Shown here: piece after piece, positions 1-64,000 of the stretch
How positions within the stretch are numbered: the first letter of the stretch is position 1
Layout of the letters: each line of letters opens with the position of its first letter
NCBI RefSeq assembly: GCF_000374165.1
Contig: NZ_KB893728.1
Coordinates: 62,001-126,000, forward strand
Source of the DNA: Parafrankia elaeagni
Lineage (GTDB): Bacteria > Actinomycetota > Actinomycetes > Frankiales > Frankiaceae
DNA length: 64,000 bases
Direction: 5' to 3'
The notes under the pieces: model-generated
Told to the model about the DNA's origin: nothing
Databases searched by the model: none
What the model saw: the letters and a program-made list of their open reading frames with translations, nothing else
Made by a program: the position numbers and the translations under genes

Positions 1-118
1 CGGTGAGCACGGCTGCCGTGGCGCCGTCCGCCGCCGCGCCCCGCGGCGGCCGCGTGCCGCTCGGGTGCCCCGTCGATTCTGTGACGGCGGGCACGGCGGG
101 GCCGGTCGTGAGCGTCAT
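1..118 (-). CDS. N-terminus of an unidentified coupled gene (partial)
   Basis: An ATG at 118-116 overlaps the TGA stop (117-115) of the metallophosphoesterase gene in an ATGA arrangement, and the frame stays open to the window edge, giving 39 codons. The visible residues are rich in Ala, Thr, Gly and Pro (it begins MTLTTGPAVPAV), which is typical of a disordered or cytoplasmic N-terminal tail and does not reveal a family. The overlap suggests translational coupling with the phosphoesterase. With an RpiR regulator upstream, a transporter or sugar/phosphate enzyme would be a reasonable guess, but nothing in the residues proves it. Confidence 0.5.
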   Translation of the reverse strand, partial: MTLTTGPAVPAVTESTGHPSGTRPPRGAAADGATAAVLT

Positions 119-2328
119 CGCAGGACCGCGCGGTCGAACGCGAGGACGCGGCCGTCCACGCCGACGACGAGCAGCAGATCCTCGGCGGCGGTGACCGGGG
201 CCGCCACCGGCACACCGACGTCCACCGGCCGGTGTACTGCTCCGGTGGTCGCGTCGACGACGTGCAGGACACCGTCCAGACCCGGGGCAACGAGGACCGC
301 GGTGCCGTCCCCGGCGGTGAGGAGCGTCGGGCCGGCGAAGATGGCGTGCGGAGTGCGGGTGTAGCTGGTCATCGCGAAGGGAGACGGTCCGCCGAGCGGT
401 GTCCGCCACAGCGGCGATCCGTCCTCGCGGGAGAGCAGGACCAGGCCGAACCCGGCGTCCGCGATCGCGATCCCGTCCGGAGCCGCCGCCGGCGTGGCCG
501 GGTTGAGTGGCAGGCTCACCGGAGCCGACCAGACGGTGCTCCCGTCGGCCGAGGACACCCGCACGACCCGACCGGACGCGGCGAAGACCAGGTCGCCGGT
601 CACCAGGTCGTGCAGCGGGGAGCCGATCGGAGTCGGGCTGTCGAGGGCCATGCCGCCGGCGGGCTGGCCCGTTGGCCACCGGGTCGCGCCGGTGTGCAGA
701 TCGAGACCGATCATTGTCGCCGGTGCTGGCCAGGCCCCGACGATCAGAGTGTCGCCGACGGCCGTGGGGGCGCTGTGCGCCACGATCGTCTGGTACGGGG
801 TGAGGTCGGTGCGCTCCCAGCACAGCTCGCCGGTCTCGGCGTCGAGAGCGCGCAGGTGACAGAGGTCGCCGACGATCGCCAGCCCGTCCGCCACGACGGG
901 GTCGAGCCAGATGAACTGGCGCAGCGGGTCCGGCGACGGCACCCGCCACCGTTCGTGGCCGTCGGCCAGGTCCAGGCTCACCACGTCGCCGGAGACCTCG
1001 GCGACGAGCACGCTGCCGCTGCCGCTGCCGCTGCCGCTGCCGCTGCCGCTGCCCGGGCCGGTGCCGTGCACGGTCGGTGTGCCCTTCACCGAGGAGCGCA
1101 TTGGCGCGCGCCAGGCGAGCGTCCCGTCGGCGAGGCTGAGGGCTTCGACCGCGCCCGAGGCGCTGTCCTCGTGCCGGACCCCGGCGAGCACCAGGTCTCC
1201 GCTGACCCGGACCGGCGCGCGGTGACCGGGGCCGGAGAGCTGGTGCACCCAGCGCACGCTGTCGCCGGAAGCGCTGTCGCCGGAAGCGCCGTCGAGGAGG
1301 CTGCCGGCGGGCATCCGGGCCCAGGGCACGTCCGGGATCTCGAAGGTCGCCCGCTCCAGGCCCGTCGGCGCGACGGCCTGCGTCCGCAGTGTGATCCGCT
1401 CGCCGTCCCAGGTCACGATCCGGTAGGACGGCGGCGAGTAGTCGAGGGCGCCGAACAGCGGCGTCGGGGTGTTGACGTGCAGGGTCCCGCCGACCTCGAC
1501 GACCCGGGAGGTGTGCCGGTGCCCGGAGAAGGTCGCGAGCGGCTGGCTGGGCAGGCCGGCGAGGATCGACGTCCACGGCTGGTCGTGGCTGAGCAGGATC
1601 CACGGCGTGCCGGCGGGCAGCGACTCCAGGTCGGCCCGCAGCCAGGCGTCCTGGCGGTCGTTGTCGAGGCCGAGCTCGTGGGTGTGCCAGTCGAGCGCGA
1701 CGACATGCAGCCCGGGCAGGTCGAAGGAGTACCAGCGGGGCCCGATGTTGCGTTCGTAGCCGGCCGGGTCGCCGGAGTGCATCAGGTAGTTGGTGCGGGT
1801 CACCTCCATGCTGAACGAGTCGAACGAGCCGCCGATGTGGTCGTGGTTGCCCGGCAGGAGATGCACCGGGACGGGGCTGCCCTCGACGGCCTTGCGCAGC
1901 GCCTCGAACTCCTCGTCGCTGCCGAAGTCCGTCAGGTCGCCGGTGGCGACGACCGACGCGACGTCCCCCGCCCGCTCGGTGAGCCCGGCGAAGAAGGCGG
2001 CGAGCGCGTCGTGGCTGCCCATCTCGCTCGGCTGCGGGTAGATCGCCGCGGCCAGGTCGGGGCGGCTCACATGCAGGTCGGAGATGTGGACGAAGCGGTG
2101 CGGGAAGACATCCGGCTCGGGGGTGAGGACGAAGGTGACATCCTCGGCCGTGGCCGGGACGAACCAGTGCTCGCAGCCGTAGCCGGCCGGGCGGACCACG
2201 AACACGAACGGCCCGCTGGGCGTGAGGGTGAAGGAACCGTCGGACGTCGAGGCTGTGACGGTGGCGCCGTCGCTCACCCTGACGCCGGCCCGGGGCTCAC
2301 CCCGGGTGGTGACGATACGTCCACGCAT
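115..2328 (-). CDS. Metallophosphoesterase with C-terminal PQQ-type beta-propeller
   Basis: A 737-residue protein. Residues 1-70 resemble the beta-sandwich found before some calcineurin-like phosphoesterases. The catalytic domain (about 78-310) shows the full dinuclear-metal set: DLH, GDLTDFG, GNHDH, LSHDQP and GHRHT. The C-terminal half (about 350-737) is made of repeated blocks such as LADGTLAWR, LADGHERWR and SADGSTVWS, typical of PQQ/BamB-like propeller blades. The substrate is not evident; phosphodiesters or phosphomonoesters are the family norm. No signal peptide is seen, so a cytoplasmic location is inferred. The start at 2328 is chosen because AGGAGGT lies 6 bases upstream; an in-frame ATG at 2355 lacks such a site. 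It follows the RpiR regulator on the same strand (163-base gap) and overlaps the next gene by 4 bases. A (GlySer)n linker interrupts the propeller. Confidence 0.85.
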   Translation of the reverse strand: MRGRIVTTRGEPRAGVRVSDGATVTASTSDGSFTLTPSGPFVFVVRPAGYGCEHWFVPATAEDVTFVLTPEPDVFPHRFVHISDLHVSRPDLAAAIYPQPSEMGSHDALAAFFAGLTERAGDVASVVATGDLTDFGSDEEFEALRKAVEGSPVPVHLLPGNHDHIGGSFDSFSMEVTRTNYLMHSGDPAGYERNIGPRWYSFDLPGLHVVALDWHTHELGLDNDRQDAWLRADLESLPAGTPWILLSHDQPWTSILAGLPSQPLATFSGHRHTSRVVEVGGTLHVNTPTPLFGALDYSPPSYRIVTWDGERITLRTQAVAPTGLERATFEIPDVPWARMPAGSLLDGASGDSASGDSVRWVHQLSGPGHRAPVRVSGDLVLAGVRHEDSASGAVEALSLADGTLAWRAPMRSSVKGTPTVHGTGPGSGSGSGSGSGSGSVLVAEVSGDVVSLDLADGHERWRVPSPDPLRQFIWLDPVVADGLAIVGDLCHLRALDAETGELCWERTDLTPYQTIVAHSAPTAVGDTLIVGAWPAPATMIGLDLHTGATRWPTGQPAGGMALDSPTPIGSPLHDLVTGDLVFAASGRVVRVSSADGSTVWSAPVSLPLNPATPAAAPDGIAIADAGFGLVLLSREDGSPLWRTPLGGPSPFAMTSYTRTPHAIFAGPTLLTAGDGTAVLVAPGLDGVLHVVDATTGAVHRPVDVGVPVAAPVTAAEDLLLVVGVDGRVLAFDRAVLR
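1012..1053. repeat. Hexanucleotide tandem repeat, 7 copies of GCTGCC
   Basis: Seven perfect copies of GCTGCC lie inside the metallophosphoesterase gene. On the coding strand they give an alternating Gly-Ser run between two propeller blades. The unit is a multiple of three, so copy-number change would lengthen or shorten a loop without breaking the frame. Confidence 0.9.
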
Positions 2329-2491
2329 GGTCGGACCTCCTCTCTGCGCGCGCACGAACCGCGGCGGATCGCCGCGGGAACTGAGGACATGACGGAGGGG
2401 TGCACGCGGGTTCAGGCATGCGGAACCGGCCGGTGATCAGGCCGGTGCTCGGACGGAGCTGGAGTCGGCGTGCCGCGAGGTGCGGGTGCCG

Positions 2492-3427
2492 TCAGATCCG
2501 GTGTTCGGTGAGGACGTCGGCGGTGGCAGCGAGGGCGTCCCGTGATGGGGGATGGCGCAGCGCGATGAGGACGAACAGTGCGTCCAGCAACGCCAGGTGG
2601 ACGATGCGGCTGGTCATGGTCTCGATGCGGTAGGAGGTCTCCCGGCTGCCGGCGACGAGGGGCAGGTCGACGAGTTCGGTCAGCGGTGACCGGGAGAAGC
2701 TGGTGAGCGCGACGGTCGTCGCGCCGGAACGGCGGGCGGTGCGCATCGCCGCGAGGGTCTCGGTGGTCGATCCGGTGTGGCTCACCGCGAAGCAGACATC
2801 GCCGGGGCGGAGCATCCGCGCGCTCACGTCCTGTACGTGGACGTCGGCCGGGAAGTAGGCCGGCAGCCCGATCGTCGTCAGGCGGTAGGCGATGTCCGAG
2901 GCGAGCGGGGCCGACGTCCCGACGGCCACGAACTGGATGCGTGGGGCGCTGACCAGGGTCTCCGCGACCCGGGCGAGCATCTCGGCGTCGAAGTGCGCGG
3001 CGGCCTCCTCGACCGCACGGGCGGTGCTGAGCAGCACCTTGCGCGACACCTGTTCCGGCCCGTCCTCGGGGCTGACCTCCTCGAGGAGCTGGCGTTCGGC
3101 GGGGATCGAGTCGCGGGCGAGCCGGAGCTTGAGGTCCTGGTAGCCGCGCAGGCCGAGGCTCTGGCAGAACCGGATCACCGTGCCGACCGAGGTGTCGGAG
3201 GCCGCGGCGAGCTCGGTCACCGACAGGTGGATGACACCGACCGGGTCGCCCAGCACGACCCGGCCGACCCGCTGCTCGGCCGGCGACAGGCTGGCGGACA
3301 GATCCCGCGCGAGCTCCAGCACGCTGCCGGAGGTCCGCTCTGCCGCGGGCACCGCTGGCGCCGCGGATTCGGGGGACGGCCCGGCGGACGGCCGTGCGTC
3401 CGGTGAGCCGGGCTGAGCTGCTGGCAT
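2492..3427 (-). CDS. MurR/RpiR-family transcriptional regulator (HTH + SIS domain)
   Basis: A 311-residue protein. The N-terminal HTH_6 domain (about 35-110) contains the typical SPAEQRVGRVVL start and the recognition segment around SDTSVGTVIRFCQSLG. The C-terminal SIS domain (about 140-285) contains FVAVGTSA and the SHTGSTTET loop that binds phosphosugars in this family. Such regulators control sugar-phosphate or amino-sugar genes, so the downstream metallophosphoesterase is the likely target. ATG at 3427 has no clear ribosome site, so the mRNA may be leaderless. A longer overlapping reading frame in another phase (start 3431) lacks domain logic. Two GTTCCAG boxes lie 60-100 bases upstream. 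Confidence 0.87.
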   Translation of the reverse strand: MPAAQPGSPDARPSAGPSPESAAPAVPAAERTSGSVLELARDLSASLSPAEQRVGRVVLGDPVGVIHLSVTELAAASDTSVGTVIRFCQSLGLRGYQDLKLRLARDSIPAERQLLEEVSPEDGPEQVSRKVLLSTARAVEEAAAHFDAEMLARVAETLVSAPRIQFVAVGTSAPLASDIAYRLTTIGLPAYFPADVHVQDVSARMLRPGDVCFAVSHTGSTTETLAAMRTARRSGATTVALTSFSRSPLTELVDLPLVAGSRETSYRIETMTSRIVHLALLDALFVLIALRHPPSRDALAATADVLTEHRI

Positions 3428-3794
3428 GCACAGAACGTTAGGAGGGCCTGGTGAACGGCTTGTGTCCCGGGACGGAACCGTGGAGCAACGTTCCAGTTCA
3501 AATGGATATGTGGAGTGAAGTTCCAGAACTCCGGGACGGCAGTGGCTGGACCCGGTTTCTGGGTTCTTTCCTGAGGGCTGGGTCAGCTCGGTGTGCCGGC
3601 GGCGACGGTGACGAGGCTGCGGGCGGTGTCCGTGGCGGCCCGGCCAGCCAGGGCGCGAACGCGGATACGGGTGTCGTCCCCGCCGGGCTGTCGAGGAGCA
3701 GGCTTCCTTCTGCGGCTACCGGAGTCGCGGCCACTGACTGGGCACTAACCGGCCGCACTGGCACTTTCGGGGGATCTTTCGGTCGCTATCGGAT
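3428..3794. other. Intergenic region between the RpiR regulator and the transposase
   Basis: No convincing gene. It is less GC-rich around 3485-3530. A GTG at 3451 preceded by AGGAGG opens a 126-codon frame, but this runs into the transposase gene, shows no domain, and is probably chance. The stretch should hold the promoter of the regulator and the left end of the insertion element, whose exact boundary I could not define. Confidence 0.5.
3488..3529. promoter_or_regulatory. Candidate operator: two GTTCCAG boxes 30 bases apart
   Basis: ACGTTCCAGTTC at 3488 and AAGTTCCAGAAC at 3518 are repeated with a 30-base, three-helical-turn spacing, in the AT-richest part of the regulator's upstream region. 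The second box contains the inverted pair GTTC/GAAC. RpiR regulators often bind repeated or dyad boxes near their own promoter, so autoregulation is a reasonable inference. Confidence 0.3.
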
Positions 3795-5062
3795 GTGGCG
3801 CAGATCTCGCCGGTGTGGGATTGCCCTGTGAGACCGGAGGAGATGGAGAGGGTTCGCCCGGTGGTCGAGGCGTTCGCCGAGGACATGCTGGGCGGGCTGC
3901 GGCGGCGTGACCAGCGGGCGAAGGGTGAGCTGTACCTGCGTGGCCTGCTGCTGGACGGCAGGCGCAAGTCGATGCGTCCGATGGCGGATCGGCTCGCGGT
4001 CGACCACCAGTGTCTCCAGCAGTTCATCACCAGCTCGACCTGGGACCACCGGGACGTCCGCCGGCGACTGACCCGGTGGGCGGTCGGCGCCCTCGACCCG
4101 GTCGCGCTGGTGGTGGACGACAGCGGCTTCCCGAAGGACGGCCCGACCTCGCCCGGTGTCGCCCGGATGTACTCCTGCAAACTGGGCAGGGTCGGGAACT
4201 GCCAGATCGGGGTGTCGGCGCACGCGGTGACCGACGAGATGTCGGCGGCGCTGAACTGGCGGCTCTTCCTGCCTCCCTCGTGGGACGACACCGCCCTGGG
4301 CGATCCCGCCCAGATCGCGGTGGCCCGGACCCGGCGGGCGCAGGCGGCGATCCCGGACGACCAGCGGCACCAGGAGAAATGGCGACTCGCGCTGGACATG
4401 CTCGACGAGCTGCGCGGGTGGGGGATGCCCGTCCGCCCGGTCGTCGCGGACGCCACCTACGGGGACGTCACGGCCTTTCGGCGGGGGCTCACCGAGCGGG
4501 GTGTCCCCTACCTGGTGGCGGTCACGCCGACCGCGACCGTGCAGGCGGCCGACACGGCGCCGGCGGCGTACCCGGACAGCGGGCGGCCGGCGCCCGCGAC
4601 GGCCCACGCCGACCCGCCGTGGGACCTGCGCACCCTGGTGATGACCAGCGGCTGGCCCGACGGCCGGTTCGTGCCCTGGCGGGCAGGCACGCAGCTGGGT
4701 CCGGCCGAGGTCACCGGCACCGGGCTGCGGCGCTCCCGCTTCCTCGCGCTGCGGATCCGTACGCCGACCCCCGATCAGGGCCCACCGGAATGCTGGCTGC
4801 TGGCCGAGTGGCCGCCCGGCACGCCCGAACCCAGTGACTACTGGCTGTCGACACTGCCCGCCGGCGCCGAGCTGCGCGAGCTGGTCCGCCTCGCCCGGAT
4901 CCGGGCGAGGATCGTGCACGACTACCGTGAACTGCGCGACGCGCTCGGCCTGGACCACTTCGAGGGCCGCTCGTGGACGGGCTGGCATCGCCACGTCACC
5001 CTCGTCAGCGTCGCCCAGGCGATCCGCACCCGCCTGCGCGCGAGCCAGTAGACAACCGGAAC
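3780..5062 (+). mobile_element. IS701-type insertion sequence (ends not resolved)
   Basis: The transposase gene is complete and occupies a single-gene slot, as expected for an IS701 element. I compared the bases left of 3795 with those right of 5051 and found no convincing terminal inverted repeat or target duplication, so the limits given are only nominal. Confidence 0.45.
3795..5051 (+). CDS. IS701-family transposase
   Basis: A 418-residue DDE transposase. The catalytic residues are visible: Asp108/109 in VVDDSGFPKDG, Asp219 in VVADATYGD and Glu390 in DHFEGRSWTGWHRH. The block CKLGRVGNCQIGVSAHAV and the LPPSWDD segment are hallmarks of IS701-type enzymes (DDE_5 fold). The length is normal for the family and no frameshift or stop is seen, so it may be active. 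The GTG at 3795 is the longest start; an ATG within the first 20 residues is an alternative. It sits alone between the regulator gene and the liv operon, facing the latter. Confidence 0.9.
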   Translation: MAQISPVWDCPVRPEEMERVRPVVEAFAEDMLGGLRRRDQRAKGELYLRGLLLDGRRKSMRPMADRLAVDHQCLQQFITSSTWDHRDVRRRLTRWAVGALDPVALVVDDSGFPKDGPTSPGVARMYSCKLGRVGNCQIGVSAHAVTDEMSAALNWRLFLPPSWDDTALGDPAQIAVARTRRAQAAIPDDQRHQEKWRLALDMLDELRGWGMPVRPVVADATYGDVTAFRRGLTERGVPYLVAVTPTATVQAADTAPAAYPDSGRPAPATAHADPPWDLRTLVMTSGWPDGRFVPWRAGTQLGPAEVTGTGLRRSRFLALRIRTPTPDQGPPECWLLAEWPPGTPEPSDYWLSTLPAGAELRELVRLARIRARIVHDYRELRDALGLDHFEGRSWTGWHRHVTLVSVAQAIRTRLRASQ

Positions 5063-5111
5063 CCGCGGGCGCCGATCCGCGGGCGCCGATCCGCGGGCGC
5101 CAACCCGCGGG
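5063..5111. repeat. 14-base tandem repeat, three copies plus a partial
   Basis: CCGCGGGCGCCGAT is repeated at 5063, 5077 and (with a changed 3' end) 5091, followed by a partial copy at 5105. It lies just after the transposase stop and before a strong hairpin. No coding role is apparent. Confidence 0.8.
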
Positions 5112-5119
5112 AACGCGGC

Positions 5120-5163
5120 GGGGTCCCGCTCGGCGGGCTGGTTCACCCGTCGAGCGGGACCCC
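5120..5163. terminator. Bidirectional hairpin terminator between transposase and livK
   Basis: A perfect 13-base inverted repeat (GGGGTCCCGCTCG at 5120-5132 and its complement at 5151-5163) encloses an 18-base loop. It sits between two converging genes, 15 bases beyond the end of the substrate-binding protein gene, so it could end transcription from both sides. No U tract follows, which is usual for actinomycetes. Confidence 0.65.
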
Positions 5164-5178
5164 GGTCGGACATAGGCG

Positions 5179-6459
5179 TCAGCCGCGAACGTAGGCGGCG
5201 ACCGTCGGTCCCTCGTAGTTGGCCGCAACGCCCTCGGTGCTGCCGGGCACGCCGGCCTTCGGTCGAGCAAGGAAGCTTTCCCGAGAGGGGGAGATACCCG
5301 GCTTGGAGAAGTCGAGCGTGCCGGTCAGACCGTCGGTGTCGGCGGGGCTGATGGCAGCCTTCGCGGCGAGCACACCCTCCGGGGTGAGGTCGCCGTCCTC
5401 ACACGCCTTCTGCAGGATCAGTTCCATGATCTTGGAGGACGAGTAGCCGGTGACGACGCTGTTCGACGGCTCGACGTTCGGGAACTTCTCCTTGTACGCC
5501 TTCAGCAGGTCGGCGGCCGGCGGCAGGCCGACACCGACGTTCGGGCCCACGAGGTAGAAGTTCTCGATCAGGGCGTCCCGGGCCGGCGTGTCGAGCAGAG
5601 TCGGGAAGAACGTCGGGGCGTTGCCGAGCAGCGGCACGTCGAGCCCGGCGCCGTTCGCCGCCGCGGCGGCACCCGCGGTCTGGCTGGGCTGGGTGGTCAG
5701 GACGATCGCCGTGACTCCCTCGGCGGCGAGCGCGGTGACCCGGGAGGTCATGTCCGGCTCGGCGGCGCCGATGCGCTGCTCGACGATGGTCATGCCGTGC
5801 TGCGCGGCGAAGAACTTGCTGCCCTCGAGCGCGTTGTTGCCGTACTCGCTGTCGTGGAAGATGTGGCCGATCTTGTCACCTTCCTTGATCCGCCCCTCCT
5901 CGAGCAGGTAATCCAGGCCGTTGATTGTCTCCACGTCGTAGGTGGGGCCGGGAACCGCATAGCCGGGGCTCGCCGCGAGGTTCTTCGCCCAGGCGACCGG
6001 AATGCCGATCAGGCCGTCCTGCTCCAGCTCGGGAATTAGGGCGGTCGCCATCGGGGAACCGAGAACCTGGACGAACCCGAGGACGTCACCGGAGCTTTCC
6101 GCGTACTGCGTGACCGCGGTCTGCACGTTGTAGCCGTGGTCCTTGATGTCCAGCTCCACGGTGAACCGGCCGCAGATCTTCTCGCCCTGGTTCAGCCGGT
6201 CCCAGTAGATCCGCTGGCCTTCGGTGACATCCTTGCCGCTGGCCGCGTTCAGGCCGGTGAAGTCGGTCAGCACACCCAGGGTGATGACGTCGCCTTCGAT
6301 GCCGGCCCCGGTCCGGACAGTGCCGGCGCTGTTCTCGGCGGGCGGCGGCTCGTCGTCGGACTTCGTGCTGCACGACGCGGCCGTGACGATCGCCGCCATC
6401 GCGGCGATCGCCGCGACCGGGCGCATCAGATCGGATCGCCTGGTTCTCATACCGTGCAT
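5179..6459 (-). CDS. livK: Branched-chain amino-acid-type ABC transporter substrate-binding lipoprotein
   Basis: A 426-residue periplasmic-binding protein of the type I fold (LivK/Peripla_BP_6). The N-terminus has Arg residues, a hydrophobic run and the lipobox-like VTAASC, so it is likely anchored as a lipoprotein outside the membrane. The body shows ITLGVLTDFTGLNAASGKDV, IGHIFHDSEYGNNAL and AIVLTTQPSQTAG, typical of this family. Chosen start ATG 6459 has GAGGGG 6 bases upstream; ATGs at 6483 and 6450 are alternatives. It is the last gene of the operon, 164 bases after the permease. Ligands in this family range from Leu/Ile/Val to aromatic acids, amides and urea, so the substrate is not fixed by sequence. 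Confidence 0.85.
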   Translation of the reverse strand: MHGMRTRRSDLMRPVAAIAAMAAIVTAASCSTKSDDEPPPAENSAGTVRTGAGIEGDVITLGVLTDFTGLNAASGKDVTEGQRIYWDRLNQGEKICGRFTVELDIKDHGYNVQTAVTQYAESSGDVLGFVQVLGSPMATALIPELEQDGLIGIPVAWAKNLAASPGYAVPGPTYDVETINGLDYLLEEGRIKEGDKIGHIFHDSEYGNNALEGSKFFAAQHGMTIVEQRIGAAEPDMTSRVTALAAEGVTAIVLTTQPSQTAGAAAAANGAGLDVPLLGNAPTFFPTLLDTPARDALIENFYLVGPNVGVGLPPAADLLKAYKEKFPNVEPSNSVVTGYSSSKIMELILQKACEDGDLTPEGVLAAKAAISPADTDGLTGTLDFSKPGISPSRESFLARPKAGVPGSTEGVAANYEGPTVAAYVRG

Positions 6460-6623
6460 CCTGGTCCCCTCACTCGCGTTCACTTGGTTGCCGGGAAAGA
6501 CGCGCGCTGATCCCCATAGCGGCGCGGCCGGCGGGACATTCGGTCAGTTCGGGCAGGCCGGGTGGTTCGGGAGGTTCGGGAGGGCCCGGTGGTTCGGAGG
6601 GTGGAGTGATCGTTCGTCCGCCG

Positions 6624-7820
6624 TCAGGTAGGGGCCTGCCGAGAGGCGCGTCTGCTGCCTGCCGCCTTCAGCCCGCGGGCGATTCCGGCCAGCCCGCTCG
6701 GCCAGAAGACAATCACCAGGATGACCGCCGCGCCGTACGCGTACCGGGCGGCCTCGGAATAGCTCACCCCGCCGGTTCCCGGCTCGGAAAGTCCCGGAAT
6801 CGACTCCGCGTACTGCCTGAGCACGTATGGCAGCGCGGTCACGAACGCCGCGCCGGCGCAGGCGCCGCCCACCGATCCCAGACCGCCGAGAACAATCATG
6901 GCCAGGTACTGGACGGAGATCTCGATCGCGAACGACTCCGGCGCCACACTGCCGATCGCCAGCGCGAACAGCACGCCGGACAGACCCGCATACATCGAGG
7001 AGAGCAGGAATGCCCTCGCCCGGTACGCGGTGACGTTCACGCCGTTCACCGACGCCGCGATCTCACTGTCACGCACCGCACGCAGCGCTCGGCCGGGACG
7101 TCCGTTCAGCGCCGCCCGCGCGAAAAGATAGCACCCGACCGCCAGGACCAGGCCGAGATACCACAGCCGCTCGAACTTCTCGAACTCAACATTGAGGATG
7201 TAGAGGTCCGGATCGGTGTCGTCGAAGGTGAACCCGAACAGCGAGAAGTCGGGCACGGTGCGCCCGTTGTGGCCGCCGCTGACCTCACTGGCCGAGTTGA
7301 AGACGTGGATGCCGACGAACACCAGTCCCAGCGAGGCGATGCCGAGGTAGAGACCTTTCAGGCGGGCGCCGATCGGGCTGAAGAGAAGTCCGGCGAGACC
7401 CGAGATGCCGACTGCGAGGACCATGCCGACCAGCGGCGGCAGCCCGAGGCCGACATACGGGTGTGAACCGGAGTCGTTCGACTCGCCGGACAGCCAGCAG
7501 TAGCTGATCCCGCCGACGGCCAGAAAGAACGCGTGCCCCAGGGACAGCTGGCCGGTGGTGCCGACCAGGATGTTCAGTCCGATCGCACCGATCGCCGCAC
7601 CGAACACCGCGAAGCCGGTGCGTAGCCAGAACTCCTCCAGATAGAACGGCAGCACCGCCAGCACGGCGACGAGCACGATCAGCAGCAGGCTGCCCGCGGC
7701 CGGGCGGCGCAGCTGCCGGGCGCGGCGCGTGCCGGCCGCCGGGCCCGGGGCCCCGGTGCCCGGCACGGCCACCGGTGTGCTCTGTGTCGTTGGTGTGCTC
7801 TGTGTCGTCGGGTCAGACAC
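6624..7820 (-). CDS. livM: ABC transporter permease, LivM type
   Basis: A 398-residue inner-membrane permease. After a Thr/Pro-rich cytoplasmic tail of about 40 residues come 9-10 hydrophobic segments, with the family signatures GLNILVGTTGQLSLGHAFF and LSSMYAGLSGVLFALAIG and the EAA-like loop RPGRALRAVRDSEIAASVNG. It should pair with LivH to form the channel. Its start overlaps the livH end by 8 bases. Between its stop and livK lies a stretch (6540-6605) of repeated GGTTCGGG/GGTGGTTCGG blocks without coding potential. Confidence 0.88.
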   Translation of the reverse strand: MSDPTTQSTPTTQSTPVAVPGTGAPGPAAGTRRARQLRRPAAGSLLLIVLVAVLAVLPFYLEEFWLRTGFAVFGAAIGAIGLNILVGTTGQLSLGHAFFLAVGGISYCWLSGESNDSGSHPYVGLGLPPLVGMVLAVGISGLAGLLFSPIGARLKGLYLGIASLGLVFVGIHVFNSASEVSGGHNGRTVPDFSLFGFTFDDTDPDLYILNVEFEKFERLWYLGLVLAVGCYLFARAALNGRPGRALRAVRDSEIAASVNGVNVTAYRARAFLLSSMYAGLSGVLFALAIGSVAPESFAIEISVQYLAMIVLGGLGSVGGACAGAAFVTALPYVLRQYAESIPGLSEPGTGGVSYSEAARYAYGAAVILVIVFWPSGLAGIARGLKAAGSRRASRQAPT

Positions 7821-8703
7821 GGTGCAGCTCCTTCGTCCCGAACAGGCCGGCCGGCCGGACGAGGAGCACCAGCATCATCACCACGTAGGGGACGACGATG
7901 CTGAAACCGCCGCCCAGGAAGGTCAGGCTGGAGCTGTAGCCGGCGAACAGCGACTCGGCGACGCCGACGATCAGGCCGCCGGCCAGCGCACCGGTCGTCG
8001 AGTCGAGACCGCCGAGGATGGCGGCGGGGAACGCGGCGAAGGCGATCGTGCGCAGGTTCGGTTCGAGGCCGGGCGTGGGACTGCCGGTCAGGAACACGGC
8101 CGCGACCGCCGCGAGGCCACCGGCGATCAGCCAGGCGACCGCGCCGACCCGTGCCTGCCGGATGCCCATCAGGGCCGCGGCCTCCGGGTCCTCGGCCGCC
8201 GCGCGCAGCGCCACTCCCCAGCTGGTGAAGCGGAACGCGGCGAACAGCAGGCCGATGAGCACGAACGCCACGCCGATCGCGGTCAGCCGGTTCTCGCTGA
8301 TGTTGACGTCGCCCAGGCGTACGACGTCGGCGCCCCACGGCTGGCCGAGCGACATCACGCTGGAGCCGATCCGCCTGGTCAGATCAGTGGTGATGAGGAC
8401 GTCCAGGCCGAGCGTCATGATTGTCAGTGAGGCCACGTGCGCGCTGCGGATCCGCGAGAACAGGATCTTCTCCGACGCGAGCGCGACCAGTGCGGTCACG
8501 GCGATGCCGATGGCGACGGCGGCGGCGAAGCCGACCGACGGCTCGACCCGGGCGATCACATAGGCGCCGAGCAGGAGGAAGGCGCCGTGCGCGAAGTTCA
8601 GGATCTCGCTGGCCTTGTAGATGATGACGAAACCGAGCGCGATCAGGGCGTACAACGACCCGAGCGACAGGCCGTTGAGGAGGAACGACAGGAAGGTGGT
8701 CAA
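7813..8703 (-). CDS. livH: ABC transporter permease, LivH type
   Basis: A 296-residue permease with eight or so membrane segments. It begins MTTFLSFLLNGLSLGSLYAL and carries IIYKASEILNFAHGAFLLLG, both classic LivH features, and AAAEDPEAAALMGI as the ATPase-contacting loop. It overlaps livM by 8 bases and follows livG after 51 bases, so all belong to one transcript. Confidence 0.9.
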   Translation of the reverse strand: MTTFLSFLLNGLSLGSLYALIALGFVIIYKASEILNFAHGAFLLLGAYVIARVEPSVGFAAAVAIGIAVTALVALASEKILFSRIRSAHVASLTIMTLGLDVLITTDLTRRIGSSVMSLGQPWGADVVRLGDVNISENRLTAIGVAFVLIGLLFAAFRFTSWGVALRAAAEDPEAAALMGIRQARVGAVAWLIAGGLAAVAAVFLTGSPTPGLEPNLRTIAFAAFPAAILGGLDSTTGALAGGLIVGVAESLFAGYSSSLTFLGGGFSIVVPYVVMMLVLLVRPAGLFGTKELHRV

Positions 8704-8754
8704 AGCGAGGGCTCTCCGGTCGGGGCGGGGCGTCGGCCGAGGCGTTCGTCGCGA

Positions 8755-9642
8755 CTACGGGGACGGTGCGGGCGCGGGTGCCGGGGCGGCTCCGGAGCCC
8801 GTGTCGGTGCCGGTCTCGGTGCCGGTGCCGAGATAGGCGGCGATGACCGCCGGATCGTTCTGGATCTGCGCCGGAGTGCCGTCGGCGATGAGTCGGCCGA
8901 AGTCGAGGACGCTGATCCGGTCGGCCACCGACATGATCATGGACATGTCGTGTTCCACCAGGAGAACGGTGATCCCGAGCGACTCGCGGACGGAAAGCAC
9001 GATCTCCGACATCCGCAGGGTCTCGGCCGCGTTCATGCCGGCGACGGGTTCGTCGAGCAGCAGCACCCGCGGCTCGGTCGCCAGCGCGCGGGCGACCTCG
9101 ACCCGCTTGCGGTCGCCGTAGGAGAGGATGCCCAGCGGCCGGTCGAGGAGATGCCCGAGGCCGACGAACTCCGCGATCTCGACGACCCGCGCCCGGTGCA
9201 GCCGCTGTTCCCGCACCGCCCACGGCAGTTTCAGCCCGGCGCCGACGAAACCGGCGCGGGTCAGCAGGTGCCGGCCGAGCATGATGTTCTCCTCGACCGA
9301 CTCGCTCGGCGAGGCCGCCATGTTCTGGAACGCCCGCCCGACACCGAGGGCGGTGATCCGGTGTGGACGCCGCCCGGTCAGCGTCGTCCCGCCGAGTCGC
9401 ACACTGCCGGCCGACGCCCGGTACACCCCGGAGATGACGTTGAACAACGTCGACTTGCCGGCGCCGTTCGGCCCGATCACCGCGTGCACCGTGCCCGGCT
9501 CGGCGCGCAGCGACACCCCGGACAGCGCGGTGAGTGCGCCGAACCGGACGGTGACGCTGTCGACCTCCAGCGCGGCGACGTCCCCGTGCGCCGTGCGGGC
9601 CGGGCCGGCGTCGCTGTCGCCCCTGCCGCTCAGGATCGTCAC
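8755..9642 (-). CDS. livG: ABC transporter ATP-binding protein, LivG type
   Basis: About 295 residues. Walker A is GPNGAGKST, the ABC signature is LSYGDRKRVEVARA, Walker B is LLLDEP and the switch His is in LLVEHDMSM. The LivG-specific extension after Walker A (around AFQNMAASPSESVEENIMLG) is present. I place the start at GTG 9642, which overlaps the livF stop as GTGA and suggests coupled translation; an in-frame ATG at 9711 would add 23 basic residues with no family support. The C-terminus has an Ala/Pro-rich tail after the expected end. Confidence 0.87.
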   Translation of the reverse strand: MTILSGRGDSDAGPARTAHGDVAALEVDSVTVRFGALTALSGVSLRAEPGTVHAVIGPNGAGKSTLFNVISGVYRASAGSVRLGGTTLTGRRPHRITALGVGRAFQNMAASPSESVEENIMLGRHLLTRAGFVGAGLKLPWAVREQRLHRARVVEIAEFVGLGHLLDRPLGILSYGDRKRVEVARALATEPRVLLLDEPVAGMNAAETLRMSEIVLSVRESLGITVLLVEHDMSMIMSVADRISVLDFGRLIADGTPAQIQNDPAVIAAYLGTGTETGTDTGSGAAPAPAPAPSP

Positions 9643-10580
9643 GGCCGGCCCGTTCCGGTCGCCGCTCCGGCGCCGAGCAGCCCGAAGCGCCCGCGCGCCG
9701 GCGGAGTCCAACGGCTCAACGTCGGCCGCGGGGCCGCGCCTCCCGCCGTGCCGGTGGGGCTGGCCGCGCCCCCGGCGCCGTCGCCCGGCCCTCCCGGCCC
9801 GCCTGGTCGGTCCGGTCGGGCTGGCGTGTCGTCGTGGTCCGTGCCGCCGGTGTGGCCCCGGCCGAGGTACAGCGAGGCGATGTCGTCGGAGGCGGCCAGC
9901 TCGGCAGCCGGGCCCGACAGCTCCACCCGCCCGAGCTCCAGGACATAGCCGTTGTCGGCGACGCCGAGAGCCATCGCGGCGTTCTGCTCGACGAGCATCA
10001 CCGACGTGCCCTCCTGGTTGATCTGCTTGAGGACCTCGCCGATGTGGGTCACGATCTGCGGCGCCAGGCCGAGCGACGGCTCGTCCAGCAGCAGCAGCCG
10101 AGGGCCCGACATCAGCGCCCGGCCGATGGCGAGCATCTGCTGCTCGCCGCCGGAGAGCAGCGCGGCGCGCTGCCCACTGCGCTCGGCGAGCCGAGGGAAC
10201 ATTCCGTAGACTTTTTCCCGGCGCTCGGCCCGGGTCGCCCGGCTGCGGACGGTTATCGCGCCCGCCTTGAGGTTCTCCTCGACGGACAGCCGCCCGAACA
10301 CTCGGCGCCCCTCCGGGACGAGAACGACCCCGCGGTTGACGACGTCGGCCGGGTGCGCGTCCACCAGGGACCGCCCGCCGAAGGTGATCTGGCCTTTGTC
10401 GACCTTGGCCCGGTGGCGTTTCAGGGAGCCCGTGACAGCGCGCAGCAGCGTCGTCTTGCCCGCTCCGTTGCTTCCGAGCACGGCGACTATCTCGCCGGTC
10501 CCAACGCGTAGGTCAATGTCCCGCAGGGCGCGAATGACCCCCGCGTAGGTGACCTGCAGACCGCTGACGTCCAGCTCCAA
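9639..10580 (-). CDS. livF: ABC transporter ATP-binding protein, LivF type
   Basis: A 313-residue ATPase, the first gene of the operon. Walker A GSNGAGKTT, signature LSGGEQQMLAIGRAL, Walker B LLLDEP and the LivF-typical VLVPEGRRVFGRLSVEENL are all present. The family normally ends near residue 240; here about 70 extra residues rich in Gly, Pro, Arg and Thr follow (PARPDRPGGPGGPGDGAGGA). This tail has no known domain and looks like a recent low-complexity extension. Confidence 0.88.
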   Translation of the reverse strand: MELDVSGLQVTYAGVIRALRDIDLRVGTGEIVAVLGSNGAGKTTLLRAVTGSLKRHRAKVDKGQITFGGRSLVDAHPADVVNRGVVLVPEGRRVFGRLSVEENLKAGAITVRSRATRAERREKVYGMFPRLAERSGQRAALLSGGEQQMLAIGRALMSGPRLLLLDEPSLGLAPQIVTHIGEVLKQINQEGTSVMLVEQNAAMALGVADNGYVLELGRVELSGPAAELAASDDIASLYLGRGHTGGTDHDDTPARPDRPGGPGGPGDGAGGAASPTGTAGGAAPRPTLSRWTPPARGRFGLLGAGAATGTGRP

Positions 10581-11491
10581 AGCCGCCCTCCGTCGAAGTG
10601 TTGGCTGATGCGTATGGCCTGGGTGTTCCGGCCCGAAAGGAAATGTTGTACAGGCGGCAGATCATGTATCCGTCCGACTCTGCGGCACAAGCGTTGTCGG
10701 CATTTTCTCGGGACTTTGTTAGGTTGCCGGACCCGGTGCCGGACATCCGCCGCCCGGTGGTCCCGCGGCCCGCCCACCGCCGGATCTCGCGTTGCCCCGC
10801 GGCATGGCCTGCTGTCGCGGAGCAAGCGGTCAGGGGGTGGTCGCTCGGCTGCCGCTGTCTGCCCATCCCGCCGGAGTACCGCCATCCGGTCGCCGCGGTG
10901 CTGTGGCGAGGCCGAGGCGATCTCTCGGGAGTCATTCGGAGCAGGGGCATGCCGGCAATTCGCGGCCGCCGCCGCGCTGTTCCGGGAAGGGCGGCGGGGC
11001 GGTGGGGCGCCGTCCAGATGGGGCGCCGCCGGGTGCGGAAGGCGAGCCGGGCATGGGCCCCGAGGCGGCCCGGAATGAGGTGCCCTCTTTTGCGCGTTGG
11101 ATCTCGCCGTGTTGAGGCGGAGCGCCGCATGCTGGGATTCACGGCCAGGGTGTGAAGGCCTCAGGGGGCCGTTTTCAAGAGGTCGTAAAGGCGTTTGGTC
11201 GGGGCGGTGTCGCGGCCCTCACCAGCTCGCACGCTATCTTTTGGGGCACCATGGCCATGGTCGCCGAAGGCGGATAAATCGGAGCGTGAACGCCTGTTGC
11301 GGCGCGCGTGCGGCTCTCTCCCGCTGCTGGTGAACGGCAGTGAGTGGTACTCGGCGTGGGCAGAGGGCGACCTGAGGTTGAAAGGCCTATCGAGTCGTCG
11401 TGGCGCAGGCGCAACTGATCCGGTTGCCTTCTGGATCTGGCCGAAAGAATGTGAACGCCGCATCCTCCGGTGAATCCGGCCTCGTCCGCGC
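10581..11491. other. Non-coding region upstream of the liv operon
   Basis: About 0.9 kb with no gene I can support. Open frames on both strands here have Arg/Pro/Ser-rich translations without motifs and lack ribosome sites. The part next to livF (10600-10730) is less GC-rich and probably carries the operon promoter. No tRNA-like cloverleaf or clear riboswitch was seen. Confidence 0.5.
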
Positions 11492-11683
11492 TCAGCTGCC
11501 CCGCAGCACGCTGATGACCGTCGCGGCGAGCTCCGGGCGGCAGACGAGCAGATCCGGCAGGTACGGGTTGGCCTGGTCGTAGCGCAGTGGCGCGCCGTCG
11601 AGCGGGTCGACGATCCAGACCCGCTCGCGGTCGAGGCGGGCCGGGCTGTCCGCCGCGGGTCCGTGGACGACGTGAGGGCCAGT
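11492..11683 (-). pseudogene. Remnant of a CysQ-type 3'(2'),5'-bisphosphate nucleotidase with large internal deletion
   Basis: Reading the minus strand from 11683 to the TGA at 11494 gives 63 codons that join two separate parts of an inositol-monophosphatase-fold CysQ protein. The first is the metal-binding RERVWIVDPLDG; the second is the family's C-terminus, APLRYDQANPYLPDLLVC then RPELAATVISVL. About 150 residues between them and the N-terminus are missing. The junction falls on a short Asp-Gly coding homology. The frame follows the P450 gene's TAG stop directly. CysQ hydrolyses PAP, the by-product of PAPS-dependent sulfotransferases, so its location beside the sulfotransferase gene is meaningful. 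Confidence 0.75.
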
Positions 11684-12880
11684 CTAGGAGAGGATCACCG
11701 GCAGGTTCAGCCATCCCCTCGTCGTCGACGTGTGGTCGAGCACCGCGTTGTCGCGGTCGACCTCCCAGTCGGTCCACCGTTTCAACACCTCGTCGAGCAC
11801 GACCCGGCCCTCCATCCGGGCCAGTGAGGCGCCCAGGCAGAAATGCAGGCCGTGGCCGAAGGCGAGGTGCCGGTCGATCCGGCGGTGGATGTCGAAGGTG
11901 TCCGGGTCGGTGAAGTGGCGCTCGTCGCGGTTGGCGGAGGAGTTGAGGAGCAGCACGGCGCTGCCCGCGGGGATGGTCCCTCCGTGGTGTTCGACGTCTC
12001 GGGAGACGACCCGGCCCTGCACGGGCGAGGGCGACTCGAAGCGGAGAATCTCCTCGATCGCCTGCGGGACGGCGGACCGGTCGGCAGCGAGTTCCCGGCG
12101 CTGGTCGGGATGCTCACCCAGGAGCTGGCCGGTCCACCCGATGAGTCGCCTGGTGGTCTCGTTGCCCGCGCCGGCCAGAACGGAGGTGTAGGTCAGGACC
12201 TCCTCGCGGGTGAGCCGGCGCGTGGTACCGGTCTCGTCCGTGAACTCGGTGGTGATCAGCTCGGTCATGAGGTCGTCGGCCGGGTGGGTGGCCCGCCAGT
12301 CGACGTACTCGGCGAACGGCTGCGCCGTCGAGCGGGCATCGGTCGGCGACGGCGCCTCGCCGTCGGTGAGCTGGTGGCGTCGTGTGCCGGCGTCGCGGAT
12401 CGCCTCCTGGTCGCCTTCGGGGATGCCGAGCATCATGCCGATGACCCGCATGGGGACGATCGCCCCGAGGTCGGCCACGAAGTCGAAGCTCCCGGCGCCT
12501 ACCAGCTCGTCGAGCAGCCGTGCGCACAGCGCCCGGACCTGTGGCTCGAGTGCGGCCATCCTGCGCGGGGTGAACACGCGCGAGAGCAGCCCGCGATGGA
12601 TGTCGTGGACCGGGGGGTCCTCCGCCAGCAGGCTGCCCGGTGGCAGCTGCACACCGGCCTTGATGATCTCGAGGATGAAACCCTGACCGGAGATGTACGT
12701 ACCCCAGTCGGTGAGCGCCCTCTCGACATCGTCGAACCGGCTCAGTGCATAGAAGTCGTACTTCTCGTTGTAGTACAGCGGTGCGGAGTCCCGCAGCCGT
12801 CGCCACACCGGATAGGGATTCGCATCGATCGTGAGGTCGTACGGATCGTAGTAGATCTCCGGCCGCCGTGTTCCTGTCAT
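11684..12880 (-). CDS. Cytochrome P450
   Basis: A 398-residue soluble bacterial P450. The I-helix oxygen-binding segment is AGAGNETT, the K-helix is EEILR (ExxR), and the haem loop is FGHGLHFCLGASLAR with the Cys ligand. The N-terminus PEIYYDPYDLTIDANPYPVW is typical of actinomycete class I P450s, which need separate ferredoxin and reductase; none is encoded nearby. ATG 12880 has GGAG 6 bases upstream; ATG 12907 would overlap the sulfotransferase stop by 14 bases and is an alternative. It is probably co-transcribed with the sulfotransferase, suggesting hydroxylation and sulfation of the same, unknown, lipophilic compound. Confidence 0.9.
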   Translation of the reverse strand: MTGTRRPEIYYDPYDLTIDANPYPVWRRLRDSAPLYYNEKYDFYALSRFDDVERALTDWGTYISGQGFILEIIKAGVQLPPGSLLAEDPPVHDIHRGLLSRVFTPRRMAALEPQVRALCARLLDELVGAGSFDFVADLGAIVPMRVIGMMLGIPEGDQEAIRDAGTRRHQLTDGEAPSPTDARSTAQPFAEYVDWRATHPADDLMTELITTEFTDETGTTRRLTREEVLTYTSVLAGAGNETTRRLIGWTGQLLGEHPDQRRELAADRSAVPQAIEEILRFESPSPVQGRVVSRDVEHHGGTIPAGSAVLLLNSSANRDERHFTDPDTFDIHRRIDRHLAFGHGLHFCLGASLARMEGRVVLDEVLKRWTDWEVDRDNAVLDHTSTTRGWLNLPVILS

Positions 12881-12893
12881 CTCGGGCTCCCAC

Positions 12894-14069
12894 TCACGAA
12901 TGGTCATGAGACGTGTCCTCGGAGCGAGCAGTCCAGTGTTCCGCGCGTGCGGTGTAGGCGGCGAACAGCGGGCGGACCTCGTCGATGTCGATGCCGAAGG
13001 TGGCCGGGTCGGGGTGCATGTTGGCCTCCCGCTTCTCCGCGTTCTCCCGCCACCACCGCCTCATCCCGGCCTCGAACTCCTCGGTGACCGGCTCCTCCAG
13101 CCAGGAGTACAGCCCGCGCACCTCACGCAGTGGCTCGCGCTGCATCGCCCGGAAGTCGATGTCGTAGAATCTGCCGTCCGCCCCCCTGTCGCGGAACGCG
13201 AGCGCGCGCTCCATCCCGACCGACCAGTGCTCGACATTGAGCGCGCCGAGGTAGCGCAGGTCGATCTCGTCGCAGTAGGACCGGGCCACCGCCGCGTACA
13301 GGTCGGCCGCCGAGACCATGACCTCGGCCGGGTCCCGGTGTGTCATCACGAACCGGGCGTCCGGGAAGACCTCGTCGAGCTGGTCCAGGAACAGCAGGTG
13401 GGTGGGGCACTTCAGCCGCCACGGCCGCGCGGGGAAACCCCACTGCAGCAGCTTCAGGACCCGCAGTTCGTACTGGTAGGTCGGGGTGAGGTCGGCGCTC
13501 TCCAGCAGCCATGTCGAGTACGACGGGACGTAGGCGAAGGCCTGGAAGTAGTGCGCCTTGAAGTCGAGCGCCATCAGGCCCTGGCACTCCGTCGGCCCGG
13601 TCGCGCTGGCCGGGACGAGCTTGGCGCGCCGCGGCGAGCTCGTCGCGCGGAACTCCGCGTCGGAGCGGCTCTCGTCGAGCCGGCTTTCCAGCCCGTCGCC
13701 GGTGGACGGCGGCGGGCAGGGCTGTGATGCCTCCCAGGTGCGCAGCGAGCGGGCCTGCGGATCCTCGGCGAGCAGGGCCGAGAGGGCCGTCGACCCCGTC
13801 CGGGGCAGCCCCAGGCCGATCAGCGGGGCGACGATCGGCTCGTCGTCGATCTCCGGGTGACGCCGGTACCAGTCCTCGACCTGCAGCCGCTGCGACAGCA
13901 GCCCGCCGAGCAGCCTGCGGAGCACGACCTGGCCGGTCGTGTTCAGCCGGGCCTCCGTCTCGAGCGAGCGGGTGAGCCGCTCGAGCCCCTCCCGGAACGC
14001 GTCGTCACCGAAGTCCGTGAGGCCGGTCCCGGCCCGGGCCTCGTCCAGCAGCTCGTCCTGTAAACCCAT
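12894..14069 (-). CDS. PAPS-dependent sulfotransferase family protein
   Basis: A 391-residue protein of the Sulfotransfer_3 type common in mycobacteria and related actinomycetes. The 5'-phosphosulfate loop is LGLPRTGSTALSALL (about residues 75-90) and the 3'-phosphate-binding segment is RFVMTHRDPAEVMVSAADLY. The expected reaction moves sulfate from PAPS to a hydroxyl acceptor. The start ATG 14069 has GGAGGGAG upstream; the frame runs further to 14510 but that part covers a different gene remnant and has no ribosome site. The neighbouring CysQ remnant would once have removed the PAP product. Confidence 0.85.
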   Translation of the reverse strand: MGLQDELLDEARAGTGLTDFGDDAFREGLERLTRSLETEARLNTTGQVVLRRLLGGLLSQRLQVEDWYRRHPEIDDEPIVAPLIGLGLPRTGSTALSALLAEDPQARSLRTWEASQPCPPPSTGDGLESRLDESRSDAEFRATSSPRRAKLVPASATGPTECQGLMALDFKAHYFQAFAYVPSYSTWLLESADLTPTYQYELRVLKLLQWGFPARPWRLKCPTHLLFLDQLDEVFPDARFVMTHRDPAEVMVSAADLYAAVARSYCDEIDLRYLGALNVEHWSVGMERALAFRDRGADGRFYDIDFRAMQREPLREVRGLYSWLEEPVTEEFEAGMRRWWRENAEKREANMHPDPATFGIDIDEVRPLFAAYTARAEHWTARSEDTSHDHS

Positions 14070-14118
14070 GGTGACTCCCTCCTCGCCGTTGTCCGCTGCC
14101 AGGCGCGCATGTCGGCGC

Positions 14119-14320
14119 TCAGGCACGCATGTTCGCGCCGCCGTCGATGGCCCAGGCCTGGCATCACGCCGTTGCAGCGCACCCCTGGCGGCCCCAGTTG
14201 CCGGCGATGTGCCGGGTGAGCGCGTGGACGGCCGACTTCGAGGCCGCGTAGGCGGTCCGGAGCTGGTCGCCGCTGCCGCCGCTGACGGCGGCCCCCGACG
14301 ACGTGTTGACGAAGGTCCTA
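14119..14320 (-). pseudogene. Remnant of a short-chain dehydrogenase (frameshift and internal deletion)
   Basis: The minus strand from about 14320 gives FVNTSSGAAVSGGSGDQL, then RTAYAASKSAVHALTRHI with the SDR Ser-Tyr-Lys set. One G is missing from a G-run near 14190, so the frame shifts into RCNGVMPG. It then jumps to the SDR C-terminus QAWAIDGGANMRA ending at TGA 14121-14119. The nucleotide-binding N-terminal half and about 70 residues before the C-terminus are absent. It lies between the intact SDR and sulfotransferase genes on the same strand and is not a copy of the intact SDR, whose matching segments differ. Confidence 0.75.
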
Positions 14321-14397
14321 CCTGAGAGTCCGCGCATCCACCATCTCCACGATGCTCCACCAGGTCCGGGTCCGAGGTGACGTCAGAGGGCGCGCGC

Positions 14398-15279
14398 TCA
14401 CCCCATCCACTGGCCGCCGGCCACGTCGATGGTCTGGCCGCACATGTAGTTGGCGGCCTCCGAGGCGAGGTAGGCAACCATGTTGGCGACCTCCTCGGGC
14501 AGGCAGACACGACCCAGCTGGACCTGGTTCCTCAGCGCGTTCGCGATCGTGGTGCGGCCCGCGAGGTCGCCCTCGTTCTGCGGGTCGAGGATCATCCGCT
14601 TCATGTCGGGCTTGATCATGATGCCCGGCGCCACCCCCAGGACGTTGATGCCCCGGGGCGCGAACTCGTGGGCGAGGTTGCGGGTGAAGCCGATGACGCC
14701 GGCCTTGCAGGCGCAGTAGACGGTGAGGCCGGGCTGCTGGACGCGCCCGCCGACCGCCCCGATGTTGATGATGCGCCCGGACCCCTGCGGAACCAGGTAC
14801 TGCAGGGCGGCGTGGGCGCCGTACATCATCATGGTCAGGCTGCCCAGCACCGTGCCGTCGATCTGGTCCTTGGTGAAGTTCTCGAAGGCACCGGCCGAGA
14901 CCATCACCGGATTGTTGACCATAATGTCCAGACCGCCGAGAGCTTCCCGGCTTTCGGTCACGGCCTGGTGCACCTGGTCCCAGTCCGACATGTCCGCGCG
15001 GATCGGAACGGCCTTCACGCCCCAGCGCTTCTCGACCTCGGCGGCTCTGCGCTCGACTTTGGAGAAGGTTCGGCCGACAAGCGCGACATCGGCACCGGAA
15101 CCGGCCAGGCGATTGGCGATGGCCTGGCCTAGCCCGTCGCCGCCGGCCCCGGTGACGATCGCCTTCTGGCCCCTCAGGTCCAACAGGTCGCTCACGCGCT
15201 TCTCGATGATGTGCGTGGGGAGCCGGTCGAGCCCCATCGCCGCAGACCAGTCCTGTTCTTCCTGTTCCTCCACGCGCAT
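14398..15279 (-). CDS. Short-chain dehydrogenase/reductase with altered active site
   Basis: A 293-residue Rossmann enzyme. The cofactor motif is TGAGGDGLG, the Tyr-Lys pair is in VYCACKAG, and the C-terminus is typical (CGQTIDVAGGQWMG). Two features are odd. The usual NNAG is NNPVMVSAG, and the catalytic Ser position, normally in INISS, is INIGAVGG, placing Ala where Ser is expected. Activity may therefore be changed or lost. The start ATG 15279 has AGGAGA upstream. The divergent LysR gene begins 165 bases away and is the likely regulator. It heads the minus-strand set with sulfotransferase and P450. Confidence 0.85.
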   Translation of the reverse strand: MRVEEQEEQDWSAAMGLDRLPTHIIEKRVSDLLDLRGQKAIVTGAGGDGLGQAIANRLAGSGADVALVGRTFSKVERRAAEVEKRWGVKAVPIRADMSDWDQVHQAVTESREALGGLDIMVNNPVMVSAGAFENFTKDQIDGTVLGSLTMMMYGAHAALQYLVPQGSGRIINIGAVGGRVQQPGLTVYCACKAGVIGFTRNLAHEFAPRGINVLGVAPGIMIKPDMKRMILDPQNEGDLAGRTTIANALRNQVQLGRVCLPEEVANMVAYLASEAANYMCGQTIDVAGGQWMG

Positions 15280-15444
15280 GGGAGATCTCCTGCCGCCGTG
15301 CCGGCGAGGGTGTACGGCCCGAACGGCAGGACGCCCCGTCGCGACTGTTTCGAGTGATGCTAGGGCGCTGTGGCGGCGGGCTGCCAATACAAAATTCGGC
15401 GCTCAGATATACAGGATCGGCATAGCTGGGGTAATGTCGGGGAC
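15280..15444. promoter_or_regulatory. Divergent promoter region of the SDR and LysR genes
   Basis: A 165-base spacer between genes pointing away from each other, much more AT-rich at 15385-15435 than its flanks. ATACA occurs twice there, 24 bases apart (in CCAATACAAAATTC and AGATATACAGG). LysR regulators typically bind such divergent spacers and control both genes; the exact site is not resolved. Confidence 0.45.
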
Positions 15445-16386
15445 ATGGACACTCATCGTCTGAGGTACTTCTTACGCATCGCGGACGAGGGTTCGATCAA
15501 CCGGGCGGCCAACACGCTGGGGATCGCCCAGCCGGCGCTGAGTCGCCAGGTACGGTTGCTGGAGGAGGATCTCGGCGTCACCCTGTTCCGGCGCACGGCC
15601 CGTGGTGTCCAGCTCACCGAGGAGGGGGAGCGGCTGCGGGCGACCACCGCCGCGCCGCTGCGCCAGCTCGAGCTCGCTATGCGATACGTGGGGTCCCCGC
15701 TGGCGCGGGTCGAGCGTGGCCTGCACATCGGCCTGCCGGCCACCGCCACCGGCATCCTCGCCTCCCCACTGCTCGACGGTCTGAGCGCGGCATTTCCCAG
15801 AGTCGACTTCCAGATAAGCGTCGCCAGTACGGACGTGCTCGTCGAGGGAATGTTGAAGGGCGCTGTCGACATCTCGGTCATCGACCCCGTCCAGGACGGC
15901 CGTCTCTTCTATCACGACCTGCTGGTCGAGGATCTCGTTCTTGTCGGCGGGCGTACCTCGGACCTGCAGCCGGGCACCGCCATGGACTTCGCCGAGCTCG
16001 CCCGCCGCCCGCTCATTCTTCCCGCATCTCCGAGCGGAATCCGTACCAGCATCGAGAACACCGCGCTGCGGCTCAAACACCGGCTGCAGTCTCGCTTCTC
16101 CACCGATTCACTGCAGGTCACGAAAAGCCTCATCGAGGCGGGACGCGGCTATGGTGTGCTGCCGCTGTCGGCCTGCGCCGCCGAGATCGACGCGAGGAAG
16201 CTGTGTTATGCCCCGCTGCGCGACCCGTCCCTGACCCGGCAGCTCGGTATCGCCGTCACCGCGAACCTCGAACTGCCCCGCGGCTTCGCCACCAGGGTCG
16301 GTGAGATCATCCGTGAGGAGGCGGCCCGGCTGGTCGAGTCCGGCGGCTGGGGCGCGCGCCTGTCCCCACCGCTGTCCGAGGCGTAG
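15445..16386 (+). CDS. LysR-family transcriptional regulator
   Basis: A 313-residue protein. The winged HTH (residues 1-60) reads MDTHRLRYFLRIADEGSI with AQPALSRQVRLLEEDLGVTL, a canonical LysR N-terminus. The rest is a two-lobed inducer-binding domain starting near GLHIGLPATATGI. ATG 15445 is chosen because the HTH begins at once; the frame runs upstream to 15370 without family support. As is usual, it lies divergent from a possible target, the SDR-sulfotransferase-P450 set. Confidence 0.88.
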   Translation: MDTHRLRYFLRIADEGSINRAANTLGIAQPALSRQVRLLEEDLGVTLFRRTARGVQLTEEGERLRATTAAPLRQLELAMRYVGSPLARVERGLHIGLPATATGILASPLLDGLSAAFPRVDFQISVASTDVLVEGMLKGAVDISVIDPVQDGRLFYHDLLVEDLVLVGGRTSDLQPGTAMDFAELARRPLILPASPSGIRTSIENTALRLKHRLQSRFSTDSLQVTKSLIEAGRGYGVLPLSACAAEIDARKLCYAPLRDPSLTRQLGIAVTANLELPRGFATRVGEIIREEAARLVESGGWGARLSPPLSEA

Positions 16387-16445
16387 ATCCGAGGCGTAGA
16401 GATTTCTCCCCGTACGCCGGGTTTTCTGGGCTAGCATCCCCGCGT

Positions 16446-17390
16446 ATGTCGTCCGCCCAGGTGGCGCCGGAACTGCGCGCCAGGCTCCGCCGCTCACCGC
16501 GACTTCCGGTGTACCGGGCGCCGGTGCTGCGCTTCGCGCGGTTCGCGATCGGCCGGCTGCCGGCACCCCCGTTCGCCGGGGTCACCGTCGAGCAGTATCC
16601 CGAGGCGGGGCAGGGCCTGCAGGTCTACCGCCCTGACACCCGGCGTTCGGATGCCGCGCTGCTGTGGATCCACGGCGGCGGGCTGGTGATGGGCGCCGTC
16701 GTCCAGGACCACCGCCAGTGCGCGGGCACCGCCCTCGCGCTGGGCATCCCCGTGGTGGCTGTCGAGTACCGCAAGGCACCCGAGCACCCGTTTCCCGCTC
16801 CGCTCGACGACTGCCAGGCGGGCTGGGAGTGGCTGCAGGGGCAGGCCGCGGCGCTGGGGGTGGCCCCGTCGCGGGTGGCAATCGGCGGTCAGAGCGCCGG
16901 TGGCGGGCTCGCGGCGTCCCTGATCCAGCGGCTGCAGGACCGCAGCGGCGGCCCCCGGCCGGCCGCCCAGTGGCTGCACGCGCCGATGCTGGACGACCGC
17001 ACGGCCGCCCGTCGTGACCTGGACTCCCCGCCGCACCCGGTGTGGAGCAACCGGCTGAACCGCTTCGGCTGGCGCTCCTACCTCGGCGCCGAGCCCGGCT
17101 CCGCCGCCCCGGTGCCGCCGTACGCGGTGCCGGCCCGGCGCGACGATCTGGCCGGGCTCCCGCCCGCCTGGATCGGAGTCGGTGAGGTCGACCTGTTCCT
17201 CGCCGAGGACCGCGCCTACGCCCAGCGGCTGAGTGCCGCCGGGGTGCCGACGACCTTCCACTCGGTGCCCGGGGCGCCGCACGGCTTCGAGACCTGGGCG
17301 TCGGAGACGACCATCAGCGTCGAGTACCTGGCCGCCGCGCGTGCCTGGCTGCGCCAGACCCTCCTGGACGGGCCCGCCGCCCGCACCTGA
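16446..17390 (+). CDS. Alpha/beta hydrolase, HSL-type esterase
   Basis: A 314-residue esterase of the hormone-sensitive-lipase group. The oxyanion motif HGGG (in LLWIHGGGLVMG), nucleophile elbow GGQSAGGG, acid in GEVDLF and His in GAPHGFE complete the catalytic set. The YRKAPEHPFPAPLDDC block is typical. No signal peptide is seen. It lies 59 bases after the LysR gene on the same strand and may be co-transcribed. The substrate is probably a short-chain ester. Confidence 0.87.
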   Translation: MSSAQVAPELRARLRRSPRLPVYRAPVLRFARFAIGRLPAPPFAGVTVEQYPEAGQGLQVYRPDTRRSDAALLWIHGGGLVMGAVVQDHRQCAGTALALGIPVVAVEYRKAPEHPFPAPLDDCQAGWEWLQGQAAALGVAPSRVAIGGQSAGGGLAASLIQRLQDRSGGPRPAAQWLHAPMLDDRTAARRDLDSPPHPVWSNRLNRFGWRSYLGAEPGSAAPVPPYAVPARRDDLAGLPPAWIGVGEVDLFLAEDRAYAQRLSAAGVPTTFHSVPGAPHGFETWASETTISVEYLAAARAWLRQTLLDGPAART

Positions 17391-17475
17391 CGGGGCTGCC
17401 GCCGGCCATCCGACGGGCCGCCGCAGGCTCGATCGGGTCGGTCGGCGACAGCCCGCCGCCTGTGCGGTTCCTGCG

Positions 17476-19731
17476 TCAGCGGACGACGACGCGGGCGCGG
17501 GCGAGGTTCTGGACGAGCCCGTAGGGGCTGTCCCCGGCGCCGGCTCGCCGGGCCGTGACCCGGGCGACCGGGAAGTACGTTCCGGCCCGGTCGAACGTAT
17601 GGGTGGCGGTCAGCCGGACCGTGCCGTCGGCCGGGTCGATCTCGGGCCGCTCGGCATAGGCGCCGGTGCCGTCGAAGTCCCACTCCACCCGGACGATCTC
17701 GCCGGCCCCAGGGGGCAGTTCGGCGGTGACGTCGAGGGTGACCGGCCGACCGGCGCGGGCGTCGGCGCGCGCGGCGGGCCGGATCTCGCGGTCGTCGACC
17801 TCGGTGACCCTGACGTCGACGACAGGCTGGACGCCACGGCGCTCGTCGGCACCGGCCGGCACGTGGATCTGCGTCTCGCCGTCGACCTCGTAGCTGGTGC
17901 TGGCCGGCGGCGCCGTCCCGTGGGTGACCCAGTCGTCGAGGTAGAGCAGAGCCTGCTGCAGCTCCGACAGGTACCGGACGATGTGGGTCTCGGCGGCCGC
18001 GTCACGCGGCGGCACATGGCCGGCGTTGTCCATGAACCACAGCCGGTAGGAGCCGTCGAGGCCGGAGCCGAGGTGGGTCTGCGCCGCCCGGCGGTACCAG
18101 TCGGCCGGCCACGGGAAGGCCTCGGTGTCGAGCAGTGAGCCCAGCATGATCATTTTTCCGTGGAAGGTGCCGGTGGGGACGGCGCCGCTGGCCGCCTGCG
18201 CGAACGTCGGCCCGACGAGGAGCGGGCGCTGCGGGTACAGCGGCGTGCCGTCCGGGCCGCGGAACTGGTCCCAGCCGTACTCGCCGGGCGCCGGGACCTG
18301 GTGGCGCTGGTAGTACTGCAGCGCGATGATCCACGAGTTGTCGAGACGGAGCCGGTCGCCGGGGCGGATCGTGTCCGTCACCGCCCTGTCCGCGCCGGTC
18401 CCGAAGGTGATGGTGTTTCCCTCCACATCCCCGAGGGGCACCGTCTTCCCGGCGGCGGCGCCGCTGAGCACGACGAGGTCGGCCCCGGCCAGCTCCCCGG
18501 CCGGCGCGGCACCGAGAGTCAGCCTGCCGGGCGGCGCGGCCGGAATCGTCGGCGTGCCCTGGACGTCCCGCAGGGCCGGCCGGGCGGCGACGCCGGCGTC
18601 GTCCGCCCGGGCGGTGACCTCGGCCTCGTGCCGGACGCGCGCGGCCCCGGCGGACGACGCCGGGTCGGTGCCGGCGTAGCCCGGCTTCGACCAGAAGTCG
18701 TCGACATAGCCCGGGTCCAGAACGCGTACCCCTCCGCCGACCGCGAAGAAGGCGCCGCCGGTCATGTTCTCGTGGTCCCACCAGCCACGCAGCGGGAAGC
18801 CGATCCGGGTCGCCTCGCGCAGCACCGCGCGCTGCTCCTCGTTCAGGCCGGCGTAGGGGTCGCCGCTGCCGCCGGGCTCCATCGCGTCCACGATCTGTGG
18901 GAAGACGGGCTTCAGGACCCGCAGCGCCAGCAGCTGCGTGGTCATGCTGCTGGGGATGGCGTTCGGCGTGCCGGGGACCATCGGCACCCCGCCGTCCCAC
19001 ACGCCCTCGGTGTTCTCCAGGGCGCCGATCGTCTGGTAGGCGCCGCCGCTCGCCCCGTAGATGTAGCCGCGGGGGCGGGCAGGATCGTCGTAGACCTGCG
19101 CCGCGACCGCCCGGGAGAACTTCGCCGCCGCCGCGTTGACCCGGTAACCGGCGATGTCACCGGCGCCGGGCAGGCCGCCCGCGTTGTTCGTGGAGACGAC
19201 ATACGCCCCGCTCGAGACGGCGAAGGCCACGGTGTTCGGCGCGGCCTCGTCGGTGGACAGCGTCGGATACGTCGAATGGAAGAAACGGCCCTGATAGCGC
19301 TCGGGGAAGTAGAGGGAGAACGTGGCCCTGGTGCCGGTGAAACCACCGTGGATGTGGCGGACGCGGACGGTGACATCCGTGGCGGGGTCGGTGATGTCCT
19401 GCTTCTCGTCCCGGTCGACGAAAGGCTGGTTCAGCGTCGGGTCCACACACCGGTCGGTGACGAACAGGGCGGTGCCACCCTGCGGCCCCGGTGTGCAGGC
19501 GGGTCCCTGGAGTGCGCCGTCGCGCAGCTGTAAGGGACGTCCGACGTCGGTTCGCCCCGCTGGTTCGGGCGGGGAGTCGTCGCTGCAGGACACCAGTGTC
19601 GCCGTGGCCGCCAGGCTGACGGCGAGCAGCACCGCCTGGCCCGTCAGTCTCGTTCGGCCGGGCCGGAGGCCCCCGGGGCGGCCCCCTTCTCGCCAGTGCC
19701 GACGCCTGCCACGGCTCGGAGCTCGTGTCAT
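17476..19731 (-). CDS. Exported alpha/beta-hydrolase-domain protein with C-terminal PKD domain
   Basis: A 751-residue protein. The N-terminus has a basic stretch, a hydrophobic run and a lipobox-like TLVSCS, so it is likely secreted as a lipoprotein. The middle contains the nucleophile elbow YIYGASGGAYQTIG and a late His in FMDNAGHVPP, as in the alpha/beta-hydrolase-domain family of large secreted enzymes. The last 90 residues (VRVEWDFDGTGAYAE and later DRAGTYFPVARVTA) form a PKD-like immunoglobulin fold often used for polymer or cell-wall contact. ATG 19731 follows GAGGCGAGGTC; the frame extends to 20484 but with no coding character. It converges with the HSL-type gene. Substrate unknown. 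Confidence 0.75.
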   Translation of the reverse strand: MTRAPSRGRRRHWREGGRPGGLRPGRTRLTGQAVLLAVSLAATATLVSCSDDSPPEPAGRTDVGRPLQLRDGALQGPACTPGPQGGTALFVTDRCVDPTLNQPFVDRDEKQDITDPATDVTVRVRHIHGGFTGTRATFSLYFPERYQGRFFHSTYPTLSTDEAAPNTVAFAVSSGAYVVSTNNAGGLPGAGDIAGYRVNAAAAKFSRAVAAQVYDDPARPRGYIYGASGGAYQTIGALENTEGVWDGGVPMVPGTPNAIPSSMTTQLLALRVLKPVFPQIVDAMEPGGSGDPYAGLNEEQRAVLREATRIGFPLRGWWDHENMTGGAFFAVGGGVRVLDPGYVDDFWSKPGYAGTDPASSAGAARVRHEAEVTARADDAGVAARPALRDVQGTPTIPAAPPGRLTLGAAPAGELAGADLVVLSGAAAGKTVPLGDVEGNTITFGTGADRAVTDTIRPGDRLRLDNSWIIALQYYQRHQVPAPGEYGWDQFRGPDGTPLYPQRPLLVGPTFAQAASGAVPTGTFHGKMIMLGSLLDTEAFPWPADWYRRAAQTHLGSGLDGSYRLWFMDNAGHVPPRDAAAETHIVRYLSELQQALLYLDDWVTHGTAPPASTSYEVDGETQIHVPAGADERRGVQPVVDVRVTEVDDREIRPAARADARAGRPVTLDVTAELPPGAGEIVRVEWDFDGTGAYAERPEIDPADGTVRLTATHTFDRAGTYFPVARVTARRAGAGDSPYGLVQNLARARVVVR

Positions 19732-20726
19732 TCTTGACCTCGCCTCACTCTCCGGTCGGTCCTGGACCGCCGATGTGGACGGCGAGTGTAGGTGCGCCTG
19801 ACCCGGAGAATCGCCTGAATGCGCCCCCGTACGCCCGAACGTGGTGTTCGGGTGGTCCCTTCGCGGGCGGCAACCTTGGCGGCAACGGCCCGTCGCCCCG
19901 CCGCTCCACAGCTGTTCCCGCCCGGCAGGGCCTGCCCCCACTCCGCCTTCGCCACCGGATCGCCGAGGAAGGTGAGGACGTCGACCGGCAGAAACAGCCG
20001 CACGACAGGCGTGACACCTTACCGTCGACCCGTTGATCTCGCCGGCCGACCGATCGCCATGGCGAACACGCCTGCGAGCGCGGAGTAAAATGCATGTTGG
20101 CCGAGAGAACTCCTCGCGCCCTGCCGCGAATGACGTCGAATAGTGTGACTGTTGCTGCGAGCCGCACACTGATCGGGATTCTGACGGTCGCCCTGGCTGT
20201 CGGCGGGGGACTTGCCCGTACCGCCACCACCGAGGCCGGAGTGACGCTCGAGGGCACCGGCCCGACCCCCTCCGACCCCCTCCGACCCGCTCCGACCCGA
20301 CCGTTCTTCCGATACCCGCGGTCGGGCCGGGTGCGGGCCCTTCCCGGCCCACCGGTGCGGCCACCCGGCGAGGAGTGGCTGTAACGGCCGTACTGAAGTG
20401 AGCTCCGTCGCGCGGCAGGTCGCCAGCATCAGGATGCCGGGTGGCCTGCCTGTGGCACAGGGGTCCTGGCCGTCTCCGTGACATGCGTCACCGAGGTGTG
20501 GTCGAAATGTGATTCGGGCAACGCTGATTCCCCTGTCTCGGGGGTCCGGCGGGCTGTTTTGTGTCATGGGCCACGGGCGTGGATCACAATATATTTCGCC
20601 CGCGGCGGTGCGTCTCAGGTCACGTCCGGAAGGCCTCATGAAAGCTCCGGGATGAGCGCACCATAAGGGTGGCGGTTGTGACCTGGTTGCCGTCACCAGT
20701 CTTTTCTCTGCACCTGGGAGCCTGTT
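19732..20726. other. Non-coding stretch with a 10-base tandem repeat
   Basis: About 1 kb without a supported gene; the long antisense frames are low-complexity. Four copies of a 10-base unit (TCCGACCCCC and variants) lie at 20261-20300. Around 20580-20600 is an unusually AT-rich patch (CACAATATATTTC) that could be a promoter for the small gene at 20727. Confidence 0.5.
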
Positions 20727-20966
20727 GTGATGAATGTCGTCCACGCCTTCGTCCGCCCCGGCGCGCCCGCGAAGCCGGCCCCGCGCGGTTCTGCCCGTTC
20801 CTGGTTCCTCGGCCCCGAGGAGACCTTCCTGACCCTCGGCGCCCCCGCCGCGCTGCCCGAGCCCCAGGCCACCGCGGCGCCCCGCCGTCCGGTCTCCGGG
20901 AGGGTCGAGCGGGAGCGTCCGGTCCGCCGCCACCGCGTGCTGCGCTGGGCGCACTCCCACAGCTGA
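20727..20966 (+). CDS. Small hypothetical protein (79 residues)
   Basis: An open frame starting GTG-ATG, with GGGAG about 12 bases upstream and an AT-rich patch before it. The product has a hydrophobic beginning (VVHAFVRPG), the segment SWFLGPEETFLTLGAPAALP and a very basic tail (VRRHRVLRWAHSHS). I do not recognise a family. It could be a genuine small actinomycete protein or a chance frame; the isolated position and upstream signals slightly favour a gene. Confidence 0.4.
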   Translation: MMNVVHAFVRPGAPAKPAPRGSARSWFLGPEETFLTLGAPAALPEPQATAAPRRPVSGRVERERPVRRHRVLRWAHSHS

Positions 20967-21192
20967 TCTCACCGCTCCGTCTGCGGGAGCCTCTTTTCGG
21001 TACAGGCTTCCCGCGACGCCGCTTTCGGTCACCATGTTCTCACTGCACGTTGTTGCGCTCCGCTGGATCGGGCTCGGATGAGTTTCGGCCCGGGAGGCGG
21101 GGCAGGGCAGCACAGAGACGGGTGGCGGGTGGCGGATCCGGCCGGTGAGGCCGGACCGGTGTGCCGCGATCCTGAGCGAAAGGGACGCGGCC

Positions 21193-22767
21193 ATGGCCAA
21201 TCTGTCACAGCTTCTCGAGAACACCGCCGTCACCTGTCCCGACCGCTGCGCCGTGGTCCTCGGGGCGTCCCGGCTGACCTACGCCGAGGTGGACGCCGCT
21301 GCCGGCCGGGTGGCGAACCTGCTGGTCGACCGCGGGATCCGTCCCGGCGACAGAATCGCGCTGACGTGTGCGAACATCCCGCAGTTCACGGTGGTCTACT
21401 ACGGCATCCTGAAGGCGGGTGCGGTGGTGGTGCCGCTCAACGTCCTGTTGCGGCGCCGGGAGATTGCCTACCACCTGGCTGACTCCGGCGCGCGGGCCTA
21501 CTTCTGCTTCGAGGGAACCGCCGAGCTGCCCATGGCGAAGGAGGCATTCGCCGGGTTCGCTGACACGCCGGCCTGCGAGCACTTCTTCGTCATCACGGTC
21601 GACCCCGCCGGGAAGTCGCCGGTGGCGGGAACCGCGGCGCGCCCGGTGGAGACGCTGGCGCGGGCGCTCGCCGAGAGGCCGTCCACGTTCGCGACAGTGA
21701 CGCGCGACGACGATGACACCGCGGTCATTCTGTACACGTCCGGGACCACCGGGCGGCCGAAGGGGGCGGAGCTGCGGCACCGCAACATGCGGGACAACGC
21801 GCTCGCCGGGCGGGACCAGTTCGGCTCCGACATCTCCCGCCCCGACACCTACCTGGGCGCGCTGCCGCTGTTCCACTCCTTCGGGCAGACGGTCGTCCAG
21901 AACGGGGCGTTCGCGTTCGGCGGCACCGTGGTACTGCTGCCCCGGTTCGACGCGGGCGCGGCGATCCGGCTGATGCTCGCCGAGCGGGTGACGATGTTCG
22001 CCGGTGTCCCCACCATGTACTGGGGTCTGCGCAACGCGCTCGGGCAGGATCCGTCGATCGACACCGCGGCACTCGCGCGCAACCTGCGGGTCGCCGTCTC
22101 GGGAGGTTCGGCGCTGCCGGTCGAGGTACACCGGCAGTTCGAGAAGCAGTTCGGCGTGACCATCCTGGAGGGGTACGGGCTGTCGGAGACCTCGCCGGTG
22201 GCGTCGTTCTCGCCGTATGGCCAGCCGCCGCGGGTCGGCTCCATCGGCCTGCCGATCCGCGGTGTCGAGATGACCCTCCTCGAACGTGACACCTGGGACG
22301 AGCTCGCCGACCCGGCCGGGATCGGCGAGATCGCCGTCCGCGGGCACAACGTGATGAAGGGCTACCACCGGCGTCCCGAGGAGACCGACGAGGTCATCCG
22401 GGACGGCTGGTTCCGCACCGGCGACCTGGCCCGCAGGGACGAGGACGGCTGGTACTACATCGTCGACCGCTCCAAGGACATGATCACCCGAGGTGGGTAC
22501 AACGTGTACCCGCGGGAGATCGAGGAGGTGCTGGTGACCCATCCGGATGTGTCGCTCGTGGCCGTCATCGGCGTCCCGCACCCGCGTCACGGGGAGGAGA
22601 TCAAGGCCGTCTTGATCCGCGAACCGGGTGCCACCGTCACCGCCGACGAGCTGATCGGGTGGGCGAAGGAGCAGATGGCCGCCTACAAGTACCCGCGGAT
22701 CGTGGAGTTCGTCGACACGCTGCCGATGACCGCCACCGGCAAGATCCTCAAGCGCGAGCTCTCCTGA
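21193..22767 (+). CDS. Long-chain acyl-CoA synthetase (AMP-forming)
   Basis: A 524-residue member of the ANL adenylating family. Motifs in order: [14 protein letters not shown] (A3), EGYGLSETSP (A5), GWFRTGDLAR (A7), YYIVDRSKDMITRGGYNVYP (A8 hinge) and TATGKILKREL with the catalytic Lys. It activates a carboxylic acid with ATP and couples it to CoA. The length and FadD-like motifs suggest medium- or long-chain substrates. ATG 21193 follows AAGGGA; the frame opens earlier at 21145 without a better signal. It is monocistronic and converges with the chaperone operon. Confidence 0.9.
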   Translation: MANLSQLLENTAVTCPDRCAVVLGASRLTYAEVDAAAGRVANLLVDRGIRPGDRIALTCANIPQFTVVYYGILKAGAVVVPLNVLLRRREIAYHLADSGARAYFCFEGTAELPMAKEAFAGFADTPACEHFFVITVDPAGKSPVAGTAARPVETLARALAERPSTFATVTRDDDDTAVILYTSGTTGRPKGAELRHRNMRDNALAGRDQFGSDISRPDTYLGALPLFHSFGQTVVQNGAFAFGGTVVLLPRFDAGAAIRLMLAERVTMFAGVPTMYWGLRNALGQDPSIDTAALARNLRVAVSGGSALPVEVHRQFEKQFGVTILEGYGLSETSPVASFSPYGQPPRVGSIGLPIRGVEMTLLERDTWDELADPAGIGEIAVRGHNVMKGYHRRPEETDEVIRDGWFRTGDLARRDEDGWYYIVDRSKDMITRGGYNVYPREIEEVLVTHPDVSLVAVIGVPHPRHGEEIKAVLIREPGATVTADELIGWAKEQMAAYKYPRIVEFVDTLPMTATGKILKRELS

Positions 22768-22780
22768 CCGGCCCCGCTGG

Positions 22781-24340
22781 TCAGGGGCTGATCAGCGGTC
22801 TGAAGGCGGCCTGGATGTCCGGGCCGGAGGGGGTGACGTAGCGCTCCGTGTCATAGCCGAAGAGCGTGAAGGGACAGCTCGAGCCGTTGATCTCCACCCT
22901 GGTATCGGTCAGCAGCGCTCCGGTCCGCAGGTCGTGGACGCGGACGGGCAGCGCCACCCGATGGAACGTCACGTTCCCGCCGGGGTTGTAACGGCAGGTC
23001 TCGACCGCCGAGCCCAGCTCGTCATCACCGACGCAGAGGACCCGGGTGGCGGCGGTCAGGTCGCCGGCCTTCCACTCGCCGGGCAGATCGTCCACGTAGG
23101 TGGAGGCGCCGAAGACCAGGGCCCGGTTCGGGCCGCTGGACGCCTGTGAGAAGGGGACCGGGGCGGTGCAGTACTGCGGCAGGGTGCCGGCCGCCGGGGC
23201 GCGCAGCAGGTCGCGCAGGTTCGTGACCTCCGCCTCCCGGCCGATCCGCGCGAGGCCGTCCCGTGCCCGTGGGGCGAGCGCGTCGCCGGGGTACCGGTCG
23301 AGCAGCTGCTGGAAGGTGGCCTGGGCCCCGTTCGGATTCCCGGCGTCGAGAAGCTTGTCACCGCAGCCGACCAGCGCCGCGGGCGCGAGCCGGGGCACGG
23401 CCTCGGCAGCGCGGTCGAGATCGTTACCGCTGGCCGGCCGCTCGGTGAGCCAGGTGGTGATCGTGGCGGTGTCGCAGGGATCCTTGGCCGGTAGGCCGCC
23501 GAGGAACCGGTCGAGGACCGCCCGCACCGCGCGCTCATGGCCGGGCAGGTCTGCGAGGACGGTCGACAGTGCCCGGAACCCGCTCTCCAGCTCCGTCGTG
23601 TCGCCGCCCAGGGCGTTGGCGAGGTCGTCGCCGGCTGTCCGCAGCTGCGCGCAGGCCTCGACCGTGCGCTCGCCGTCCGCTGCCGGGGAGATCGTGACCA
23701 TCCGGTGGGCGGGGGTCACCCGGTCCACGGCGGCCTCTGCCCGCGAGCAGTCGCCCGCGATGCGCGCCGCGGTGACGTCCTTCTCGATCTTCCCGGTGTC
23801 GAGCCGGAGGAACACGAACGCCAGCAGCACCGGGAGCACGGAGACGAGGGCGAGCGACCGGCGCACCCACGACCGGCGCACCCACGACCGGCGCACCCAC
23901 GACCGGCGCACCCACGACCGGCGCACCCACGACCGGCGCACCCACGACCGGCGGACCGGCGCTCCGGGGGGCCCGGTCCCACGCGGTCCGGTCCCGCGGT
24001 GGCATGGCCACCCGCCAGCCAGACACCAGCCGTGCGCTACCAGGAGCGCCCACCACGCCAGCACGATGACGGCGAACCACAGCACCTGCGCGGACGAGGC
24101 GAAGATGATGAGCAGCTCGGCGGTGATCAACACGGAGACCAGGGCGAGATGGACCCGCCCCAGCATCAGGTACCCGACGCCGAGCAGGGAGGCGTTGCCC
24201 AGCGCCACCGCCAGTGGATCGTGGGACCGCTCCGCGTCCCCGGCCCGTCCCGGTCCTGCCGTCGCGTCCGGCCTGGCCGTCGTGTCCGGCGGTGGCTGCG
24301 ACGCCGGGTGTGGCCCGGGCCGCGACTCGGCCTGCGTCAT
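22781..24340 (-). CDS. Membrane protein with WVRRS repeats and TPR-like region, last gene of the Hsp70 operon
   Basis: A 519-residue protein of no family I recognise. After a disordered tail (1-45) come two hydrophobic segments (about 50-105), then an Arg-rich loop holding six tandem VRRSW units, a third hydrophobic segment (LALVSVLPVLLAFVFL) and a long outer or inner domain. That domain contains a TPR-like piece (NPNGAQATFQQLLDRYPGDALAPRARDG split over two helices) and a Cys-containing C-terminal beta-rich region. It starts 12 bases after the TPR/OmpA gene and so shares its transcript. A membrane-anchored partner of the chaperone is inferred from context only. Confidence 0.75.
   Translation of the reverse strand: MTQAESRPGPHPASQPPPDTTARPDATAGPGRAGDAERSHDPLAVALGNASLLGVGYLMLGRVHLALVSVLITAELLIIFASSAQVLWFAVIVLAWWALLVAHGWCLAGGWPCHRGTGPRGTGPPGAPVRRSWVRRSWVRRSWVRRSWVRRSWVRRSWVRRSLALVSVLPVLLAFVFLRLDTGKIEKDVTAARIAGDCSRAEAAVDRVTPAHRMVTISPAADGERTVEACAQLRTAGDDLANALGGDTTELESGFRALSTVLADLPGHERAVRAVLDRFLGGLPAKDPCDTATITTWLTERPASGNDLDRAAEAVPRLAPAALVGCGDKLLDAGNPNGAQATFQQLLDRYPGDALAPRARDGLARIGREAEVTNLRDLLRAPAAGTLPQYCTAPVPFSQASSGPNRALVFGASTYVDDLPGEWKAGDLTAATRVLCVGDDELGSAVETCRYNPGGNVTFHRVALPVRVHDLRTGALLTDTRVEINGSSCPFTLFGYDTERYVTPSGPDIQAAFRPLISP
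23856..23953. repeat. 15-base minisatellite, 6 full copies plus a partial
   Basis: GACCGGCGCACCCAC is repeated head to tail at 23856, 23871, 23886, 23901, 23916 and 23931, with a partial seventh. All full copies are identical, indicating recent expansion. On the coding (minus) strand each unit encodes Val-Arg-Arg-Ser-Trp, forming a dense positive patch just before a membrane segment. Confidence 0.95.
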
Positions 24341-24352
24341 CGGAGGTTCCTC

Positions 24353-25327
24353 TCAGCCGGGCGGCGTGATGCGCAGGGTCACGGTGCGGTTGCGGATGCC
24401 GTCGGCGGGGGAGTCGGGGTAGGGCGCGACGGCGCTGCCGGCCGCCGCGACCGTGAGAGCGGCCGCGGGGACGCCGGCCGCGCGCAGGACCTGCGCGGCG
24501 GCGGCGGCGCGGGCCAGGCTCAGCGTGGTGTTGTCGGTGAACGGCCCGCCCGGTCCGACCGGGACGCTGTCGCTGTGGCCGACGATCTCGGCGGCGACGC
24601 CCGGGATGGCCGCCAGCCGGCCGCCCGCCGCGGCGAGCGCCGCGCGGCCCTGCGGGCTCAGGGTGTCGCGGCTGGCGAAGACGGCCTCGCGAAAGACGGC
24701 GACCACCTGGTCACCGGCCCTGGCGAGCGTCACCTCCGGCCCGGCGAGGCGCGCCGCCAGGTCCGCCCCGCGGGAGGCCGGCGCGGCGGTCACACTCCCG
24801 GCAACGGCGGGAGCTGCCGTGGCGGTCGCGGACGCCGAGGTGGCGCTGGCTGGTTCGTCCTGGTCGTGACCGAGCCACCAGCCTCCGCCGAACGCGATGG
24901 CGAGGGCGAGGGCAGCTGCCACGGTCACGCCTCCCCGGACCCGGCCGCCGCCGCGGCGGGTGCGCAGCTGGTCGAGGCGGCGCAGGCCCGCCGTCGCCCC
25001 GGCCGCCGTCGGGTCGAGGGCGAGCACGGCCCGCCAGTGCCGCTCCGCCTCGTCGAACCGGCCCTGCTGTGCCCGGATCCGGGCCAGCAGGTCGTGCTCG
25101 ACGGCGGTGTGGTCCCGTCCGTCCGCCAGCGCGCCGAGCAGGCGCAGGCCGTCCTCGTACCGTCCCGCGCGGGCGAGCCTGGCCGCCCGCCCACGGACGG
25201 CCTCGCCGAGCAGCGCGGCCTCGCCGAGCAGCGCGGCCTCGCCCAGCGGCGCGGCCTCGCCGAGCAGCGCGGGCGGGCCGTTGCCCGTGGGGCCGGCGCC
25301 ACTCTCAGCGCTGGGGCTTGTAGACAC
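24353..25327 (-). CDS. TPR/membrane/OmpA-like protein
   Basis: A 324-residue protein with three parts. Residues 1-110 are helical, with Leu-Gly-Glu-Ala-Ala repeats and a TPR-like stretch (GRFDEAERHWRAVLALDP). One membrane segment (about 132-152) follows, flanked by RTRRGGGR. The outer part (about 205-324) matches an OmpA-like peptidoglycan-binding fold: EIVGHSDSVPVG, DNTTLSLARAAAAAQVL and the closing GIRNRTVTLRI with the Asp and Arg used to bind diaminopimelate. It would link the cytoplasm to the cell wall. It overlaps the Hsp70 gene by 23 bases, so translation is coupled. Confidence 0.8.
   Translation of the reverse strand: MSTSPSAESGAGPTGNGPPALLGEAAPLGEAALLGEAALLGEAVRGRAARLARAGRYEDGLRLLGALADGRDHTAVEHDLLARIRAQQGRFDEAERHWRAVLALDPTAAGATAGLRRLDQLRTRRGGGRVRGGVTVAAALALAIAFGGGWWLGHDQDEPASATSASATATAAPAVAGSVTAAPASRGADLAARLAGPEVTLARAGDQVVAVFREAVFASRDTLSPQGRAALAAAGGRLAAIPGVAAEIVGHSDSVPVGPGGPFTDNTTLSLARAAAAAQVLRAAGVPAAALTVAAAGSAVAPYPDSPADGIRNRTVTLRITPPG
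25201..25272. repeat. 18-base tandem repeat, 4 copies
   Basis: CCTCGCCGAGCAGCGCGG is repeated at 25201, 25219, 25237 (two changes) and 25255. It lies within the TPR/OmpA gene and encodes Leu-Leu-Gly-Glu-Ala-Ala repeats near its N-terminus. Confidence 0.9.
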
Positions 25328-27809
25328 CGCTGACGTCCTCCCCGCCGTCCGGCCCGGCGCCGCGCGGGAGCAGCTCGATGAGCTCGCGGTTCACCGACCG
25401 CAGCGCCTCGATGTCGTTGCCGTCGACGGCGCGCCGGCCCTTCGCGATCAGTCGCGCGGCCGCGGCCTGGTCGGTCAGCTCGTCACGCATGCCGGTGAGC
25501 TGGGAGAAGCGGGCCATCACCACCGCCCCTGTTCTGCGGTCGACCACGGTGGCGAGGTAGGCGGCCAGCTGGTCCACCAGGGTCCGCAGATGCTCGGCAT
25601 CCCGGCTCTCCAGGGCACGGCGGACGTCGGCGGCGAGCAGTTCGTAGCGCCGTCGGTCCCGCGGCTCGCCGTACTCGTCGATCAGACCCGGCGCGTCGCG
25701 CAGCACCCGGTTCGCCCACTCGACCAGCGACGGCCACTCCAGCGCCTGCTCGACGGCGTCGAGCCTGGCCTGCAGGTCCAGCAGGCGCCTGCCGGCGGTG
25801 CCGGCCGCGTCGGTGTCTCCGTGCTCGGTCGCGGCGACGTCGTTCTCCAGCTGGTCGACCACCCGCTCGCCGTCCAGCTCGTCGAGGATCGCGAGCGCGG
25901 CCGGGTCGGCGGTGCGCCGCGCGTCCGTCTGCAGGCCGTCCAGCCGCTCCTGCTCGGTCCGCAGCGCCCGGCGAAGCTCGGCCGGCTCCGGGGCGCGCTC
26001 GGTGGTCAGGTCGTGGAAGGCCTCGAACTCCTCGTCGAGGACCGGCACGTACGCCCGCGTGGTGACCAGTCGGGAGGCGTCGATCTGGATCTCCACCTCG
26101 ATCTCGCTGTTCTTCGGGATGTCCCGGGTGACCTGGTCGGCGAGGATCTCCAGCGCGCCCACCTGCCGGTTGCGGCTGGCCCGGGCGTGCTCGCCCTCCA
26201 CGATCGGGATCCGCAGCAGGCCGCCGGACTCGCCACGGGTCAGCCGCACGGTGCTGCGCAGGATCTCGCGGGCCTTCTCCGGGATGCGGGTTCCCTTCGT
26301 CAGCAGCCAGGAGACCTCGTTGCCGGCCAGCGTGACGCCGATCGAGTGGGTCAGGGTCGCGGCCGGTGCGACGACCCCGACGGTGTACGTCAGCTCCTCG
26401 GGCTGGACCTTCTCCCGGGCCCCGGTCGGCCCCTCCAGGACGATCTCGTAGACGTTGCGTCGCTCGGGCTCGGCCCGCAGCGTGGTGATGAACGTCCCGG
26501 CCGCCGGCAGGACGACCTTCCCACTGCGCCACGGCGGCCGGGCCCCGGCGTTGACGAACTCGACGGTGAAACCGTCCAGCACCCGCCCGGCCGGGCCCCG
26601 CACCACCCCGCCGACCACCGGTTCCGGATCGGAGCCGATCGGCTTGTACTCCAGGTCCACCGTGTAGGAGACGTCCGGGCGGACCGGCTCCGCGGGCAGG
26701 CGCTGGGTCCCCGCGAAGATCGCCGCACCGCGGGCGACGACCGTCATCGGGTCCTGGCTGACGTCCAGCTCGATGCCGAGGCCCTCGTGTAGCCGGCGGC
26801 GCAGGTAGGGCGTGAGGGTCGGGCCGCCGACGAGCAGCACCCGGTCGATCCGGTCCGGCGTCAGCTGGCTCTCCCGCAGCGCGGCCTGGCAGATGTTGAC
26901 CGCCCGGGCGACGAACGGTTCGGTCAGGGCGTCGACGTCCGCGCTGTGCAGCTCGTGGACGAACTCCACCGGGGCGCCGCGGGAGTCGGCGCACAGTGGC
27001 GGGTCGCTGATGTCGACCAGCGCCGAGTCCGCCGAGGACAGCTCGATCTTCGCGTTCTCCGCGGCCGCCTTCAGCTTCGCGATCGCCTGCGCCCAGGTCG
27101 GCTCACCCCGCCCGAAGCCGGGCAGGGTGTACTGCCGCAGCAGCGCGGGGATCAGCAACTGCTCGACGATCGCCCAGTCGATGAGCTTCCCGCCCAGGAA
27201 GTTGTCGCCGCGGTGGTTGACGATGTCGAACTCGCCGTCGCGGACGTGCACGACCGAGGCGTCGAACGTGCCGCCGCCAAGGTCGAAGACGAGCCGGTAG
27301 ATGTTGTCCTCGTCGCGCTGGAAGCTGTAGGCGAGGGCAGCCGCGGTCGGCTCCTGCAGCAACGGGGAGAGCTCCAGCCCGGCGGCCTCGGCGGCCCGCC
27401 GCGTCGCGTCGGTCTGGTTCAGCTCGAACGCGGCCGGCACCGTGATGACGGCGGCCCGGACCTCCTCGCCCAGCTGCCTGGTCACGTTCGCCTTGAGCGC
27501 GCGCAGCACGTGGGCGGACAGATCCTCCGGGCCCAGCTTCAGGCCGCTGTTGGCGAAGGATGTCAGCTGGTCGCGCAGGCCCATCCTGAGCTTGAACTCG
27601 GCGGCGGCGTTCGCCGGGTCGGACTCGACCCGTTCGCGGGCGCGTTCGCCGACATGAATCCGCCCGGCGCGGTCGGCGTACACGGCCGACGGCGTGGTGT
27701 CGTGCCCGAAGGCGTTCTTGACGATGCGGGCCTCGGTGCCGTCCAGGACGGCGATCGCACTGTTGGTCGTCCCCAGATCGATGCCGAAGTCCATCGTTGA
27801 TCGCGCCAT
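25305..27809 (-). CDS. Hsp70-family ATPase chaperone (non-DnaK type)
   Basis: An 834-residue protein, longer than DnaK (about 620). The ATPase domain (1-385) is intact: FGIDLGTTNSAIAVLDG (phosphate 1), AVITVPAAFELNQTDATRRA, DLGGGTFDASVVHV (phosphate 2) and RVLLVGGPTLTPYLRRRL (adenosine). A beta-rich substrate-binding-like part follows (to about 600), then a long charged helical tail (600-834) unlike the DnaK lid. Two adjacent ATGs (27812, 27809) follow AGGAGG; 27809 gives the better spacing, and an ATG at 27794 begins MDFGIDLG. It sits after the GrpE-like gene and overlaps the OmpA-like gene. A role as an ATP-driven switch within this operon's complex is inferred. Confidence 0.9.
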   Translation of the reverse strand: MARSTMDFGIDLGTTNSAIAVLDGTEARIVKNAFGHDTTPSAVYADRAGRIHVGERARERVESDPANAAAEFKLRMGLRDQLTSFANSGLKLGPEDLSAHVLRALKANVTRQLGEEVRAAVITVPAAFELNQTDATRRAAEAAGLELSPLLQEPTAAALAYSFQRDEDNIYRLVFDLGGGTFDASVVHVRDGEFDIVNHRGDNFLGGKLIDWAIVEQLLIPALLRQYTLPGFGRGEPTWAQAIAKLKAAAENAKIELSSADSALVDISDPPLCADSRGAPVEFVHELHSADVDALTEPFVARAVNICQAALRESQLTPDRIDRVLLVGGPTLTPYLRRRLHEGLGIELDVSQDPMTVVARGAAIFAGTQRLPAEPVRPDVSYTVDLEYKPIGSDPEPVVGGVVRGPAGRVLDGFTVEFVNAGARPPWRSGKVVLPAAGTFITTLRAEPERRNVYEIVLEGPTGAREKVQPEELTYTVGVVAPAATLTHSIGVTLAGNEVSWLLTKGTRIPEKAREILRSTVRLTRGESGGLLRIPIVEGEHARASRNRQVGALEILADQVTRDIPKNSEIEVEIQIDASRLVTTRAYVPVLDEEFEAFHDLTTERAPEPAELRRALRTEQERLDGLQTDARRTADPAALAILDELDGERVVDQLENDVAATEHGDTDAAGTAGRRLLDLQARLDAVEQALEWPSLVEWANRVLRDAPGLIDEYGEPRDRRRYELLAADVRRALESRDAEHLRTLVDQLAAYLATVVDRRTGAVVMARFSQLTGMRDELTDQAAAARLIAKGRRAVDGNDIEALRSVNRELIELLPRGAGPDGGEDVSGVYKPQR

Positions 27810-27840
27810 CATGCCTCCTGGCCGGTGAAAGGGGGATGGG

Positions 27841-28527
27841 TCAGCCGCCGCCGTCGCGGGCGGCGGTGTCGGGCGGGGCAGTGTCGGGCGGAGCGGTGTC
27901 GCGTGAGGCGGTCTCGCGTGAGGCGGTGTCGGGCGGGGCGGTGCCGGGCGGGGCGGGAATGCCGACCACGACCTCACCGGTCTGCACCCGCTGGCCGTGT
28001 AGGTAGACGCTCGGCCGCAGGGTCTCCAGGACGATCTCGCCGCTCAGGCCGGCGGTCTGCTGGAACTCGAGAACCTGCAGGTCGAGGCCGGAGTCGTAGC
28101 GGGTGCGGTCGTGCTCCTGGATCTCGACCCCGGCCGCGGTGAGGGTGCCCCACAGGGAGTCGAGCTGGCGCTGCAGGCGGCGGGTGTCCGCCGGGCCGGC
28201 GGGCTTCGTCCGATCGGTGCCGCCGGCCAGGTCGGACAGGCGCCGGCGCAGCCGCCAGAGGCCGGTCGCGAGCTCGGCGACCACCGGCTGCCCGAGCGCC
28301 CGCGCTGTGGCGCCCGTAGCGCCCGTGGCGTCGGGTGCCGTCGTCGAAGTGGGCCCGGAGGCATCCGCGGTTCGGGTGGCCGAGGAGGCCAGCCGCAGTG
28401 CCTCGGCCCATTCCGCGGGCAGTGCCGGTCGGGCTATGCGGAACTCGCGGGGATGGCGCCACTGGCGCAGGCCCTCAACCACCGGTGACACCGAGCGGTC
28501 GTTCGCCTCGCTGCCAGCCCTTGCCAC
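27841..28527 (-). CDS. GrpE-like nucleotide exchange factor
   Basis: About 228 residues. The C-terminal half follows the GrpE pattern: an helix pair (LATGLWRLRRRLSDL; LQRQLDSLWGTL), then AAGVEIQEHDRTRYDSG, LSGEIVLETLRPSVYLHG and QRVQTGEVVVG, corresponding to GrpE's 'GVe', fDp and 'GY-l-gR-l-pA-VvV' segments. Directly upstream of Hsp70, it is the expected exchange factor. Its long N-terminal coiled coil is replaced by an Ala/Thr-rich stretch. The start is uncertain: GTG 28527, or GTGs at 28491/28482; all overlap the preceding gene. The C-terminus is a tandem-repeat tail (Asp-Thr-Ala-Pro-Pro type). Assignment is from pattern, not from close identity. Confidence 0.7.
   Translation of the reverse strand: MARAGSEANDRSVSPVVEGLRQWRHPREFRIARPALPAEWAEALRLASSATRTADASGPTSTTAPDATGATGATARALGQPVVAELATGLWRLRRRLSDLAGGTDRTKPAGPADTRRLQRQLDSLWGTLTAAGVEIQEHDRTRYDSGLDLQVLEFQQTAGLSGEIVLETLRPSVYLHGQRVQTGEVVVGIPAPPGTAPPDTASRETASRDTAPPDTAPPDTAARDGGG
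27866..27955. repeat. 15-base tandem repeat, 6 copies, in the GrpE-like gene
   Basis: Six consecutive 15-base units related to GTGTCGGGCGGGGCG fill the end of the GrpE-like gene. On the coding strand they encode Asp-Thr-Ala-Pro-Pro and Glu/Asp-Thr-Ala-Ser-Arg units, a flexible Pro-rich tail. Confidence 0.9.
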
Positions 28528-30079
28528 GCAGGTCCGCCAATGGTGGGAAGGAATCGATGCGCGCCCGCTCCCGTCGCGCGGCGGGCCAGCTCACGGCCAT
28601 CCCGTCGACGAGGAAGGCGATGACCGCGGCGAGAACGCCGAGCGCGACGAAGCCGCCGCCAGCGCCGGGGAACAGCATCGAGGGAACGCTGATCGCCACG
28701 AGGAAGTACAGGACGGTACGCAGGGCCATCCGCCAGCCGCCGCTCGCCCTGCGCAGCTCGCAGGTACGGCAGCGCGGCACGGTGATCTCACCCTTGCTCC
28801 ACTGCACGCCCTGGAAGGTCCGAACCACCTCGCCGTGCATCCAGACCCTGACTCCCGAGCGTTCCTCGGCCGGCCGGTCCCGGCAGACCCAGCAGACGAT
28901 GTGCAGAGCGGACGACTCGAGAAGCGCCCGGTTCTCGGCCAGCCGCTCGCGGATGGCCTCGGAGCCCGCCGTGCGCTCGGCCCGCGTCAGCAGCTCGGTC
29001 ATCGTGAGGTGATCGCGGGCGGCGTTGTCTCCCGCGGCGCGGGGCACGCCCCTGGTCCGGTCGAAGGCCAGCAGGCAGTGCAGCGTCTCGAGGGCGACCT
29101 TGTCGTGCGCGCGGACCCGCGTCGGCTCCTCGGCGGGCAGCAGGACGTCGATCCGTTCCAGCAGCTCCGCGGACTCGGTGAGGATCCGCTCGGCCTGGGC
29201 CAGGCCGTCCGTCGAGGTGTTCTCGGCGATCCGGACGGCGCTGTCACACAGGGTCGTGACCTCGTTCGCCCAGGGGGTGCCCGCCGTGCGCAGTGCGGCC
29301 CCGAGGGCCTCGTCGGCGGTGGGCCCCAGCCGCGCCGCCCGCATCGCCGCCAGCTGTCGCTCGGCCCGTCCGAGGTCGCCCGCGGTGAGGGCCGCGACGG
29401 CGAGCTCGGCGCCGATCGCGAGCAGCGCGGTCGGCAGCGCCGCCCGGACGTCGGCGGCCAGGCTCTCGTCGAGCCGGGCGTTGCCGGCCTGCCGGATGCG
29501 CGCCGCGAGACCCTCCCAGACCCGATCGTCGTCCAGGACGTTCTCCCAGCGGCGATGGACCGAGAGCCAGTCAGGGGGCGGACCACTCGTGTCGGTGGCG
29601 GCCTGCTCGGCGTCCAGGGCCTGCAGGTGCTCGAGCACCGCGAGGTTGTGGACGGCACTCGCGGCCTCCGCGGACGCTTCCGGATCGGTTCGGGCCGCTG
29701 CCGTGCTCCAGTGCCGCACCGCGGACGCCGTGTCGCCGGTGGCCAGGGCGGCGAGCGTCGGGTCCGGCTCGCCACCCGTGCCGCTGGTGGCGACTGGCCA
29801 GAACCAGAAGAACTCGTCGACCAGCCGCTGGCGGGGGTCCCCCAGCCGGTCGAGGGCACCGCGGAGGTCCTGGGCGGACGGCGCCGGCCGCAGCGGCAGG
29901 ACGTCCGACACCGGCAGCTCGCCGCCGGTCTTCTCGATCACGGCGAGCATGTCGGACTTCCGCCTGATGTCCCGCCCGGTCGCCGCCAGGGGCAGGCCGG
30001 TCACGCGGAAGGCGTTCTGCCGGTAGAGCCGTGGCGACAGTCGCCCGAGGAGACCGGAGTCGGTGTGCCGGGTCGTCAT
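28475..30079 (-). CDS. J-domain-like, zinc-ribbon membrane protein
   Basis: A 534-residue protein. The N-terminus (RQNAFRVTGLPLAATGRDI, then RRKSDMLAVIEK and ALDRLGDPRQRLVDEFFWF) follows the helix pattern of J-domains, including the helix IV 'L-DP--R--D' motif, but the HPD tripeptide that stimulates Hsp70 is absent. A long helical middle (about 100-385) resembles TPR-like repeats. Near the C-terminus two CxxC pairs (CWVC and CRTC, 45 residues apart) form a likely zinc ribbon, followed by two membrane segments. ATG 30079 overlaps the kinase stop as ATGA. Its position between a kinase and GrpE-like/Hsp70 genes supports a co-chaperone role. The family is not one I can name. Confidence 0.7.
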   Translation of the reverse strand: MTTRHTDSGLLGRLSPRLYRQNAFRVTGLPLAATGRDIRRKSDMLAVIEKTGGELPVSDVLPLRPAPSAQDLRGALDRLGDPRQRLVDEFFWFWPVATSGTGGEPDPTLAALATGDTASAVRHWSTAAARTDPEASAEAASAVHNLAVLEHLQALDAEQAATDTSGPPPDWLSVHRRWENVLDDDRVWEGLAARIRQAGNARLDESLAADVRAALPTALLAIGAELAVAALTAGDLGRAERQLAAMRAARLGPTADEALGAALRTAGTPWANEVTTLCDSAVRIAENTSTDGLAQAERILTESAELLERIDVLLPAEEPTRVRAHDKVALETLHCLLAFDRTRGVPRAAGDNAARDHLTMTELLTRAERTAGSEAIRERLAENRALLESSALHIVCWVCRDRPAEERSGVRVWMHGEVVRTFQGVQWSKGEITVPRCRTCELRRASGGWRMALRTVLYFLVAISVPSMLFPGAGGGFVALGVLAAVIAFLVDGMAVSWPAARRERARIDSFPPLADLRGKGWQRGERPLGVTGG

Positions 30080-31269
30080 CTCGCCACCCCCCTGCGCCAC
30101 AGCCGGATCCGGGACGCATGCTGTTCACGCAGATCAGGCCAGGCGGCGCAGGCCTCCTCCATCAGATCGGCGGCGTGGCCGTACCGGCCGGCGGCAGCGG
30201 CGGCCACCGCCCGGGCAGCCAGCCGCTCCGCCGCAGCCTGCCCGTCGGCCGCTGCCCGGTCCGCGGGTAACGCGCGCTGGTCCGCGGGTAACGCGCGGCG
30301 CTCCGGCGGCGCCTGGCCGCCGGGCGAGGCCCGGCCGAACGTCTGCTTGCCTGCGGCGATCTCCTCTGCCGGCACGGGTTCCCGCAGCGGCCGACGGGCC
30401 GCGGCCGGGGTGTCCGGCCGCCACGCCTCCAGCTCGGTGAGCAGCTGCGCGGCCGACGGGTAGCGCTTCGCCATGTCGAAGGACAGCGCCCGGGCGACGA
30501 TGCCGTCCAGTACCGGGTCCACCGCGTGCCGCACCTCGCTCGGCGGCACGAGCGCCGATCGGTGCCACGACGCCGCGACCGGGTCGCCGGCGCCGCGCTG
30601 CGGATAGGGGACCTGGTCGGTCAGCAGCAGGTAGAACACGACACCCAGCGACCAGACGTCCGCCGGCATCGATGACAGGTGTGGGTGGAGCAGGGTCTCC
30701 GGTGCCATGAAGGCAATCGACCCCTGGGAGCTCGCCAGCAGGGTCAGGGCGCTGACCTTCCTGGCGAGGCCGAAATCGCTGACCCGCACCCGCAGGCCGG
30801 CCCCGTCATAACCGACCAGGATGTTCTGCGGAGTGATGTCACGGTGGACGATCGGCGGGGACTCCTGGTGCGCCACGGCCAGACCGCGTGCCGCCTGGCG
30901 GATGACGTCAACCGCTGTCGGGACGGGCACGTACCCCTCGCCCTGCGAGCGCCAGAAGTCGTGCAGCGTACCGCCGGCGACGTATTCCATGGTGAAGTAG
31001 GCGTGAACGCCGCCGGACGTCTCGACGGTGTTGGCCTCGAACACCCGGACGATGTTCGGGTGTGCTATGCCGGAGAGCAGCATCGCCTCGCCGAGCGCGT
31101 CATGCACCTGTTCTGTGGACATTCCCGCCTGCCGGAAGACCTTCATCGCCTGCCGCTTCCTCAGATATCGGTGCCTGACCCGGTACACCTCCGCGAACGC
31201 ACCGGCGCCGAGTAGTCGCTCCACCGTGTAGGTGTCACGGACGACCTGCCCGTCGCGTAACAGAGCCAT
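30076..31269 (-). CDS. Serine/threonine protein kinase (soluble), first gene of the Hsp70 operon
   Basis: A 397-residue Hanks-type kinase. Glycine loop LGAGAFAEVY, ATP-binding Lys43 (QAMKVF), catalytic HRDITPQN, DFGLARK and the activation-segment APE (FMAPETLLHP) are all present, so it should be active. A proline- and Arg-rich linker follows the kinase domain, with a short helical repeat (AAAAAGRYGHAADLMEEACA) at the C-terminus. Unlike PknB it has no membrane segment or PASTA domains. It heads the six-gene operon, overlapping the J-like gene by 4 bases, so it may phosphorylate a chaperone component. Confidence 0.9.
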   Translation of the reverse strand: MALLRDGQVVRDTYTVERLLGAGAFAEVYRVRHRYLRKRQAMKVFRQAGMSTEQVHDALGEAMLLSGIAHPNIVRVFEANTVETSGGVHAYFTMEYVAGGTLHDFWRSQGEGYVPVPTAVDVIRQAARGLAVAHQESPPIVHRDITPQNILVGYDGAGLRVRVSDFGLARKVSALTLLASSQGSIAFMAPETLLHPHLSSMPADVWSLGVVFYLLLTDQVPYPQRGAGDPVAASWHRSALVPPSEVRHAVDPVLDGIVARALSFDMAKRYPSAAQLLTELEAWRPDTPAAARRPLREPVPAEEIAAGKQTFGRASPGGQAPPERRALPADQRALPADRAAADGQAAAERLAARAVAAAAAGRYGHAADLMEEACAAWPDLREQHASRIRLWRRGVAR

Positions 31270-31778
31270 GGGTCCGAACCTCCGGCAGCGCAGTACCAGA
31301 CAGGGGTTCCACGGGGCCGGCTCCCACCGTCTGCTCCGGTCCTCGGGGATGGACTGGCGCGCGGTCGGGCGGGTGCGAGCGCGCTGGGCCTGCTGATTGT
31401 CCCGCTGTTTCCGAACCGCGTCGCCGCTGCCGGCCGCCGTTGTCTGTCAGGATGACGACAGGCCGCCGAGATGTCGAGCCCACAGGTTTCTTGTCTAGCA
31501 GCAACAAATTTCCTCCCTGCTGTTCTCGTGCGGCGCACAGCCGTCACGTCAGTCTTCTCTCCCTCAGCGCGTCGCTGGGAGGAGAAACCGAAGAACGGTC
31601 TCTCGGAAAACCGATTTCTGGCTGGATCCCGCGTTCTCCCGGGGCCCGGTCGGAACGATTTCCGATGGGTCGGGGTTGTCGAGGGCTGGCTTCCTCGTGA
31701 TGATGCTGCGGTGGTAAGGATGCGGCGCTCGGGGCGCTCGGGGCGCTCGGCGGGACTGCGCGACCGCGGGAGTATCCG
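31270..31778. promoter_or_regulatory. Divergent promoter region between the two kinase genes
   Basis: A 509-base non-coding spacer between genes pointing away from each other. The AT-rich parts near 31480-31530 (CACAGGTTTCTTGTC, AACAAATTTCC) and 31590-31670 probably carry the two promoters. Just before the right-hand gene is a repeated GGCGCTCGG tract (31723-31752). I could not assign a specific operator. Confidence 0.5.
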
Positions 31779-33605
31779 GTGATCGTCGACCGGTCGCGGG
31801 TGGCCGCGGCCGTGCCGAACTACGTGCTGGGTGAACAGCTCGGCTCGGGGGCGTTCGGCCTGGTGCTGCGGGCCGAGCACCGCCGGATGCGCCGCCCGGC
31901 GGCGATCAAGGTGATGCCGGCCGAGGGCGCGCGGATAGACTTCGCCGCCGAGGCGCGGCTGCTCGCGGGGCTGGACCATCCGCACGTCGTCCGGGTGTAC
32001 GACTACATCGAGGCCGACGATCTGTGTCTGGTCGTGATGGAGCTGCTCGCCGGCGGCACGCTGACCCGGCGGCGGGCCACGCTGAGCGCTGGGCAGACCT
32101 GCGCGGTGGGCCTCGCGGTGGCCGCGGCGCTGGGCCACGCCCACGACCGCGGGGTGCTGCACCGCGATGTCAAGGCCGACAACATCCTGTTCGCCGCGGA
32201 CGGGACGGTGAAGGTCGGCGACTTCGGGATCGCGAAACTGTTCGAAGGGTCGGCGGCCACCGTCAGCAAGGTCGTCGGCACGCCGATCTACATGGCGCCG
32301 GAGCAGATCGACGTGGGCGGCCGGCTCGGACCGGCAACCGACCTGTACGCCCTCAGCGCCGTTCTCTACACCCTGCTGGCCGGCCGGCCCCCGTTCGACC
32401 CGAAGCAGCCCCTGCACCTGCTGTGGCACCAGCTGCGCAACGAGCCCGCCCCGCCGATGGACGGAGTGCCGGGCTCCGTCGCCCAGGTGGTGCTGCGCGG
32501 GCTCGAGAAGGACCCGGCGGCCCGCCACCCGGACCCGGCGGGGTTCGCTCTGGACCTCGCCGGCGCCGCGGCGGAGGCCTATGGTGTCGACTGGATCGCC
32601 CGCACCGGCATGCCGCTGCATCTCGACGACGCCGTCCGCCGTGCCGCCGTCCGCCCTGTCACTGTCCGCCGTGCCGCTGTCCGGTCACCGGCCGATGCGG
32701 TGACGGAACTCGTCCAGGACATCGTCGCGGAGGGGCCGACTGCGCGCCCCGACGGGCTGCCCGCATTCACCGGCCCGGCCCCGGGCAGCGCCGGATCCAC
32801 ATCGGGCACGGCGGTCACAGCCAGCGCCGACACCACCGAGGGCCGGTACGCGGGCACCGTCGGCGCGGAGGAGTTCGCCCGACTGCGGCACGCCCACGGC
32901 GCCGACCATCACACCACCCTGGCTGCGGCGAACGAGCTCGCTCTGCGGCTGAGCGCCCTCGGGCGGCACGAGGAAGCCCGCGAACTCGACGAGGACGTGC
33001 TCGGACGGCTGCATCGTCAGCTGGGGCCCGACCATCCGGACACGCTCACCTCCGCCCACAACCTCGCGGTCGACCTGACTGCGCTCGGTGCGGCCAGCCG
33101 CGCCCGTGACCTGTGTCAGGACACGCTCCGGCGGCGCCGGAGCGTCCTCGGGCCCGACCACCCGGACACCCTCGACACGGCGCACAATCTCGGCATGCTG
33201 TGCAGCGCCGGCGGCGAGCACGGGGCGGCGCGTGAGCTGGGGGAGGACACTCTGGCCCGGCGCCGGCGGGTGCTGGGGCCCGACCATCCCGAGACCCTGA
33301 CCGCCGCCTTCAACCTGGCCGCGCGGCTGGGCGCCCTCGGCGAGTTCGAGGCGGCGCGCGAGCTGGGGGAGGACACTCTGGCCCGGCGCCGGCGGATGCT
33401 GGGGCCCGACCATCCCGAGACACTGGTCAGCGCCTTCAACGTCGCCTTCTACCTCGGCCGTCTCGGCCGCTACCTGGACGCCGGCGACCTCTGCGCGGAC
33501 ATCCAGGAGAGCCGTGGCCGGAGCCTCGGCCCGGGCCACCCCGACACCCTCGCCGCCGAGGATGCCGTCGCCTGGTGGTTCCACCAGGCCGGGCGTGACC
33601 TTTAG
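31779..33605 (+). CDS. Serine/threonine kinase with tetratricopeptide C-terminus
   Basis: A 608-residue protein. The kinase domain (about 12-270) has LGSGAFGLVL, Lys44 (AAIKVMP), HRDVKADN, DFGIAKL and MAPEQ. After a linker rich in Ala, Thr and Pro, residues 365-600 form about five 42-residue TPR units of the kinesin-light-chain type, each with the LGPDHPDTL signature. Two neighbouring units are nearly identical at DNA level (around 33231-33299 and 33357-33425), indicating recent duplication. GTG 31779 has GGGAG 6 bases upstream. It is divergent from the chaperone operon; TPR domains often bind chaperone C-termini, but that link is inferred. Confidence 0.9.
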   Translation: MIVDRSRVAAAVPNYVLGEQLGSGAFGLVLRAEHRRMRRPAAIKVMPAEGARIDFAAEARLLAGLDHPHVVRVYDYIEADDLCLVVMELLAGGTLTRRRATLSAGQTCAVGLAVAAALGHAHDRGVLHRDVKADNILFAADGTVKVGDFGIAKLFEGSAATVSKVVGTPIYMAPEQIDVGGRLGPATDLYALSAVLYTLLAGRPPFDPKQPLHLLWHQLRNEPAPPMDGVPGSVAQVVLRGLEKDPAARHPDPAGFALDLAGAAAEAYGVDWIARTGMPLHLDDAVRRAAVRPVTVRRAAVRSPADAVTELVQDIVAEGPTARPDGLPAFTGPAPGSAGSTSGTAVTASADTTEGRYAGTVGAEEFARLRHAHGADHHTTLAAANELALRLSALGRHEEARELDEDVLGRLHRQLGPDHPDTLTSAHNLAVDLTALGAASRARDLCQDTLRRRRSVLGPDHPDTLDTAHNLGMLCSAGGEHGAARELGEDTLARRRRVLGPDHPETLTAAFNLAARLGALGEFEAARELGEDTLARRRRMLGPDHPETLVSAFNVAFYLGRLGRYLDAGDLCADIQESRGRSLGPGHPDTLAAEDAVAWWFHQAGRDL

Positions 33606-33961
33606 CCGCCTTTGGATCCGATGGCGGCCACAGCCGTCGGCGCGGTTTGTTGCTGCCACCGAACGGCGGCCTTGTGCGCATAGATCGGCGCCTTTTGTTC
33701 TGGCTGGACGAGCAGTTCTCGCCGCCGTTAGGCTCGCTCTGCTGGTGGGCGTATAAGGGTCATGTGGGTGACGGCGGATTCTGTCGTGCGTCGGCTCGGA
33801 CAACTCGGAGAGCACGAGCCGCGGGCGGTTCTCCGTCATTGGCCTGATTCGTTCTGTCCAGCGGGTCGTCCGTCGTGGCCCGCCCTGCCGGCGGCAGGGC
33901 GGCACGGCGGCTGACTCCGTCACGTCTTCGTAGATACTCGGGAAAAATTCGGGGGTTTCTG
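33606..33961. other. Intergenic region with hairpins
   Basis: No gene seen. A short inverted repeat (CCGCC/GGCGG around 33607-33628) directly after the kinase stop may act as a terminator. A 10-base perfect stem (33880-33889 with 33893-33902, 3-base loop) lies about 60 bases before the next gene and overlaps the alternative upstream start of that gene, which argues against it. Confidence 0.45.
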
Positions 33962-35083
33962 GTGGAGCTTGTGTCGACGTACTCACACCTGAGTGACCGG
34001 CTTTTCGCCGAGCAGATCATGGAATCGATCAGGGAACGGCACGGGGTCGACCTGCGGGCGATCTTCGCGAATGACGCGCTGAGTGAGAGGAAGAAGGCCC
34101 GGATCGCGCGGGTACGGCTCCTGGAGGCACTCCTGGAGGAGGTGGGCCGGCCGGGCTCCGGCGCGACGGGCCTCGAGGCCACCGACTTCGACCAGGACAC
34201 CGCTCTCGAGAGGATGCTGGACACCGAGGTTGACATCGAGCCGAACCTCTCGATGACGCGCAGCGACGCGAACTTCGTCATGGGTCTGCGGGGTGACGAC
34301 GTCAGGCAGTATCTCAGCTCGCTCACGAAGCGCTTCGAGAACATGCAGAACGCCAAGACCCCGGGCCAGCTCGCGATGGAACTGGTTGCTGGCGGCCTGA
34401 TCAGCGTGGGCGTCCCGATGGCGGTCGAGACGATCAAGGCGCTGCGTGCCGGGCAGGCCCTGCTCACCGCAATCCGCACCGGTATCACCAGCATCGGCCT
34501 CAAGACCGCGATCGGTGCTGTCGTCGTGGTTCTCGTCGGATTCCTGCTGTACCTGTTCCTCGAAAACCCGAAGAAGATTCTCGGAATGGTCATCAACGAC
34601 ACCGACGAGCACCTTGTCGTCAAGGAGTGGGAGAAGGGGGTGGATGGAAAGAAGGCCGGCGACCTGTATATGGCCTTCGGGCACATGGCCTCCTTCATGC
34701 AGGACAACGAGGGAGGGCTTGTCTCGCCGAAGGTCCAGGTCAGGGCGCGCGTCAACTTCGGGCCGAGCGACCCGGAGAACCTCGTGTTCGCCGGAATCTA
34801 CTTCGCCGACCGGAACTTCGGGATGCGCGGCGCCGAGGGGGTCATGATCTTCAGCTCGCCGAAGATCCGGTTCGCGCACCTCTTCGCCGTCCCGTACTTC
34901 GAGGACAACGGTACGTACATCGGGTTCGTCACCGAGGGCGAGGACATCGAGAAGATCTACAATGACTTCTACGGGAAGCGGCAGGTCTCCGTCTCCTACA
35001 CCGAGAGGAACTACCGGCTCGCCGCGAATGTCAACGCGCCCAGAGGCGGTGTTGTGGCCTGTATCGCCTCCATCGTCCAGTGA
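33962..35083 (+). CDS. Unrecognised membrane protein, 373 residues
   Basis: I do not recognise the family. Residues 1-110 are helical and charged (LSDRLFAEQIMESIRERHG). Two hydrophobic stretches follow, about 137-160 (LVAGGLISVGVPMAVE) and 177-200 (AIGAVVVVLVGFLLYLFL). The C-terminal 170 residues look like a compact beta-rich domain (MVINDTDEHLVVKEW, NFGPSDPENLVFAGIYFADR, FAVPYFEDNGTYIGF). Such a helical hairpin plus beta domain could be a pore-forming or membrane-anchored effector, but this is speculation. GTG 33962 has GGGGG 6 bases upstream; the longer frame from 33875 passes through a hairpin. It lies downstream of the kinase-TPR gene on the same strand. Confidence 0.75.
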   Translation: MELVSTYSHLSDRLFAEQIMESIRERHGVDLRAIFANDALSERKKARIARVRLLEALLEEVGRPGSGATGLEATDFDQDTALERMLDTEVDIEPNLSMTRSDANFVMGLRGDDVRQYLSSLTKRFENMQNAKTPGQLAMELVAGGLISVGVPMAVETIKALRAGQALLTAIRTGITSIGLKTAIGAVVVVLVGFLLYLFLENPKKILGMVINDTDEHLVVKEWEKGVDGKKAGDLYMAFGHMASFMQDNEGGLVSPKVQVRARVNFGPSDPENLVFAGIYFADRNFGMRGAEGVMIFSSPKIRFAHLFAVPYFEDNGTYIGFVTEGEDIEKIYNDFYGKRQVSVSYTERNYRLAANVNAPRGGVVACIASIVQ

Positions 35084-35369
35084 CGGCCGGCGCTCCGCGG
35101 GCGGCGTGGGCAGGAAGCCTGACGGGGCCAGGTAACCGGCGCTGACGGAAGCGCCGTGACAGGCCGACCTCACGACCGCGGTCGCGAGACCGGCGAGGAC
35201 CGGTGACACAGACCCGCCCGATAGCGGCTTCGTCGAACCGGTCCTCGCTCGGCTCGCCCTGTGGAACCCGGCTGTCGCCAGGGACCGCGACTGCGCGGTG
35301 CCGCGCGGTGGTGCTCGGCCGGATCCGCCGAGTAGGCCGGGGCCGCGCCGGTTCCCGCCGCGGCCCTGA

Positions 35370-35610
35370 CTGCCCGCTGAAAGGGATCAAAAAGCTGTCG
35401 CGGACAACAACCTCACCCTGCGGGAGGTCGTCGAGCACCAGCTCCGCGCGATGCGCTCGCCGTTCGTCGGCTCGCCGCTGACCGTCGCGAACGAGATCCA
35501 GCGCTGGTTCGAGAGCGGTGGCTTCGAGGGCATCAACCTCACGGTGACGGTGCGGCAACCTCGGCCTGCGGGTGTCGGAGAACCGCCACACGGCGGCGCG
35601 GCACCGGCTG
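35370..35610 (+). pseudogene. C-terminal remnant of an NtaA-type flavin-dependent monooxygenase
   Basis: After an in-frame stop (35367-35369), codons from 35370 read NNLTLREVVEHQLRAM, then FVGSPLTVANEIQRWFESGG and FEGINL. This is the conserved late region of the NtaA/SnaA/DszA bacterial-luciferase-like family. The matching C-terminus (GNLGLRVSENRHTAARH) follows in the next frame from about 35554, with the 40-50 residues normally between them missing. The N-terminal barrel is absent. Inactivated by 5' loss, an internal deletion and a frameshift. Confidence 0.7.
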
Positions 35611-35639
35611 CGGGCAGCCGGCTCGGCTGGCGAGGGGGT

Positions 35640-36299
35640 CTACCAAGCGCCGTCCTCGTCCGGTTCGCCGGCACCGTCATCCTCCGACCCGGTACCCGCG
35701 GCGGTACCCGCGGCGAGCGCGCCGCTGTCGTAGCGGTGCAGCAGACGCTCCACCAGCGCGCGTGTCTCGGCGTGGCCGTCGGTGAGTCCCAGCGGATCCT
35801 CGGCGACGAAGCCGCGCGAGACCGCGCCGATGAGGAAGAGCAGGGCAGCGGGCGGGATGTCGTCCGGGCCGGTGCCGAAGTCCGGCAGCCGGCTGGCGAG
35901 GAGCTCCGCCTGCTGTCGGCGGAACCGCCGGGAGTACTCGGCGATCTCGTCGCGGATGCTCTTGCGGTGGTTGGCGAGAGCCATGAACTCGGAGAGCAGC
36001 GCGGTGCGGGCCGGCTCCACGCTGAGTTCCCACAGGGCCCGCAGCGGCTGCGCCTCGGTGAACACGCGGGCCTGCCGGGCGAGGTTCTTCTCCGCGCCGT
36101 GCCGGAAGACGGCGAGGAAAAGATCATCCAGGGTCGGGAAGTAGTAGTGGATCAGAGCTGGCGTGACCCCGGCCGCCTTCGCGACGCTGCGCGAGCTCAC
36201 CGCGGCGTAGCCGTCCTGCCGCATCAGGCGCTCGGTGACGTGGATCAGGAGCGCGCGGGTCCGGGAACTCTCGGCGCCGGTTCGGCGGGGGCTGACCAT
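35640..36299 (-). CDS. TetR-family transcriptional regulator
   Basis: A 219-residue regulator. The N-terminal HTH (about 10-60) reads AVSSRSVAKAAGVTPALIHY then YFPTLDDLFLAVF, a clear TetR motif. The remaining helices form a ligand-binding domain ending in an acidic tail (GSEDDGAGEPDEDGAW). ATG 36299 is chosen at the family boundary; it lacks a ribosome site. Neighbouring genes are remnants, one of them an NtaA-type monooxygenase, so its original target may have been lost. Confidence 0.88.
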   Translation of the reverse strand: MVSPRRTGAESSRTRALLIHVTERLMRQDGYAAVSSRSVAKAAGVTPALIHYYFPTLDDLFLAVFRHGAEKNLARQARVFTEAQPLRALWELSVEPARTALLSEFMALANHRKSIRDEIAEYSRRFRRQQAELLASRLPDFGTGPDDIPPAALLFLIGAVSRGFVAEDPLGLTDGHAETRALVERLLHRYDSGALAAGTAAGTGSEDDGAGEPDEDGAW

Positions 36300-36346
36300 A
36301 ACCGCATTGTGGGTCACGCCGCGGGAGCCGCACGCTGTACTCCCGC

Positions 36347-36825
36347 TCAGCTGCGGTTCTCCCGGCTGGGCAGGATCGTGTGGAAGCCGTCCGTGGCTCC
36401 GTGCAGCACCAGCGACCAGCGGCTGCTGCCAGCCGAGGACCAGCGGTGCGACCACCAGGTCAGTGAGGCGTGGGCGACGGAGAAGCCGTAGGACAGCGGG
36501 GTGACGGCCGGCACCCCCATCAGCAGCCGGTGGGTCGCCTCCACCGTCTCGCCGTGGGCGATGACCAGCACGCGCTGGCCGCGGTGCAGCTCGGTCAGCT
36601 CCCGCAGGCAACCGCCCGCGCGGATGAGGAACCCGCTCCAGCTCTCCGAACCGGGGGCGAAAGGCCGGCCTCCGGCCGGTGCGCCGCCTGCTCGCGGCCC
36701 CGCGGGGTCAGCCCGGTGCAGCCGCGGTCGCCCCCGGCGATGTTGCAGTGCGCTTCGCCGTGCCTTACCAGCAGCAGATCCGTGTCGGTGTCGGACATCC
36801 AGCGGCCCCCGTCCCGTGGGTTCAT
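36347..36825 (-). pseudogene. Histidine phosphatase (phosphoglycerate-mutase-like) gene with internal deletion
   Basis: The minus strand begins DLLLVRHGEAHCN, then LTPRGREQAA, the catalytic RHG start of the branch-1 histidine phosphatases. The frame then becomes meaningless. In another frame the family's C-terminal part appears: SWSGFLIRAGGCLRELTEL and VLVIAHGETVEATHRLL with the second catalytic His. Roughly 90-100 residues between are missing and the halves are out of frame. The start lies 31 bases after the hydrolase gene stop, so both once formed an operon. Confidence 0.78.
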
Positions 36826-36855
36826 CCCGAACCCTGCCGGTGCGAGCCGGCGCGG

Positions 36856-37926
36856 TCAGGTGAACGGGCGCAGCGGCGCGGAAGGGTAGGCGGATCGTCC
36901 AGGTGCGATGGTTTTGTCCGTCGCGAGGTCCGTCGCGAGGTCTGCTGCGAGGCGCCCGAAGTGGCGTTCGACCGCGGCCAGCCAGGCCAGCGGTCGGCTG
37001 GCGTGCGGGCTGTGGTCCGCCCCCGCGATCACCGCCAGGTGCGCGCGGGAAATGGTCCGGGCCAGGGTCTGTGCCGAGTCGCGCAGGCCTGAGTCCCGCT
37101 CGCCGACGATGACCGTCGTCGGGCAGCCGATCTCGTTGAGCCGGTCGACCATCGAGGGGTAGGCCCCCAGCTCGCGGCCGAACGCGACCAGCGCTTCCGG
37201 ATCGATCCGGCCGAGTCCCTCGACCTGGTGGTCGGCGGCGCTGCCGTGGCGCTCGGCCGCCCCGGCCCGCTCGTCGACGACGGAGAGCTCGCTCGGGCCG
37301 CCGTCGGCCGCGGGCTCCGGGTCATGCGCGCTGTGGACGGCGGTGGCGATCGCCGCGGCGCCCTCCAGCAACGCGGACACGACCCGCCGGGCCGCCCCGC
37401 CTGTCGCGGAGGCCGGCTCGGCAGCGGTGTCGACGAGCACGAGGGAGCGCACCCGCTCCGGATGGTCGAGCACGTAGCGTAGTGCCACCACTCCGCCCAT
37501 CGAATGGCCGACCAGGTCGACGGCGTGCGGGCCGAGCGTGTCCAGCAGCGCGACGAGGTCCGCCAACAGCAGGTCGAAGGTGTAGGAGGGACGCCCGCCG
37601 GCGGCCCGGTCGCTGGCACCGTGGCCACGGTGGTCGTAGGCGATGACCCGGCGGGTGCTGGCCAGCTCGGGAGCCACCCGGGCCCAGTCCGCGGTGGTCC
37701 CCGCGATGCCGTGGACGAGGACGACCGGGGTGGAATCCGGCGGGACGGCGCCCTGGGCTGTGTCGGTCCGCGCGGAATGCAGGTCCTCGACGTGCAGGTC
37801 GAGGCCGGCCGCCACGCGGATCCGCCGCACCGTCGGCCCGTCCGGTCGCCTGTCCGCGGGCTGGTCCGCCGACGACCCGAACGAGACGGTCCGGTCGGCC
37901 GGCCGGTCAGCCGTCTGGTCGGTCAC
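36856..37926 (-). CDS. Alpha/beta hydrolase
   Basis: A 356-residue hydrolase. The oxyanion strand VVLVHGIAGT, RGHGASDRA, nucleophile elbow GHSMGGVVAL, acid in VGERDSGL and His in GADHSPH give a complete triad. A hydrophilic insertion of about 50 residues (HDPEPAADGGPSELSVVDER and on) lies in the cap region. GTG 37926 is preceded by AGAGGTG; the frame reaches 38022 without support. The C-terminal end has a repeated Leu-Ala-Thr-Asp motif. The reaction cannot be named from sequence; it may be an esterase or C-C hydrolase. Confidence 0.85.
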   Translation of the reverse strand: MTDQTADRPADRTVSFGSSADQPADRRPDGPTVRRIRVAAGLDLHVEDLHSARTDTAQGAVPPDSTPVVLVHGIAGTTADWARVAPELASTRRVIAYDHRGHGASDRAAGGRPSYTFDLLLADLVALLDTLGPHAVDLVGHSMGGVVALRYVLDHPERVRSLVLVDTAAEPASATGGAARRVVSALLEGAAAIATAVHSAHDPEPAADGGPSELSVVDERAGAAERHGSAADHQVEGLGRIDPEALVAFGRELGAYPSMVDRLNEIGCPTTVIVGERDSGLRDSAQTLARTISRAHLAVIAGADHSPHASRPLAWLAAVERHFGRLAADLATDLATDKTIAPGRSAYPSAPLRPFT

Positions 37927-38161
37927 GGACAGCACCTCTCGTCGGGCGTCCCGTCGTGTGTCCACGCCGGTGTGTCCATGTCGGTCGGCGCCGGGGAGAG
38001 GCAGAGAACCCCACCCCGACACCGGATCCGGAGCCGGCCATCCACTCGGGTGACCAGACGGTCAGACTGCCATCCGGCCGGGCAGTCCGCTGGCCGAACG
38101 GGTCAGCGGGTCAGCCGTCCTGCGGTCAGCCTGTCCGCCGACGATCGACCGGATGGACCGG

Positions 38162-38788
38162 TCAGGGGGCGTCCGCGTAGCGGAGGTAGGGCTTGATCTC
38201 CTCGACGTTGCTCAGCTTCGCCCGGGCGTCCTCGGTCGACAGGGCCGGCGAGACGATGACCCGGTCGCCGGGCTTCCAGTCCGCCGGGGTGGCGATCGGG
38301 TTGGCGTCGGTGGCCTGCAGTGCGTCGATGACCCGGACGATCTCGTCGAAGTTGCGGCCCACCGACTTCGGGTAGGTGAGCGTGAGGCGCACCTTGTTCG
38401 CCGGGTCGATGATGAAGACCGAGCGCACCGTGGAGGTGTCCCCCTCGCCGGGGTGGATCATCCCGTACAGCTCGGCGACGCTGCGGTCCGGGTCGGCGAC
38501 GATCGGGAAGTTCAGCGGCGTGCCGCCGACCTCGCCGATGTCCGGGGCCCAGCCCAGGTGGTCCTCGACCGGGTCGACGGACACGGCGAGCGCCTTGGTG
38601 TTGCGCTTGGCGAACTCGGTCTGCAGCGCCGCGGTCCGTCCCAGCTCGGTGGTGCACACGGGCGTGAAGTCGGCCGGGTGGCTGAAGAAGACCACCCAGG
38701 AGCCCTCCTTCCAGGCATGGAAGGAGATGTCACCCTCGGTGGTGGCGGCAGTGAAATCGGGCGCGATATCGCCCAGCCGAAGGCTCAC
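38162..38788 (-). CDS. 1-Cys peroxiredoxin (Prx6 type)
   Basis: A 208-residue peroxidase that reduces H2O2 and alkyl hydroperoxides in the cytoplasm. The active-site block is HPADFTPVCTTELGR with peroxidatic Cys45, and no other Cys exists in the protein, so it needs an external reductant. The C-terminal extension (TPADWKPGDRVIVSPALS) is the Prx6-type dimerisation arm. GTG 38788 follows AAGGGA 8 bases upstream, and the protein begins directly with MSLRLGDIAPDF as the family does; the longer frame to 38866 is rejected. Confidence 0.92.
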   Translation of the reverse strand: MSLRLGDIAPDFTAATTEGDISFHAWKEGSWVVFFSHPADFTPVCTTELGRTAALQTEFAKRNTKALAVSVDPVEDHLGWAPDIGEVGGTPLNFPIVADPDRSVAELYGMIHPGEGDTSTVRSVFIIDPANKVRLTLTYPKSVGRNFDEIVRVIDALQATDANPIATPADWKPGDRVIVSPALSTEDARAKLSNVEEIKPYLRYADAP

Positions 38789-38993
38789 AGAAGAATCCCT
38801 TTGTCGGTAGCGGTGAACGGACGTCCACCAGGGCCGGCCGGTCCTGGCACCCCTGAAACTACCCAAGCCGCCGCCCCGGCTCCCGGATCCCCGCAGGCGT
38901 GATCAGCCTCTCGGGCCTGCCGGAGCATGTTTGTGCCGGCTGTGATCGGATTGCTCCGCCGCCTGCGCGAGGCGGGGAGAGAGGAGGTGCCGG

Positions 38994-39857
38994 ATGCCAG
39001 AGCCCGAGGGCGAGCTCGATCTGCCGATACCGGTGCCGCGAAGGCGTCGGCGCTGGGCGGTGCCGGAGACCCCGGCCCCGGCGCAACAGACCGCGGGCCT
39101 GCCGATCTCGGCCCAGTACGCCGCGGTCCTGGCCATGCTCGTGTGGGTCGTCGCGGTCGTGGCCGGCTGGGTCCTCGCGGGTGCACTGGGTGGCCCGCCG
39201 CTGGCCGGTGCCGTGCTGGGAGCGGCGGTGGAGCAGGTTGTGGAGGGGCTCCTCGTCGTGCCGGTCCTGGCACGGCGGAGATCGCGGCCGTGTTCCGATC
39301 CGGTACGCGGCCGTGTCATTGCCGCCGGCGCCGGGCTGGGAGCGGCGGTGGCGGACGTGAGGACGCTGGGGAGCAGGCGGGGCCCGGTGCGCAGCGTGGC
39401 GGTCGTCGGCGCGGCGCGCCGTCCGCGGGTGATCCTCGGAGAGCAGCTGGCGGCGTCGGCTCCCCCGGAGCTGGAGGTCCTGGTCGCTCATCAGATTGTG
39501 AGAAGCCGTGGGCTGATCCCCCACCGTCTCATCTCGGCCCAGATCCTGATCTGGGCCGCGCTCGGCATGCTGATCGACTGGTTGGACACCAACGCGGCGG
39601 CCGCCCTCCTGCTCATGCTGATGACAGGTCTCTACTCGGGGCTCCTTGCCACGAGCCTGTGTCTGAAGTCCGCCGACCGGCGTGCGGACCGTCGCGTCGG
39701 GGAGGCGCTGGGCGCCGGGCGTCTCGCCGACGCGCTCGAGAGCCAGCAGCGGGTCGGCGAGATCTGCCCGCCCGGGTTCAGCCTCTGGATCTACCTCGTA
39801 TGCCCGCAGTCTGCTCTGCCGGATCGCCTCGCTCGCCTGCGGGCCGCACAGCGTTGA
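38994..39857 (+). CDS. M48-like membrane protein with degenerate zinc site
   Basis: A 287-residue protein with four or so membrane segments and the general plan of an M48/M56-type membrane peptidase: after AARRPRVILGEQLAASAPPE comes LEVLVAHQIVRSRG, where HExxH should be. Here it is HQIVR, lacking both the catalytic Glu and the second His. It is therefore probably a non-catalytic relative. AGGAGGTG lies 4 bases before ATG 38994. The last codons overlap a truncated epimerase gene, so the C-terminus may itself be a deletion junction. Confidence 0.55.
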   Translation: MPEPEGELDLPIPVPRRRRRWAVPETPAPAQQTAGLPISAQYAAVLAMLVWVVAVVAGWVLAGALGGPPLAGAVLGAAVEQVVEGLLVVPVLARRRSRPCSDPVRGRVIAAGAGLGAAVADVRTLGSRRGPVRSVAVVGAARRPRVILGEQLAASAPPELEVLVAHQIVRSRGLIPHRLISAQILIWAALGMLIDWLDTNAAAALLLMLMTGLYSGLLATSLCLKSADRRADRRVGEALGAGRLADALESQQRVGEICPPGFSLWIYLVCPQSALPDRLARLRAAQR

Positions 39858-40386
39858 CATCGCACGGAACTGGGAACGCGCCCAGGCCGACGCCCCGACC
39901 CCGGACACCCGCCGGGTCGCGCTCCGTACGTCGATGGTGATGGCTCCCGGTCGGGGCGGCGCGTTCGACATGCTGCTCCGGCTGACCCGGTGCGGCCTCG
40001 GCGGGCCGGTCGGCGGCGGGCGGCAGTACATGTCCTGGATTCACGGCCGCGACTTCGCGCGGGCCGTCGATCTTCTTCTCGCCGATGACACATTCGCGGG
40101 GCCGGTCAACCTGGCTGCGCCGAACCCGCTGCCGCTGCGTGCCTTCATGGCGGGCCTGCGGGGTGCGGCCGGCGTGCGGTTCGGGCTGCCCGCCACGCGT
40201 TGGATGGCGGAGATCGGCGCCTTCACGCTCCGCAGCGATACCGAACTTCTCCTGAAGAGCCGCCGTGTGGTGCCGGGCCGCCTGCTCCGCGCCGGCTTTG
40301 TCTTCGACTTCCCCACCTGGCCCGGCGCGGCCGAGGATCTGGTGGCCCGGGTTCGTGACGGCGCCGGTGGCATCGCCGGCGCCTGA
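39848..40386 (+). pseudogene. 5'-truncated TIGR01777-type NAD-dependent epimerase
   Basis: The frame from 39848 reads HSVDIARNWERAQADAPTPD, RRVALRTSMVMAPGRGGAFD and GGGRQYMSWIHGRDFARAVD, then the DUF1731 C-terminal domain (LPLRAFMAGLRGAAG; ATRWMAEIGAFTLRSDTELL) to a normal stop. This is the C-terminal half of the YfcH/SDR39U1-like epimerases. The Rossmann N-terminus and its GxxGxxG are missing, and the preserved part starts exactly where the upstream M48-like gene ends. Any start would lie inside that gene, so it is most likely a remnant, not a functional gene. Confidence 0.72.
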
Positions 40387-40455
40387 CGCCGGTCCCATCC
40401 CGGCCCCGGCTCCGGGTGAGCGCGTCGCGGCCGGTGACCAGCTGCGGTGCCCACG

Positions 40456-40586
40456 TTGACGTGAACGTCAGGACCACCTGCCGACCGAGGCCAGGCGCTG
40501 CGGTCCCGCGGTTACCAGGGCACTGGATGCTTGCTGAGCTGCCCGTTCTCGTCTACGTTGACGTCATGTTCTCCTAACATTGACGT
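40456..40586. promoter_or_regulatory. Three TTGACGT boxes, candidate operators
   Basis: TTGACGT occurs at 40456, 40558 and 40580. The first lies in ACGTTGACGTGAACGT, an interrupted dyad; the second contains the perfect palindrome TGACGTCA (40559-40566); the last two start 22 bases apart. Such clustering in a 130-base stretch is unlikely by chance in this GC-rich DNA and could mark binding sites for the TetR domain encoded downstream. Confidence 0.35.
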
Positions 40587-40601
40587 CGACGCCAGGCAGA
40601 A

Positions 40602-40702
40602 CCACGACGAGAACAGAACCACGACGAGAACAGAACACGACGAGAACAGAACACGACGAGAACAGAACACGACGAGAACGGCGCCACGACGAGAACGGCA
40701 GC
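40602..40702. repeat. 16/17-base tandem repeat, about 7 copies
   Basis: Seven head-to-tail copies of CACGACGAGAACAGAA with an optional extra C; the last two drift to GAACGGC. No spacers separate the copies, so it is not a CRISPR array. It is AG-rich on the plus strand and intergenic, about 260 bases before the TetR-SDR start. Confidence 0.9.
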
Positions 40703-40959
40703 ACGAGGGGGACCACGACCAGACAGAACCATCTCTGGCGCGATGTTCAGGAGCCGATGTGCGGGGGCGGGTACACGCCGGCCCTCGGGTTCCGGCCGCC
40801 CGATCTGTTTCGGAAGGCCTAGGCATGGCCGGGTTTCCCGAATGCTTTTTCCGGGATGGCGGGCCACAGGTACCCCGCGGCACGCGAGTATCTTCACGTG
40901 CCGCTGCGAGAAGCAGTGCGCGGCCTTCACCGTAATGCCTTGACTCTCAGGAGCGCATC

Positions 40960-42690
40960 GTGATCACCACCTCCGAAGTCGACCCCAACGAATCGAACGT
41001 GCCGCGCTCGCGCCGAGGCGCCGAGACCAGGACGCGTCTCGTGAAGGCGGCGAAGTCGGTTTTCGAGGAGAAGGGCTTCCACGAGGCCCGGGTGGCGGAC
41101 GTGGCCGAGCGTGCGGGCCTCTCCCACGGCTCCTTTTATCACTACTTCGATTCTAAAGACGAGATTTTCCGCGAGGTCGCGGCGACGATCGACACCGAGC
41201 TCAGCGCCGGAATGCGCATCATTCTCGACCGGGAGTCCACGGCGACCCCCCGGGAGCGACTCGCGGCGGCGATCCGGGTCCATTTCGAGGCCTACCGCGA
41301 AGAAGCGCGCATCATGAGTGTGATCGAACAGGTCGGGCGGCACGACGAGCGGATCCGCGAGCTGTGGGACGGCCTGTACTGGAACCACAACACCGACGTC
41401 GCGGCGTCGGTGGAGAACCTGCAGCGCCACGGACTGGCCGACCCCGACCTCGACCCGGTGGTGACGGCAGCGGCGTTGGGCGCGCTCACCTGGCGTTTCG
41501 CCGAGCAGTGGCTGGTGCAGGGCCACCCCGACCGCCAGTTCGACACCGCCCTCGAGCAGATCACCCGACTCTGTGCGAACGCGCTGTGCCTTCGTGACCC
41601 GGTTCGTCCACCGCGCGCCGGGCAGGCGCGGATGGCACCCTTCACGGAGTCGCTCGCCGAGCCCCGCACGGATGCGTCCACGGAGCGGCCCATGGTGCCG
41701 TCGGCCCCGGCCTCGGTGCCCTTACCCACCGCGCTGTCGGACCCGTTACCGGCGGCGCCCCCCACGCCCCCTCTGGACTCCACGCCCCCCCTGCCACCGC
41801 CCCCCACCTCGCCGCCAGCCGAGCCAGCGGCGCTACCAGCCCTCTCACCTGCGGTGCTGTCGGGCCCGTCCGGGCCGTCACCACGCACCGGCCGGCCGGC
41901 TGGCCGGAGGAGAAGGCTCTACGACCTGACCGGCCGGGTCGCGATCGTCACCGGCGGCGGGACCGGTATCGGCGCAGCCACCGCCCGGCTGCTTGCCGAG
42001 TACGGGGCCGACGTGGCCATCGCCGCGCGCACCGTCGCCGACCTGGAGCGGACCTCCGCCGAGGTCGAACAGGCGACCGGCCGACGCTGCCTGCCCATCC
42101 GCACCGACGTCAAGGTCGAGGACGATGTCGTCCGGCTGGTGGGAAGCACCGTCGACGAGCTCGGCCGCGTCGACATTCTGGTCAACAACGCCGGTGGAAC
42201 CCGGATGGGCCCGCTGGCGACCCTGCCGACCAAGGGCTGGGACGCCAGTTTCGACCTCAACGTGCGTGCGGCGTACTTCTGCACCCGGGAGGTCGGCCGT
42301 CATCTGATCGCGCAGGGGTCGGGCGCGATCGTCAACATCTCCTCGGACGCGGGTCTGCACGGAGTGCGCGGCGGGGCGCACTACGCCTCGTCGAAAGCCG
42401 CGCTGCAGATGTTCACCTCGGTGGCCGCCGCCGAATGGGGACCCCACGGGATACGGGTCAACTGTCTCGCCGTCGGCCCGGTCGCCTCCGCGCGAGCCGT
42501 GGCCGCCTGGCAGTTGGCCGGTATCGACACCGCCGAGTTCAGTAGTTCCACGCCTCTCGGGCGCCCCGGGACCCCGGACGAGGTCGCCCAGGCGATTCTG
42601 TTCTTCGTGAGCGACGCCGCGTCCTATATCACCGGGCAGACCCTGGCCGTCGACGGCGGCCCCCATATGGGCGGGATCCGGGAGACGTGA
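40960..42690 (+). CDS. TetR regulator fused to a short-chain dehydrogenase
   Basis: One uninterrupted 576-residue frame. Residues 1-205 are a complete TetR regulator: HTH ARVADVAERAGLSHGSFYHY and FDSKDEIFREV, then a normal ligand-binding domain. A 110-residue linker rich in Pro, Ala and Ser follows. Residues 324-576 are a complete SDR: cofactor motif TGGGTGIG, NNAGG, Ser in NISSDAG, YASSK, and the closing ITGQTLAVDGGPHMGG. GTG 40960 has AGGAG 6 bases upstream. These domains are normally separate neighbouring genes. The linker holds runs of 6-7 C, so a lost stop or an indel could have joined them. A redox-sensing regulator is possible but speculative. Confidence 0.85.
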   Translation: MITTSEVDPNESNVPRSRRGAETRTRLVKAAKSVFEEKGFHEARVADVAERAGLSHGSFYHYFDSKDEIFREVAATIDTELSAGMRIILDRESTATPRERLAAAIRVHFEAYREEARIMSVIEQVGRHDERIRELWDGLYWNHNTDVAASVENLQRHGLADPDLDPVVTAAALGALTWRFAEQWLVQGHPDRQFDTALEQITRLCANALCLRDPVRPPRAGQARMAPFTESLAEPRTDASTERPMVPSAPASVPLPTALSDPLPAAPPTPPLDSTPPLPPPPTSPPAEPAALPALSPAVLSGPSGPSPRTGRPAGRRRRLYDLTGRVAIVTGGGTGIGAATARLLAEYGADVAIAARTVADLERTSAEVEQATGRRCLPIRTDVKVEDDVVRLVGSTVDELGRVDILVNNAGGTRMGPLATLPTKGWDASFDLNVRAAYFCTREVGRHLIAQGSGAIVNISSDAGLHGVRGGAHYASSKAALQMFTSVAAAEWGPHGIRVNCLAVGPVASARAVAAWQLAGIDTAEFSSSTPLGRPGTPDEVAQAILFFVSDAASYITGQTLAVDGGPHMGGIRET

Positions 42691-42974
42691 GGCGGCCGCG
42701 TACTGCCGCCGGAGTCCGGGCGCGGCGCAGAAGGAAAGCGGGAACCGGATGTCGGCTGTGAAGAGGAAACCGCTGCTGAAGCGGCGCCCAGCCACCGCAT
42801 CGAAAGCCTAGGATGCATCCGCGGTCGGGACGGCCGCGCGCGCCCCGCCCCGTCGAAACGGTGACCACCGCGGGTACCTCTCCCGCGCACAGTCCATAGT
42901 GAACGCACCAGATGAAATAAGCGCATCAAACGCACGGAAAGTACCGTCCAGAAAAACACCGAGAAAGGCAGAAC

Positions 42975-44552
42975 ATGATTCGGGTAAAGCGATTACTGGT
43001 CGCGACCGTCGTGTCCAGTATGGCGCTCGTTCTCGGCGCCTGCGGCGGCGGAGACGATGACACCGGCTCGCCCTCGTCGTCCTCAGCGGGCCCGACCGGC
43101 CAGCCGGTGGCCGGGGGTGAGGGCCGGATCCTGATGCTGAGCGACCCGCGCAGCCTGGATCCTGCCACCCTCGGTAACAACACCCCGATCACCGCGGTGC
43201 TGGGGAACGCCCTGTACGGAACCCTCATGGTCGGCGACGAGGCCGGAAAGATCAGCTACACGATGGCCGAGTCGTTCGAGACGACCGACCAGGGCAAGAC
43301 CTTCACCCTCAAGCTGCGCCCGGACCTGGTGTTCTCCGACGGCACGCCGCTGGACGCCGAAGCCGTGAAGTTCAACTGGGACCGGACCAAGGACCCGGCG
43401 GTCGGCTCGTCCTACGTCGCCGAGGCGTCGATGATGCAGTCGACCGAGGTCGTCGACGAGACCACCCTCAAGGTCACGATGGTCAAGCCGGTGTCGGCGT
43501 ACGCGCAGGCCATCCTCACCTCCTCGATGAACTGGATCGGCTCGCCGGCAGCGCTCCAGAAGGGCCAGGCGTCCTTCGACGAGAACCCGATCGGCGCCGG
43601 CCCGTTCACCCTCGACAACTGGACCCGCCAGGCGGACATCAGGCTGGTCAAGAACTCCCGCTACTGGGACGCGCCGAAGCCCTACCTCGACCGGCTCACC
43701 ATCCGGTCGTCCCTCGACACCACCCAGCGCTACAACACGCTGGTCAGCGGCGGTGCCGACGTCGCCGTCGAAGCCGACTGGGTCAACCTGGACAAGGCCA
43801 CCGAGGCCGGAATGACCAGTGACCTGATGCCGCTCAGCGGGGGCAACTTCCTTGCCCTGAACTCGCGCCGGGCGCCGTTCGACGACATCCGCGCCCGCCA
43901 GGCCCTCTCCGCGGCGCTCGACATGGAGGCGTTCAACCTCGCCGTCTACAACGGCACCGCGCAGGTGCCCGAGAAGCTGTTCGCCGAGTCGTCGCCGTTC
44001 TACGCGGACATCCCGCTGCGCAAGCCGGACAGGGCCCTCGCCCAGCGGCTGTTCGACGAGCTCGCCGCCGAGGGCAAGCCGGTGACGTTCGCCTTCTCCT
44101 CCTTCCCCACCAGCCAGAACCGGGCGATGGCGGAGAACGTCCAGGCGCAGCTGAGCAGCTTCGAGAACGTCAAGGTGGAGGTGAAGATCGTCGACTTCTC
44201 GCAGGTCGCGGCGCTGCGCACGACCTTCGACTTCGACGCGCTCGTCTCGTCGGCGTTCTTCCAGGACCCCGAGCCGCGGCTGTGGACGGCCTTCCACCAG
44301 GACTCGCTGGCGATCCTGCACGGCGTCAAGGACCAGGAACTCAGCGATGCGCTGGACGCCGGCCGGGTCGAGACGTCGGAGGCGGCACGCAAGGCCGCCT
44401 ACGAAACCGTGCAGGAGCGCCTGTCCGAGCTGACCCCGGTCATCTTCCTGACCCGCTCCGCGGCTGGTGTGATCGCGAACGAGGACGTCGGTGGCGTCCG
44501 CCAGTACGGCGCCGGGTCGCTGCTGCCCGAGGAACTGTGGATCAAGAAGTAG
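42975..44552 (+). CDS. Peptide/nickel-type ABC transporter substrate-binding lipoprotein (family 5)
   Basis: A 525-residue DppA/OppA-type binding protein. The lipobox LGAC after a basic, hydrophobic N-terminus shows it is exported and anchored by lipid. Family 5 features include DPRSLDPATLGNNTPI, FTLKLRPDLVFSDGTPLDAE and VKFNWDRTKD. No permease or ATPase genes follow, so it is an orphan that must share a transporter coded elsewhere. ATG 42975 follows GAGAAAGG. It lies 284 bases after the TetR-SDR gene with only non-coding DNA between, and could be its target. Confidence 0.88.
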   Translation: MIRVKRLLVATVVSSMALVLGACGGGDDDTGSPSSSSAGPTGQPVAGGEGRILMLSDPRSLDPATLGNNTPITAVLGNALYGTLMVGDEAGKISYTMAESFETTDQGKTFTLKLRPDLVFSDGTPLDAEAVKFNWDRTKDPAVGSSYVAEASMMQSTEVVDETTLKVTMVKPVSAYAQAILTSSMNWIGSPAALQKGQASFDENPIGAGPFTLDNWTRQADIRLVKNSRYWDAPKPYLDRLTIRSSLDTTQRYNTLVSGGADVAVEADWVNLDKATEAGMTSDLMPLSGGNFLALNSRRAPFDDIRARQALSAALDMEAFNLAVYNGTAQVPEKLFAESSPFYADIPLRKPDRALAQRLFDELAAEGKPVTFAFSSFPTSQNRAMAENVQAQLSSFENVKVEVKIVDFSQVAALRTTFDFDALVSSAFFQDPEPRLWTAFHQDSLAILHGVKDQELSDALDAGRVETSEAARKAAYETVQERLSELTPVIFLTRSAAGVIANEDVGGVRQYGAGSLLPEELWIKK

Positions 44553-44630
44553 TTCTCCGCCCGGAACCGGACGGGACGATCGCCCGCTCGCGGGGGCGAG
44601 GTGGGACGGCCGAGGTCTGACAAAGCCCGG

Positions 44631-44670
44631 CGGGCGCACGGCGCACGGCGCACACCGCGCCGTGCGCCCG
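44631..44670. terminator. Bidirectional hairpin terminator
   Basis: A perfect 14-base stem (44631-44644 with 44657-44670) and a 12-base loop, nearly all G/C, between two converging genes (stops at 44552 and 44759). Position and strength fit a shared terminator. Confidence 0.65.
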
Positions 44671-44758
44671 TACGCGTCGGGCCCGACCCGGCCCGGTCAT
44701 CCTCTGGCGGCACCGTTCCGGGAGCGTTCCGGCTCGACCGGCGGTGCTGGCGGGCGGC

Positions 44759-45799
44759 TCAGTAGCCGGCCGTGAGGTCGACTGTGCCGTGCAGCGGTTC
44801 GCCGGCGCGCCAGCGGCGCAGGTTGTCGACGAAGACCGCCAGTCCGGCGTTGAGCCCACCGGGCGCCGACCAGGACAGGTGCGGCGTGATCCGGACCCGC
44901 GGGTCGCGGCGCAGCGGATGATCGGCCGGCAGCGGCTCGGGATCGGTGACGTCCAGGCTGGCCCGGGTCACCGTCCCGGCCGCCAGCGCCCGGACCAGCG
45001 CGTCGGTGTCGACGACCCGGCCGCGGGCGACGTTCACCAGGTGCAGCCCGGGCCTGGCGACGGCGAACGCGGCGTCGTCGAGCAGGCGATCGGTCTCCGG
45101 GGTCAGCGGCGCGGCCACGACCAGGTGGTCCGCCGCGCCGAGCAGCTCCGGCAGGGTCCGCACGACGGTCACCTCCGGCACGTCGGCGGGGCGGCCGCTG
45201 CGCCGCAGCGCCAGCTGGCGTGTCCCGAACCCGTGCAGCCGGGGGGCCAGCTCCCGGGCGATGGAGCCGAAGCCGAGCAGCCCGACTGTCCGGCCGACGA
45301 GCGAGCCGAGCGGCTCGGTGTAGAACGGCTCGTTCGTCTCGGCCTCCCAGATGTCGGGCATCCGCTTCTCGGCGGCCAGCAGCAGGCCGACGGTCAGCTC
45401 GGCGATCGCCGCGCTGTTCGCGCCGCGGCCGCAGGTCACCGTGCGGCCGGCCAGACGATCGAGGGGGAAGCCGTCGACCCCGGCGGACACGAAGTGCACC
45501 CACTGCGCCCGCTCGACCGCGGCCAGCACGGCCGGCGGACAGCCCTTCAGCGACCAGGGCATGACGAGCGTCATCACCGGCCCCGCCCCACTCGTCACCG
45601 GCGGCAGGGGATCGCCGTCGAGGACGTCCACGATCTGCGCCTCGGCGCCGACCAGCGCGCGGAGCTGTCCGACGAACTTGCCCGGGAGCACTGCCGCGAC
45701 CACGGCGGGCCCGAGCGGGGCCGCTGCGGAGGCGGTGCGTGCCCCCGGGCGGAGGTCCGCGGAGGTGGTGGGCGGCGGGGTGGGCGAGATGATCGTCAT
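44759..45799 (-). CDS. D-2-hydroxyacid dehydrogenase family protein
   Basis: A 346-residue NAD(P)-dependent enzyme. The nucleotide loop is VGLLGFGSIARELA; the catalytic Arg is in NVARGRVVDTDAL, Glu in DPEPLPADHPL and His in ITPHLSW. It would interconvert a 2-keto acid and its D-2-hydroxy acid, or act on a related substrate. ATG 45799 follows GGGAG; the frame extends to 45883 without family support. HtpG is encoded 147 bases upstream on the same strand; the two are not obviously linked. Confidence 0.88.
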   Translation of the reverse strand: MTIISPTPPPTTSADLRPGARTASAAAPLGPAVVAAVLPGKFVGQLRALVGAEAQIVDVLDGDPLPPVTSGAGPVMTLVMPWSLKGCPPAVLAAVERAQWVHFVSAGVDGFPLDRLAGRTVTCGRGANSAAIAELTVGLLLAAEKRMPDIWEAETNEPFYTEPLGSLVGRTVGLLGFGSIARELAPRLHGFGTRQLALRRSGRPADVPEVTVVRTLPELLGAADHLVVAAPLTPETDRLLDDAAFAVARPGLHLVNVARGRVVDTDALVRALAAGTVTRASLDVTDPEPLPADHPLRRDPRVRITPHLSWSAPGGLNAGLAVFVDNLRRWRAGEPLHGTVDLTAGY

Positions 45800-45945
45800 G
45801 TGTCGCGGGCTCCCGGAGGTCGGTCGGCGGTCAGCGCTGCGATGCGGCCTCGGACGCCGGTAACGGTAACCGACCCGCCGCACCGTCTCGATCTCGTGCC
45901 GGCGTCCGGGCCCGAGGACCCGACGACGCGGGCCCGCCGCCGCGG

Positions 45946-47865
45946 CTACAGCGCGTTGGCCAGTCGGTCGGCGAGCAGGCGGGTGAAGCGGGACGGGTCG
46001 CGCAGCTCGCCGCCCTCGGCGAGCACCGCCATGCCGTACAGCAGCTCCGCGGTGCCGGCGAGCACGTCGGCGTCGGCCTCGGCGCCCTGCTCGTGCGCCT
46101 TGCGCAGCCCGGTCACCAGGGGGTGCGTCGGGTTGAGCTCCAGGATGCGCTTCTGCCGCGGAACGTCCTGCCCCATGGCGCGGTACATCTTCTCCAGGGT
46201 CGGCGTCATGTCATGGGTGTCCCCGACGACGCAGGCGGGGGAGGTCGTCAGGCGGGTGGACAGGCGGACCTCGCGGACCTCCTCGCGCAGGCTCTCGGCC
46301 ATCCAGGACAGCAGGGCGCTGAAGTCCTGTTCCCGCTGCTCCCGCTCGGCGTCGGTGCTCTGCTCCTCCTCCTCGCCCCCGAGGTCGACCTGGCCCTTGG
46401 CGATCGACTGCAGCGGCCGGCCGTCGTAGCGGGCGACCCGCTCGACCCAGACCTCGTCGACCGGGTCGGTCAGGATCAGCACCTCGTAACCCCTGGCCTG
46501 GAACGCCTCGATGTGCGGGGAGTTCTCGACCAGCGACCGCGACTCACCGGTCATGTAGTAGATGTCGCTCTGGCCGTCCTTCATACGCTCGACGTACTGG
46601 CGCAGGGTCGTCGGCTCGGCGGCGTCGTGCGTGGAGGCGAGGGAGAGCAGGTCCAGGATCGACTCCTGGTTGTCGGCATCGTCGAGGAGCCCCTCCTTGA
46701 GGACCGAGCCGAACTCCTTCCAGAACGTCCGGTAACGCTCGGCGTCGTTCTCCTGCAGGGTGCTCAGCGTGCTGAGTACCTTCTTGACGAGGCGGCGTCG
46801 GACGAGCTGGATCTGGCGGTCCCGCTGCAGGATCTCCCGCGAGATGTTCAGCGACAGATCGTGTGCGTCAACCACGCCCTTGACGAAACGCAGGTAGTTC
46901 GGCATGAGCGCCTGGCAGTCGTCCATGATGAACACGCGCTTGACGTAGAGCTGGATCCCGCGGCGGGCACCCTGCGTGAACAGGTCGAACGGGGCGTGGG
47001 CGGGCAGGAAGAGCAGGGCCTCGTACTCGAAGACCCCCTCGCCCTTCATGTGGATGATCTCGAGTGGGTCGGTCCAGTCGTGGCTGAGGTGCCGGTAGAG
47101 CTCGTGGTACTCGGCCTTGTCGACCTCGTTGCGCGGACGGGCCCACAGTGCCTTCATCGAGTTCAGGGTCTGGACGTCGGTGCTGGTCGCACCGTCCTCA
47201 CCGGTGGTCTCGACGGCCATGCGGATCGGCCAGGCGATGAAGTCGGAGTACCGCTTGACGATCTCGCGGATCTTGCGCTCGTCGGTGTAGTCGAAGAGGT
47301 GGTCCTCGTCGTCCACCGGCTTGAGGTGCACGGTGACCGAGGTACCCTGCGGGGCGTCGTCGACCGTCTCGATGACATAGGTGCCCTCGCCCGCCGACTC
47401 CCAACGGGTGCCGTCGGTCTGCCCGGCCCGGCGGGTGAGCAGCGTGACGGTGTCGGCCACCATGAACGTGGCGTAGAAACCGACGCCGAACTGCCCGATG
47501 AGCTCGTTCGCGGGTGTTGCGTCCTTCGACTCCCGCAGCTTGCGCAGCAGCTCCGCCGTGCCTGACTTGGCGATCGTGCCGATGAGGCTGACGACGTCGT
47601 CCCGGGACATGCCGATGCCGTTGTCCCGCACGGTCAGGGTGCGCTTCTCCCGGTCGACCTCGATCGCGATGTGCAGATCGGACGTGTCGAGGCCGTGATC
47701 ACCGTCGACCAGCGACTCGAGCCGCGCCTTGTCGAGGGCGTCCGAGGCGTTGGAGATCAGCTCGCGGAGAAAGACATCCTTGTCGGAGTAGATCGAGTGG
47801 ACCATCAGCTGCAGAAGCTGGCGCGCCTCGGCCTGGAACTCCAGCGTCTCGATCCGGTTGCTCAC
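45946..47865 (-). CDS. htpG: Molecular chaperone HtpG (Hsp90)
   Basis: A 639-residue cytoplasmic ATP-dependent chaperone of normal length. The GHKL ATPase signatures are ELISNASDALDKARLESL, VRDNGIGMSRDDV, GTIAKSGT and GQFGVGFYATFMV; the middle domain has the catalytic-Arg loop (LSLNISREILQRDRQIQ) and the C-terminal dimerisation region is intact. GTG 47865 has GGAGG 7 bases upstream, giving the usual MSNRIETLEFQAE start; the longer frame to 47901 is rejected. No HrcA or HspR box was seen upstream. Confidence 0.96.
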   Translation of the reverse strand: MSNRIETLEFQAEARQLLQLMVHSIYSDKDVFLRELISNASDALDKARLESLVDGDHGLDTSDLHIAIEVDREKRTLTVRDNGIGMSRDDVVSLIGTIAKSGTAELLRKLRESKDATPANELIGQFGVGFYATFMVADTVTLLTRRAGQTDGTRWESAGEGTYVIETVDDAPQGTSVTVHLKPVDDEDHLFDYTDERKIREIVKRYSDFIAWPIRMAVETTGEDGATSTDVQTLNSMKALWARPRNEVDKAEYHELYRHLSHDWTDPLEIIHMKGEGVFEYEALLFLPAHAPFDLFTQGARRGIQLYVKRVFIMDDCQALMPNYLRFVKGVVDAHDLSLNISREILQRDRQIQLVRRRLVKKVLSTLSTLQENDAERYRTFWKEFGSVLKEGLLDDADNQESILDLLSLASTHDAAEPTTLRQYVERMKDGQSDIYYMTGESRSLVENSPHIEAFQARGYEVLILTDPVDEVWVERVARYDGRPLQSIAKGQVDLGGEEEEQSTDAEREQREQDFSALLSWMAESLREEVREVRLSTRLTTSPACVVGDTHDMTPTLEKMYRAMGQDVPRQKRILELNPTHPLVTGLRKAHEQGAEADADVLAGTAELLYGMAVLAEGGELRDPSRFTRLLADRLANAL

Positions 47866-48195
47866 GAAAGCTCCTCCATCGGAAAGGGCATACGCCGACA
47901 TGACGTCGGGGGTGATGACACGGCCCGGGCCCGCGCCGGACCAGCTGCGCCGCCGCCTGCCGCCGCCTGCCGGCTCGTGAACGCGCCGGGACGCGCCGGG
48001 CGGCCGCGCTGCCCGGTGACCACGAACTAATGCCGTGACCGACAGGGCCCGCGGCGGCTCACGGTCACTGGGTACATGCCGGAAATCATAGGGGTCCGCA
48101 CCGACACATCGGGCCCGTGCCCGGAGGATTCCACAGCGAGACCCGCGCGCCGGCCGCCGGGGGAGCGGCCGGCGCGCGGGCGTCGACGAGGTCGG
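47866..48195. other. Intergenic region upstream of htpG
   Basis: 330 bases without a gene. It contains an inverted pair GTGACCG / CGGTCAC separated by about 20 bases (near 48035-48068) that could be a protein-binding site for htpG control, and the MFS terminator hairpin at 48142. CIRCE and HAIR consensus sequences are absent. Confidence 0.45.
48142..48180 (-). terminator. Strong hairpin terminator after the MFS gene
   Basis: A perfect 16-base G/C stem (48142-48157 with 48165-48180) with a 7-base loop, 15 bases beyond the stop of the exporter gene. This is the strongest terminator-like hairpin in this part of the window. Confidence 0.75.
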
Positions 48196-49848
48196 TCAGA
48201 CCGGAGAGTCGGCACCCGCGCCGGCACCCGCGCCGACTCCGGCCGCGGAACGTGCCGTCCGCCCGAGGAGGACCACGGCGACGACCAGCCCGGCCGCGAC
48301 GGTGGCCGCGCCGTCGGCGCACAGGGCGATCCGGATGCCGTCGAGCATCGCGCCGTCGGCGGCGGTGCCGGGAGATCCGGTGCCGTCGGCGGTGACGACC
48401 GCGTTCACGATCGCGCTGACCACCGGGATGCCGACCGTGAGGGCGACCTGCTGCGTCATGGTCGCGAGGCCGGTGGCCAGGCCCTGCTCGTCGTCGGGCA
48501 GGCCGGTCGTCCCCGTCACCAGGTAGCCGACGATGCCCAGGGCGTGCCCGAAGAAGCCGACCACCGAGGCGATCAGCACCAGGGTGAGCGAGGAGCGATC
48601 GAGGTCGACGAGCGCCAGCGCCGCGGCCGACGAGCCCTGGAGGAGCAGGGCGGCGACGAGCGCCGTCGGTGGGCTGATCCGGCTCAGGATCCGCGGGGCG
48701 ACCAGGCCGGCGGCGAACGCCGCGGCTCCCGGCAGTCCGAAGATCAGCCCGGTGGTCAGTGCGGAGTAGCCGAGGAGCTGCTGCAGGTAGAGCGTCAGCA
48801 GGAAGACGAGCGAGCTGCCCATCGCGAAGATGACGAACCCGCCGGCGTTCGCGCCCGCGACCGTGCGTCGGCGCAGCACGGAGAGGGACGCCAGCGGGTG
48901 CGAGCTGGTCGCCTCGATGCGCCAGAACGCGACCAGCAGCGCCGCCCCCAGCACGATCGTGATCCACACGACGGGTCGGCTCCAGCCGTCCTCGCCACCG
49001 GTGGAGATCCCGTAGATGAAGGCCACCAGGCCGGCGGTGACGGTCAGCGCCCCCGGGACGTCCAGCCGCCCGCCCCGCTCACCGCGTCCGCCGGGGACGA
49101 CCCTCGGGGCGGTGACCAGGATCGCGACCGCGATCGGCACGTTCAGCAGAAACGACCAGCGCCAGCTGAGGAACTCCGTCAGCAGGCCACCGATGAGGGC
49201 ACCGACGGTGAAGCCGGCCGGCAGGAGGGCGCCGTTGAGCCCGAGCGCCCGCCGGCGGGCCGGTCCCTCCGGGAACATGGTCACCAGCAGGGACAACGCG
49301 GCCGGCGTGGCGATCGCGGCGGCCATTCCCTGGCCCACGCGGGCGACGAGCAGCACCGCCGGCGTCGTGGCGAGGCCACCGACCAGCGAGGCGACGATCA
49401 GCAGGGCCAGCCCGGCCAGGAACATCCGGCGCCGACCGGCGATGTCGGCCACTCGGGCGAACAGCAGCGTGAAACCGGCGGACGGCAGTGCGAAGGCGGT
49501 GACGATCCACTGCAGGTTGCCCTCGGAGATCCCGACGCCGGATCCGATGGACGGCAGCGCGACGTTCAGGATCGAGAAGTCGACCGCGAGCATGAACTGG
49601 GTTCCGAGCAGGAGCAGGAGCCCGAGGCGTTCCCGGCCGGTGAAACCGCCAGGGCCGCCAGGGCCGCCAGGGCTGGCGGGGCCGGCGGGGGGCCGCCCGT
49701 CGACCGGGCTGCCGGGCGCAGCGCGGGACGGGCCCCTGGGCGGGTCGGCGGCATCGCCCGGATGCGCCTGGGGGCGCGGCTGCGCGGTGCCGCGCCCGGC
49801 CTGCGCCGGCACGGCGACGGGATCGGCTGCGGCGGTGGTGTCGGTCAT
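48196..49848 (-). CDS. DHA2-family MFS drug/metabolite exporter
   Basis: A 550-residue protein with about 14 membrane segments, as in EmrB/QacA. Typical sequences include FMLAVDFSILNVALPSIG, QWIVTAFALPSAGFTLLF and ARVADIAGRRRMFLAGLAL, the last being the family's motif A. It is expected to export drugs or metabolites by proton antiport. A Pro/Gly-rich cytoplasmic tail of about 60 residues precedes the first segment. ATG 49848 has a weak ribosome site. The divergent XRE regulator starts 128 bases away. Confidence 0.9.
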   Translation of the reverse strand: MTDTTAAADPVAVPAQAGRGTAQPRPQAHPGDAADPPRGPSRAAPGSPVDGRPPAGPASPGGPGGPGGFTGRERLGLLLLLGTQFMLAVDFSILNVALPSIGSGVGISEGNLQWIVTAFALPSAGFTLLFARVADIAGRRRMFLAGLALLIVASLVGGLATTPAVLLVARVGQGMAAAIATPAALSLLVTMFPEGPARRRALGLNGALLPAGFTVGALIGGLLTEFLSWRWSFLLNVPIAVAILVTAPRVVPGGRGERGGRLDVPGALTVTAGLVAFIYGISTGGEDGWSRPVVWITIVLGAALLVAFWRIEATSSHPLASLSVLRRRTVAGANAGGFVIFAMGSSLVFLLTLYLQQLLGYSALTTGLIFGLPGAAAFAAGLVAPRILSRISPPTALVAALLLQGSSAAALALVDLDRSSLTLVLIASVVGFFGHALGIVGYLVTGTTGLPDDEQGLATGLATMTQQVALTVGIPVVSAIVNAVVTADGTGSPGTAADGAMLDGIRIALCADGAATVAAGLVVAVVLLGRTARSAAGVGAGAGAGADSPV

Positions 49849-49976
49849 GCGGCTGACGATCGGGGCGCGCGCGTCGGGTAGCCACCGCCCTGCTGAGGCC
49901 CTCCACCGCGGGGGTAGCCCTGGCAGGGTGACCTTCGCCGCACGGAGATGTCGGTGGTCGGAGCGAGAATGCTGGC

Positions 49977-50945
49977 ATGACCGAGCTTGGCGAGTTCCTC
50001 CGTTCCCGCCGCGACCGGCTCGCGCCCGCCGACGCCGGCCTCGTCCGGCCTGGTGAGCGGCGGCGGGTGCCCGGCCTGCGCCGCGAGGAGCTCGCCCAGC
50101 TCGCCGGCGTGAGCGTGACCTACTACGCCCGCCTCGAGCAGGGGCAGAGCCGCAACGCCTCCGACGCGGTGCTCGACTCGCTCGCCCGGGTGCTCCGGCT
50201 CAGCGACGACGAGCACGCCCACCTGCGCAGCCTTGCCCGCCCGGAGCGGTCGGCCCGCCGCGGCCGCCGGCCCGAGCGGGTCCGCCACGGTGTCCGGCTG
50301 CTGATCGGGTCGGTGCGCGACTCGCCGGCCCTCGTCGTCGGCCGCCGCACCGACGTTCTCGCCTGGAACCAGCTCGGGCATGCGTTGTTCGCCCCGCACC
50401 TGGCCTTCGACGCGCCGGACCGGTGCGCCGCCCGCCCGAACATGGCCCGGCTGATCATGCTCGACGCGCATACCCGCGACCTGTACGTGCACTGGCGCCG
50501 CAAGGTCGAGGATGTGGTCGGCTACCTGCGGCTGGCCTCCGGCCAGTACCCGGAGGACGAGCAGCTCACCACCCTGATCGGTGAGCTGTGTGTGAAGAGC
50601 GAGGAGTTCGCGTCGGGCTGGGCCCGCCACCCCGTCCGCGACTGCACCAGCTCCGTGCGGGCCTACCGCCATCCGCTGGTTGGTGACCTGACCCTGCACG
50701 AGGAGACGATGCGCCTGCCGGACGACCCCGGCCAGCGGGTCAGCGTCCTGTCGGCGGAGCCGCAGTCACCCACGGCCGAGCGCCTCGCGCTGCTCGCGAG
50801 CCTGGGCGCACCGCCCGTCCGCCCGCAGAGCTCCCTCCCAGCGCCGCGTGAGCCGGTGGGTCCGGCCCGCCCGCAGGCCGGGCACATCGAATGCGGCGGT
50901 GCCGGTCTGGCCGGCCCGCGGTACCCGGGTGAGGAGGTGCCGTGA
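49977..50945 (+). CDS. XRE-type regulator with MmyB-like ligand-binding domain
   Basis: A 322-residue protein. The helix-turn-helix (about 30-75) reads GLRREELAQLAGVSVTYYAR then LEQGQSRNAS, the hallmark of the MmyB-like regulators. The central domain (about 105-265) is the family's PAS-like ligand-binding region (TDVLAWNQLGHALFAPHLAF). A Pro-rich tail follows. It is divergent from the MFS exporter gene; the 128-base spacer carries two GGGTAGCC boxes at 49876 and 49912, plausible operators. Control of the exporter by its substrate is the usual arrangement. Confidence 0.9.
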   Translation: MTELGEFLRSRRDRLAPADAGLVRPGERRRVPGLRREELAQLAGVSVTYYARLEQGQSRNASDAVLDSLARVLRLSDDEHAHLRSLARPERSARRGRRPERVRHGVRLLIGSVRDSPALVVGRRTDVLAWNQLGHALFAPHLAFDAPDRCAARPNMARLIMLDAHTRDLYVHWRRKVEDVVGYLRLASGQYPEDEQLTTLIGELCVKSEEFASGWARHPVRDCTSSVRAYRHPLVGDLTLHEETMRLPDDPGQRVSVLSAEPQSPTAERLALLASLGAPPVRPQSSLPAPREPVGPARPQAGHIECGGAGLAGPRYPGEEVP

Positions 50946-51022
50946 CCGCGCCCGTGGTGGCGATGGGCGGCGGCTCGGCCGCGCGTTCGCCGTGTCCGTC
51001 ACGGCTGCCGCACTCTGGCTGA

Positions 51023-52156
51023 TCAGTCGCTGCCTCTCCTTCCCGAGGAGGGATGGGTGGTGAGCCGTCCGGCGGATCCGGCGGGACGGGCCTGGTCGTA
51101 CGGGGTCCGTGATCCGGGGATCCGCCCCGGCCGGGGCGGACGGGAGCGGGGCAGCACCCCGAGCACCGTCACGCCGACACCCCGGGTGCGCAAAGCACGC
51201 ACCATGGTCGCCAGCGGTGCGTCGGCGATGTCACCGGTGCACTCGACCAGGAGGTAGTGCGATCCCAGCGCTGTTCCAGTCGGCCGGGACTCGAACCGCA
51301 GCAGTCGCGTTCCCGCGTCGGCAAGCGGGGTGAGCAGATCCCACAGCGAACCGTCGCCGTGGTGGGCCGGGACGCATGCCAGCAGCGTGCGGGCCGACGG
51401 GGCGCCGCTGCGGTCCGGGCTCGGCCCCGGCCCGGTCCGGCCCCGCGGGGACGGCCCACAGCCCACCACGACGAACCGCGTCTCCGCGCCGGGCACGTCG
51501 TCGATGTCGACCGCGAGTTCGACGACACCAGGGACCAGCGCACCGGCGGCGCCGGCCCCGACGGCGGCCGTCCGTCCCGAAAGGTCCGCGACGACCCGGC
51601 TGAGCCCGGCGGCCGTGGAGTCCACCGGCACTGCCAGCGCGCCGGGCGCGTGCCGGCTGAGCCAGCCGCGGCACTGGCTCAGCGCGTGGGGATGGGAGAC
51701 CACGGTGGTCAGGGTGGCCAGGTCGGTCGCGGGCCGGCCGAACAGGTGCAGGCGAACGGTCAGCGCGAGGTCGCGGCGCAGTGTCAGGCCCTGGCCTGCG
51801 CCGGCCAGCTGGACCAGGGTGTCGACGGTGCCGCCCACCAGGCCTGCCGCCGAGTTCTCCCACGGGACGATGCCTTCGGCGACCACACCCTGGGCGACCG
51901 CGTCCAGTACCCGGTCGCCGGACGACAGCGGCACGTGGGGCCTGCGGGCCAGCTCGGGGTCCCGCAACAGGGCCAGATGGGTGAAGGTGCCAGCGGGACC
52001 GAGATAGCCGACCGAGCCGGCATCGTCGGCGGCGGTCGGTTCGTCGGTGGCTGGTTCGGCGTCGGCGTCGGCGGCGGTCGGTTCGGGGCTGGGCTCAGCG
52101 CCCGTCCAGCGATCTGTCCAGTTCGGTCCGGAGGATTGTCTGGAAGCGAGCGACAT
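51023..52156 (-). CDS. pheA: Prephenate dehydratase family protein with ACT domain
   Basis: A 377-residue protein. The catalytic domain (about 48-230) has GYLGPAGTFTHLALL, VPWENSAAGLVGGTVDTL, SHPHALSQCRGWL and the catalytic TRF motif (AETRFVVVG). An ACT domain (about 265-335: GSLWDLLTPLADAGTRLLRF; HYLLVECTGD) should bind Phe. It makes phenylpyruvate from prephenate. Several positions differ from the usual form (the family normally has ENSVEG-S-GAT), and N- and C-terminal tails are long and disordered, so it may be a secondary copy serving specialised metabolism. ATG 52156 has only weak GGGA upstream. Confidence 0.83.
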   Translation of the reverse strand: MSLASRQSSGPNWTDRWTGAEPSPEPTAADADAEPATDEPTAADDAGSVGYLGPAGTFTHLALLRDPELARRPHVPLSSGDRVLDAVAQGVVAEGIVPWENSAAGLVGGTVDTLVQLAGAGQGLTLRRDLALTVRLHLFGRPATDLATLTTVVSHPHALSQCRGWLSRHAPGALAVPVDSTAAGLSRVVADLSGRTAAVGAGAAGALVPGVVELAVDIDDVPGAETRFVVVGCGPSPRGRTGPGPSPDRSGAPSARTLLACVPAHHGDGSLWDLLTPLADAGTRLLRFESRPTGTALGSHYLLVECTGDIADAPLATMVRALRTRGVGVTVLGVLPRSRPPRPGRIPGSRTPYDQARPAGSAGRLTTHPSSGRRGSD

Positions 52157-53235
52157 GCTGCGGTCCCATCAGTGTCTGGAGCTCGCCGGAACATCCACAT
52201 AGCGGTTTCCCCGCCGGGTGAACCCGTCCTGTTTCCGGAGCTGGTCGGGCGGCCCGTCCTCCTTGGTTCCGGCCAATGGGATCGCGTAGAAGACGGTGAG
52301 CGCCCCGACGTTCCCGGAAGGTTCGTAGAATGCCCTGTCGTGAGCAGCGACTGGGCAGGGGACACCCACACGGTGAACCCGGCAAGATCAAGCTCGAGTG
52401 CGGCCATCCGACCCTCGAGGGCGTGGAGACAGGAGCCTGCAGCTGCTCGTCGAGGCGCGGTGGACGCAGCTGGGCGAGGAGTTCCGCTGCTGTTCCCCGG
52501 TGATGAGCGACAGAGGAGAAGCGAGATCGACGCGGACAGGGACAGTGGATCCATGCGCATGTGACGCCACCCGGATACCGGATTCCGGGGTGCTGCGTCA
52601 GATCGGAATGTGCAACCATGGCGGCCGCCTGCGGTGACATAGTCCTGCGGCGGATGGCGGGCGCATGATTTCTGGTGCGCTGGTGGCGTGAACGGAAGGT
52701 TGCTTCGCCCTCGACCGGGATGGGGAAGGGGTTTTGTCGCATCTCAGGTGTCGTTCGGCCGCACTGTGATCGACCGCTTCGTCCGAAGGATAGGCGTGTG
52801 TCCGCGCTCATGGGAAGAAGCCCGCCATGGTGACGGAAGCCACATGTGGTCCGCCGGGTTTCTGCTCTCCGGGTCTGGTAAAGAGTGTGGATGCCCGCGG
52901 CCGGGATGCTTTTGTGGTGGACCGGTCGCCGTAGCGCCTGCCGGTTTTCGGCCAGGCGGTCGACGTCGTGCCAGGAAGAGGCGGCGGGCGGACCCGGAAT
53001 TCAAGATGCCGGAATGTGGCCAGCGCCGGTCACGGCACTGGATCGCAGCCGCCTTGGCAACCGCGTCCAACGTCGCGGCCAGGGATTCGGTGGCCTTCTC
53101 CCGGAAACCGGTGAGCCGCGGGACGTGCGCGGACCTGGTCAGCTCGGCGTGTCAGAGGCCCAGCTCACCGAGCAGCCGGCCGAGTAACCCGCGGCCGGCT
53201 GCTCGGTGAGCTGGGCCGGACGGGAGCATGGTGGA
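52157..53235. other. Non-coding region of about 1.1 kb
   Basis: I see no gene with recognisable motifs on either strand. Open frames exist (for example minus 52169-52369 and 52744-53070, plus 52885-53187) but none has a good start signal or family match. Some may be decayed genes beyond recognition. A very long inverted repeat ends the region at 53157-53217. Confidence 0.45.
53157..53217. terminator. 26-base perfect inverted repeat (hairpin)
   Basis: Arms 53157-53182 and 53192-53217 are perfectly complementary over 26 bases with a 9-base loop (AGTAACCCG). It is the longest perfect hairpin I noticed in the window, 18 bases before the DUF4184 start. It could end upstream transcription, insulate the next gene, or be an attenuator; no clear gene on the plus strand ends just before it. 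Confidence 0.5.
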
Positions 53236-53964
53236 ATGCCCTTCACGCTCAGCCACCCGGCCGCGGTGCTGCCGCTGCGGCGCCTCGGCATGCCGATGAG
53301 CGCGATGGCCATCGGGTCGATGGTTCCGGACGTGCCGGTGTTCAGCGCGGACCCGGGCCTGTACAGGTTCACCCACAGCGCGCTCGGCATCGTGACCGCC
53401 GCGCCGGCCTTCACACTGGTTGCGCTCGCAGCGTGGTTCCTCCTGGCGCGGGACGCCCTGGTCGATCTCGCTCCGGATGCGATCCGGCGGCGGCTGGCGC
53501 CACGGGCGCGGCTGACGGGCCGGCAGTGGCTGTCGGCCCCCGCCGGTGCGGCGGTGGGGGCGGCGACCCACGTCGGGTGGGACGTCTTCACCCACAGCAA
53601 CAGGTGGGGTGTCCGCCAGGTTGCCTGGCTAAGCGACCAGCACGGCCCCATGCCCGGTTACCGGTGGTTGCAGTACGGCTCCAGCGTCGTCGGGCTGGTG
53701 ATCCTCGTGCTCGCCGTCGCGGCCTACCTGCGGGCACAGCCGGTCGGGCCGCGCCTACCGCGGCGGCACCCGCTGATGGCCGTGATTCTCCCGGCGGCCC
53801 TCGCGGCCGCCACTGCCGCCGGCGCCGCCGTGGCCCTGGCCCACGCACCGGACGGACTGCACGCAGCCGTGTTCCACGGCGCCGTCGCCTCCGTGACGAC
53901 GGCGACGGTGGCGCTGGTGCTCGTCGCCAGCGGCTGGCGGCTCACGACGCGCCGCCCCGGCTGA
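53236..53964 (+). CDS. DUF4184-family membrane protein
   Basis: A 242-residue protein with about five to six hydrophobic segments. It begins MPFTLSHPAAVLPLRRLGMP, the diagnostic start of DUF4184 proteins, and retains conserved polar residues in MVPDVPVF, THSALG and HVGWDVFTHSN, reminiscent of membrane metal-dependent hydrolases. Function is unknown. ATG 53236 matches the family start; an upstream frame to 53206 lies in the hairpin. It stands alone before the NRPS cluster. Confidence 0.82.
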   Translation: MPFTLSHPAAVLPLRRLGMPMSAMAIGSMVPDVPVFSADPGLYRFTHSALGIVTAAPAFTLVALAAWFLLARDALVDLAPDAIRRRLAPRARLTGRQWLSAPAGAAVGAATHVGWDVFTHSNRWGVRQVAWLSDQHGPMPGYRWLQYGSSVVGLVILVLAVAAYLRAQPVGPRLPRRHPLMAVILPAALAAATAAGAAVALAHAPDGLHAAVFHGAVASVTTATVALVLVASGWRLTTRRPG

Positions 53965-54193
53965 CGTCCGCGATGCGGCTGGCCGGAGTCCGGTGGCTGG
54001 CCATCAGCTGACTGCTTATCGGGCGAGACGAATACCCGATGAACAGGCGGTGATGCCGCGTTCGGGAGGGCGTGCGCCGGGTCATTCTGACTCCGGATGC
54101 GACGTTTTGTGGCGGGTTGCCCGCTCTGCGGCGCAGGCGGATCAGGGGTAGGACCCGCCGGGCTCAGCCGCGTAGGTGAAGCGAGAGGCTCAG

Positions 54194-55522
54194 GTGACAA
54201 CGATGTCAACACCCGGGATGTCCCATGCCCGGGACCGCGCGGGTGAACTGTCCCGCGTCGCCGACTGGCAGCGGATCTACGACACCCTCTACGCGGCCGC
54301 AGGCACGGATGGCGACGACTTCACCGGCTGGACGAGCAGCTACGACGGAACGCCGATCCCGGTGGCGCAGATGCGGGAGTGGTGCGACACCACCGCGTCG
54401 CTGGTACTGAGCCTGCGCCCCCGTCGGGTGCTCGAGGTGGGTGTGGGCACCGGTCTGCTCCTGCGTCGGATCGCCCCGCAGGTGGAGCACTACCTGGGCA
54501 TCGACCTGTCCGCCGTCGTGGTCGACGCTCTGCGTGCCCGCGTCGACGCCGACCCGGTACTGGCGAGCCGGACGACGGTGCGCTGCCTGGCGGCGCACGA
54601 CCTGGGGGCGGTCGGGGCCGAGGTCGGGGCCGGGGCCGCCACGGCGGACCGCGGGCCGCTGTTCGACACCGTCATCCTGAACTCGGTGGTGCAGTACTTC
54701 CCCAGCCTGGACTACTTCCACGGTGTGCTCGGCGGGCTGCTTGACCTGGTGGCCCCGGGCGGCCGGATCTTTCTCGGGGACCTGCGCAACCCCCGGCTCG
54801 CCGACTGCCTGCGCACGGCGGTGGCGCTGCGCCGCGCCGCGCCGGGGTCCACCGGTACGCAGATCGCCCAGGCGGTGGCGACCGCCGCCGAGCGGGAGCG
54901 TGAACTGCTGATCGACCCCGACCTGATCACCCCGGCCGGCCTCCCACCGGTACTCGCGGACCGGATCGCCGCGGCGGACGTGCGGGTCAAGCGCGGACGA
55001 GCCGACAACGAGCTCACCCGCTACCGCTACGACGTGGTGCTGACCACCTGCCCGGCCCCGGCCGGCACCAGCCTCCGCGGAACAGCATCGGCTGGCGGCG
55101 GGGCGCTCCTGCCGCCGGCCGTGGAGGCCCCGGCTCTGGAATGGGGCTGGGAGGTCGACAGCCTCGACGAGCTTGCCGGACACCTGGCCGCGCACCGGCC
55201 GGACCGGCTGCGGGTACTGGGCGTTCCCCACGCCCGGCTGTTCCCGGAACTGGCGGCCATGCGCGCACTCGCCGCGGGTGCCGGTGCGGCGGCGGCCCGC
55301 GCCGTGCTCGACGACCCCCTGCCCAGGTCGGTCCCGGGAGTGGAGGACCTCGCCGCTCTCGGCGCGGCCCACGGCTACGACGTCGTCCCCACCTTCTCCC
55401 CCGACGGCGGCGACGGTGATCTCGATGTGCTCTTCCGGGCTGCCGCTTCCCCTGACCCCGACCATCGCTGGCCGACGAACGGGGTCGACGACCCCGCCGC
55501 GGACCGGCGGGCGAGGACCTGA
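54194..55522 (+). CDS. Free-standing NRPS-type SAM methyltransferase
   Basis: A 442-residue protein that matches the methyltransferase domain normally inserted inside NRPS adenylation domains. N-terminal part: WQRIYDTLYAAAG, then SAM motif I VLEVGVGTGLLLRRIA, YLGIDLSAVVV and FDTVILNSVVQYFPSLDYF, VAPGGRIFLGDLRN. The C-terminal extension (LTRYRYDVVL; PDRLRVLGVPHARLFPELAA; DLAALGAAHGYDV) also follows embedded domains. It should N- or C-methylate a carrier-bound intermediate. GTG 54194 has GAGAGG 5 bases upstream; GTG 54176 and ATG 54203 are alternatives. The NRPS starts 3 bases after its stop, so they are co-translated. Confidence 0.85.
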   Translation: MTTMSTPGMSHARDRAGELSRVADWQRIYDTLYAAAGTDGDDFTGWTSSYDGTPIPVAQMREWCDTTASLVLSLRPRRVLEVGVGTGLLLRRIAPQVEHYLGIDLSAVVVDALRARVDADPVLASRTTVRCLAAHDLGAVGAEVGAGAATADRGPLFDTVILNSVVQYFPSLDYFHGVLGGLLDLVAPGGRIFLGDLRNPRLADCLRTAVALRRAAPGSTGTQIAQAVATAAERERELLIDPDLITPAGLPPVLADRIAAADVRVKRGRADNELTRYRYDVVLTTCPAPAGTSLRGTASAGGGALLPPAVEAPALEWGWEVDSLDELAGHLAAHRPDRLRVLGVPHARLFPELAAMRALAAGAGAAAARAVLDDPLPRSVPGVEDLAALGAAHGYDVVPTFSPDGGDGDLDVLFRAAASPDPDHRWPTNGVDDPAADRRART

Positions 55523-55525
55523 CCA

Positions 55526-64000
<8,475 letters not shown>

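What the first reader, a model, noticed from the sequence alone, without database searches (positions are those of the whole stretch)
22781..31269. Six-gene operon joining a Ser/Thr kinase, J-like, GrpE-like and Hsp70 proteins to two membrane proteins
Seen: the kinase and J-like genes overlap by ATGA; the J-like and GrpE-like genes overlap; Hsp70 follows after 31 bases; the OmpA-like gene overlaps Hsp70; the last gene follows after 12 bases. Known: Hsp70 needs a J-protein and an exchange factor. Here both appear to be divergent, dedicated versions, combined with a kinase and a protein that spans the membrane and may hold peptidoglycan. Inference: a membrane-tethered chaperone machine controlled by phosphorylation. 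I know of no described system with exactly this set.
Basis: partly seen in the sequence, partly recalled or inferred. Interest (0 to 1): 0.8.

Follow-up and report, generated by a model that had tools for sequence, protein, structure and literature searches.

The report
Wall-tethered dedicated Hsp70 system
A soil and plant-associated actinobacterium carries what looks like its own private Hsp70 chaperone kit, encoded together with a membrane protein that may grip the cell wall and with a protein kinase, and the contact that normally switches Hsp70 on appears to have been lost.

Summary
The six-gene operon is real and its core is an evolutionary unit. K (kinase), J, G, H (Hsp70) and O (TPR-membrane-OmpA) are neighbours in the ten Frankiaceae genomes that have it (in one the locus is split over two contigs); J and K-specific matches are missing from the other 26 of 36 genomes of the order. 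Fourteen further genomes in two other families also carry it: J+G+H in 24 of 24, O in 20 of 24, K in 11 of 24, in rearranged orders, such as G-H-O-J in ten and J-FHA/HTH-PP2C-K-G-H in one. So H, J, G and usually O form the core; kinase and L are variable. G is a diverged GrpE (profile match far above 200 shuffles). J aligns along the J-domain more weakly and lacks HPD in 24 of 24. H has Pro instead of the Arg (R167 in DnaK) that HPD contacts in 24 of 24. Best reading: a dedicated, membrane- and wall-tethered Hsp70 cycle, kinase-controlled in some lineages, with non-canonical J action. Function is inferred. Closest precedent: HSP70/GrpE/DnaJ themes of GAP1-N2 systems (PMC7159879).

The parts
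30076..31269 (-). K: Ser/Thr protein kinase (397 aa) with a TPR-like C-terminal tail (tail judged by eye)
   Evidence: PF00069 E 2.6e-43; catalytic Lys, HRD, DFG, APE kept in the 10 aligned sequences; K profile at >=574 bits in the 10 genomes of the order that have J, next best listed match 139 bits
28475..30079 (-). J: J-like domain without HPD, helical-looking middle, two CxxC pairs, two hydrophobic C-terminal segments (534 aa)
   Evidence: No Pfam hit; conserved in 24 loci; profile alignment to DnaJ J-domains score 25.9 against a maximum of 15.4 in 200 shuffles; hydropathy, which also flags 213-231
27841..28482 (-). G: diverged GrpE (213 aa from GTG 28482)
   Evidence: Profile alignment to GrpE prob 94.9, score 48.9 against 23.8 maximum in 200 shuffles, 48.6 against 21.0 without the doubtful row L041; PDB profile search lists GrpE 4ani first, E 0.022
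25305..27812 (-). H: Hsp70 (835 aa) with about 95 extra residues between NBD and SBD-beta and a long C-terminal region
   Evidence: PF00012 E 2.2e-76; alignment to DnaK 2v7y and 2kho; R167 equivalent is Pro150
24353..25327 (-). O: TPR - hydrophobic segment - OmpA-type domain (324 aa)
   Evidence: TPR_2 E 3.2e-6, OmpA E 4.6e-6; hydrophobic segment 130-148, a second marginal one at 283-301; GH(S/T)D...R(A/T) pattern in 19 of 20 copies (GQSD in two of them), the 20th cut by a contig end
22781..24340 (-). L: membrane protein with weak TPR-like stretch and conserved Cys-containing C-terminus (519 aa); lineage-specific
   Evidence: Present in six Parafrankia-group genomes, not found in three Pseudofrankia loci, contig ends in G008; hydropathy
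31779..33605 (+). K2: divergent neighbour, Ser/Thr kinase with a TPR array (608 aa)
   Evidence: PF00069 E 6.2e-45, TPR_10/TPR_12; beside K in the Frankiaceae loci, only a 55-aa match in L036

Best explanation
A dedicated Hsp70 cycle held at the cell envelope. H is the ATPase and substrate binder. G is its private nucleotide exchange factor. J, anchored by C-terminal membrane segments, recruits H through its J-like domain and helical region; because HPD and the Hsp70 arginine that HPD normally contacts are both gone, J more likely positions H or stimulates it by another contact than by the canonical HPD switch. O crosses the membrane: TPR inside, where it can dock the complex, and an OmpA-type domain outside that can hold diaminopimelate-containing peptidoglycan. 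In Frankiaceae and one other genus kinase K sets the activity of this machine (substrates unknown; J, O and H are candidates), with FHA-HTH regulators in some loci reading out the phosphorylation. Shown by sequence: gene linkage, families, motif losses, domain layout. Inferred: complex formation, location, phosphorylation, and the role (envelope quality control or stress sensing).
For: J, G and H are together in 24 of 24 loci and O in 20 of 24, across three taxonomic families and in five gene orders, with differing neighbours among the f17 loci. K at >=574 bits is in the same 10 of 36 genomes of the order that carry J, next best 139 bits; all ten also have H. The same K subfamily sits between PP2C and G in G840. 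Pairwise distances of H, J, G, O and K correlate (r 0.92-0.97; 0 of 999 permutations reach r in each of 10 comparisons; shared host descent would also give this). G aligns to GrpE and J to DnaJ above all shuffles and above seven other alignments each. O keeps the pattern with the Asp and Arg of the peptidoglycan site (roles of D271/R286 from passages of PMC6572160; their equivalence here is by pattern and recall). HPD is absent from the J-like domain in 24 of 24, against present in 21 of 21 DnaJ controls; the R167 equivalent is Pro in 24 of 24 H and Arg in both DnaKs of the genome that sit beside grpE and dnaJ. D35 of HPD bonds to R167 (passages of PMC8215388; also PMC7289447). In G840 the J-like domain is fused to a Septum_form domain, an envelope hint.
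Against: No protein contact, location or activity is shown. The J match is modest (prob 54; DnaJ 1bqz only E 0.95 in the PDB profile search, below repetitive designed armadillo proteins), and full-length profiles score poorly (J against DnaJ prob 0.6, G against GrpE prob 12.5). Single G members hardly match the GrpE model of Pfam (2 of 10, best E 0.0052; 4 of 10 touch PG_binding_1, best E 0.057). The AlphaFold2 model of G is poor (mean pLDDT 47.1) and J could not be folded. K is missing from 13 of 24 loci and O from 4 of 24, so neither kinase nor wall anchor is indispensable. G840's J has no CxxC pair. Loss of the R167-type Arg is not special to H: 5 of 5 other divergent Hsp70-like proteins examined in this genome also lack it. 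The FHA-like gene was not found in the window's genome (one search had no positive control). G017 of the same genus lacks the system, so it is dispensable.
Confidence: 0.5

Rival explanations
1. A biological conflict (anti-phage or self/non-self) system: the Hsp70 trio acts as an ATP-driven threshold switch for an effector, as proposed for the HSP70/GrpE/DnaJ themes of GAP1-N2 systems.
For: GAP1-N2 neighbourhoods in actinobacteria and firmicutes are described with HSP70, GrpE and a DnaJ-fused protein, and another theme there with kinase and PP2C (passages of PMC7159879). Patchy distribution inside a genus. A distant Pseudofrankia locus combines kinase-WD40, a ClpN/AAA_2 protein, a protein with the middle region of J, a GrpE-like protein and Hsp70 (L041).
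Against: No GTPase, tubulin, vWA or recognisable effector among the eight local proteins scanned. The PADLOC hits shown are generic kinases and ZorB/MotB-like OmpA domains. In ten genomes the unit is G-H-O-J with no shared further gene found next to it in all of them.
Confidence: 0.25
2. A membrane import, export or assembly motor: H pulls or folds a specific exported or membrane-inserted client at a site fixed by J and O, as the mitochondrial import motor does.
For: The parts list resembles a membrane-bound Hsp70 with an exchange factor and a J-like protein without HPD (J-like Magmas/Pam16; listing of PMC8605242, the rest recalled).
Against: No translocon gene or conserved client was seen to be linked; neighbours vary between the f17 loci, though most of those neighbours were not identified.
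Confidence: 0.15
3. A mere operon of convenience: unrelated regulator, chaperone and membrane genes co-transcribed without forming a machine.
For: K is linked to the trio in only 11 of 24 loci and L in six.
Against: Rearranged orders with retained adjacency, and all-or-none co-occurrence of K and J in 36 genomes.
Confidence: 0.1

Closest known systems
GAP1-N2 GTPase-centric conflict systems, HSP70/GrpE/DnaJ theme (Kaur et al. 2020, PMC7159879; passages read)
   Same: HSP70 with GrpE and a DnaJ-domain or TPR partner in one neighbourhood; actinobacteria; a sister theme with kinase and PP2C, the kinase sometimes with TM helices
   Different: No GTPase, FNIII or vWA found here; J-like domain lacks HPD; an OmpA-type wall anchor is part of most loci
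DnaK-DnaJ-GrpE machine
   Same: ATPase motifs of H, GrpE-type G, J-domain-like layout of J, adjacency of the genes
   Different: HPD lost, R167 position Pro, DVLLLD linker altered, about 95 residues inserted before SBD-beta, long C-terminal region, membrane-anchored J
Mitochondrial presequence import motor (mtHsp70, Mge1, Pam18, Pam16) (recalled; PMC8605242 seen in a listing only)
   Same: Membrane-tethered Hsp70 with exchange factor and an HPD-less J-like protein
   Different: No HPD-bearing J partner is encoded in the operon, no translocon seen; analogy of working, not membership
OmpA/Pal/MotB-type peptidoglycan anchors
   Same: GH(S/T)D...R(A/T)...RTV pattern with the presumed binding Asp and Arg
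   Different: N-terminal TPR and a single clear hydrophobic segment instead of a barrel or lipoprotein
PknB-type Ser/Thr kinases
   Same: Kinase domain with catalytic motifs (NF033483 partial match)
   Different: No hydrophobic segment or PASTA hit; far below the family cut-off (181.9 of 450 bits)

Membership tests
GrpE | Recognised by the curated family model | tested here: not met
   Pfam GrpE matched 2 of 10 members only, best E 0.0052; the window member not at all
GrpE | C-terminal beta-wing region homologous to GrpE (AAGVE...YD.G...ETLRP.VYL..R..Q.GEVVV) | tested here: met
   Profile-profile prob 94.9, score 48.9; best of 200 shuffles 23.8; without row L041 48.6 against 21.0; other alignments <=15.9; PDB search GrpE first, E 0.022; full-length profile only prob 12.5
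GrpE | Fold and exchange activity on its Hsp70 | tested here: inconclusive
   AlphaFold2 model pLDDT 47.1, helices then strands; fold search not run because the machine was busy; activity not testable
J-domain protein (DnaJ) | HPD motif | tested here: not met
   Absent in 24 of 24 J-like domains (21 rows and all 10 rows of A1, seven of them shared); present in 21 of 21 DnaJ controls
J-domain protein (DnaJ) | Sequence similarity along helices I-III | tested here: met
   Score 25.9 over the domain; best of 200 shuffles 15.4; other alignments <=19.3. Weak in the PDB search (1bqz E 0.95) and with the full-length profile (prob 0.6)
Hsp70 | Actin-like NBD with phosphate motifs, plus SBD-beta | tested here: met
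   PF00012 E 2.2e-76; DnaK alignment of NBD and SBD-beta; strict patterns for GIDLGTTNS and QEP(T/I)AA in 24 of 24, VGG(P/A)T in 23, D(L/F)GGGTFDA in 20
Hsp70 | R167-type arginine and DVLLLD linker for J-controlled allostery | tested here: not met
   Pro in 24 of 24; linker replaced by a YTVDLEY-like stretch in the 13 aligned
OmpA-type peptidoglycan-binding protein | Binding Asp and Arg of the OmpA domain | tested here: met
   Pattern in 19 of 20 (the 20th ends at the contig edge); roles from PMC6572160; the residue equivalence is by pattern and recall; binding not tested
GAP1-N2 system | GTPase gene in the neighbourhood | tested here: not met
   No GTPase domain in the eight window proteins scanned; GAP1 itself was not searched for by a model of its own, nor the wider window

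The most novel reading that the evidence does not exclude
A membrane- and wall-tethered Hsp70 machine in which the HPD-arginine trigger has been abandoned on both sides and replaced by another, possibly phosphorylation- or tension-dependent, way of switching the ATPase: a kinase or the state of the cell wall, not a classic J-domain, tells this Hsp70 when to act.
Probability: 0.25. Interest if true: 0.85.

Novelty: new variant of a known kind. Interest (0 to 1): 0.62.

Why it matters
In the textbook cycle an Hsp70 is driven by the HPD of a J-protein acting on one arginine. A conserved Hsp70 with its own GrpE and a J-like partner, in which both halves of that contact are missing, gives a natural test of what J-domains do besides the HPD switch. 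If the OmpA-type anchor and the kinase act as their families suggest, bacteria would be tying chaperone action to the state of the cell wall, which can be tested directly with purified parts.

Tried and rejected
Pfam, NCBIfam and PADLOC on the eight local proteins gave nothing for J and G. A J-core profile in 396 phylum genomes gave five weak extra hits (E 1.2e-4 to 9.9e-4); several of their frames look like unrelated proteins by eye (a DapA-, a SecF-like one), so they were rejected. G077 (E 5.9e-4, a stop inside) was rejected likewise. A plasmid search with J found nothing. I first took the FHA genes of Parafrankia and G840 for one family; BLASTP gives E 0.19, so they look like separate recruitments. 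I first thought the linker wholly lost; the alignment leaves room for a changed linker (YTVDLEY), so the arginine loss is the firm point. D481 was dropped as evidence because the genome's own DnaK has Asn there. Control sets for the profile tests: 23 of 30 DnaJ loci and 17 of 20 GrpE loci were taken; L075, L086 (DnaJ) and L104 (GrpE) were dropped as misread, leaving 21 and 16. The G core profile included one row, L041, assigned by eye; leaving it out changes little. The hydropathy row J_L127 was misframed and is not used.
Full report
WHAT IS THERE. The window lies in a Frankiaceae genome (G000:C59; the named relatives found are Parafrankia soli, Frankia sp. EI5c, Parafrankia sp. EUN1f and two Pseudofrankia). 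A further conserved gene, K2 (kinase plus TPR, 31779-33605 +), is divergent from K. In five Parafrankia-group genomes (L032, L033, L034, L035, L036) an FHA-like HTH gene lies between K and K2; it was not found in the window or elsewhere in its genome. Its Pfam matches are below cut-off (FHA in 3 of 4 copies scanned at E<=1, best 0.0054; not in a fifth at E<=0.05), so 'FHA' there rests partly on motif.

IDENTITIES. K is a Ser/Thr kinase with intact motifs. H is an Hsp70: NBD and SBD-beta align with DnaK, with about 95 residues inserted between them and a long C-terminal region. O is TPR, hydrophobic segment, OmpA-type domain. L has several hydrophobic segments and no family. J and G match no family. 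Profile comparison was therefore made with J-domains and GrpE from 13 genomes. G against GrpE: prob 94.9, score 48.9, best of 200 column shuffles 23.8, other alignments at most 15.9; without the by-eye row L041 48.6 against 21.0. J against DnaJ: prob 54, score 25.9, best of 200 shuffles 15.4, other alignments at most 19.3. Smaller versions gave scores of 23.8 and 23.6 for J and 43.2 and 46.6 for G; J's margin was narrow then (best of 100 shuffles 19.1). Full-length profiles gave only prob 0.6 for J and 12.5 for G. In the PDB profile search G lists GrpE first (E 0.022), whereas J brings up repetitive armadillo designs and DnaJ only at E 0.95. The structure model of G is of low confidence (pLDDT 47.1), though its order of elements, helices then strands, is that expected of GrpE.

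THE MISSING SWITCH. In canonical machines Asp35 of HPD bonds to R167 of DnaK (passages of PMC8215388; PMC7289447). None of the 24 J-like domains has HPD, while 21 of 21 DnaJ controls do. All 24 H sequences have Pro at the R167 position (13, 11), while both DnaKs of the genome that lie beside grpE and dnaJ have Arg. A control lowers the weight: 5 of 5 other divergent Hsp70-like proteins examined in this genome also lack the Arg (Asp or Ala; further matches listed were not examined). So loss of the Arg is common among divergent Hsp70s; what stands out here is that a J-like protein without HPD goes with it.

DISTRIBUTION. J: 10 of 36 genomes of the order. K profile at 574 bits or more: the same 10 of 36, next best 139 bits. 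H C-terminal profile at E<=1e-10: 13 of 394 in a class sample, 1 of 396 in a phylum sample, the own genome, 12 of 229 in the order of G714, 2 of 5 in the order of G086; samples overlap, and only 4-7 candidates per genome were scored, so these are lower bounds. Outside this phylum nothing was searched except plasmids with J (no match) and the genome collection, which was scanned with the window's H only and gave five close relatives. Taken together 24 genomes: 10 Frankiaceae, 2 of genus g49, 12 of family f17.

ARCHITECTURE. J, G, H: 24 of 24. O: 20 of 24, missing from G714, G840, G116 and G086 (for G086 the downstream side was seen on a second contig). K: 11 of 24. Orders: K-J-G-H-O(-L) in Frankiaceae (split over two contigs in G021; O cut by the contig end in G008); J-G-H in g49; G-H-O-J in ten f17 genomes, with differing surroundings; G-H-J in G714; J(Septum_form)-FHA/HTH-PP2C-K-G-H in G840. 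L is in six Parafrankia-group genomes, not found in three Pseudofrankia loci, undecided in G008. Distances of the five proteins correlate strongly (r 0.92-0.97), as expected for a unit inherited together; shared ancestry of the hosts contributes to this.

HOW IT MAY WORK. Shown: linkage, families, motif states, hydrophobic segments, and the wall-site pattern of O (19 of 20 copies, one cut short; roles from passages of PMC6572160). Inferred: H cycles at the membrane, G exchanges its nucleotide, J recruits it, O ties it to peptidoglycan, and K (with FHA or PP2C partners in some genomes) tunes it. The client is unknown. I put 0.5 on this, 0.25 on a conflict system, 0.15 on a transport or assembly motor and 0.1 on loose co-transcription.

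KNOWN OR NEW. The nearest described thing seen is the HSP70/GrpE/DnaJ theme among GAP1-N2 neighbourhoods and a neighbouring theme with kinase and PP2C (passages of PMC7159879). The passages name GTPase and GAP1 components, and no OmpA anchor for that theme (OmpA is named for iSTAND systems). Among the titles listed (10 of 534; 10 of 15; 1 of 1; none found) no other paper looked to describe such a set; (10 of 22) listed mainly eukaryotic or organellar cases. Most subscription papers are not held, so this is no proof of absence. I call it a new variant of a known kind.

Noticed in passing
window 23855-23957, 25198-25272, 27862-27956, 30258-30297: In-frame tandem repeats (15, 18, 15 and 21 bases) inside L, O, G and K of this operon. 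In the alignments the units are not shared by the relatives (in O some relatives have other short repeats at that spot), so four of six genes carry expansions private to this genome.
   Followed up: partly
L041 (G028:C68:122000-140000): A distant Pseudofrankia locus: kinase-TPR-WD40 protein, ClpN/AAA_2 protein, a protein with the middle region of J, a GrpE-like protein (by eye) and an Hsp70, in one direction; looks like a larger relative of conflict-type chaperone systems.
   Followed up: partly
L153 (G840:C11:60001-80000): J-like domain fused to a Septum_form domain, followed by FHA-HTH, PP2C, kinase K, GrpE-like and Hsp70: kinase, phosphatase and presumed phosphopeptide reader around the chaperone trio.
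   Followed up: yes
window 33875-35083 (+): A 402-aa protein with two hydrophobic segments downstream of K2, without family match above cut-off and without a match in the 14 relative loci searched.
   Followed up: no
L036:6262-6432: K2 is reduced to a 55-aa tblastn match in L036 (Frankia sp. EI5c), although the K-to-L operon is kept.
   Followed up: no
G000: The genome has 18 matches to Hsp70; five divergent Hsp70-like proteins examined lack the R167-type arginine.
   Followed up: partly
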